Virus record (IMG/VR): IMGVR_UViG_3300033145_001299
Location: 1 to 30,544 of that record
Direction: 5' to 3' (one strand)
DNA: 30,544 nt
Source of the DNA: a virus
The translations under genes were made by a program, and so were the position numbers. Within the stretch, counting starts at the first letter, position 1. The number at the start of each line of letters is the position of its first letter. Below the pieces are notes generated by a model, which saw only the letters and a program-made list of their open reading frames with translations, was not told where the DNA came from and searched no databases. Shown one piece after another: positions 1 through 30,544 of the stretch.

Positions 1-24
1 AAAAAATCTTCAAAGAAGAAGTAA
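1..24 (+). CDS. 3' end of an upstream gene (partial)
   Basis: Reading from base 1 gives the codons for KKSSKKK followed by TAA, so the window opens inside the last codons of a gene with a basic C-terminus. A T-rich tract follows directly. From the order of the genes after it (virion protein, neck, adaptor) the missing gene is probably a capsid protein, but eight codons cannot show this. Confidence 0.45.
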   Translation, partial: KKSSKKK

Positions 25-55
25 TTTATTATTTTTATTTTTTATTCTTTTTTTT
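25..55 (+). terminator. T-rich archaeal-type terminator
   Basis: A tract made almost only of T, with runs of five, six and eight T, follows the stop codon at 22-24. Archaeal RNA polymerase terminates at T-runs without needing a hairpin, so this probably ends the upstream (capsid?) transcript. A small hairpin with 5-bp arms (74-78 with 83-87) lies a little downstream. Confidence 0.55.
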
Positions 56-116
56 GAGTTCGGAAAAAAAAGAAAGTCTTAGGACTTAAAACAATTAAAC
101 AGGAGACAAAAAAGAA

Positions 117-485
117 ATGACAATTAGACAAGCAAGAGTAATAGCAACAGTACCAGCTGGTGGAACAGGTGTGACGGCAGATACTCCAGTTATAAGAGGA
201 GAAATCCTAAGTGTATCAATGGATGTAACAGGTAATTCAATGGATATTAATTTAGATACCCTTGATTCGCAAAAGGCACAAGCTATTTTGAATATCACTG
301 GAAACACTGACACAACTTACTATCCGAGAACACCAACTGTAGATGCAGATGGGGCAGCAAATAGTTTATACGCAGCAACATTTCCAGTATATGTACCATT
401 TGTAGTATTTAGTAGATTAAGATTGACTTTGGCAAGTGCAGCAGCAGCAGAAACAGTTACTATGACAATTACTTACAGAGATTAA
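117..485 (+). CDS. Probable small virion structural protein
   Basis: A 122-residue protein with no signal peptide or membrane segment. It is made of short Thr/Val/Ala-rich strands (for example 'VIATVPAGGTGVTADTPV' at the N-terminus and 'ETVTMTITYRD' at the end), which suggests an all-beta sandwich. The alternating pattern resembles small capsid decoration or head-fibre proteins of tailed viruses, but I recognise no specific family. An AGGAGA ribosome site lies at 101-106, ten bases before the ATG. It is the first full gene after the upstream terminator and is followed with no gap by neck-type genes, so a structural role is inferred from position and composition. It could also be a capsid-stabilising or minor tail component. 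Confidence 0.5.
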   Translation: MTIRQARVIATVPAGGTGVTADTPVIRGEILSVSMDVTGNSMDINLDTLDSQKAQAILNITGNTDTTYYPRTPTVDADGAANSLYAATFPVYVPFVVFSRLRLTLASAAAAETVTMTITYRD

Positions 486-486
486 A

Positions 487-876
487 ATGAAATTTATAAA
501 TAAAGGAGAACCTACGAAAGTTAGAATTAGAGAAGGACCAGATAGATTTAGATGGATTACTTTGAGGACTGGTGAAACAATTAATATGGATTATAGAGTT
601 GGAAAAAGATATGGTTTTCAAATTGTTAAATCTGTTGAAGGATCAATTAGAGATAAAAAATTAGAAACAAAAATGATTGCAGAAGAAGAAAAAGAAATTA
701 ATAATTATTATGAAAGACTTAAAAAAATAAGAGGAATTGGAAAAAAAACTATTAAAGATATTTTAAAAGTGTTTCCTGGAGAAAAAGAGTTAATTAAATC
801 AATAAAAAGTGGAAATGTTTTACCATTTCGTGACGACATCGAAGCTTTACTAAAAAAAGAATGGCAAACGGATTAG
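487..876 (+). CDS. Neck-type protein with helix-hairpin-helix motif
   Basis: A 129-residue protein. Residues about 10-45 hold a small beta domain ('KVRIREGPDRFRWITLRTGE') of the kind seen in short connector proteins encoded next to capsid genes. Residues 55-78 are a charged helix, and 78-95 form a helix-hairpin-helix motif, 'LKKIRGIGKKTIKDILKV', with the GIG hairpin at 83-85. HhH motifs usually bind DNA backbone without sequence preference, and similar C-terminal HhH units occur in tailed-virus head-tail connector proteins. It starts two bases after the previous stop and overlaps the next gene by 16 bases. DNA contact at the capsid vertex is a reasonable inference; the exact role is not proven. 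Confidence 0.5.
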   Translation: MKFINKGEPTKVRIREGPDRFRWITLRTGETINMDYRVGKRYGFQIVKSVEGSIRDKKLETKMIAEEEKEINNYYERLKKIRGIGKKTIKDILKVFPGEKELIKSIKSGNVLPFRDDIEALLKKEWQTD

Positions 877-1052
877 ATATAAATCTTACGGAATTTAAAA
901 AAATGAAAAGTATGGATAGAGATGTTTTAATTTACAATAATGTTTTACATATAAGAAAAAAGTTTGGAGATTATAAATTAAATAAAAAAATTCAATATGT
1001 TTGGTTAGGATTATTAACAGCATTTGTTGGAGTAAAGAGGTATTTAGGATGA
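861..1052 (+). CDS. Small protein with C-terminal hydrophobic segment, next to the adaptor gene
   Basis: A 63-residue protein. The first 40 residues are charged and helical ('NLTEFKKMKSMDRDVLIYNN', then 'IRKKF' and 'NKKIQYVW'). Residues 47-58 ('VWLGLLTAFVGV') form one short hydrophobic segment ending in KRYLG. Small proteins of this form, with the pattern 'DRDVLIYNN...KIQYVWL', are common in tailed-virus structural clusters; their role is not established to my knowledge. The gene overlaps the HhH gene by 16 bases and shares an ATGA stop/start with the adaptor gene, so the three are almost certainly translated together. A single-span membrane protein or small virion part are both possible. Confidence 0.6.
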   Translation: MANGLDINLTEFKKMKSMDRDVLIYNNVLHIRKKFGDYKLNKKIQYVWLGLLTAFVGVKRYLG

Positions 1053-1873
1053 CTTATGTTTCGGTTGAAAGTGTCAGACGTACTATTGGAATTGGTTCAC
1101 AACAAATTAGCGATACTGATGTTGAATCAATTATTGTAGAAGTGGAACCACAAATTGAAAGATATTATAATACTGTTTTCACACCAAAAGAAAGAATTGA
1201 TGTTTTAGATGGAAATGGAACTACAAGAATTTTTGTTGATAAAAATCCTTTATTGGCTGTTAGAGAATTAAAGATTGATGGGACAACTGAAGATCCTGCA
1301 AATTTATTTATTTCTAAAGAAAGTGGAAAAGTTGAATTAGATTCAAATTCTGATTTATCGACGAGTAATTATATTCAAAAACATAAAGCAGTTATTATAA
1401 AATATATTTATGGGCTTCTAAATGAAAGTGATACAAACACCTCGAGTGATGATGATTCAATTGCTGGAACTTCTGTTGCTTTATCTGTTGTAAGTGAAAC
1501 AGGTTTTGCAGAAGATGATTGGGTTGAAATTTATGGAATGGACGGATATCGTGAAGTTGCTAAAATAACAGCTACAGATGTTGGAGAATTAACAATTGAT
1601 CAATTAGTTTATACTCATGAATCTGGAAGTACAATTGTAAAATTAGAAATAATGGAAATAATTACAAAACTTATGAATATTGTATGTGCTTTAGCAATGG
1701 TTGCAAGAATTGTTGGAGAATCTTATACTGATATTGTAGGATATAGTTTAGGAGAATTACAAGTTCAAAAGGGTGAACCATATACTCAATGGAGAGAAAC
1801 AGCTGCTCAATTAATAAAAGAAAGAAATGATATTATGGAAAGAATTAAAATAAGACCTTACGTTACATTATAA
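1049..1873 (+). CDS. Head-tail connector/adaptor (gp6-like)
   Basis: A 274-residue protein. The ATG at 1049 is chosen because it forms an ATGA overlap with the previous stop; an upstream start at 1001 would add 16 residues that read as the neighbour's frame. The N-terminal part 'MTYVSVESVRRTIGIGS...ISDTDVESIIVEVEPQIERY' is the helical pattern of gp6-like adaptors, which form a ring under the portal and begin the neck. A beta segment follows ('IDVLDGNGTTRIFVDKNPLLAV'), then an inserted beta domain at about residues 130-200, then C-terminal helices ('LMNIVCALAMVARIVGE' and 'EPYTQWRETAAQLIKERNDI'). At 274 residues it is longer than the usual 100-200, the extra length being the inserted domain. 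Position between capsid-side genes and the tail module supports the call. Confidence 0.65.
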   Translation: MTYVSVESVRRTIGIGSQQISDTDVESIIVEVEPQIERYYNTVFTPKERIDVLDGNGTTRIFVDKNPLLAVRELKIDGTTEDPANLFISKESGKVELDSNSDLSTSNYIQKHKAVIIKYIYGLLNESDTNTSSDDDSIAGTSVALSVVSETGFAEDDWVEIYGMDGYREVAKITATDVGELTIDQLVYTHESGSTIVKLEIMEIITKLMNIVCALAMVARIVGESYTDIVGYSLGELQVQKGEPYTQWRETAAQLIKERNDIMERIKIRPYVTL

Positions 1874-4800
1874 TGAAAAAACAAAATAAAAATAATGTTT
1901 TGAAATTCCTTGTAGTTTTCACTTTTGTTTTAGTTGGAGGTTTCTTACTTTCAGGAGCAGATTTTACGCCACAAGGAAATATTAATTTAAGAGATTATTA
2001 TAATATTACAAATTTAAGTTTTATAGGGGCATTTAATATGTCTGGAAATATCGGTATGAATAATTATAATATTTCAAATCTTGGACATTTAGATATGAAT
2101 GGAAGCATTGATATGAATGATTATTCTATTTTAGAAGTTGGATTTGTGAACATGACTGGAAATATAGATATGAATAGTCACAATGTTACAAACATAAGCA
2201 ATTTAATTTTTGATGGGTCATTTAATAGAATTTTTGAATATGCAAATGATAAAATAAGATTAATAACTTCAGGATTTGCAATAGGAAGTTCAAGTACTTC
2301 AAGTGGAGATAATTCAGTTTCTTCTGGAAGCTCAACATCTTCTGGTTCTTATGCAACTTCCTTTGGATATGGAAATACAGCTTCAGGCAGTGCTTCATTT
2401 GCAAGTGGAAAAAATACAATAGCTTCAGGTTCAAGTTCTGTTTCTTTAGGAGATTCAACAAATGCAAGTGGGGATTATTCTTTTGCATCAGGTTATTTAA
2501 ATAATGCAAGTGGAGATTATTCAACTGCATTTGGAGTTTCAAATACTGCTTTAAATGATTATTCAACAACTTTCGGTTTATCAACTGTGGCTTCTGCAAA
2601 TTATGCAACTGCATTTGGAAGAGAAACAATAGCCTCTGGTGAACATTCAACAGCTTTTGGAAGATTTTCAGTTGCTTCGGATGATTATGCAACTGCATTT
2701 GGATATCAAACAATAGCTTCAAATGATTACACAACTTCTTTTGGAAGAGAAACAACAGCTTCTGGGATTTATTCTTTTGTTTCTGGTTATCTTTCAGAAT
2801 CCTCAGGTGCTTATTCATTCGCAGCTGGTTATGATTCTTTTGCTTCTGGAATAAGTTCAACAGCTTTTGGAAATGGAACTATATCAAGTGGGGATTATTC
2901 ATTTTCTGCAGGTTCACAATCAATAGCAAGTGGAGATTATTCAACTTCAAGTGGAAAAAATACAACAGCTTCTGGGAATTATTCATTTTCTGGTGGGTTA
3001 AGTTCAATAGCATCTGCAATAAGATCATTTGCATTTGGAAATACAGCTTTAGCACAAGGAACAAATTCAATCGCTTTAGGAAACGGAGCAAGAGCTTCAG
3101 GGATTGATTCAATTTCAATTGGAAGAAATACTATTGCAAGTGGTTCTTCATCAACAGCTTTAGGTATGGATTCTAATGCATGGGGTGATTACTCAACAGC
3201 TTTAGGTAGAGATTCTAATGCTTCAGGAGATTATTCTTTTGTAGCTGGTTATGATTCATCTGCTTCTGGTATAAGTTCTACTACATTTGGTAATGCATCG
3301 ACAGCCTCAGGAGATTATTCATTTGCAGCAGGAAATGATGTTTCTGCAGAAGGAACGGGCTCAGTAGCATTTGGTTCAGAAACATCTGCAACTAAAAATT
3401 ATGCTTTCGCAGCTGGTTATGATTCATCTGCCTTAGGAACAGGCTCAGTAGCCTTTGGAGAAAGTACAAGTGCAACTAAAAATTATGGTTTTGCAGTTGG
3501 TCAAGATTCATCTTCATCTAATTCTGGAGCAGTTGCTATGGGAATAAATACAACTTCTTCAGGAACTTCATCATTCGCAGCTGGAACAAATTCAATCGCT
3601 AATAATACTTATGCAGTTGCTATGGGAAATGGAGCTATTGCAAGTGGAGATAGTTCATTCGCTGGTGGGATTAGTCAAGCTTTAGGGCATAAATCAACTT
3701 CATTTGGTTCAGGAATTGCATCTGGAATATATTCATTTTCTGCAGGACAAGGTTCAATAGCATCAGGTAGTTCATCTTTTGCCTCAGGAGAAAGTACAAG
3801 TGCAATAGGTGTTGATTCAGTTGCTTTAGGATCAGGAACAAATGCCTCTGGTGATTATGCAATGGCTACTGGAAGTGGGACTACAGCCTCAGGAGATTAT
3901 TCTTTTGTAACTGGAATAGATGGATCTGCCTTAGGAGATTATGCAAATTCTTTAGGGAACTCCAACATAGCTTCAGGAGCAAGTTCTTTTGCAACAGGAT
4001 TTGAAACAACAGCTTCCGGATCTTATTCAACGGCTTTAGGATATAAAACAACAGCTTTCGGATTAAAGTCAATAGCATTTGGTCAAAGCATAAATGCAAC
4101 TGGAACCTATACTTATGCAATAGGTTTAGATGATATGAATGGATTAAAATGTGAACAAGATAATTCAATGTGTGTGATGGGTGGAAATACTGGGTTTAAT
4201 ACAACTGACCCACAAAGAATAGTTCATGTTAATGGAGATATTTTATCTAATGCCACAATAAATGCGACAGGAGATGTTTGTATAGAAGGTGGAAATTGTT
4301 TAAGTGGGGTTGTTATGAATGAAGTAGATCCTTATTGGTCAGCAAATTATACAGCTTATAATGATTCATGGAGTTCAATAACAAACACATCTTACTATTT
4401 AGAAAGTAATCCTTATGGATATTACAACTCAACAAATCCTCAAACAGAAACAGACCCAGTTTTCACAGCTTGGGATAATTTTACAGGAATACCTCACGCA
4501 ACTCCAAGTAATGGAGATGTTACTCATTTTAGTTTAGCAGATGAAATTTATGATTGGGTTATTGGTTTAGGGTATTCTTCCGGAGGAATTACATGGGCAG
4601 AAGCAATAAATGGAACTCTTTATTTAGCTTCAAACCCTTCAAATTATATTAATTGGGGACATGCAGTGAATGGAACTTTATTTACTCAAGCAGAATTTGA
4701 TACAAATTATACAGCAAATGATGCTGCTTATAGAGATATGACAAATACAAGTTATTACCTTGATTCAAATCCTGATAATTTCATAGATTGGAGTCATGCT

Positions 4801-5004
4801 GTTAATGGAACTTTAATGGAAGAAGTTAAAGATGATACAAGTCCAGAACTTGGTGGATTTTTGGACACAAATGGAAACAATATAGGAAGTACAAATGATG
4901 AAATTGAACATATTTATATGGCTCAAGATTATAGAATTTATTTTGGAAATGCACAGGAGGGCAGTATTTATTATAATGGTACAGCACTTGTAATTACTGG
5001 ATAA
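1873..5004 (+). CDS. Secreted YadA-head-like repeat fibre / adhesin
   Basis: A 1043-residue protein. Residues 1-29 form a signal peptide or membrane anchor: basic KKQNKNNVLK, a hydrophobic core, then SGA. Residues 30-140 hold repeats of the form 'M.G.IDMN.Y.I.NL'. Residues about 142-755 hold roughly forty 14-residue repeats with the pattern S-G-x-x-S-x-A-x-G-x-x-x-x-A (for example 'ASGDYSFASGYLNNASGDYS'). These match the Hep_Hag/YadA-head repeat of trimeric adhesins, which folds as a left-handed beta-roll. The C-terminal part has 'GGNTGFNTTDPQRIVHVNGD', many NxT/NxS sequons and 'IYFGNAQEGSIYYNGTALVI', a stretch often found before fibre tips. No YadA membrane anchor and no S74 chaperone is visible. 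It starts at the previous gene's stop (TAATG). It could be a virion fibre for host recognition or a protein displayed on the infected cell; the signal peptide favours the latter. Confidence 0.75.
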   Translation: MKKQNKNNVLKFLVVFTFVLVGGFLLSGADFTPQGNINLRDYYNITNLSFIGAFNMSGNIGMNNYNISNLGHLDMNGSIDMNDYSILEVGFVNMTGNIDMNSHNVTNISNLIFDGSFNRIFEYANDKIRLITSGFAIGSSSTSSGDNSVSSGSSTSSGSYATSFGYGNTASGSASFASGKNTIASGSSSVSLGDSTNASGDYSFASGYLNNASGDYSTAFGVSNTALNDYSTTFGLSTVASANYATAFGRETIASGEHSTAFGRFSVASDDYATAFGYQTIASNDYTTSFGRETTASGIYSFVSGYLSESSGAYSFAAGYDSFASGISSTAFGNGTISSGDYSFSAGSQSIASGDYSTSSGKNTTASGNYSFSGGLSSIASAIRSFAFGNTALAQGTNSIALGNGARASGIDSISIGRNTIASGSSSTALGMDSNAWGDYSTALGRDSNASGDYSFVAGYDSSASGISSTTFGNASTASGDYSFAAGNDVSAEGTGSVAFGSETSATKNYAFAAGYDSSALGTGSVAFGESTSATKNYGFAVGQDSSSSNSGAVAMGINTTSSGTSSFAAGTNSIANNTYAVAMGNGAIASGDSSFAGGISQALGHKSTSFGSGIASGIYSFSAGQGSIASGSSSFASGESTSAIGVDSVALGSGTNASGDYAMATGSGTTASGDYSFVTGIDGSALGDYANSLGNSNIASGASSFATGFETTASGSYSTALGYKTTAFGLKSIAFGQSINATGTYTYAIGLDDMNGLKCEQDNSMCVMGGNTGFNTTDPQRIVHVNGDILSNATINATGDVCIEGGNCLSGVVMNEVDPYWSANYTAYNDSWSSITNTSYYLESNPYGYYNSTNPQTETDPVFTAWDNFTGIPHATPSNGDVTHFSLADEIYDWVIGLGYSSGGITWAEAINGTLYLASNPSNYINWGHAVNGTLFTQAEFDTNYTANDAAYRDMTNTSYYLDSNPDNFIDWSHAVNGTLMEEVKDDTSPELGGFLDTNGNNIGSTNDEIEHIYMAQDYRIYFGNAQEGSIYYNGTALVITG

Positions 5005-5010
5005 TTAAAA

Positions 5011-5565
5011 ATGGTAAGTGGAAAATATATTAGAACAAAAGAATATAAAAATAAACTTTCTGAAACAAAAAAAAGATTATATAAAGAAGGAAAAATAAAA
5101 CCATCTTCAACTTGTTTTAAGAAGGGACATATTCCTTGGAGCAAAAAAATGAAAGGAAAATATCATTTATGGAAAAATAAAAAACATCCAGCTTTAGGAA
5201 AAACTTTTACAGAAGAACATAGGAGAAATCTTAGAAAAGCAGCAAAAGGAAAGAGAATTGGAGATAAAAATCCAATGTGGAAAGGTGGGGTTACCCCAAT
5301 TAATCAAAAAATTAGAAATTCAAAAGAATATAAACTTTGGAGATTAGCTGTTTTTGAAAGAGATAATTATACTTGTCAATTTTGTAGGGCAAGAAATGGA
5401 AAAGGTAAAAATGTAATACTTAATGCAGACCATATTAAACCATTTGCAGATTATCCAGAATTAAGATTTGCAATAGATAATGGAAGAACACTTTGTATTG
5501 ATTGTCATAAAAAAACAGAGACTTATGGAGTAAGAAAAAAAGGAGGAACTAATTGTGGCAAATAA
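5011..5565 (+). CDS. NUMOD3/HNH homing-type endonuclease
   Basis: A 184-residue basic protein. Residues about 30-90 contain NUMOD3-like DNA-binding stretches ('KKGHIPWSKKMKGKYHLWKN' and 'HPALGKTFTEEHRRNLRKAA'). Residues about 110-180 are an HNH nuclease: 'FERDNYTCQFC' with a CxxC zinc pair, 'NADHIKPFADYPELRFAIDN' with the DH and N of the catalytic motif, and 'TLCIDCHKKT' with the second CxxCH. The family makes site-specific DNA cuts and spreads as free-standing homing genes in viruses. It sits between two surface-protein genes, seven bases after the first and overlapping the second by 11 bases. It is probably mobile cargo, not part of virion assembly. Confidence 0.85.
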   Translation: MVSGKYIRTKEYKNKLSETKKRLYKEGKIKPSSTCFKKGHIPWSKKMKGKYHLWKNKKHPALGKTFTEEHRRNLRKAAKGKRIGDKNPMWKGGVTPINQKIRNSKEYKLWRLAVFERDNYTCQFCRARNGKGKNVILNADHIKPFADYPELRFAIDNGRTLCIDCHKKTETYGVRKKGGTNCGK

Positions 5566-7018
5566 AATTAAATATATTTTGGGATTTTTAATAGTAGTAA
5601 TTCTTACAAGTAGTGTATATATTCTTTTAGAAAATCAAGTCCGTATAGATGTTGAAAAAACTAAAACAACAATTAAAGTTTATGAAGATGGTTCTTGGGA
5701 ATTAGGGGGAACTGAACGAACAATACTCTATGATGGAACTACAAAAATGCGTGCAAGTTCAAGAGATATAAATTATTCTATTGATGGAAATAAAACAACT
5801 ATTGTTAGAACAGCATATTTTAAAGAAGGAATAATTGCAATAGATACTTATGATTTTGATGGAACTACAAAAGATGTTGCTCTTTATCCTATTAAACATA
5901 AGATAAATATTTTAAATGCTAAAAATAAAATTTTACATTATGAAGTAAATGATTTAGGATATAAAGGTTTAACAATTAAAGATATTAAATCTCCAATGCT
6001 ATTTGATCATAATGTAAAAATTGAATGGGATGCTGGAAATTATTATTCTAAAATTTATAAATATGCAAATAAAGATATTGGTAAATTAATTGTTAGATAT
6101 AGGATTAATTCAAATGATTTTACAACTTATGCAAGAATGTTTGATCCTCCAGGAGATTATACTGGGGTATCTTGGAATTATTCTGCTGAAACAACTACAG
6201 CTTATGGGATTGCAAATAATGGAACTTATTTTTGGGTTGTTGATAAAGATAATACAGAAGTTTTTAAGTATTGGATAAATGGAACTTATACTGGAAGTCA
6301 TTTTGATACTTCTGGGCATGGTTCAACAAATTATGGGATTACAACAAACAACACATATATTTGGATTAGTAATATAGGTAGTGATGAAGTTTATAAATAT
6401 CAAATGGATGGAACTTATGTAGATAGTTTTGATACAAACGCATGTGGAAATACAGATCTTCGTGGAATTACAACAAATAATACATATCTTTGGACTGTTG
6501 ATTTTGCAGGAAATAAAACATATAAATATCAAATGGATGGAACACCCATAAATAGTTTTAGTCTTGCTGGTCAATCAAATAATTCTTATGGGATTACAAT
6601 TTATGATGATTATTTATTAGTGGGAAATCCAGTAAATAATTTGCTTTATAGATATTGGACAAATGGAACTTATGTTGGTACTTCAATTGATACTTCTGGG
6701 GAAATGACAAATCCAAGAGGTTTAACAAATGATGGAACTTATTTATGGGTTCTTGATGGGATTTCAGTTAATGGGCATGTTTACAAATATTATTTAATTG
6801 ATACACAATGTACTCCAACACTTAATCAAGATTGGATAATCACAGATGCACAAACTTGTGATAATGAAGAAGTAACTACTGGAACTGGACTGATAGTTAT
6901 TCAAACAGGTGGAAATTTAACTTTAATAAATAGTGCAAATGTAACAACTTCTGGAATAAATATAACTAAAGATGGGGATGCAATTTTTCTTTATGATAAT
7001 TGTAATTTATTTATCTGA
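5555..7018 (+). CDS. Membrane-anchored/secreted beta-propeller surface protein
   Basis: A 487-residue protein starting at GTG 5555, preceded by AGGAGG at 5541-5546. Residues about 6-26 are one hydrophobic segment ('YILGFLIVVILTSSVYILL') consistent with a signal anchor. Residues 30-200 are a beta-rich domain. Residues about 205-420 contain five or six repeats of about 45 residues with the core 'YGITTNNTYIWISN...EVYKYQMDGTYV', the pattern of NHL/Kelch-like propeller blades; sequons are frequent. The tail has 'CTPTLNQDWIITDAQTC', then a Thr/Asn-rich stretch ('GGNLTLINSANVTTSGINIT') that looks like the first turns of a beta-helix and stops abruptly, so it may be shortened. The stop overlaps the next start (TGATG). 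A receptor-binding or host-surface role is inferred. Confidence 0.65.
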   Translation: MANKIKYILGFLIVVILTSSVYILLENQVRIDVEKTKTTIKVYEDGSWELGGTERTILYDGTTKMRASSRDINYSIDGNKTTIVRTAYFKEGIIAIDTYDFDGTTKDVALYPIKHKINILNAKNKILHYEVNDLGYKGLTIKDIKSPMLFDHNVKIEWDAGNYYSKIYKYANKDIGKLIVRYRINSNDFTTYARMFDPPGDYTGVSWNYSAETTTAYGIANNGTYFWVVDKDNTEVFKYWINGTYTGSHFDTSGHGSTNYGITTNNTYIWISNIGSDEVYKYQMDGTYVDSFDTNACGNTDLRGITTNNTYLWTVDFAGNKTYKYQMDGTPINSFSLAGQSNNSYGITIYDDYLLVGNPVNNLLYRYWTNGTYVGTSIDTSGEMTNPRGLTNDGTYLWVLDGISVNGHVYKYYLIDTQCTPTLNQDWIITDAQTCDNEEVTTGTGLIVIQTGGNLTLINSANVTTSGINITKDGDAIFLYDNCNLFI

Positions 7019-7992
7019 TGGCTCTTGATTGGACAATTGAGGAATATACTGGAGCAAGTTGTACTGGAAGTGATGGTGATTTAAATAGAACTTTAACTCT
7101 TCAAAATACAAGTTTAACTAAGGATAATGGATTTGTTATTTCAGTTTCAGTTCCTGGAAACAATTATTTAGTTATTGAAAAAGATATTGATTATACAGTT
7201 GTTCATTCTGCGACTGGAAGCGTTATAACGTTCTTAAATGCTTTGTGGGATAATATGGCAATTAGAGTGAGATATTACGTCCTGACTGCTTATACGTGGA
7301 AGGTGGAGCATCTGTTGGGTAGTGATGGGACTTTAACAGATGGAGATAAAAACAGAGTAATTACTTTAGCTAATGACCAATTAACTACAACAGGTGGATT
7401 TCAAGTAACTGCAAGTGGTTTAACATTAATGAGGGAATTAGAATATACTGCAGAACATAAATCTTCTGGAACTGAAGTTACTTTTTTAGAAAAATTATGG
7501 GATAACATGAATGTTGTGATTAAATATTATCAACAACCAACTCAAAATACAAATGCTTTTGATACTTTAAGGACTGATTTTCAAAACATAGTTATTGAAC
7601 ATGGAATAAGTGCAACAATTGTAAGAAGGAGTTTAGGAACAGATCAAACAGGAAAAGAGATCACCGATACAATGGGCGGAATTGCTCAACAACATGATCC
7701 AGGATATAATGAAGAATATTATAATATTTTTGTTCAAATGCAATCTACAAGTCTTAAAACAAGAGGTTTCAAAGATATGGGAACAACTATTAAAGGAGAA
7801 ATTAAAGCTTATTTCTTTGATACTTATCCTGATGCTGTAACTGGCAATGGCGAATTAATAGTGCAAACGGGAGATATTCTTATTGACCAAGATTTAAATC
7901 ATTGGAGAATTGAAAAGATTAATTCTGAGAGACACTTTCAAGGATTCGAAATATTTAAGACTGGGATTTTGAATAAAATAGATCTTGATTAA
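7018..7992 (+). CDS. Head-closure/neck protein with duplicated N-terminal domain
   Basis: A 324-residue protein. Residues about 4-87 and 93-171 are two copies of one beta domain: each begins with 'W.(I/V)E', contains 'NR.(L/I)TL.N..LT...GF.V', and ends with 'V(I/T)FL..LWDNM...(R/K)YY'. Residues 178-324 ('FDTLRTDFQNIVIEHGISAT' then 'GDILIDQDLNHWRIEKIN') look like a compact head-closure (stopper) protein that seals the neck after packaging; proteins of this size and beta content normally follow the adaptor gene. The duplicated domains are extra compared with a usual stopper of about 110-150 residues and may project from the neck. The stop/start overlap at 7016-7020 couples it to the propeller gene. 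The stopper call is inference from gene order. Confidence 0.5.
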   Translation: MALDWTIEEYTGASCTGSDGDLNRTLTLQNTSLTKDNGFVISVSVPGNNYLVIEKDIDYTVVHSATGSVITFLNALWDNMAIRVRYYVLTAYTWKVEHLLGSDGTLTDGDKNRVITLANDQLTTTGGFQVTASGLTLMRELEYTAEHKSSGTEVTFLEKLWDNMNVVIKYYQQPTQNTNAFDTLRTDFQNIVIEHGISATIVRRSLGTDQTGKEITDTMGGIAQQHDPGYNEEYYNIFVQMQSTSLKTRGFKDMGTTIKGEIKAYFFDTYPDAVTGNGELIVQTGDILIDQDLNHWRIEKINSERHFQGFEIFKTGILNKIDLD

Positions 7993-8401
7993 TTTTAAAG
8001 TTAAATCTAAAACAAATAATGAAGAAGTAATGGATAATCTTAAACTCGTACTCTTCAAAAGTATGATCAAGATGCAAGAATTAGCAAAGATAAGTTGTCC
8101 AGTTTTTCATGGTGTTTTAAGAAATTCTATTATTTTAAATCCAAGTTCTCCAGGATATTCTAATTATGAATTGGGTGCTGGGGTTAATTATGCTGCAAGT
8201 GTTGAATATGGAACAAGGCCACATTATACAAGTCCAGAGAATATTAAAGATTGGGCTAAGTCTAAATTAGGAAATGAAAGTGCAGCTTTTGCAATTGCTA
8301 AAAAGATTGCTAAGTTTGGAACAGAAGCACAACCTTTTTTTCGTCCCTCACTTTCTCAAGTAAAAAATATTTGGGTTAAAAAATATATGTCTGGTTTATA
8401 A
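7985..8401 (+). CDS. Tail completion protein (HK97 gp10-like)
   Basis: A 138-residue protein. 'LFKSMIKMQELAKISCPVFHGVLRNSI' followed by 'YAASVEYGTRPHYTSPENIKDWAKSK' and 'AQPFFRPSL' is the classic HK97-gp10 signature: an N-terminal helix, the 'P...G.LR.SI' turn, the 'YA..VEYGTRPH' strand and the 'QPFFRPA' ending. This family forms the interface ring that joins tail and neck. The reading frame opens with TTG at 7985, overlapping the previous gene by eight bases; this start keeps the N-terminal strand 'INFKVKSKT' that the family has. The next ATG at 8030 would remove it. It is followed by a gap of 76 bases. Confidence 0.85.
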   Translation: MINFKVKSKTNNEEVMDNLKLVLFKSMIKMQELAKISCPVFHGVLRNSIILNPSSPGYSNYELGAGVNYAASVEYGTRPHYTSPENIKDWAKSKLGNESAAFAIAKKIAKFGTEAQPFFRPSLSQVKNIWVKKYMSGL

Positions 8402-8477
8402 TTACTAATTTTAGCAAATATCCTTAAATAGAATTGAAACTTAATTTGATTGTCCAAGAGGGCATTTTAAATCCAAG

Positions 8478-8696
8478 ATGGTAAAAATGAGAAAAGTAAT
8501 AGAAGATTTTATAGAACAAGCGGAAAAATGTAAATTTAAAGATAGTATTGGACATCCTTTAGAAAATAATATTTATTTTATAAAATTAAAAGAATCATTA
8601 ATGAAAACAATTGATGAACCATCAGAAGATGAAATTAATATGGAATTGCCAGATAAACCAATAAGTAGCATGGTTGTATTGGAGGGAAAAAACTGA
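8478..8696 (+). CDS. Small protein of unknown function in the tail module
   Basis: A 72-residue acidic protein that I do not recognise. It has a first helix 'KVIEDFIEQAEKCKF', a second 'IYFIKLKESLMKTIDE' and an acidic, proline-containing tail. There is no membrane segment. ATG 8478 and ATG 8484 are both possible starts. The stop overlaps the start of the tail terminator gene (tgATGg), so the two are translated together. A CTTAAATA box at 8421-8428 could be a weak promoter, but the spacing to the start (about 50) would need a leader. A tail-assembly accessory role is possible only by position. Confidence 0.55.
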   Translation: MVKMRKVIEDFIEQAEKCKFKDSIGHPLENNIYFIKLKESLMKTIDEPSEDEINMELPDKPISSMVVLEGKN

Positions 8697-9382
8697 TGGT
8701 CTTCATTTCTCCTAAGAATTTGATTACAAATTTTTTAAGAAAAAATTTAACTGATCCGAGAAATAGGGCAGAGGATATTAATACAGAGACCTTTGATGGT
8801 GGAGGTACCGAATTTCAATTAACTCCAATTGGAAATGTTAGTTGTATAAATTCAGTTATGGTTAATTCGGTAGAGCAAGGTTTTGGACATTATTGGATAG
8901 ACTTTCAAAATCAAAAAATAATTTTCTATAATGCAACTGCAAGTGGAACAAATAATGTTGATATAACTTACAAACAAGGAACTTCTAATTGGATTTATCC
9001 AGATAAAGCATTAAGAACATTAAGTAAAACTTCTTTTCCAAGAATAAATGTTTTAGTTGTTGGGGGATCAGGAGAAAGATTAGGACAATATAATTCTAAT
9101 GTTGAAAGTTCAGTTCATTTTCAATTAGACATTTGGACTAAAGAAGATCAAACATTTACAATTGATGGAATTGTTTATGCAAATGATAAATTAGCAGAAT
9201 ATTTATCTTATGAAATTACAAAATCTTTAAGAAGTAATGTAAGTGATATGTTTCCAGCACTTTATAATTATACACTTTTAGGGACACCGAAGGACATGGC
9301 TTTTGATCAAGAGATGGAATGTTTTCATACAGTTATTGATATAGAAATGAAGGGGGTAGATATTTCAGAAGGTTATAGTTAA
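8696..9382 (+). CDS. Probable tail terminator protein
   Basis: A 228-residue protein between tail completion and tail tube genes, where tail terminators usually lie. Residues about 30-95 form a beta domain ('FDGGGTEFQLTPIG...SVMVNSV...YWIDFQNQKIIF...NVDITYKQG') of a type repeated in virion proteins, related in pattern to the domains in the head-closure protein. Residues 100-228 ('WIYPDKALRTLSKTSFPRIN' then 'SSVHFQLDIWTKED' and 'DKLAEYLSYEITKSLRSN') follow the alpha/beta pattern of terminator or minor tail proteins, which cap the tail tube once it reaches its length. The 70-residue beta insertion is additional to the usual 130-150 residue fold. Function is inferred from fold pattern and order. 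Confidence 0.55.
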   Translation: MVFISPKNLITNFLRKNLTDPRNRAEDINTETFDGGGTEFQLTPIGNVSCINSVMVNSVEQGFGHYWIDFQNQKIIFYNATASGTNNVDITYKQGTSNWIYPDKALRTLSKTSFPRINVLVVGGSGERLGQYNSNVESSVHFQLDIWTKEDQTFTIDGIVYANDKLAEYLSYEITKSLRSNVSDMFPALYNYTLLGTPKDMAFDQEMECFHTVIDIEMKGVDISEGYS

Positions 9383-9383
9383 T

Positions 9384-9391
9384 TTTATATA
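9384..9391 (+). promoter_or_regulatory. TATA box of a leaderless promoter for the tail tube gene
   Basis: TTTATATA is centred about 25-26 bases before the ATG at 9413, the distance at which archaeal transcription starts. The transcript would therefore begin at or next to the start codon. The only sequence between the preceding stop and this ATG is this 30-base promoter. It would give the major tail protein its own supply of mRNA in addition to read-through. Confidence 0.6.
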
Positions 9392-9412
9392 CTTTTGATT
9401 ATTTAATAAAAC

Positions 9413-10378
9413 ATGACAGAATTTATGCTTGGAATTAGAGAACAATTTGGAATTGTAGAAGAACAAGGAGGTTATGCAGATATTGGAACAAATACTATGG
9501 CTGCTGAGGGTTTTATTCCTGGAAAAGGAATTGTTGTTAATCAAACATTTTCACATGATTGGAAAGAAGTTTTAAATGCTGGAGATACAAGTAGGAATGT
9601 TAGTTCTTTTGAGAAAGGTACAAAATCATATCCTTTTTCATTGACATTCAAAGTTACAGATTGGAGATTTTTAAAATATTGTGCACATGGAACTGTTACA
9701 AATACAGGGTCAGCACCAACAGTTCATACTTTTACCGAAACAAATGAAGTGACTTCATTTACTGCAGAATGGGCTAAAAGGGCTGGAACAAATGAAGTGA
9801 TTACTTTGACAGGTTGTATAATAAAAAGGGTAAATTTAAAATATAATTCAGGAAGTGCTCCAGGAGAAGGGTTTGTTGAAGCGACATGTGAATGTGTTGG
9901 AAAATCAATATCTATAGGAACAAGTGTAACAACATTGTCAGAACCGACTGATTATGCTTTTCAATTCAGAATGGCAAAATTAACAATAAATAGTAATGAA
10001 ATAGTTGAAGTTAATTCAGGGGAAATAAATATTGATAATGGGATAGATGAAAATGATTCAAGATATTGTAATTCAACTTTAGATCAAGAAATAGGGGAAC
10101 CAATTCCAAAAGTTTCAAGATATACTTGTAGATTTAATATTAATCAAAAAGATAAAACTTTTTCAGATATATGGGATACTGAAGCAGCAATCACAAATAC
10201 AAATAAATTAGAATTAATTAGGGGAACGAATGATGATATAACTTTTACATTTAATACAATTGTTTTAAAAGAAGTACCTTCTTCAAATACAAATATGTCT
10301 GGAATAAATAATTTAGATATGATAGGTACAATTATCTCAACTGGCATTGTTGCAAATGATGCAAGGAGTGATTACTAA
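9413..10378 (+). CDS. Major tail tube protein
   Basis: A 321-residue beta-rich protein. It opens with 'FMLGIREQFGIVEEQGGYAD' and 'EGFIPGKGIVVNQTFSHDW', then 'EKGTKSYPFSLTFKVTDWRF', a strand followed by a loop, as in tail tube subunits that open with a description of the tube inner wall. The middle part 'EVITLTGCIIKRVNLKYNSG' with 'GFVEATCECVGKSI' is the characteristic two-strand section of long tail tube proteins; the end is 'NTIVLKEVPSSNTNMSGINN'. It lies between the terminator and the tail assembly chaperone, the usual place. Such proteins stack as hexameric rings to form the tail. It has its own TATA box 25 bases before the start, and its stop overlaps the chaperone start (taATG). Confidence 0.75.
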   Translation: MTEFMLGIREQFGIVEEQGGYADIGTNTMAAEGFIPGKGIVVNQTFSHDWKEVLNAGDTSRNVSSFEKGTKSYPFSLTFKVTDWRFLKYCAHGTVTNTGSAPTVHTFTETNEVTSFTAEWAKRAGTNEVITLTGCIIKRVNLKYNSGSAPGEGFVEATCECVGKSISIGTSVTTLSEPTDYAFQFRMAKLTINSNEIVEVNSGEINIDNGIDENDSRYCNSTLDQEIGEPIPKVSRYTCRFNINQKDKTFSDIWDTEAAITNTNKLELIRGTNDDITFTFNTIVLKEVPSSNTNMSGINNLDMIGTIISTGIVANDARSDY

Positions 10379-10854
10379 TGGGTGTTAAAGATTTATTTAA
10401 TGATGAAGAAATTAATGAATTTGAAATAGAAGGTATTGAATTTTTTGGAAATAATAAATTTAAATATAAAACGATGACTATTGAAGATGATTTGAAATGG
10501 ACAAGTGAATATCTTGAGTTTGTTGATGGAAAACCAAAAATACATTTTAATATTTTAAATAAATTAAAAATAGAAAATTTGTTAGAAATTCCTTGGAATA
10601 ACTTAGTTTATTATGAATGTAAAAAATGTGAAAAAGAATATTCTAAAAAATTAAATGAATGTGGTTGTAAGAATAAAGATTTTAAAGAAAAGCGATTAAT
10701 AAAAGACCTTTGTGGAATAAATAAAGAATGGAAATCAATGGATGTTGAAGAAAAATGGAAATTCATAAATAAATTAAAACCAGTAATTGGTGATAAGATA
10801 TTGAAAAAGATGAAAGAAATAGATTCTTCAAATTTTGATGTAAAAAAAAACTAA
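10378..10854 (+). CDS. Tail assembly chaperone, short form (gpG-like), with zinc ribbon
   Basis: A 158-residue protein between tail tube and tape measure, the invariable place of tail assembly chaperones, which coat the tape measure while the tail is built. The first 60 residues ('FEIEGIEFFGNNKFKYKTMT' then 'DDLKWTSEYLEF') match the small chaperone domain pattern in layout. Residues 81-97 carry four cysteines (CKKC at 81-84, CGC at 95-97) that look like a zinc ribbon, which is unusual for this family. The coding sequence ends in GTA AAA AAA AAC TAA: a slippery A_AAA_AAC directly before the stop. A -1 shift there opens a second frame to 11075. The short form is the unshifted product. Confidence 0.7.
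   Translation: MGVKDLFNDEEINEFEIEGIEFFGNNKFKYKTMTIEDDLKWTSEYLEFVDGKPKIHFNILNKLKIENLLEIPWNNLVYYECKKCEKEYSKKLNECGCKNKDFKEKRLIKDLCGINKEWKSMDVEEKWKFINKLKPVIGDKILKKMKEIDSSNFDVKKN
10845..10851 (+). promoter_or_regulatory. Programmed -1 ribosomal frameshift site (A_AAA_AAC)
   Basis: The heptamer A_AAA_AAC is in register with the chaperone frame and lies directly before its TAA (10852-10854). A stop in the next codon position can increase pausing. It is part of a nine-A run (10842-10850). I see no strong stem directly downstream, the following bases being very AT-rich. Confidence 0.75.
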
Positions 10855-11075
10855 TTTGGAAAATACAATCTTCAAATGAAGGAAATTTTAATTTATTAAG
10901 GGATGAAATGCATTTGTGGTGGAAATATCAATGTTTTGAAAAAGGAATAGATCCTTTAAGAGCAAAAAAAATTCCATTAAAAGATGTTCAAGACATTATG
11001 GATATATCAAATGCAGTAAATGAAAAAACATTAAGGGAAGTTAAAGCAAGAGAATTACTTGCAAATATGAAATAA
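10845..11075 (+). CDS. -1 frame extension of the tail assembly chaperone (gpT-like part of the fusion)
   Basis: After a -1 slip on A_AAA_AAC (10845-10851) the ribosome reads CTA ATT TGG and stays open for about 75 codons until TAA at 11073-11075, two bases before the tape measure ATG. The extension ('LRDEMHLWWKYQCFEKGIDP', then 'IPLKDVQDIMDISNAVNEKT') has normal amino-acid composition and codon use for this genome and has no good start of its own at the junction. The fused product is 232 residues. A short and a long chaperone from one gene by -1 frameshift is the established arrangement in lambda and many siphoviruses. Two alternative heptamers overlap here (A_AAA_AAA and A_AAA_AAC). Confidence 0.8.
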   Translation, partial: KKLIWKIQSSNEGNFNLLRDEMHLWWKYQCFEKGIDPLRAKKIPLKDVQDIMDISNAVNEKTLREVKARELLANMK

Positions 11076-11076
11076 A

Positions 11077-11790
11077 ATGGTAGACGCTGGAAATTTAGAA
11101 ATAAGTGGAAGTATTGATACCTCTCAAATAGAAAGAGGTTTAGGTAGAGTTAATTCTGAAATGGATAATGTTGGTAAAAAGGCAGAAGAAGCAAATAAAA
11201 AAATGTCTGGTCTTGGAGGGGGATTATCTATTCCAGGTGTTGGTGCAATAGGGGGAATTTTAACTTCAATTACTGGCGTTTTAGCTTTGATAAGTGGAGC
11301 AGCAGTTAGGGATATGTTTTCAACTGAATCAAAAACACCTATAAGCTCAGCATTTAATCAAAGATTAGAAATGATTAAATTTAGACAAGATTTATTTACA
11401 GATATGTCAAAAAGCGAACGATTTGAAAATAAAATAGAAAATGCTCAACAACAAATAACTGCTGTAATGAGTGGACCTGGACAACAAACTCAAGATACTG
11501 CAAATAAAATTGGGATGTTTTTTGATGATGTTTGGAACGACATACAAATTGCATTTAAAACAGGGTTTGATCCTGAACAAAGTGTGTTAGGGTTTACTCA
11601 AGGCATAGGTCCAATACAAATGTTACTTAATGCTATTGGTTGGACCTCAGATACTTTATCTGGAAAAGAAACTAAAAGTACTTTTGCGGGAGGGATTCTT
11701 AATTGGTTCTTTGGTATTGGAAAACAAAGTAATCAAAAAGAACAAACACAAAATACTCCTGATGGGGTAGGGAATACAATTTATTTATAA
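11077..11790 (+). CDS. Tape measure protein (very short)
   Basis: A 237-residue protein directly after the frameshifted chaperone, so in the tape measure position. Residues 10-44 are a charged helix ('QIERGLGRVNSEMDNVGKKA'), 45-77 are a glycine-rich hydrophobic stretch ('GVGAIGGILTSITGVLALIS') typical of the membrane-active part of tape measures, and 90-150 are helical with Gln/Asn ('FENKIENAQQQITAV'). Tape measures of siphoviruses are usually 600-1500 residues; about 1.5 angstroms of tail per residue would give a tail of only some 35 nm here. The gene begins two bases after the chaperone extension and ends two bases before the next start. I see no peptidase or lysozyme domain in it. Confidence 0.65.
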   Translation: MVDAGNLEISGSIDTSQIERGLGRVNSEMDNVGKKAEEANKKMSGLGGGLSIPGVGAIGGILTSITGVLALISGAAVRDMFSTESKTPISSAFNQRLEMIKFRQDLFTDMSKSERFENKIENAQQQITAVMSGPGQQTQDTANKIGMFFDDVWNDIQIAFKTGFDPEQSVLGFTQGIGPIQMLLNAIGWTSDTLSGKETKSTFAGGILNWFFGIGKQSNQKEQTQNTPDGVGNTIYL

Positions 11791-11791
11791 A

Positions 11792-12595
11792 ATGAAAATC
11801 GAACAACATGAAAATAATGCAACTGGAAATGTTTTTACTTTCCCACACAATCCTAATACTTATTCTGATAAATCAAAGAAAAACATGGAAACAAATTCCA
11901 GTGCAACATATTGGGATTATTATACATTAGGAGATCCAGAATTAAAATCAAAAAGAGATATAATTATAAAAGGTCATTTTGATGGAACTTCTAAAAATGA
12001 AAATTATAGGGGATTATATAAAGAAATGCATGATAATAAAATAAAAAGATTCTTTTTTGCAAGTGATAAATTTATGATAGTTCTTCCAGTTGGTTTAGAA
12101 AGAACACATACAGGTGGGAAAACAAATTTTATAGATTATGTTGGAAACTTTGTATCTCCTTTTAATGTTTTATTTGGAGATCCTTTAAATGAAACAGATG
12201 CAGTAAGTGCTTTAGAAAATGATGGAAATATGCCAAGCCCATTAATAGAAATAAAGATTGAGAATCTTATTAATGGAGAAGAGTATAAAGTAGTAGATAG
12301 TCAAGGAAATGGTTTTGATTTCACAGCTTCGGAAAGTGGTCATATAACAATATCTTTAATAAAAATGATTAATATAGGTGGTGGTTTTTATATGAGTTGG
12401 TATTATGAAGCAACATACGATTCAGGAGCAATAGCATTTTTAGGTTGGGCAAATTCTTCAAACCCTTTATTTTTAAGATTACAACCAGGTGAAGCAATAA
12501 GTACAATAGATCCACGTAGAGATCCTTCAAGTGCAAATGTTGATATAAGTACCGATTTAACAATAACTTGGGGGAGTGCTTATTCAAGCGATTAA
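11792..12595 (+). CDS. Distal tail (Dit-like) protein
   Basis: A 267-residue protein between tape measure and hub, where distal tail proteins are encoded; these form the ring at the tail tip that carries receptor-binding parts. The N-terminal half 'VFTFPHNPNTYSDKSKKNME' then 'KRDIIIKGHFDGTSKNENYR' and 'KIKRFFFASDKFMIVLPVGL' has the beta pattern of a Dit/baseplate-hub N-terminal domain, where a tube-like fold is followed by 'F.G' turns. The C-terminal half from about residue 150 is another beta domain ('LIEIKIENLINGEEYKVVDS' and 'SNPLFLRLQPGEAISTIDPR'), possibly a galectin-like insertion. ATG at 11792 follows two bases after the previous stop. Fold assignment is inference. Confidence 0.55.
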   Translation: MKIEQHENNATGNVFTFPHNPNTYSDKSKKNMETNSSATYWDYYTLGDPELKSKRDIIIKGHFDGTSKNENYRGLYKEMHDNKIKRFFFASDKFMIVLPVGLERTHTGGKTNFIDYVGNFVSPFNVLFGDPLNETDAVSALENDGNMPSPLIEIKIENLINGEEYKVVDSQGNGFDFTASESGHITISLIKMINIGGGFYMSWYYEATYDSGAIAFLGWANSSNPLFLRLQPGEAISTIDPRRDPSSANVDISTDLTITWGSAYSSD

Positions 12596-12596
12596 A

Positions 12597-14492
12597 ATGA
12601 TCACTGCAAAAAATAACAATGATAATTCTGTTTTACAATATAAAAAGATAAGTTATGAAGAAGAATTAAATGGGCATGGAAAATTTGAAATTATCTTAGA
12701 TGGACAAACTAATGCAAGGAAAAGTTCTTTTAGTGAAGGGGATGAAATATCAATTTATAGAAATGGTAGTTTAGATTTTATTGGAAGCATTGAATCTTTT
12801 ATTTATAATGAAACAGGAGGATTTATTATTTTAGGAAAGGGAATAGAAATAGAAATGCTTGATGAAAAATGTCCTACTGATGTTGGAAGTGATAGAAAGA
12901 TTTATACTTCGACAAATGATAATACAATTTTTCAAGATTTAGTTAATGCATCAACTTCTTGGTCTGCAAATATTGCAAGTTCAACACAAGTAAATGTTGC
13001 AAGTTTTAGAACAAATCAAGAAATGAGTATTTGGAATGCAATAGGAAGATTAATTCAAACAACTGGAAAAGATATTCAACTTAATCGTTCAACAAAAACA
13101 ATTTATATAAAAGATAGAACACCAGTTTCTCCAAGAACAAATAACTTTAATTTTATTGAAGGAAATGAAATAACTAATATTCAAAAAAATACTAACAGAC
13201 CTACAAATAAAGTAATAGTTTATGGAAAAGGTGATGGGGAAAATAAAATAATTGGGAGTGCGGGATCAGGTGTCCCTTTGAAAATAGTTCATGATGAAAA
13301 TGTTTCTTCAGTAACAGAAGCAGATCAAAGAGCCCAATCAGTTTTAGATTTATTATCTTCGCAAAATGTTTCATATACTTTTAATCTTTTAAATATAAAT
13401 TCTTTAGTTGTAATTGGGCAAGGAGGGAAATTAAGTTCCCCAACAATAGAATCTTCAAGTGTTGAAATTGATATTGTTAGAATAAAACGTGTTCAAGATA
13501 CGCAATCAGAAAAAATTTCTGTTGAAGTAACAAATCCAGAATATAGAATAGCAAAACAATCAGATGCACAATTGGTAGCTTCAATGATGGCAATGAATCA
13601 AAGCCAAGTGGGCATGAGTGGAACAACAAATGTCTTAACATTTAAAGATATGGTAAATGGAAATGATACTAATCCTTTAAGACTTTATATGAATTTGCCA
13701 GAAGATTTTATAAAAGATGAGGTTGGAAATATTAGAGTTAATAGTTTTACTTTAGATTATGATATTGATCCATATAGACAAGGTAGTGGGGTTTCTGTTA
13801 CAGAACAAAGTCCATATACCAAATTTACAGATATTGATTTTGAGAGTTCTACTTCAACAACTTTAAGTAATAATTCTTGGACAACTCTTGCAACAGTTTC
13901 AAATTCAAGTTATTTAAATAAAGATTTATTTTTTAATGTTGTTGTTGAAGGGGATTCAGGAGGGGCAGAAGATCTTAGATTTAGAGTTGGATTACATATA
14001 GATGGTGTTGGAATCTTTTATCAATTATACATAGGTCAAGCAGATTTTGAAAATGCTTCTATTTTGGTTCTTAATGGACTTTATGGGGGAATAATGGTTG
14101 ATGCAGCAGATTATCTTGAATTAGAAGGAACTTGTGAATCAGCAGGAAATATGGATGTTGATGCTCGTTTAGATCTTCTAATTCAGAATACTGATTTACA
14201 TGATCACGATATAGCAATTGAAGATGCTGTTGATGATTCTGCAAGTGTAAATGCAGGTGGGATAACTTGGCAATTACATTATTGGAATACTGGCACAACT
14301 AATTGGGACTTAAAAGATACAGGAAGTGATACTTTCCCTGGAGGATCAACTCTTAATACAAATATAGATATTTCGGATGGTGGAACTTATCCAGATGCTG
14401 CAGGATCTTGGAGATTAAGTATTTTTACAGATGAATCAGATCCTGATTTAATTAAAGGAATTGTTAGTGTTAAGCATGAATTAGATACATGA
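12597..14492 (+). CDS. Tail hub / tip protein (gp27/Tal-like) with receptor-binding C-terminus
   Basis: A 631-residue protein. ATG 12597 follows the previous stop in the 'taaaATG' form used by many genes here; a GTG at 12576 in the same frame would add seven residues. Residues 1-330 match hub proteins: 'SYEEELNGHGKFEIILDGQT', 'EGDEISIYRNGSLDFIGSIE' and 'IIQTTGKDIQLN'-like strands, then 'NRPTNKVIVYGKG' and 'VTEADQRAQSVLDLLSSQNV', as in gp27/gp44-type hubs that anchor the tip. Residues 400-631 are beta domains with 'SNNSWTTLATVSNSSYLNKD' and an H-rich loop 'NTDLHDHDIAIEDAVDD'; HxH loops bind iron in some tail needles. This C-terminal part is the likely receptor-contact region. Overlaps the next start by ATGA. 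Confidence 0.65.
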   Translation: MITAKNNNDNSVLQYKKISYEEELNGHGKFEIILDGQTNARKSSFSEGDEISIYRNGSLDFIGSIESFIYNETGGFIILGKGIEIEMLDEKCPTDVGSDRKIYTSTNDNTIFQDLVNASTSWSANIASSTQVNVASFRTNQEMSIWNAIGRLIQTTGKDIQLNRSTKTIYIKDRTPVSPRTNNFNFIEGNEITNIQKNTNRPTNKVIVYGKGDGENKIIGSAGSGVPLKIVHDENVSSVTEADQRAQSVLDLLSSQNVSYTFNLLNINSLVVIGQGGKLSSPTIESSSVEIDIVRIKRVQDTQSEKISVEVTNPEYRIAKQSDAQLVASMMAMNQSQVGMSGTTNVLTFKDMVNGNDTNPLRLYMNLPEDFIKDEVGNIRVNSFTLDYDIDPYRQGSGVSVTEQSPYTKFTDIDFESSTSTTLSNNSWTTLATVSNSSYLNKDLFFNVVVEGDSGGAEDLRFRVGLHIDGVGIFYQLYIGQADFENASILVLNGLYGGIMVDAADYLELEGTCESAGNMDVDARLDLLIQNTDLHDHDIAIEDAVDDSASVNAGGITWQLHYWNTGTTNWDLKDTGSDTFPGGSTLNTNIDISDGGTYPDAAGSWRLSIFTDESDPDLIKGIVSVKHELDT

Positions 14493-14695
14493 TAAAAAAA
14501 ATAAAAGCCAAAAATATTGCAATAGAAAATACTGAAAAATTAATTAAAGATGTTGAAGAAATGTCTAAAGAAAAAAAGAAGGAACTTATGGATTTAAAAG
14601 AAAATTTAAGATTATTAAAATCATTAGGAAACTTAGATTCAAAAAAAGAATATTTAATTAAATTAAAAAAAGATTTGAAAAAAATAAAGAAGTAA
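14489..14695 (+). CDS. Small coiled-coil protein
   Basis: A 68-residue Lys/Glu-rich protein with long heptad-like helices ('IAIENTEKLIKDVEEMSKEK' and 'KELMDLKENLRLLKSL') and no cysteine or membrane segment. I recognise no family. It overlaps the hub gene (ATGA) and is the last gene of the tail transcript, followed by a promoter. A role in tail tip trimerisation or as a hub chaperone is possible only by position. Confidence 0.6.
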   Translation: MIKKIKAKNIAIENTEKLIKDVEEMSKEKKKELMDLKENLRLLKSLGNLDSKKEYLIKLKKDLKKIKK

Positions 14696-14697
14696 AT

Positions 14698-14715
14698 ATT
14701 TATAAACTTATAAAT
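14698..14715 (+). promoter_or_regulatory. Palindromic double-TATA promoter, copy 1
   Basis: ATTTATAAACTTATAAAT is a perfect inverted repeat with 8-base arms ATTTATAA and TTATAAAT around AC. The first arm contains TTTATAAA at 14699-14706, centred 25-26 bases before the ATG at 14728, so the membrane-protein gene is probably leaderless. The same 18 bases recur at 16486 and 22325. The symmetry could permit a bound repressor to cover the TATA box or allow initiation in both directions. Confidence 0.65.
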
Positions 14716-14727
14716 ATATAATTTAAT

Positions 14728-15081
14728 ATGATAAATAAAACAAAGACTTTTTTATTATTATTTGGAGTATGGTTTTTAGATTTTTTAACAACAATCTTAT
14801 TTTCAATAAAATTTAAAGGAATTTTAATAGAAGTTAATCCAATTGCTGCTTATTTGCATACTTTTGGTTTTATTGGATGGGCATTATGGTTTATTGGAAC
14901 TTTTTGTTTATTATTAGGTTTTGTTTATTTAGCATTCTTTTTTAAGAAAATTATCGAAGAAAAAGGAATTAAGTCATGGGGTAAATATGCAGTAATTATT
15001 CCTTTAGGGATATTTATTTTAGGAGAATTTATAACTATAATAAACAATATTATAAATATAATTAAATGTACAAATTTGTAA
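14728..15081 (+). CDS. Three-span membrane protein (DUF5658-like)
   Basis: A 117-residue integral membrane protein with helices at about 7-27 ('TFLLLFGVWFLDFLTTILFS'), 47-72 and 87-112. 'WFLDFLTTI' in helix one followed by 'EVNPIAAYL' in the loop resembles the D..TT...E.NP pattern of DUF5658 proteins, whose role is unknown. It lies after the tail genes together with a second small membrane protein, the place of lysis genes in many tailed viruses, so a holin-like role is a possibility. It has its own palindromic TATA element 25 bases upstream and is followed by a strong ribosome site for the next gene. Confidence 0.6.
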   Translation: MINKTKTFLLLFGVWFLDFLTTILFSIKFKGILIEVNPIAAYLHTFGFIGWALWFIGTFCLLLGFVYLAFFFKKIIEEKGIKSWGKYAVIIPLGIFILGEFITIINNIINIIKCTNL

Positions 15082-15091
15082 GGAGGTTAAA

Positions 15092-15301
15092 ATGGAAATA
15101 ATAAAAAATAAAGAAAAAAAAATCTCAAAAGTTAAAATAGGTGCTTTATTAGTAGGTGTTGGATCTATTATTGGAGTGGTTGGCGGAATGGTTCAAGGTC
15201 AAATTGATTTTGGTGTAGGGATTCAAGCAATAGCTGTTCAAGCAGGAATAATTTTAGGAATTTGTGGAATCAGAGATTTGCCTATATTAAACAAGAAATA
15301 A
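15092..15301 (+). CDS. Two-span small membrane protein (holin candidate)
   Basis: A 69-residue protein with a basic N-terminus (KNKEKKISKVK), a glycine-rich hydrophobic segment ('GALLVGVGSIIGVVGGMVQG'), a short polar turn and a second segment ('AIAVQAGIILGICGI'). The ribosome site AAGGAGGT (15080-15087) five bases before the ATG is one of the two best in the window. Size, two segments and position after the tail genes fit a holin, but archaeal virus lysis proteins are poorly known and this is inference. The gene ends at a hairpin plus T-run. Confidence 0.55.
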   Translation: MEIIKNKEKKISKVKIGALLVGVGSIIGVVGGMVQGQIDFGVGIQAIAVQAGIILGICGIRDLPILNKK

Positions 15302-15318
15302 TTTTTTTAAAAAAAAAA

Positions 15319-15370
15319 GGGTAGGACAATTTCGCTGTTAGCCAGTATTTCTTGCCCGTCTTTTTTCTTT
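15319..15370 (+). terminator. Hairpin terminator after the membrane-protein genes
   Basis: GGGTAGGA at 15319-15326 pairs with TTCTTGCCC at 15349-15357 over eight pairs, with two wobbles. A run of six T and then CTTTT follows at 15361-15370, and an A-run precedes the stem. It would end the 14728-15301 transcript; the A/T flanks make it usable from both sides. Confidence 0.6.
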
Positions 15371-15491
15371 TGATATTATCATAAGTTAGTAACTACATTC
15401 TTCCTTTTAAATGTATTGTTTGTAGTGTATAATTTTACAATGCACTTACATTGATTTTGTACTGATTTTTATGGTACAGAATTTTATTCTC

Positions 15492-15530
15492 AAAAGAGGC
15501 GTACCCATAAGTTTATATGCTCTTTTTTCT
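15492..15530 (+). terminator. Hairpin with T-run (second)
   Basis: AAAAGA and GCGTA (15492-15503, with one bulged G at 15498) pair with TATGC and TCTTTT (15516-15526) over 11 pairs, one of them a wobble. The loop is 12 bases and T-rich sequence follows. It looks like an intrinsic terminator but no gene precedes it, so it may be the end of a short RNA. Confidence 0.5.
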
Positions 15531-15543
15531 TATTAATTTAAAG

Positions 15544-15624
15544 AAAGGGATAGATAATTTTACATTTAGTTTCATAAATCGTATTTACTCTTTGGAGTTG
15601 CTTTCGGGCCACTATCCCTTTTTA
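15544..15624 (+). ncRNA. Hairpin RNA candidate with 58-base loop and T-run
   Basis: AAAGGGATAG (15544-15553) and CTATCCCTTT (15612-15621) form a perfect 10-bp stem, followed by T-rich sequence. The loop contains CATTTAGTTTCATAAA (15563-15578), which is the exact reverse complement of 15662-15677. That downstream segment spans the start codon of the micro-gene at 15665. The element could be a terminator, a small antisense-type RNA or both; no promoter of its own is certain. Confidence 0.4.
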
Positions 15625-15635
15625 TTATAACAACA

Positions 15636-15644
15636 TTTATAAAT
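15636..15644 (+). promoter_or_regulatory. TATA box for the 15665 micro-gene
   Basis: TTTATAAAT is centred about 25 bases before the ATG at 15665, so transcription would begin within a few bases of the start codon. It is the same box and spacing seen at 25788 and 14699. Confidence 0.55.
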
Positions 15645-15664
15645 CATATTAATCATGTTATTTT

Positions 15665-15826
15665 ATGAAACTAAATGGTAAGAAACTTGAAAGGATTTAT
15701 TTGATAGATAATTTCTACATTCTTTTATGGGATTTCATTTATTTAGCTCGGAATGTCAATGACAACTTCAGATGTTTCTGGAAGAGAAGTAATACCAATA
15801 TTGGAGGATCTTATGTAAGATTTTAA
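15665..15826 (+). CDS. Leaderless 53-residue micro-gene (or structured RNA)
   Basis: An open frame of 53 codons with ATG 25 bases after a TATA box. The product ('MKLNGKKLERIYLIDNFYIL', 'LWDFIYLARNVNDNF', then 'RCFWKRSNTNIGGSY') has a hydrophobic middle and basic ends and matches nothing I recognise. Codon choice is less biased than in neighbours (it uses CGG, GTC, CTA, ACC), and there is a hairpin around CAGATGTTTCTG, so the transcript may instead be a non-coding RNA. The start codon lies inside a 16-base segment complementary to the loop of an upstream hairpin. Coding or not, transcription from the TATA box seems likely. Confidence 0.4.
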   Translation: MKLNGKKLERIYLIDNFYILLWDFIYLARNVNDNFRCFWKRSNTNIGGSYVRF

Positions 15827-15846
15827 TTTTTATAAAAAAATTTGAA

Positions 15847-15862
15847 TTGATAAATATATCAA
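15847..15862 (+). promoter_or_regulatory. Inverted repeat, probable operator of the RHH gene
   Basis: TTGATAAATATATCAA has perfect 6-base arms (TTGATA, TATCAA) around AATA, 45 bases before the start of a ribbon-helix-helix protein gene. A TATA-like ATAAATAT lies at 15871-15878. RHH dimers bind such short palindromes and often repress their own promoter; the link is inferred from distance. Confidence 0.45.
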
Positions 15863-15907
15863 TACTAATCATAAATATAAAAAAAATTATATATAAAATA
15901 ATATAAA

Positions 15908-16225
15908 ATGCAAAGAAAAGAGGAAATTTTAAATTTTAAAGAAAAACATAAAACTAATTGTTCTACTTGGAAAAAACAAGTATTACAAAATAAACCAATG
16001 GCTTTTAGACCAACAGACAAACAATGGATTTTCTTAAAAAGATTAGAAACAATAAAGGATAAAAGTAAAGTAATAAGAGAGGCTTTAGATTTGTATTTAG
16101 GATTAATGAAAGATTCAACAATGTTTTTTTTAGAACAAGGGAGAAAAAGACCTGAATCATTTAAGAGAGCCAATATAAGATTAAACAGAGAAATAAAAGA
16201 AAATAGGATAATTTATGAAAAATAG
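15908..16225 (+). CDS. Ribbon-helix-helix DNA-binding protein
   Basis: A 105-residue basic protein. Residues 30-65 ('MAFRPTDKQWIFLKRLET' then 'DKSKVIREALDLYLG') have the strand-helix-helix pattern of RHH regulators: a short strand with basic/aromatic residues, a helix, the turn before 'S.VIREAL', and the second helix. RHH proteins act as dimers on short palindromes. The ends (residues 1-25 and 70-105) are charged and probably helical. It is first in the accessory cluster, with an inverted repeat and TATA-like sequence upstream, so it may control this cluster and itself. It overlaps the next gene by 11 bases. Confidence 0.6.
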   Translation: MQRKEEILNFKEKHKTNCSTWKKQVLQNKPMAFRPTDKQWIFLKRLETIKDKSKVIREALDLYLGLMKDSTMFFLEQGRKRPESFKRANIRLNREIKENRIIYEK

Positions 16226-16466
16226 AATAGTAACTGCAAAAGAAATAATTGAAAGTTTTAAATTTTATAATAAGTTTAGAAATACCTATTATCCAAATGA
16301 TAATTTTATTGCAAATTCTGTTGGAAAAGGAAAAATAATAAAAACAAAAATAATTAATAAAAAAGGTTTAGAAATAAAAAAAATAAATATTCCTTTAAAT
16401 CCAAAAATGTTGAGGACGATAAAATCAAAATCTGGAAAAACAAGCGAAAACAAATGGATGCGTTAA
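16215..16466 (+). CDS. Small basic protein of unknown function
   Basis: An 83-residue basic protein I do not recognise. 'VTAKEIIESFKFYNKFRNTY' opens with a helix, and 'GKGKIIKTKIINKKGLEIKK' looks like two strands. It overlaps the RHH gene by 11 bases, so it is probably co-transcribed with it and could be a partner protein. A promoter for the next transcript begins 20 bases after its stop. Confidence 0.5.
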   Translation: MKNRIVTAKEIIESFKFYNKFRNTYYPNDNFIANSVGKGKIIKTKIINKKGLEIKKINIPLNPKMLRTIKSKSGKTSENKWMR

Positions 16467-16485
16467 TTAAATCCAAAATAGAAGC

Positions 16486-16503
16486 ATTTATAAACTTATA
16501 AAT
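16486..16503 (+). promoter_or_regulatory. Palindromic double-TATA promoter, copy 2
   Basis: The same perfect inverted repeat as at 14698: ATTTATAA, AC, TTATAAAT. The downstream arm is centred about 26 bases before ATG 16526, suited to a leaderless start. The 24 bases 16482-16505 are identical to 22321-22344, and similarity continues into the following TAATATTAA. Confidence 0.7.
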
Positions 16504-16525
16504 TATAGTAATATTAAGAGATCAA

Positions 16526-16828
16526 ATGGGAAAACATAAAAAACATAATATTAGACCAACAAGTATTGAATCATATAAGGAGCTAAGAGCAAAATTAGGT
16601 GAAAGACAATTATTTGTTTTTAATGGTTTTACAGAATTATGTCAAACAACAAAAGATGCCTCAGATGCAGAAGTTGCTCAATTTTTAGGAGTTGATACAA
16701 ATGTTGTAAGACCAAGAAGATTTGAATTAGTTAATGAATTTAAAGCATTAGGATTTAACAAAAAAAGACATTGTTCAGTTTCAAATAAAAGAGTAATGGT
16801 TTGGAAAGTTCTAAGGAGATCAATATGA
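16526..16828 (+). CDS. Winged-helix DNA-binding protein
   Basis: A 100-residue protein. Residues 28-75 'FVFNGFTELCQTTKDASDAE' continuing 'VAQFLGVDTNVVRPRRFELV' form a helix-turn-helix: the first helix, 'DAEVAQFLG' and the recognition helix with VRPRR. The hairpin 'GFNKKRHCSVSNKRVMVWKV' forms the wing. Proteins of this form in archaeal viruses are thought to read the end-of-operon promoters, but no target can be seen. It is first in a run of tightly overlapping genes from a palindromic TATA promoter, so it could act on that promoter. Confidence 0.65.
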   Translation: MGKHKKHNIRPTSIESYKELRAKLGERQLFVFNGFTELCQTTKDASDAEVAQFLGVDTNVVRPRRFELVNEFKALGFNKKRHCSVSNKRVMVWKVLRRSI

Positions 16829-17028
16829 GTAAAAATAAATGTCTTTTTTGTAAGAAAGAATTTAATAGAGTGGATGGGGCTACAAAAGCAAGAAAAGCAG
16901 GATATTCAAAAGGAAGAGATTTTTGTTCAAGGAATTGTTATTTGGCTTTCACAAGAGTTAAAGATTTAATTCCAGAGATTGAGAAAACATTAAGATTGTT
17001 TAAAGGGATTATGGGTAATTTAAAATGA
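16825..17028 (+). CDS. Small C4 zinc-finger protein
   Basis: A 67-residue protein. ATG 16825 is chosen because it overlaps the previous stop (ATGA) and has AAGGAG at 16813-16818; a TTG at 16801 in frame is less likely. CLFCKKEF near the N-terminus and FCSRNCYLAF about 30 residues later supply four cysteines (CxxC and CxxxC), a treble-clef or MYM-type zinc site with an exposed basic linker ('DGATKARKAGYSKGRD'). The C-terminal third is a helix. Such small zinc proteins usually bind nucleic acid or protein partners; specific function unknown. Confidence 0.6.
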   Translation: MSKNKCLFCKKEFNRVDGATKARKAGYSKGRDFCSRNCYLAFTRVKDLIPEIEKTLRLFKGIMGNLK

Positions 17029-17252
17029 GTAATTCAAAAAGATTAAGATTTAATAAAGGAAAAAGAATAGATATAGTTTTACTTAACAGACAAACTTATT
17101 CAGGAATAATCGGAAAAGTTAAAGAAATAGAAATTAAAATTGAAGACCATAAAAGATTAGTAGATTACTTTGTTATTAAAAACCAAAGATGGAGCAAAAT
17201 AATAAAAGTTGATGATATTGAAGGATTAAATATTTATGGAGAAATCAAATGA
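17025..17252 (+). CDS. Small beta-barrel-like protein, unknown
   Basis: A 75-residue basic protein. 'KGKRIDIVLLNRQTYSGIIG' followed by 'VKEIEIKIEDHKRLVDYFVI' and 'RWSKIIKVDDIEGLNIYGEI' reads as five or six strands in the order of an Sm/LSm or SH3-like barrel, with the 'V.L....T.SG.I' first half typical for Sm folds. The resemblance is by pattern only. It overlaps both neighbours by ATGA. Confidence 0.5.
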   Translation: MSNSKRLRFNKGKRIDIVLLNRQTYSGIIGKVKEIEIKIEDHKRLVDYFVIKNQRWSKIIKVDDIEGLNIYGEIK

Positions 17253-17623
17253 AATTCAATCAAGCAATGTATTTATTAAAAAAAGGAAAAAAAATTAGGA
17301 GAAAAACTTGGAATAATCCTGATTACTTTGTTATTAAAGGAAAAATATACGAATTTTGTGTAATTTCAGAAAGTGGAAAAACTGAAATTGATTTCAATTT
17401 TAAAATGGAAGATTTTGAAGCAACTGATTGGGAAATTTATAAAGAAATAGATTTACAAGATGTAATGAAATATATTGGATGGGAAAAAGCCCATCAAACA
17501 GAAAAAGCTTTGAAAATACTTAAAGAAGTGGGAATAAATCCAGAAAATTGTTTTTTTGATGAAGATTATAAGGTTTTTATCCCTTGTGATGAAATAATTA
17601 AATTGAAAAAATATCAAAAATGA
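17249..17623 (+). CDS. DUF2829/Tad2-like protein with C-terminal extension
   Basis: A 124-residue protein. Residues 1-62 follow the DUF2829 pattern: 'MKFNQAMYLLKKGKKIRRKT' then W21, a strand pair ('YFVIKGKIYEF'), and the closing 'FEATDWEIY'. Tad2, a DUF2829 member, lets bacteriophages defeat Thoeris defence by trapping the cyclic ADP-ribose signal. Residues 68-124 ('DVMKYIGWEKAHQTEKALKI' and 'NCFFDEDYKVFIPCDEI') are an extra alpha/beta piece not typical for the family. It sits in a string of tiny overlapping genes, the sort of place where anti-defence genes collect. Family membership is likely; ligand trapping is inference, and DUF2829 proteins also have unknown roles. Confidence 0.55.
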   Translation: MKFNQAMYLLKKGKKIRRKTWNNPDYFVIKGKIYEFCVISESGKTEIDFNFKMEDFEATDWEIYKEIDLQDVMKYIGWEKAHQTEKALKILKEVGINPENCFFDEDYKVFIPCDEIIKLKKYQK

Positions 17624-17844
17624 CTTACGATAAAGAAAATTTAAAAGATAAAAGAAAAAGATTAAGAAAAGATTGTGTTGGATTACATATTTATGATCTT
17701 TTAGATTTAGTTGAACAACAAGACAAAGAATTTATTAAGGAATTGAAAAAAGAATTTGAAGATAGTGTTTTTGTTAGAGTAAATAATCATTTGAGAAAAG
17801 ATTTATTTGAAAGAATTGACAAATTATCAGGAGAAAACAAATGA
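17620..17844 (+). CDS. Small charged helical protein
   Basis: A 74-residue protein rich in Lys, Asp and Glu ('MTYDKENLKDKRKRLRKDC', 'LDLVEQQDKEFIKELKKEFE') and predicted all-helical. I do not recognise it. It overlaps both neighbours by ATGA. Confidence 0.55.
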   Translation: MTYDKENLKDKRKRLRKDCVGLHIYDLLDLVEQQDKEFIKELKKEFEDSVFVRVNNHLRKDLFERIDKLSGENK

Positions 17845-17975
17845 ACATTGAAGACATAAACGAAGAACAAGCAAGAGAAATAGATTATGAACTTAAAGAA
17901 GAAAGAATCAGAGAACTTGCACAAGAAACAATCCAAGCTGGAACGGATGTATTAAATGAGGGAAAAGAACAATGA
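17841..17975 (+). CDS. 44-residue acidic micro-protein
   Basis: An acidic helical peptide ('MNIEDINEEQAREIDYELKE', then 'ERIRELAQETIQAGTDVLNE') with ATGA overlaps at both ends, which argues that it is a real coding sequence in the operon. No family recognised. Confidence 0.55.
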   Translation: MNIEDINEEQAREIDYELKEERIRELAQETIQAGTDVLNEGKEQ

Positions 17976-18166
17976 AACTTTGGCTTAAAATACTTCTTAT
18001 AGTGATTATTCTTTTTTTATTAATTTTTGCAGTTTTAGAATTAACTGAAGAAAAAGAAAAAGAAGAAAATGAAAATACTGCTTATGATTATGGTGTTTAT
18101 AGTGATAATCTTATGACTACTGCAGAATATGAAGCAATAATGAGGGAAAACAATGACAAATCCTAA
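17972..18166 (+). CDS. Small single-span membrane protein
   Basis: A 64-residue protein. Residues 3-23 are strongly hydrophobic ('LWLKILLIVIILFLLIFAVL'), followed by an acidic tail ('EEKEKEENENTAYDYGVYSD'). This predicts an anchored peptide with its tail probably outside or in the cytoplasm; topology is undecided. It overlaps both neighbours. Superinfection exclusion is one possibility, not shown. Confidence 0.55.
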   Translation: MKLWLKILLIVIILFLLIFAVLELTEEKEKEENENTAYDYGVYSDNLMTTAEYEAIMRENNDKS

Positions 18167-18308
18167 AAAACTTACAAAAAAAGAATTAATGAAATGTTAT
18201 TCAAAACAATTTAAAGGAAAATTAGGTATTGAAGAATTTGCAGTAGTTCAGATTTTGGATAATTCACTAAAAATAAATTTTATGCTGGTAACTGGCAATT
18301 ATAAATGA
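18153..18308 (+). CDS. 51-residue unknown protein
   Basis: Small basic N-terminus ('MTNPKKLTKKELMKCYSKQF') and a strand-like end ('FAVVQILDNSLKINFMLVTG'). It overlaps the membrane protein gene by 14 bases and the next start by ATGA. Not recognised. Confidence 0.5.
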   Translation: MTNPKKLTKKELMKCYSKQFKGKLGIEEFAVVQILDNSLKINFMLVTGNYK

Positions 18309-18457
18309 ATCCTAAAAAAGACAAAGTAGTATTCAGTTGCTGGGCAACAAAAACTCAAGCAAAACAAATAAGTGATGCAATAGCAAATGATAGTTGGGAC
18401 GATTGCAGAGCAATATTTGAATTAATATTTAGAGATGGAGGTATTGAGAAGCGTTAA
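18305..18457 (+). CDS. 50-residue unknown protein
   Basis: 'KVVFSCWATKTQAKQISDAI' followed by 'NDSWDDCRAIFELIFRDGGI' suggests a short strand and two helices in the order of a compact DNA- or protein-binding fold. Two cysteines are present. The next gene begins at its stop (taaATG). Not recognised. Confidence 0.5.
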   Translation: MNPKKDKVVFSCWATKTQAKQISDAIANDSWDDCRAIFELIFRDGGIEKR

Positions 18458-18625
18458 ATGGATAAAATAAAAAAAACAATAATAATTTTCAAAGAAGATA
18501 TTTCAATGAAAGAAATAGAAAGATATAGGAAACTATGGAATTGTAAAAAAGATATTATGATTGGTGGAGATTTTGAAATTTGGGAGAAAGATTTAGAAAC
18601 AGGGAGGATTGTTCAATTAAAATGA
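18458..18625 (+). CDS. 55-residue unknown protein
   Basis: 'KIKKTIIIFKEDISMKEIER' followed by 'YRKLWNCKKDIMIGGDFEIW' gives a strand, a helix and a strand. It lies just before the resolvase-like gene with an ATGA overlap. Not recognised. Confidence 0.5.
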   Translation: MDKIKKTIIIFKEDISMKEIERYRKLWNCKKDIMIGGDFEIWEKDLETGRIVQLK

Positions 18626-19149
18626 AAAATCCAAAAAATATAAAAAGAGGCAAGCGAGCAAAAGCAAGTGGAGCTGACTTTGAAAGAAGAGTTAGAAAAG
18701 ATTTAGAAGAAAAAGGTTGGATTGTTTCTAAGTGGCCAAACAATGTTGAATTTTCTAAAGAATACCCTTTAAAAGTAGGATCTTTAAAAATGTTGGAAAG
18801 AGAAGCGGAAGGCAAAAAACATGAAGGAAAATTAATTCCATCTAAACATAAATTTAGAGGGGCAGGAATACCTATGGCTATTGGAACAGGATTTCCTGAC
18901 TTTTTTGCCTATAAAGATGTTAGTGAAGATATTGAAATTGGTTGGAGTCCTTCAGATGGAAGTGTATCATTTCCTTTATATCAAATTCAATTCATAGAAA
19001 GTAAAGTTGATGGTTACTTATCTAAAGAAGAAAAAGCAAAAGCACAATGGTATCTAAAAAACAATTATTGTTCAAAGTTCTTAATAGCTTATAAAACAAA
19101 AGAAAAAAATAGAGTAAAAGTAAATTATAAAGAGGTTGAATTAGAATGA
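18622..19149 (+). CDS. Hjc-like PD-(D/E)XK nuclease (probable Holliday junction resolvase)
   Basis: A 175-residue protein. ATG 18622 is chosen for its ATGA overlap; an in-frame start at 18580 would add 14 residues of the neighbour's sequence. 'KRGKRAKASGADFERRVRKD' is the basic N-terminus with the conserved Glu at 21. 'GTGFPDFFAYK' holds the catalytic Asp at about 93, and 'QFIESKVDGYLS' holds the E-x-K pair at 126-128. This order (E, PD, ExK) is that of archaeal Hjc and related resolvases, which cut four-way DNA junctions. An insertion of about 60 residues between motif one and the PD makes it longer than Hjc (about 130). It lies with a probable annealing protein, a recombination set. Other PD-(D/E)XK roles are possible. 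Confidence 0.65.
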   Translation: MKNPKNIKRGKRAKASGADFERRVRKDLEEKGWIVSKWPNNVEFSKEYPLKVGSLKMLEREAEGKKHEGKLIPSKHKFRGAGIPMAIGTGFPDFFAYKDVSEDIEIGWSPSDGSVSFPLYQIQFIESKVDGYLSKEEKAKAQWYLKNNYCSKFLIAYKTKEKNRVKVNYKEVELE

Positions 19150-19274
19150 AAATAATTAAAGAATTTTATAGATTAGTTAATTTATTAGAGGATATTCTTT
19201 CAGAAATAAAAAGACATAGAGAATCTTTTGAGGAATATAAATATAATTTAAATCAAGTTTATAGAAGAAATTAA
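19146..19274 (+). CDS. 42-residue helical micro-protein
   Basis: 'MKIIKEFYRLVNLLEDILSE' then 'IKRHRESFEEYKYNLNQVYR' reads as one or two amphipathic helices with a leucine repeat. It has an ATGA overlap with the resolvase-like gene and the next start is two bases after its stop. Not recognised. Confidence 0.5.
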   Translation: MKIIKEFYRLVNLLEDILSEIKRHRESFEEYKYNLNQVYRRN

Positions 19275-19275
19275 A

Positions 19276-19452
19276 ATGAATACAGAAAAATTAACAGAAG
19301 AATTTTTTAAAAGAAGATATCCTGAAAAAGACATAAAATTTGAAAAGAAATGTGGATATTTTTGGGAATGGGTTAATCGTTTTAAATCATTAAATCCAGA
19401 ACAATTCATGGATAGACAATCAAAGAAAATATTTAGAGAATTGAAAGGATGA
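19276..19452 (+). CDS. 58-residue unknown protein
   Basis: 'EEFFKRRYPEKDIKFEKKCG' followed by 'YFWEWVNRFKSLNPEQFMD' is helical with many aromatics. It overlaps the annealing-protein gene by ATGA and may act with it. Not recognised. Confidence 0.5.
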   Translation: MNTEKLTEEFFKRRYPEKDIKFEKKCGYFWEWVNRFKSLNPEQFMDRQSKKIFRELKG

Positions 19453-19985
19453 AGAAAATGTTAGTAAAAATATTATTAATAGAAGAAGATAAAATAACTT
19501 TGAAACAAGATGATGTAGAGAAAACTCTTATAATGGAAGATTATGTAATTCCACACGCTAAGTTAGGTGTTGCAGAAATTAAAATTAATGAATCTAAGAA
19601 AGTAAGTTTTATTCAAATGCAAAGTGATGATCCAAACAAAAAGAAAAACTTTACAGATGAAATGGTTACTTTTGAGACTTTATTAAGTGAGGCACATAAG
19701 AGATTTGGAAAGAGACTTGAAATAGAAACAGCAATTGTTAGAGATGGTGACAAAAATGTAATGATAGATTTTGATAAAAAAAGAGCTTTATTTGAAGCAG
19801 AAGTTACTATAAAGGATGAAAAGGATTCAGATAGATGTCAAAGATTTACAGGAACTGGAGATGCAGAAGGGATTACAAATACTTTAATAAAACCACATTT
19901 CATAAGAATGGCAGAAACAAGAGCAATTGTAAGAGCTTTGAAGTTAGCAACAAATAATGCAACTTGTTCAGAGGAAGAAAAATAA
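19449..19985 (+). CDS. Probable single-strand annealing/recombination protein
   Basis: A 178-residue protein. The N-terminal half is beta-rich ('MLVKILLIEEDKITLKQDDV', 'HAKLGVAEIKINESKKVSFI'). The C-terminal half 'RFTGTGDAEGITNTLIKPHF' and 'IRMAETRAIVRALKLATNNA' followed by TCSEEEK contains the pattern 'G.GDA......hiRMAETRAi.RALk.atn...t.EE'. I associate this with virus-coded proteins of the RAD52-like annealing group, where a helix with A-E-T-(R/S)-A-x-x-R-A-L lines the DNA groove. It sits beside a resolvase-like nuclease and ahead of a phosphoesterase, which fits recombination. Another DNA-binding role cannot be excluded. A CAU tRNA begins eight bases after the stop. Confidence 0.4.
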   Translation: MKKMLVKILLIEEDKITLKQDDVEKTLIMEDYVIPHAKLGVAEIKINESKKVSFIQMQSDDPNKKKNFTDEMVTFETLLSEAHKRFGKRLEIETAIVRDGDKNVMIDFDKKRALFEAEVTIKDEKDSDRCQRFTGTGDAEGITNTLIKPHFIRMAETRAIVRALKLATNNATCSEEEK

Positions 19986-19992
19986 GTTGTAC

Positions 19993-20065
19993 GGCGATAT
20001 AGAATAGTGGTTAGTTTGCCGGCCTCATAAGCCGGTGGCCCTTGGTTCGATTCCAGGTATCGCCA
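19993..20065 (+). tRNA. tRNA with CAU anticodon (elongator Met or Ile2)
   Basis: A complete 73-base cloverleaf. Acceptor arm GGCGATA (19993-19999) pairs with TATCGCC (20058-20064), then A73. The D arm has the GG pair in its loop, the anticodon stem CCGGC/GCCGG carries the loop CTCATAA (anticodon CAT), the variable loop has five bases, and the T arm CTTGG/CCAGG carries TTCGATT. No CCA is encoded and no intron is seen. The first pair G1-C72 and the anticodon stem without three GC pairs before the loop argue against an initiator. It could be elongator Met or the CAU isoleucine tRNA that needs agmatidine; the sequence alone does not decide. It lies eight bases after an ORF and two bases before a structured region. 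Confidence 0.9.
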
Positions 20066-20407
20066 TTGGGAGTGTTGATTCCATCTCAGGACGAAGTTTG
20101 ATCTCTTTAAACTTTTTTTCAACACTTCCTTCATAGTCGCCTCTGTGGATCCATCTGCGACAAGGGTCTTTTTCAACCCTCTTTACGATGCCCACAAAGT
20201 CAACAGCTCAAAGAATAACCTGTCAGAGTGGAAGGGAAATATTCAAAAATCATTGTCCTTTGGATAAATGATAGATGTAAAAACTGGTAACTTTTACACG
20301 AAACCTTCCTGTTGACATTTATAGTCACAAAGAGGGATTACATTGGTGACGAGGTTGTTACCAAATTACCTTTACACAATGCCCTCTCCCTTAGGGGATA
20401 ATCAAAA
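20066..20407 (+). ncRNA. Unrecognised structured RNA region directly after the tRNA
   Basis: About 340 bases with no reading frame of substance and visibly more G and C than the neighbouring genes. Stems: 20068-20078 with 20119-20129 (11 bp, one wobble) enclosing AAGTTT/AAACTT (20094-20099, 20109-20114); GTCGC/GCGAC (20136-20140, 20157-20161); AGGGT/ACCCT (20163-20167, 20176-20180); ATCATT/AATGAT (20249-20254, 20267-20272); TGTAAAA/TTTTACA (20276-20282, 20292-20298); AGAGGG/CCCTCT (20331-20336, 20382-20387) enclosing TTGGTGAC/GTTACCAA (20343-20350, 20357-20364). It does not show RNase P, SRP or tmRNA landmarks. RNase Z cutting at the tRNA 3' end would free its 5' end. One RNA or several are possible. 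Confidence 0.55.
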
Positions 20408-20512
20408 ATGAGAAGAAAATATTTAAATAGAGTAAAATCAGAAAAAAAGACTTGGAAACCTAACGAAACTAAACCTTATACAATTAAAATTATAAAATGG
20501 GAAAAACTATAA
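20408..20512 (+). CDS. 34-residue basic micro-ORF
   Basis: 'MRRKYLNRVKSEKKTWKPNE' followed by 'KPYTIKIIKWEKL' begins right after the structured RNA region and overlaps the phosphoesterase start by 16 bases. Composition is normal for the genome, but the length leaves doubt. It may couple translation into the next gene. Confidence 0.35.
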   Translation: MRRKYLNRVKSEKKTWKPNETKPYTIKIIKWEKL

Positions 20513-21549
20513 ATAGTAAATACTTAATAAAGAAGATGACTAAAAAAAAATACAATAAAGAGGAATTAATAGAATTATATATTACTAAAAATTTACCTTA
20601 TAAAAAAATAGCAGAACATTATGGAGTAACATATGGAACAATAAGAGTAACACTTTCACGTTATGGAATTACTCGAAGAAATCATAAAAAAATACAAGAA
20701 TCGAAACAAGAAATTATTTATCAAGATAGTGATGAAATGAAATATTTAAAAAAGAAAGGTTATAATATCGACGATATTGTGGGATTAGCAAAAGCATTAG
20801 AAAAACAAGGGCAAGCAAATACAACAGCTTATACTATTGGTGGTAATTCACATAAATTTATTCTTTTTGGAGATACTCACATTGGTCATATTCAATATGA
20901 TAAACAATTAATGAAACACTTAAATAAAGTTTCTAAAAAAGAAAAAGTTGATTTTGTAGCACATACAGGGGATATCTTTGATGGATGGTATCAAAATAGG
21001 CCAAGTTCAATCTTTGAACAAAATGCAATTGGATTTGATAGACAAATGGCTATGGCTGTTGAAGAATTATCACAATTAGAAGTTCCAATCCATTTTATTA
21101 CTGGAAATCATTCTTATAATACTTTTGTTAGGGGAGCTGGAATAGAAGCAGGGCCAGTACTTGAAACCAAGTTAAAAGAAAAAGGATTAGAAGCTTATTT
21201 TTTAGGTAATGCAGAAGGAGATATTTATTTGAATAATACTTTACTTAGACTTTTACATCCAGATGGAGGTAGTGCATATGCTATAAGTTATAAACCACAG
21301 AAGATAGTTGAAGCATTAGAATCTGGAAAGAAACCAAATATTTTAGCAATTGGGCATTTCCATAAAGCAGAATATTTATTTTATAGAAATGTAAATATTT
21401 TCCAAACTGGAACACTTTGTGGGCAAACTAAATTTATGAAAGGAAAAGGTTTAGCAGCACATAAAGGTTTCTGGTTAGTAGAATTACAAACAAAAGATAA
21501 TGGGCAAATAGATTCAATTATACCTAAATTTTATCCTTCTTACAAATGA
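20497..21549 (+). CDS. HTH-calcineurin-like metallophosphoesterase
   Basis: A 350-residue protein. Residues 22-60 form a helix-turn-helix ('EELIELYITKNLPYKKIAEH' with 'YGVTYGTIRVTLSRYGI'). Residues 118-300 are a calcineurin-like phosphoesterase with metal-binding motifs in order: 'GDTHIGH' (125-131), 'GDIFDGW' (158-164), 'GNHS' (203-206), and 'GHFHK' at about 286-290. This fold covers Mre11/SbcD nucleases and many phosphodiesterases. DNA binding plus a two-metal site suggests an enzyme that acts on DNA or RNA at a chosen place. The neighbours (resolvase-like, annealing) favour a recombination nuclease. No SbcC/Rad50-like partner is in the window. A second start at ATG 20536 is possible. Confidence 0.75.
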   Translation: MGKTINSKYLIKKMTKKKYNKEELIELYITKNLPYKKIAEHYGVTYGTIRVTLSRYGITRRNHKKIQESKQEIIYQDSDEMKYLKKKGYNIDDIVGLAKALEKQGQANTTAYTIGGNSHKFILFGDTHIGHIQYDKQLMKHLNKVSKKEKVDFVAHTGDIFDGWYQNRPSSIFEQNAIGFDRQMAMAVEELSQLEVPIHFITGNHSYNTFVRGAGIEAGPVLETKLKEKGLEAYFLGNAEGDIYLNNTLLRLLHPDGGSAYAISYKPQKIVEALESGKKPNILAIGHFHKAEYLFYRNVNIFQTGTLCGQTKFMKGKGLAAHKGFWLVELQTKDNGQIDSIIPKFYPSYK

Positions 21550-21809
21550 CTAAAAGAGATTTAAATTATTATTTAACTGATGAAAATCTTCATTTAAATA
21601 TAAATGTTGCAATAGATAATAATAAAATATTTAGTTTATTAGAAAAAATAGCCAAACAATTCAATGTTAAATATGATATAGAATTATTAGATCAAATTTT
21701 TATAAAATATAATTCAAGATTAGTGATTGATAAATCAAAATATTTAGCAAAGTATAAACTTCTTGAAGGGTTTTACACACAAATTAAAAAAATGAGAGAT
21801 GAAGAATGA
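21546..21809 (+). CDS. 87-residue unknown protein
   Basis: 'DLNYYLTDENLHLNINVAID' and 'KIFSLLEKIAKQFNVKYDIE' then 'LLDQIFIKYNSRLVIDKSKY' suggest a mostly helical protein with a short strand. It overlaps the phosphoesterase (ATGA) and the next gene (ATGA), so it is in the same operon. Not recognised. Confidence 0.5.
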   Translation: MTKRDLNYYLTDENLHLNINVAIDNNKIFSLLEKIAKQFNVKYDIELLDQIFIKYNSRLVIDKSKYLAKYKLLEGFYTQIKKMRDEE

Positions 21810-22039
21810 GTTTAGCAAAAACAGTTAAAAATTTAGAGCAAGAATTTATGAAGAAATATAAAAAAGCAGAGGCAAGTGGTTGGGACGATTCCTTTGTTAA
21901 AACTGCTCAATGGGCTTGGGAAGCTTATTCTGGCTATGTTAGGAACTTAGATGCATTAAATTTAAAAAAATATAATGCAAGAGAATACACTATTGCACAA
22001 AGATTATATGAAATGAGTATTAAACCGAGGTACAAATGA
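21806..22039 (+). CDS. 77-residue unknown protein
   Basis: 'MSLAKTVKNLEQEFMKKYKK' then 'SGWDDSFVKTAQWAWEAYSG' and 'YTIAQRLYEMSIKPRYK' is helical with several tryptophans and looks like a compact helical bundle. ATGA overlaps at both ends. Not recognised. Confidence 0.5.
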   Translation: MSLAKTVKNLEQEFMKKYKKAEASGWDDSFVKTAQWAWEAYSGYVRNLDALNLKKYNAREYTIAQRLYEMSIKPRYK

Positions 22040-22332
22040 AAGGATTTTTTAATGTTTTAAGTAAATTATGCAATATTGCAGATTATTATGATAAAGGTTG
22101 GTCATATACTTATAAATTATATTTTAAATTAGAAAGAAAACAAAGAATTTCTGTGGAAAAAATTAAGAAAAAAACAAGAGATCAATTTAATAATAAATTA
22201 GAAAAAATGATTGACAATCCATATTTCTTATCAGAACATTCAATACAAACAAGATATATTCCACATAAATGTTGTGAAATAATTGATAGATTTTATAGAT
22301 TTAAAGAATATCAAAAAGGAAAGCATTTATAA
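22036..22332 (+). CDS. 98-residue unknown protein
   Basis: A basic, helical protein ('MKGFFNVLSKLCNIADYYDK', 'VEKIKKKTRDQFNNKLEKMI') with an HKCC pair near the end. Its last codons and stop (TAA 22330-22332) lie inside the palindromic promoter of the next transcript. Not recognised. Confidence 0.5.
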   Translation: MKGFFNVLSKLCNIADYYDKGWSYTYKLYFKLERKQRISVEKIKKKTRDQFNNKLEKMIDNPYFLSEHSIQTRYIPHKCCEIIDRFYRFKEYQKGKHL

Positions 22333-22342
22333 ACTTATAAAT
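22325..22342 (+). promoter_or_regulatory. Palindromic double-TATA promoter, copy 3
   Basis: ATTTATAAACTTATAAAT, identical to copies at 14698 and 16486. It overlaps the stop of the 22036 gene. The downstream arm is centred about 24 bases before ATG 22363, again close to a leaderless start. The 24 bases 22321-22344 match 16482-16505 exactly. Confidence 0.7.
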
Positions 22343-22362
22343 TAGAATAATATTAAAGAAAA

Positions 22363-22485
22363 ATGAAATTAAAAACACTGAAAGATAAATTATGGAAGAA
22401 ATCAAAATCAGCAAAAGATTACCCAGAAGATTGGTTAGTTATTCCTGTATTAGATGTTATTGATATTTTGGAGGATTTAAAATGA
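22363..22485 (+). CDS. 40-residue micro-protein, first gene of a transcript
   Basis: 'MKLKTLKDKLWKKSKSAKDY' followed by 'PEDWLVIPVLDVIDILEDLK' is a basic helix then a short hydrophobic strand or helix. The ATG is about 24 bases after a TATA arm and the stop overlaps the next ATG, which supports that it is real. Not recognised. Confidence 0.55.
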   Translation: MKLKTLKDKLWKKSKSAKDYPEDWLVIPVLDVIDILEDLK

Positions 22486-22763
22486 TTAATAAAAATGGAG
22501 ATTTGGAATTTGAAGGAGATATAGAGATTAGAACAACTTTGAGTGATAAGAGAAAAGAGTTTGTAACATTCCCAGAAAGAAAATTAAATGATAAATTAAA
22601 AGATGGTTATTATTATGGAGAAGATGTTAAAAAAAGTATTAAAGAAATATTATTTCATAAGAAATGTTTAAATTGTAAATTAAATATTTGTAATTGTGGA
22701 AAAGAAGAATGGGTTGTTGATGTTGATGTAATTAAAGAAGAATTTGGAGATAAATTACTATGA
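22482..22763 (+). CDS. 93-residue protein with a CxxC...CNC zinc-like site
   Basis: The N-terminal half is strand-rich ('NGDLEFEGDIEIRTTLSDKR'). 'KKCLNCKLNICNCGKEEW' at about residues 60-75 supplies four cysteines in 13 residues, suiting a small zinc site. The end is helical. It overlaps both neighbours by ATGA. Not recognised. Confidence 0.5.
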   Translation: MINKNGDLEFEGDIEIRTTLSDKRKEFVTFPERKLNDKLKDGYYYGEDVKKSIKEILFHKKCLNCKLNICNCGKEEWVVDVDVIKEEFGDKLL

Positions 22764-22924
22764 AAAAAGAATTAAAACCATGTTCAAAAGAAGTATTAAA
22801 ATGGGAAATCTGGACTAAAATAAAAGACCTAAAAGACGACGAAGCATTAAGAATAGAAATATATCCAGACAGAGTTAAAGGAACTTATGAATTAAAAATA
22901 GAAAAGTTTAAGGAGATAAAATGA
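22760..22924 (+). CDS. 54-residue unknown protein
   Basis: 'MKKELKPCSKEVLKWEIWTK' then 'DDEALRIEIYPDRVKGTYEL' shows a helix followed by two strands. It overlaps both neighbours, the next start being preceded by AAGGAGAT. Not recognised. Confidence 0.5.
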   Translation: MKKELKPCSKEVLKWEIWTKIKDLKDDEALRIEIYPDRVKGTYELKIEKFKEIK

Positions 22925-23394
22925 AACCAAAACATCACGACCAATATGGAAAATGGGACGATTTAAGAAAGATAAAAATTGACGAACAAGAAACTTATAT
23001 TGAAGGTGTAAAGAATTATCAACTTAAATCAAATTATGTTCCTGTTCTTGATAGAAAATATCTTGATAAATTTATTCCAGAAAAAACAAATATTTCAGTT
23101 TGTGGAAATGCACCTTTTGAATTTAATGAAGATAAATTAATCAAACAAGCGATAGAAGAAGTTAAAAAATATAAAGATTATGTTGCAAATCATAAGACAG
23201 AACATATTGGGGAATATTCTTTATTTCAGAACATGGATATTGATAATTTTATGCTTGAAAGCTATGGTTTTTATTTAGATTCCGACGGAGAATATTCTTT
23301 AATCTTGTGGTTCACTCCAGAACATCATTTTAATTCAGTAAGAAAGCATATTTTTTGGTATGAGAAAAAGAATAATATGGAGGAATTTTATTAA
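22921..23394 (+). CDS. 157-residue unknown protein
   Basis: A mixed protein with His-rich N-terminus ('MKPKHHDQYGKWDDLRKIKI'), a helix ('EDKLIKQAIEEVKKYKDYVA') and 'YGFYLDSDGEYSLILWFTPE' followed by HHF. This last part reads as strands ending in an aromatic/His cluster. AAGGAG lies about seven bases before the ATG. No family recognised; no catalytic set is evident. Confidence 0.55.
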   Translation: MKPKHHDQYGKWDDLRKIKIDEQETYIEGVKNYQLKSNYVPVLDRKYLDKFIPEKTNISVCGNAPFEFNEDKLIKQAIEEVKKYKDYVANHKTEHIGEYSLFQNMDIDNFMLESYGFYLDSDGEYSLILWFTPEHHFNSVRKHIFWYEKKNNMEEFY

Positions 23395-23395
23395 A

Positions 23396-23501
23396 ATGAC
23401 TTGTGCAACTAAACGGGGTGTGTCCGAACTCAAGTTGAGCAAAGCTCAATCTCCTAATATCAATTAAATAAAATTCCTTACAGGAACTTCAATTAATAAA
23501 A
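23396..23501 (+). other. Structured leader region with 23-codon ORF
   Basis: A tiny frame at 23396-23467 encodes 'MTCATKRGVSELKLSKAQSP' plus NIN. Its bases are richer in G and C than the neighbours. Inside it TTGAGC AAA GCTCAA makes a 6-bp hairpin, and TTCCT TAC AGGAA follows near 23474-23486. The stretch may be a leader peptide or a structured RNA ahead of the zinc-finger and methyltransferase genes; nothing proves either. Confidence 0.3.
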
Positions 23502-23659
23502 ATGAAAATAGAAAAATGCTGTATATGTAAAAAAGAAGAATCAGAATATGAAATAGAAACACCTAATTTTATTTTTGATGTTTATCATGTTATGCAGAAG
23601 AATTTCCAGAGAATTTTAAAGAAATTTGTGATAGTTTAGATAAAGGAGAAAATGAATAA
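23502..23659 (+). pseudogene. Small four-cysteine zinc-finger gene with apparent -1 frameshift
   Basis: From ATG 23502 the frame gives 'MKIEKCCICKKEESEYEIET' with a CCIC site, then runs out as 'DVYHVMQKNFQRILKKFVIV' and TAG at 23637. In the -1 frame, starting near 23579, the sequence reads 'CLSCYAEEFPENFKEICDSL' and ends at TAA 23657-23659, overlapping the next ATG. CxxC plus CxxC fits one zinc finger, so the intact protein would be about 52 residues and spans both frames. A lost base, a sequencing error or an unusual slip at GATGTTTA could explain it. Confidence 0.5.
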
Positions 23660-23942
23660 ACTAATAGAAATAATTTTAAAAGATATTGTAAGAAGAATAG
23701 AATTTTTAGAAGAAAAAACATCAAAAATTTCAATTCCAGATAAGAATGGAATTTACCCTCAAGTACCAATGCCTGGAAAAGCTACAGAACCACAAAAAGC
23801 ATTTATTATAAGTCTTGGTGGAAATCCAGAGAATTTAAGCAAAGAAGAAGCTGGAAAATTAATAGAAAAATTAAAGTCACCAAAAGTTAAAAGTGAAGAG
23901 TCACCAAAGGATTTATATGATGAAACAGGAGAATATTATTAA
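23652..23942 (+). CDS. 96-residue protein with ATxxQ...GGNP helix pair
   Basis: An N-terminal helix ('LIEIILKDIVRRIEFLEEKT'), a proline-rich linker, and 'ATEPQKAFIISLGGNPENLS' followed by KEEAGKLIEKL. The last part follows the pattern 'AT..Q..fI..LGGnp..Ls..eA..lI..L' that closes many virus-coded DNA-related proteins and probably forms a small helical domain. Function unknown. It overlaps the frameshifted zinc-finger gene by eight bases. Confidence 0.5.
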   Translation: MNKLIEIILKDIVRRIEFLEEKTSKISIPDKNGIYPQVPMPGKATEPQKAFIISLGGNPENLSKEEAGKLIEKLKSPKVKSEESPKDLYDETGEYY

Positions 23943-23979
23943 ATGGAAATAAAAAAAATAAGGAGAAATTTGTAAAAAA

Positions 23980-24618
23980 ATGCGTATCTTGAATCTTTAT
24001 TGTGGAATTGGGGGAAATAGAAAGCTTTGGGGAGAGGATCATGAAGTTACTGCAATTGAAAATAATCCAGAGATTGCTAAAATATATCAAGACTTTTTTC
24101 CAAATGATGAAGTTATAGTTGCAGATGCACACGAATATTTATTAGAACATTTTGAAGAGTTTGATTTTATTTGGAGTTCCCCTCCTTGTCCAACTCATTC
24201 CAGGACAAATACATTTTTACACGCACAAGGAGTTATAAGATATCCAGACATGAAATTATATGAAGAAATTATTTTTTTAAAGCAATGGTTTAAAGGAAAG
24301 TGGGTTGTGGAGAATGTAATTAGTTATTATAAACCTTTAATTGAACCACAATTGATTGATAGACATTATTTTTGGAGCAATTTTATAATTACAGGATATA
24401 AATCAGATAGGAAATTTAATATAGCAAATGCCCGGAGTTCTACAAGGAGACCATCAAAAGATGATTATTTAGATTTACAAAATTATCATGGGTTTGATTT
24501 ATCTAAATATAAAATAAAAAATAGAAGAGTTTTATTAAGGAATTGTGTTCATTATAAATTTGGACTTCATATATTCAATTGTGCTTTCAAAGATAAACAA
24601 AATACACTTAATATTTAA
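23980..24618 (+). CDS. C5-cytosine DNA methyltransferase (short)
   Basis: A 212-residue protein. 'LNLYCGIGGNRKLW' at residues 4-17 is motif I with the SAM-binding GxG, 'VTAIENNPE' is motif II, 'SSPPCPTHS' (66-74) holds the catalytic PPC of motif IV, and 'VVENV' (109-113) is motif VI. 'RHYFWSNF' follows in the target part. The enzyme transfers a methyl group to C5 of cytosine in a specific site. It is much shorter than the usual 300-400, the target-recognition region being reduced; this is common in viruses. AGGAGA lies 14 bases before the ATG. A second methyltransferase begins two bases after it. Protection from host restriction is the likely role. Confidence 0.8.
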   Translation: MRILNLYCGIGGNRKLWGEDHEVTAIENNPEIAKIYQDFFPNDEVIVADAHEYLLEHFEEFDFIWSSPPCPTHSRTNTFLHAQGVIRYPDMKLYEEIIFLKQWFKGKWVVENVISYYKPLIEPQLIDRHYFWSNFIITGYKSDRKFNIANARSSTRRPSKDDYLDLQNYHGFDLSKYKIKNRRVLLRNCVHYKFGLHIFNCAFKDKQNTLNI

Positions 24619-24619
24619 A

Positions 24620-25312
24620 ATGATTTCAAAAAAATTTATTCAAGGAGATTGCATTAAAGTATTAATGGAAATTGATAAAGGATTTGATTTAATTTTAACA
24701 GATCCCCCATACAATATTGGTTGGAAATATTCAGATAAAGTTAATGATAAGAGAATTAATTACAATGAATGGTGTTTAGCATGGGCAGAATTATGTATAA
24801 GCAAATTAAATGATAATGGGGTTTTGGCAATAATTAATTATCCAGATAATAATAACATTCTTTATACAGATTTAATTAGAAAAGGTTATAACTTTGTTCA
24901 AGAACTGATTTGGCATTATCCTACTAATGTTGGTCAATCAAATAAGAAATACACAAGAAGTTTTAGAACAATAATTATTTTTAGTAAATCAAAAAAATAT
25001 ACTTTCAATCCAGAAAAACAGGAATATAAAAATCCAACAGACAGAAGAATTAAAGAAAGAATAAAGAATGGATTTGCTCCAAACCATTATTCAACTTTTG
25101 AATTTAACTTATGTAAGAATGTTTCAAAGGATAAAAAGAATAATGGAATCAATCAATTACCAAGAGAATTAGTTGAAATGTTAATTAAGACATATACAAA
25201 TGAAGGAGATAATGTTTGTGATCCTTTTGTTGGAAATGGAACTGTTATTGATATTGCAGAGGAATTAAATAGAAATAGTGTTGGAATAGACATTAATTCG
25301 TATAAGAATTAA
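24620..25312 (+). CDS. DPPY-type DNA methyltransferase (N6-adenine or N4-cytosine)
   Basis: A 230-residue protein. ATG 24620 follows the previous stop in the 'taaaATG' form; an upstream in-frame start at 24545 would add 25 residues from the neighbour's region. 'LILTDPPYNIGW' (24-35) is motif IV with DPPY, and 'VCDPFVGNGTVIDIAEELNR' then 'SVGIDIN' near the C-terminus is motif I (DPFVGNGT at 201-208). Motif IV before motif I is the beta-class order. DPPY is the adenine-type form but does not rule out N4-cytosine. It is followed after one base by a SWIM-HNH nuclease, so the pair may work together. Confidence 0.8.
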   Translation: MISKKFIQGDCIKVLMEIDKGFDLILTDPPYNIGWKYSDKVNDKRINYNEWCLAWAELCISKLNDNGVLAIINYPDNNNILYTDLIRKGYNFVQELIWHYPTNVGQSNKKYTRSFRTIIIFSKSKKYTFNPEKQEYKNPTDRRIKERIKNGFAPNHYSTFEFNLCKNVSKDKKNNGINQLPRELVEMLIKTYTNEGDNVCDPFVGNGTVIDIAEELNRNSVGIDINSYKN

Positions 25313-25313
25313 A

Positions 25314-25778
25314 ATGGAAATAAGAAAAATAACTTGGGAAGCAATAGGCAAAAAAGAAAATTATGATTGTTATGTTTGGGTAGATGATGAAAATAAACTA
25401 ATTCTAAAAATGAAATGTATGTGTTGGAATTTTTCAAATAGACGTCTTAAATCCTTTGGAGAAAATGCTTATAAAAAGACATATAGTTATCCGTGCAAGC
25501 ACTTAAAAAAAATAACAGACAGATTAACCCAACAAGGATACAAATTAAAAATACCTTCAATGCAAGGAACTAACAAATGTACAATCGAATTAAGAAAAAA
25601 ATTAATAGATAGATCAGGCGGAATTTGTGAAAGAAGTTATTGTGAAAAACCAGGAGTAGTTGTGCATCGAAAAATCCCTGGTCATGCTGGGGGCAAGTAT
25701 AACGAGGAGAATTGTGTGATTATATGTAAAGAATGTCATAAAGAAATTCATAAAGGAGAATTTAAACATATTAGTTAA
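25314..25778 (+). CDS. SWIM zinc finger + HNH endonuclease
   Basis: A 154-residue protein. Residues 35-63 fit a SWIM finger, CxC...CxH: 'MKCMCWNF' (C35, C37) and 'YSYPCKHLKKI' (C61, H63). Residues 90-150 form an HNH nuclease: 'IDRSGGICERSYCEKPGVVV' with C105 and C110, 'HRKIPGH' with the catalytic-type His, 'NEENCVIICKECHKEIHKG' with CxxCH at 138-142. It follows the DPPY methyltransferase by one base, a place for a restriction partner, yet a free HNH or a repair function is also possible. A new promoter begins just after the stop. Confidence 0.7.
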   Translation: MEIRKITWEAIGKKENYDCYVWVDDENKLILKMKCMCWNFSNRRLKSFGENAYKKTYSYPCKHLKKITDRLTQQGYKLKIPSMQGTNKCTIELRKKLIDRSGGICERSYCEKPGVVVHRKIPGHAGGKYNEENCVIICKECHKEIHKGEFKHIS

Positions 25779-25787
25779 AACTATACA

Positions 25788-25796
25788 TTTATAAAT
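25788..25796 (+). promoter_or_regulatory. TATA box of a leaderless promoter
   Basis: TTTATAAAT is centred 25 bases before ATG 25817, so transcription should start at or near the start codon of the winged-helix gene. The palindromic partner arm of the three-copy element is absent here. Confidence 0.65.
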
Positions 25797-25816
25797 AACT
25801 ATAATCTTATAAGTTC

Positions 25817-25999
25817 ATGGTTAGAAAAAGTATAAATATTGCAACTTTAGACAAAATAAAAAATTTCTTAAAAAATAAAGAACCAATTTATAAAATTCAT
25901 ATAAGTAAAAAATTAGGGATAGACTTTTATTCTTTAAAGATTGCTTTAGATAGATTAGATATCAAAACAAATGAAAAAGGGCAGGTAAGTTTGAAATGA
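25817..25999 (+). CDS. Small winged-helix regulator
   Basis: A 60-residue basic protein: 'ATLDKIKNFLKNKEPIYKIH' then 'ISKKLGIDFYSLKIALDRLD' gives three helices of a winged HTH, ending in the short wing 'IKTNEKGQVSL'. It is the first gene of a leaderless transcript and overlaps the next start by ATGA. It may regulate this transcript. Confidence 0.6.
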   Translation: MVRKSINIATLDKIKNFLKNKEPIYKIHISKKLGIDFYSLKIALDRLDIKTNEKGQVSLK

Positions 26000-26268
26000 A
26001 ATTTAAAGTAGGTGATAGGGTAAAAATTATTTATGAAGAAATAATAGAAGATAAACACTTAATAGGTAAAAGTGGAATTATTATATCAAAACAGGAAGAT
26101 ATTTATGCAGTTGATTTTGGAAAAATAATAAAACAATCTCGTAACAAGGTTAATGGAACTACTCATCATTTTTGGGGTTCTGAATTAGAATTAATTGAAA
26201 CAGAAGAATTAAAAGAATTTAAAATATTTGAACAAGAATTAGAAATAAACTTGAGGTATTGTATATGA
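25996..26268 (+). CDS. SH3/KOW-like small protein
   Basis: A 90-residue protein. 'MKFKVGDRVKIIYEE' and 'LIGKSGIIISKQEDIYAVDF' give the KOW-like opening of small SH3 barrels: K-V-G-D-x-V, then G-K-x-G-I-I and a following strand. 'THHFWGSELELIE' closes the barrel. Such proteins bind RNA, ribosome or polymerase partners; the partner here is unknown. ATGA overlaps at both ends. Confidence 0.55.
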   Translation: MKFKVGDRVKIIYEEIIEDKHLIGKSGIIISKQEDIYAVDFGKIIKQSRNKVNGTTHHFWGSELELIETEELKEFKIFEQELEINLRYCI

Positions 26269-26567
26269 AAATAAATTGGGACGAGTGGCAAGAAGTAACT
26301 CGAGAGGAATATTATGAATTTAAAGGAGAATGTTTTCAATTAGCTTTTTATGATAAAGATACAATTTGTGAAGTTAAACATTTCAAGAAAAAAGAAAAGT
26401 TTCCAATTATTTTTGAAGGAGTTAGATTTGATTTTGAAGTTAAAAAAGATGGAGATATAACCTTTGTATTAAAAGAACCCTATGGTTTGGATCAAAAGCA
26501 TTATGTGAATTGTTCTTTGGAACAACTTTACAAAGCTGTAGAAAAATCAAAGGAGTTAAGAAAATGA
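26265..26567 (+). CDS. 100-residue unknown protein
   Basis: ATG 26265 overlaps the previous stop (ATGA); TTG 26259 in frame is less likely. 'INWDEWQEVTREEYYEFKGE' opens with a helix, followed by strands ('FPIIFEGVRFDFEVKKDGDI') and a terminal helix. Not recognised. The stop overlaps the YopX start. Confidence 0.5.
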   Translation: MKINWDEWQEVTREEYYEFKGECFQLAFYDKDTICEVKHFKKKEKFPIIFEGVRFDFEVKKDGDITFVLKEPYGLDQKHYVNCSLEQLYKAVEKSKELRK

Positions 26568-27004
26568 GAGAAATAAAGTTTAGGGCTTGGGATAAAATAA
26601 ATGGAAAAATAGCAAAAGTAATTTCTATAGATTTTGTACACAAAAAAATAAAAGAAACATATCCTGAGATTAGTTTAGAAAGATTAAAAGGAAAATTAGA
26701 TAATTTTGGTGAGATTGACTTTCAAGATGTAGAAATTATGCAATTTACAGGACTAAAAGATAAAAATGGAAAAGAAATTTATGAAGGGGATATTGTTAAA
26801 GCAGGATATAACGAATATGAAGAATGTATTGAAGAAGGCAAAGATTATGTAATTGAATTTATTCAAGGAGCTTATTGCTTTAATGAAGAATATCCTAAAG
26901 GACTTGTATTTGATTTAGAAGATTTATCAATTAAAGAAGATACTTTGATAGCTGTTGAAGTAATAGGAAACATTTATGAAAATCCAGAACTAATAAAAAA
27001 ATAA
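26564..27004 (+). CDS. YopX family protein
   Basis: A 146-residue protein. ATG 26564 (ATGA overlap) gives the family's opening 'MREIKFRAWDKINGKI'. 'IMQFTGLKDKNGKEIYEGDI' is the most conserved YopX section, and 'AVEVIGNIYENPELI' is its ending. The family is common in bacteriophages and forms large assemblies; its role is unknown. Presence in an archaeal-type genome indicates exchange between viruses of bacteria and archaea or an old shared family. Confidence 0.9.
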   Translation: MREIKFRAWDKINGKIAKVISIDFVHKKIKETYPEISLERLKGKLDNFGEIDFQDVEIMQFTGLKDKNGKEIYEGDIVKAGYNEYEECIEEGKDYVIEFIQGAYCFNEEYPKGLVFDLEDLSIKEDTLIAVEVIGNIYENPELIKK

Positions 27005-27023
27005 ATAAAAAAATGGTGATACA

Positions 27024-27317
27024 ATGTACAGATTCATAAAATCGCGAAGATACATTAATTTATTTTTATCAATTAGAGAAGATAAGAATATATTAAAACT
27101 TAGTAAGGAATCTGGTTTAACTGCTGGAAGATTATCAATAATAATAGATCAATGGGTTAAAGAAGGTTTATTTGTTAAAGTAAAAAATGGAAGGGAAATA
27201 AGTCTTGTTATCACAGAATTTGGAAAACATTACAAAAAAGCATTAAAAGAGTGTCACGAATTAGCACTTAAACAACTAAAGAGTGAGAAGGAGGTTAAAA
27301 ATGACAGCAAAAACTAA
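27024..27317 (+). CDS. Winged-helix (MarR-like) regulator
   Basis: A 97-residue protein. 'YINLFLSIREDKNILKLSKE' and 'SGLTAGRLSIIIDQWVKEGL' form the helices of a winged HTH with the recognition helix around 'AGRLSIIIDQW'. 'VKVKNGREISLVITEFGKHY' is the wing and the closing helix. The layout is that of archaeal MarR/PadR-type repressors. GGTGAT before the ATG may serve as ribosome site. It overlaps the next gene, whose strong ribosome site lies inside its 3' end. Confidence 0.7.
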   Translation: MYRFIKSRRYINLFLSIREDKNILKLSKESGLTAGRLSIIIDQWVKEGLFVKVKNGREISLVITEFGKHYKKALKECHELALKQLKSEKEVKNDSKN

Positions 27318-27786
27318 AATGAATGGAAAAGATTTAGAATATAATGAAGAAAAAAAAGAGTGGGAAGCAAAATCTGAAAAAACTGAAAAAACAATTTTTG
27401 ATGAAAGAAGAAAAATCTTAACACATAGCATGACTGAAAAGAAAGAAACAGAGCACGGAAATCTTGAAATGGCTACTAAAGGTGAATATCATGAAAAAGG
27501 AATAAAGAAAATCTTAGGTGATCTTAAAGAAAAAAAGAAAATTTATGAAGGAAACATAATAAACCTTGAAAAGTTTGAAGGAGAAGCTCCAGAAATGACT
27601 GAAGAAATGCAAAAGCTTAAAGATAATCTTGAAAAATTACAAATGATTTCACATAAAGAAAAAGCAACTGATGATGAAAATGAAAAGAATGCAACAAATC
27701 TTAAAAACGAAAAAGAACATCTAAGAAAGACTACTAAAGATATAAAAGAAATCACTGATGCAATAGGAGGGCGTTTAAAATTATGA
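27301..27786 (+). CDS. Coiled-coil protein of unknown function
   Basis: A 161-residue Lys/Glu-rich protein. ATG 27301 is chosen because AAGGAGGT (27288-27295) lies five bases before it; the in-frame start at 27283 is unlikely. Residues 1-30 may be strands ('NGKDLEYNEEKKEWEAKSEK'); residues 70-161 are two long amphipathic helices ('GIKKILGDLKEKKKIYEGNI', 'EEMQKLKDNLEKLQMISHKE'). No domain is recognised. A strong ribosome site suggests high expression. Scaffold-like function is conceivable, though its place far from the capsid genes does not favour it. Confidence 0.6.
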   Translation: MTAKTKMNGKDLEYNEEKKEWEAKSEKTEKTIFDERRKILTHSMTEKKETEHGNLEMATKGEYHEKGIKKILGDLKEKKKIYEGNIINLEKFEGEAPEMTEEMQKLKDNLEKLQMISHKEKATDDENEKNATNLKNEKEHLRKTTKDIKEITDAIGGRLKL

Positions 27787-28010
27787 AATGGATGAACAAG
27801 AAGAAGAATTTGAAAGAGAAATCGATGACATGCTTTCAGAAGATCCTATTAGAAGCGAGTAAAAAGAAAATAAGGAAAGAACTAAAAAAAGTAAAAAATT
27901 CAGTCGATTTCATGTTATTTTTAAATTGGTTAGCAAGAGCAAGAAAAAGTGGAATAGAACTTTCAGACAAAGTAATTAAAAAAGCAATAGAAAAAAATGC
28001 AGATAGATAA
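27783..28010 (+). CDS. Small basic helical protein
   Basis: A frame of 75 codons. Only the second half ('KKIRKELKKVKNSVDFMLFL' then 'LARARKSGIELSDKVIKKAI') looks like ordinary protein; the first 15 residues are low in quality, so translation may begin at ATG 27825. It overlaps the coiled-coil gene by ATGA and a nested ORF. Not recognised. Confidence 0.45.
   Translation: MKWMNKKKNLKEKSMTCFQKILLEASKKKIRKELKKVKNSVDFMLFLNWLARARKSGIELSDKVIKKAIEKNADR
27788..27862 (+). CDS. 24-residue acidic nested ORF
   Basis: 'MDEQEEEFEREIDDMLSEDP' plus IRSE lies in another frame over the start of the 27783 frame. Its composition is like real short acidic peptides of this genome, and its stop lies inside the later part of the basic ORF. 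It may be the true first gene, with the basic protein starting at 27825. Confidence 0.3.
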   Translation: MDEQEEEFEREIDDMLSEDPIRSE

Positions 28011-28012
28011 AA

Positions 28013-28654
28013 ATGAAAGGACATAGCATTGCAGGAACAAGCACAACAAGAGAAAGAATTGATAATGACTATTATGCAACACCTCCAGAAGCAACAGAAT
28101 CATTATTACATATGTTTGATTTATCTAATTGTAATTCATTTTTAGAACCTGCTTGTGGAAAGGGGCATATTTCAGAAGTTTTAAAAGAATATTATCCAAA
28201 CAAAAAGATTTCTTCAACTGATTTAATTGATAGAGGATATAGTGGTGGAGGAATTGATTTTTTAAACTTGAAAAGTATGGGGCATAAATGGGATTGCATA
28301 ATAACTAACCCCCCATTTAAATTAGCAAAAGAATTTATTTTAAAAGCATTACAACTTTCAAATAAATATGTGATTATGTTTGCAAAAATACAGCTTTTAG
28401 AAGGAATAGGAAGAAAGGAATTATTTGACAAATATCCTCCAAAACATATTTATGTTTTTAGAAATAGAATTAATCCAATGAGGAATGGAAACCCTTTAGA
28501 TGAAAAAGGAAAACCTTGGGCTTCAACAATGTGCTTTACTTGGTTTGTTTGGGAAATTGGATTTAAAGGAGAACCAACAATAAGATGGTTACAAACTAAA
28601 AAAACAACAAAAAACACTCGAAAAGTGGTAAAAAAAAGACTAAAAAGCGCATAA
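28013..28654 (+). CDS. N6-adenine DNA methyltransferase (NPPF type)
   Basis: A 213-residue protein. 'NDYYATPPEATESLL' is the usual opening of virus-coded adenine methyltransferases. 'FLEPACGKGHISEVL' (43-57) is motif I and 'WDCIITNPPFKLAKEF' (93-108) is motif IV with NPPF at 99-102. Motif I before motif IV is the gamma order. The C-terminus is basic. It is the third methyltransferase of the window and of a class different from the other two. It stands alone, with no nuclease next to it, so host-restriction escape or marking of packaged DNA is likely. Confidence 0.8.
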   Translation: MKGHSIAGTSTTRERIDNDYYATPPEATESLLHMFDLSNCNSFLEPACGKGHISEVLKEYYPNKKISSTDLIDRGYSGGGIDFLNLKSMGHKWDCIITNPPFKLAKEFILKALQLSNKYVIMFAKIQLLEGIGRKELFDKYPPKHIYVFRNRINPMRNGNPLDEKGKPWASTMCFTWFVWEIGFKGEPTIRWLQTKKTTKNTRKVVKKRLKSA

Positions 28655-28678
28655 AGGCTAAACTATACCTAAATAATG

Positions 28679-28686
28679 CTTAAATA
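28679..28686 (+). promoter_or_regulatory. Possible TATA box of the terminase transcript
   Basis: CTTAAATA is centred about 32 bases before ATG 28715, within a gene-free gap of 60 bases; TTTTAAAT at 28692-28699 is a less well spaced alternative. The gap between the methyltransferase and terminase genes is the natural place for a late promoter. Confidence 0.35.
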
Positions 28687-28714
28687 ACACATTTTAAATC
28701 ATAAAAAGAACCAA

Positions 28715-29125
28715 ATGACTAAGGAAAATACTACAAATCCTATAAAAAAGGACGTTTTGACAAAGAAGATGAAAGGTTTCATAGAGATATTTGTGTTAAA
28801 TGCTGGAAGAGTTTATATTACTTGTGAGAAATTCGGAATACATGCAACCACTTATTATGCTTGGTTTAAGAAATCAGAGAAATTCAAAAAAGCAATAGAA
28901 ACAGCAATAGAAACATTTAAAGACAAAGTTGAAGGTAAAATAGTTAGTCACTTAAACTCAGAAGATAAAAGAATAAGCGCAGATATGTGTAAATTTTATG
29001 CTAAGACAAAAATGAAAGAAAGAGGTTATGTAGAAAAACAAGAATTAGAATATTCTACTGGAGAAGGACTTAAGATTAATGTAAATATTTCTGAAGATGT
29101 TAAAAAATTATTTGAGGAAAAATAA
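28715..29125 (+). CDS. Terminase small subunit
   Basis: A 136-residue protein. 'KKMKGFIEIFVLNAGRVYIT' followed by 'CEKFGIHATTYYAWFKKSEK' is the helix-turn-helix of small terminases of the phBC6A51-like type, with the 'Y..W' recognition helix. The centre 'FKDKVEGKIVSHLNSEDKR' with 'ADMCKFYAKTKMKERGYVEK' is the helical oligomer core, and 'GLKINVNISEDVKKLFEEK' the C-terminus that meets the large subunit. It binds the packaging start site. It overlaps terL by taATG. Confidence 0.8.
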   Translation: MTKENTTNPIKKDVLTKKMKGFIEIFVLNAGRVYITCEKFGIHATTYYAWFKKSEKFKKAIETAIETFKDKVEGKIVSHLNSEDKRISADMCKFYAKTKMKERGYVEKQELEYSTGEGLKINVNISEDVKKLFEEK

Positions 29126-30129
29126 TGGCATTCGAATTAACAGCTAAACAAGCATTAGCTTATCTTTATTTAACAGATGATAAAACAACAGAAATAGGTT
29201 TTGGTGGGGGAGCTGGTGGTGGTAAGTCTTATCTTGGTTGTTTTTGGATATTGGAGCAAGCATTGAAATATCCTGGAACTGCTTGGTTAATAGGAAGAAA
29301 AGAATTAACAAATCTTAAAAAAACAACATTAATATCTTTTTTCAAGGTATTGGATGATTTAAAAATAAATTCTAAGGAAATATTGCAACTCAATTCACAA
29401 ACAAATATTATAAAATTTACAAATGGTAGTTTAATTTTTTTAATGGATATGTCAAATCAACCAAGTGATCCTTTGTACACAAGATTTGGAGGATTAGAAT
29501 TAACTGGGGCATTTGTAGATGAATCAAATGAGAATCAAGATAAAGCCTTAGAGATAATAAAAACAAGAATTGGACGTGGAAAAAATAAAGAATATAATTT
29601 AATTCCAAAAATCTTAGAAACTTTTAACCCTTCAAAAGACCATGTATATAGAAGATATTATCTTCCTTGGAGAGATAAAAAATTACCAGAACATAGAATT
29701 TTTATTAAATCATTAGTTACAGATAACCCATATCAACAAGAATCATATATAAATCAATTAAGAAAGGCAGATAAAATAACCAGAGAAAGACTTCTTTATG
29801 GTAATTTTGAATATGATGATGATCCTACAAGATTATTTGAATATGATGCAATTATTGATTTATTCACAAATAGTGCAGAGAGAGGTCAAAGATATTGTAC
29901 AGTAGATGTTGCAGGAAGGGGACGTGACAGAACAATCATAACAATTTGGGATGGGTTTTTTATAATCAAAATAATTAATATGGATAATATTTCAAGTGAG
30001 GAATTAGATAAAATCTTAATTGCTCATAATATTCCGAGATCTAAATGTGCAATTGATGAAGATGGTGTTGGATTTGGATTAGTTAATGATATGCCTGGAG
30101 TTAAAGGATTTGTTAATAGGATTTGTTAA
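29125..30129 (+). CDS. terL: Terminase large subunit, N-terminal part (frame broken by duplication)
   Basis: Residues 1-334 of a terminase large subunit, the motor that packs DNA into the capsid. 'GFGGGAGGGKSYLG' (Walker A, lysine 34) and 'LTGAFVDESNE' (Walker B, about 126-136) are the ATPase; 'CTVDVAGRGRDRT' (from about 258) is the first nuclease motif with its Asp, and 'AIDEDGVGFGLV' the second. The frame ends early at TAA 30127-30129, because 13 bases (30105-30117) occur twice in tandem. Without one copy the frame runs on to 30469, giving 443 residues, the normal length. The C-terminal nuclease residue is thus in another frame. The change may be a true mutation, a mixed population or an assembly error. 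Confidence 0.9.
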   Translation: MAFELTAKQALAYLYLTDDKTTEIGFGGGAGGGKSYLGCFWILEQALKYPGTAWLIGRKELTNLKKTTLISFFKVLDDLKINSKEILQLNSQTNIIKFTNGSLIFLMDMSNQPSDPLYTRFGGLELTGAFVDESNENQDKALEIIKTRIGRGKNKEYNLIPKILETFNPSKDHVYRRYYLPWRDKKLPEHRIFIKSLVTDNPYQQESYINQLRKADKITRERLLYGNFEYDDDPTRLFEYDAIIDLFTNSAERGQRYCTVDVAGRGRDRTIITIWDGFFIIKIINMDNISSEELDKILIAHNIPRSKCAIDEDGVGFGLVNDMPGVKGFVNRIC

Positions 30130-30469
30130 TAATGCAAGACCAATTACAAAAAAGAAAGAAAATGATGAAGATAAAGTCTTACATAATTATAAGAATCTAA
30201 AAGCTCAGTGTTGGTTTCTTTTAGCAAATATGGTTAATGCTGGACAAATAGGAATTTATAGAGATATTCCAGTGGAAACAAAGGAGTTATTAATTCAAGA
30301 CTTAGAACAAATAAAACAAAAGGATCCTGATCGTGATGCGCCTTTACAAGTAATATCAAAAGAAGAAATTAAAGAAAATATAGGTAGATCAACAGATGTT
30401 GGTGATTCTGTAATGATGCGTATGATTTTTGAATTAAATAAAAATGATTTTGTGTTTGGGTTTGCATAA
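30086..30469 (+). CDS. terL: Terminase large subunit, C-terminal part
   Basis: In this frame the true continuation starts inside the second copy of the duplication: 'GFVNNARPITKKKENDEDKV', then 'NYKNLKAQCWFLLANMVNAG' and 'IGRSTDVGDSVMMRMIFEL'. NYKNLKAQC and the Asp in TDVGDSV are the closing nuclease part of terL. The first residues encoded from ATG 30086 are only the shifted reading of the upstream copy. It is therefore not an independent gene. The next gene starts on its stop (taATG). Confidence 0.85.
   Translation: MICLELKDLLIGFVNNARPITKKKENDEDKVLHNYKNLKAQCWFLLANMVNAGQIGIYRDIPVETKELLIQDLEQIKQKDPDRDAPLQVISKEEIKENIGRSTDVGDSVMMRMIFELNKNDFVFGFA
30105..30130 (+). repeat. 13-bp tandem duplication in terL
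   Basis: AGGATTTGTTAAT occurs at 30105-30117 and again at 30118-30130. Removing one copy rejoins the two terL frames exactly (V-K-G-F-V-N-N-A-R-P). Confidence 0.9.
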
Positions 30470-30544
30470 TGGGAAGAAAAGCAATACAATTAAAAAAATG
30501 TTCTGAATGTGGAAAAGGATTAAGAACTTCAAATAAATCTGGTT
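30469..30544 (+). CDS. Start of a zinc-finger-type gene (partial)
   Basis: Begins with ATG on the terL stop. The 25 visible codons read 'MGRKAIQLKKCSECGKGLRT' and SNKSG. CSEC-G suggests the first half of a zinc site; proteins that open this way are often HNH endonucleases or small zinc proteins. The rest lies beyond the window. Confidence 0.5.
   Translation, partial: MGRKAIQLKKCSECGKGLRTSNKSG

Follow-up and report, generated by a model that had tools for sequence, protein, structure and literature searches.

RNAs encoded behind tRNA genes

GOLLD and ROOL are large structured phage RNAs that lie beside tRNAs and form RNA-only cages. The founding env-38 example of GOLLD (RF02032) is located downstream of a Met tRNA, and ROOL (RF03087), a large structured RNA of phages and prophages, often occurs near tRNA islands (PMC12286853). 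In the archaeon Nanoarchaeum equitans, RNase Z generates the 5' end of an sRNA that is encoded immediately behind tRNA-Val (PMC3491384). Here, a stretch of 30,544 nucleotides of viral DNA (IMG/VR record IMGVR_UViG_3300033145_001299, positions 1 to 30,544; hereafter, the window) was analysed, in which 343 non-coding bases (20066–20408, + strand) directly follow a tRNA gene. The best explanation of these bases, at slightly less than an even chance, is a structured non-coding RNA of an archaeal, probably Nanoarchaeota-like, virus that would form the tail of a tRNA transcript, be freed by RNase Z and act as an RNA.

Like the N. equitans sRNA, the candidate RNA lies directly behind a tRNA, and N. 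equitans belongs to an archaeal group that is broadly that of the likely host. However, the N. equitans RNA is of the C/D type and about 60 bases long, whereas the candidate has 343 bases, lacks C/D boxes and is viral. The RNase Z-cut precursors of N. equitans (PMC3491384) provide a precedent for the proposed processing, and release of the candidate by RNase Z can soundly be inferred. With GOLLD it shares the character of a viral non-coding sequence near tRNAs, but GOLLD is usually longer than 800 nt, occurs in bacteria and phages, and its model does not match the stretch at E<10. ROOL has neither a sequence nor a covariance match to the stretch, in which the conserved ROOL fold was not found; the covariance models of both families were run with permissive filters, and no match was obtained at E up to 10. 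On present evidence the window RNA is thus not a member of either family, but a credible orphan that may work in a similar way.

The stretch starts at the expected RNase Z cut and lacks coding signal

The tRNA gene (19993–20065, + strand) was identified by ARAGORN and by Rfam (RF00005, 67.4 bits); it has a CAU anticodon (Met elongator-like or Ile2), and its CCA is not encoded. The first base of the stretch, 20066, adjoins the discriminator A of this functional tRNA and is the position expected from an RNase Z cut, as the original prediction had proposed. Upstream, the stop codon of a gene for a 178-aa protein (19449–19985, + strand) is only 7 bases away from the tRNA, and the two are probably co-transcribed. 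The protein belongs to an unnamed family with the motif IKPHFIRMAETRAIxRAL and has no match in Pfam, PHROGs, NCBIfam or PDB; members of this family are present in 65 viral contigs. Downstream of the stretch lie a small ORF of 34 aa (20409–20510) with no known relatives, whose ATG at 20409 is preceded at a distance of 9 bases by AGGGGA in a possible hairpin (UCCCUUAGGGGA), and a gene for a protein with an HTH and a calcineurin-like phosphoesterase domain (20536–21549, + strand; Pfam, PHROGs and NCBIfam), the C-terminus of which is similar to the small subunit of archaeal PolD (DNA polymerase II). A TATA box (ACTATAAATAG, 20506–20516, + strand) is located about 25 bases before the likely leaderless start of the phosphoesterase gene at 20536. 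Given the 7-base gap between gene and tRNA and the TATA box of the downstream gene, the stretch is not required as a promoter region and is no obvious leader of the next gene either. The locus had been placed in the middle of a recombination cluster, which is borne out in part: the downstream gene encodes a phosphoesterase, but the upstream gene has no family match.

Several features place the virus in an archaeal context. Boxes of the TTTATAAA type are found approximately 25–30 bases before leaderless ATG codons at 14728, 15665, 16526, 20536 and 25817, and related viruses carry tRNAs with long anticodon-loop introns of the archaeal type. Among cellular sequences, the protein closest to the 178-aa family comes from a Nanoarchaeia MAG. 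Because of these TATA boxes and leaderless starts, the tRNA introns in relatives, the PolD-like C-terminus and the Nanoarchaeia match, the host is likely archaeal and probably Nanoarchaeota-like.

No ORF of at least 50 aa starts within 20066–20407 on the + strand. Two ORFs of the − strand (19838–20176 and 20025–20195, with TTG/GTG starts) touch the stretch, but both extend over the tRNA and are not credible. Six-frame translations gave no match to Pfam or PHROGs, and tblastn with one frame matched no phage record; the predicted absence of a gene from some 340 bases is thereby upheld, and no decayed gene is recognisable in these comparisons. The stretch has a G+C content of 0.39, compared with a mean of 0.284 (sd 0.044) in 345-base windows of the whole window. 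The claim that it is richer in G and C than everything nearby is correct in that the stretch is the maximum of its neighbourhood, but a fibre gene near 3.0–3.5 kb is equally rich. Raised G+C in an A+T-rich genome is a classical mark of RNA genes. GC and AT skews are close to zero in the stretch and clearly positive in + strand genes (a purine-rich bias), and in this respect the stretch does not resemble a gene of either orientation.

Folding of the stretch and its alternatives

The minimum free energy computed for the + strand of the stretch is −91.5 kcal/mol, which corresponds to z −2.9 relative to dinucleotide shuffles, and of the 88 tiles into which the window was divided, the one with the stretch is the second lowest. 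Folding of the − strand is equally good (−93.0, z −2.4). The strongest signal (z −4.6) comes from the first 69 bases (20066–20134), while the later 274 bases (20135–20408; G+C 0.40) reach z −2.1, with 12 of 300 shuffles folding equally well. Another long gap of the window, which has no tRNA (15302–15664), shows comparable values (z −2.8 to −3.5). Because the signal is uneven, the − strand is equal and this gap is similar, folding backs an RNA but does not prove it. The gap at 15302–15664 is non-coding, is not linked to a tRNA, has no Rfam match and ends with a GGGAUAG/CUAUCCC stem followed by T5.

Folding and pair probabilities delineate four parts, all on the + strand. The first domain (20068–20129) consists of an 11-bp stem, GGGAGUGUUGA/UCAACACUUCC (pair probabilities of at least 0.87), around an AAGUUU hairpin and a T7 run (20113–20119). 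It is followed by a hairpin AGGGU/ACCCU (20163–20180) inside the pairing UGUGG (20144–20148)/CCACA (20192–20196), and by an 8-bp long-range stem, GUCAACAG/CUGUUGAC, extended by GGAAGG/CCUUCC (20199–20316), within which lies a hairpin UGUAAAA/UUUUACA (20276–20298). The 11-bp stem with its inner hairpin, AGGGU/ACCCU, the extended long-range stem and UGUAAAA/UUUUACA are confident by pair probability. The 3' domain (20323–20387) contains an AGAGGG/CCCUCU stem that is half-certain (pair probability about 0.57) and competes with alternative pairings, namely UUGGUGAC/GUUACCAA inside that stem, a possible pseudoknot of GUCAC/GUGAC across it, and CCCUCUUU (20177–20184) with AAAGAGGG (20329–20336). At least seven local stems had been predicted, including one of 11 bp and others at the 3' end: helices including the 11-bp stem were recovered, but the 3' stem reaches only the probability given above. 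The best self-alignment of the stretch scored 19 against a shuffle mean of 17.7, and internal repeats were dismissed.

Located 48 bases past the tRNA and within the first stem, the T7 run may end an archaeal transcript. The main rival explanation is accordingly a tRNA trailer with a terminator, in which the first hairpin and its T7 end the operon transcript and the remainder is a spacer before the phosphoesterase promoter. The restriction of the strongest folding to 20066–20134 and the TATA box of the next gene agree with such an arrangement, but T7 runs occur within genes of the window as well, and the G+C content, folding and 8-bp long-range stem of the remaining 274 bases are unexpected of an idle spacer in a genome of 28% G+C. 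We regard this explanation as unlikely overall. Still less probable is a cis-acting mRNA element, that is, a structured leader of the 34-aa ORF or of the phosphoesterase gene that would be made by RNase Z removal of the tRNA and govern translation or stability. The AGGGGA before the ATG at 20409 and its possible hairpin are consistent with a leader, but the phosphoesterase gene is equipped with a TATA box of its own and its start is of the leaderless type, the ORF has no known relatives, and in a related contig (L075, see below) a TATA box likewise lies between a structured RNA behind a tRNA and the gene that follows it. The apparent promoter of the next gene makes a leader less likely than an RNA that acts in trans or a tail that is idle.

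In the preferred reading of a tRNA-coupled RNA, we infer that the stretch would be transcribed as the tail of the tRNA transcript and that an RNase Z cut behind the tRNA would generate its 5' end at 20066. The first stem may shield the 5' end of the freed molecule, which would comprise the stretch as a single RNA and act as such, most likely in trans, during infection.

Searches for known families and homologues

A scan of the stretch against Rfam detected only the tRNA, both at gathering thresholds and at a permissive E<10. The covariance models of RNase P RNA, SRP RNA, tmRNA and group I and II introns gave no match, consistent with the original prediction that landmarks of RNase P, SRP, tmRNA or known ribozymes are lacking. 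Neither C (RUGAUGA) nor D (CUGA) boxes are found on the + strand of the stretch, which sets it apart from archaeal C/D box sRNAs. ACA triplets occur in it; archaeal H/ACA sRNAs are defined by hairpins that combine a K-turn with a pocket and precede ANA. Only T/A-rich chance matches were obtained by blastn against phages and plasmids, 371 genomes of the Nanoarchaeia phylum, 68 virus records (21 + 47) and 80 terminase relatives. A search of IMG/VR with the pattern AGTCACAAAG..GTGAC retrieved two contigs (L014 and L015) and a chance match in the tape-measure gene of an unrelated phage (L177). A further pattern retrieved seven loci; in none of them is the match flanked by a tRNA or backed by a profile score that is significant. 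The 3' domain bears a weak likeness to L014:6275–6349 (3 bits, nhmmer E about 16), and both contain AUAGUCACAAAG and a similar possible pseudoknot. L014 was not counted as a homologue because the similar segment lies on the other side of its tRNA and scores only 3 bits. These searches thus yielded no convincing homologue of the window RNA in which compensatory changes could be sought, which weighs against the favoured reading.

A DNA-level element, in which the cluster of inverted repeats serves as a replication origin or as a recombination or packaging site, appears improbable. The equal folding of both strands, the predominance of stems with Watson-Crick pairs only and the neighbouring genes of DNA metabolism would suit such an element, but neither iterons nor tandem repeats were found in the stretch, its skew does not turn, and the tRNA 3' end is not duplicated there. 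Moreover, G+C-rich replication origins are rare. An integration or attachment-site insertion at the tRNA 3' end was rejected, since no direct repeat of that end bounds the stretch (a single copy at up to 3 mismatches). A decayed gene or an imported fragment with fortuitous folding is just as improbable: the deviating G+C content, the orphan sequence and the short resemblance to the L177 tape-measure gene fit it, but the lack of Pfam and PHROGs matches in six frames and of tblastn matches in one frame, the neutral strand skews and folding beyond shuffles of equal composition speak against it.

tRNA tails in related viruses

The tRNA-coupled RNA that we favour has no counterpart at the corresponding place in the nearest phosphoesterase relatives, which lack both the tRNA and the RNA. 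Contig L013, which carries the 178-aa gene, has a tRNA-Ala at the identical position without a structured tail, and L077, L079 and L226 likewise have a tRNA without such an RNA behind it. In other relatives the arrangement recurs, in favour of the tRNA-coupled reading: structured spacers follow the tRNAs of L014 (tRNA-Thr, z −3.7) and L070 (z −3.5), while the 3' flanks of four other tRNAs have z values of about 0. In L192 (record G016, approximately 1501–1707), a tRNA-like gene is followed by about 120 G+C-richer bases whose folding exceeds that of shuffles only weakly (z −1.1).

A tRNA-linked RNA family of approximately 117 nt is present at L070:15842–15956, L075:15498–15615 and L133 (reverse strand, 10091–10206). 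The L070 and L075 copies are similar at E 3.6e-8 and absent from Rfam. They conserve UUGCAGGGCAGNAGUGUCCGAGUUCGU and differ by compensatory changes in two crossing stems: CGCC/GGCG is exchanged for CGCAUC/GAUGCG, and AAGAGAAAGAGA/UCUCUUCUCUU for CCCAGUCGAGAG/CUCUCGCCUGGG. The L070/L075 RNA is a conserved RNA with a compensated pseudoknot. Its strand order resembles P3–P7 of group I introns, but Rfam intron models did not match and such an identity is not claimed. Like the stretch in the window, the RNAs of L070, L133 and L075 are structured and directly follow a tRNA, and the viruses that encode them have the 178-aa gene in common with the window. Unlike the stretch, they are only about 117 nt long and have a strongly conserved core, and the covariance model of the L070/L075 RNA (R1) has no match in the window at E up to 5, nor in the 371 archaeal genomes.

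More broadly, viruses of Nanoarchaeota-like archaea might carry a diverse, unrecognised class of structured RNAs that lie directly behind their tRNAs, are freed by RNase Z and are functionally comparable to GOLLD and ROOL, with the window RNA as the largest example and the L070/L075 RNA as another; this generalisation is rather doubtful. A counterpart of these phage RNAs in an archaeal virus, produced through tRNA processing, would show that such an arrangement has arisen in a second domain of life. The companion L070/L075 family with its compensatory stems is a first concrete handle on this question.

The tRNA-Thr(UGU) genes of L070 (15694–15841) and L229 (407–529) contain anticodon-loop introns of 76 and 50 bases, respectively, and each of these intron-bearing genes is followed by a structured spacer and then by a tRNA-Met.
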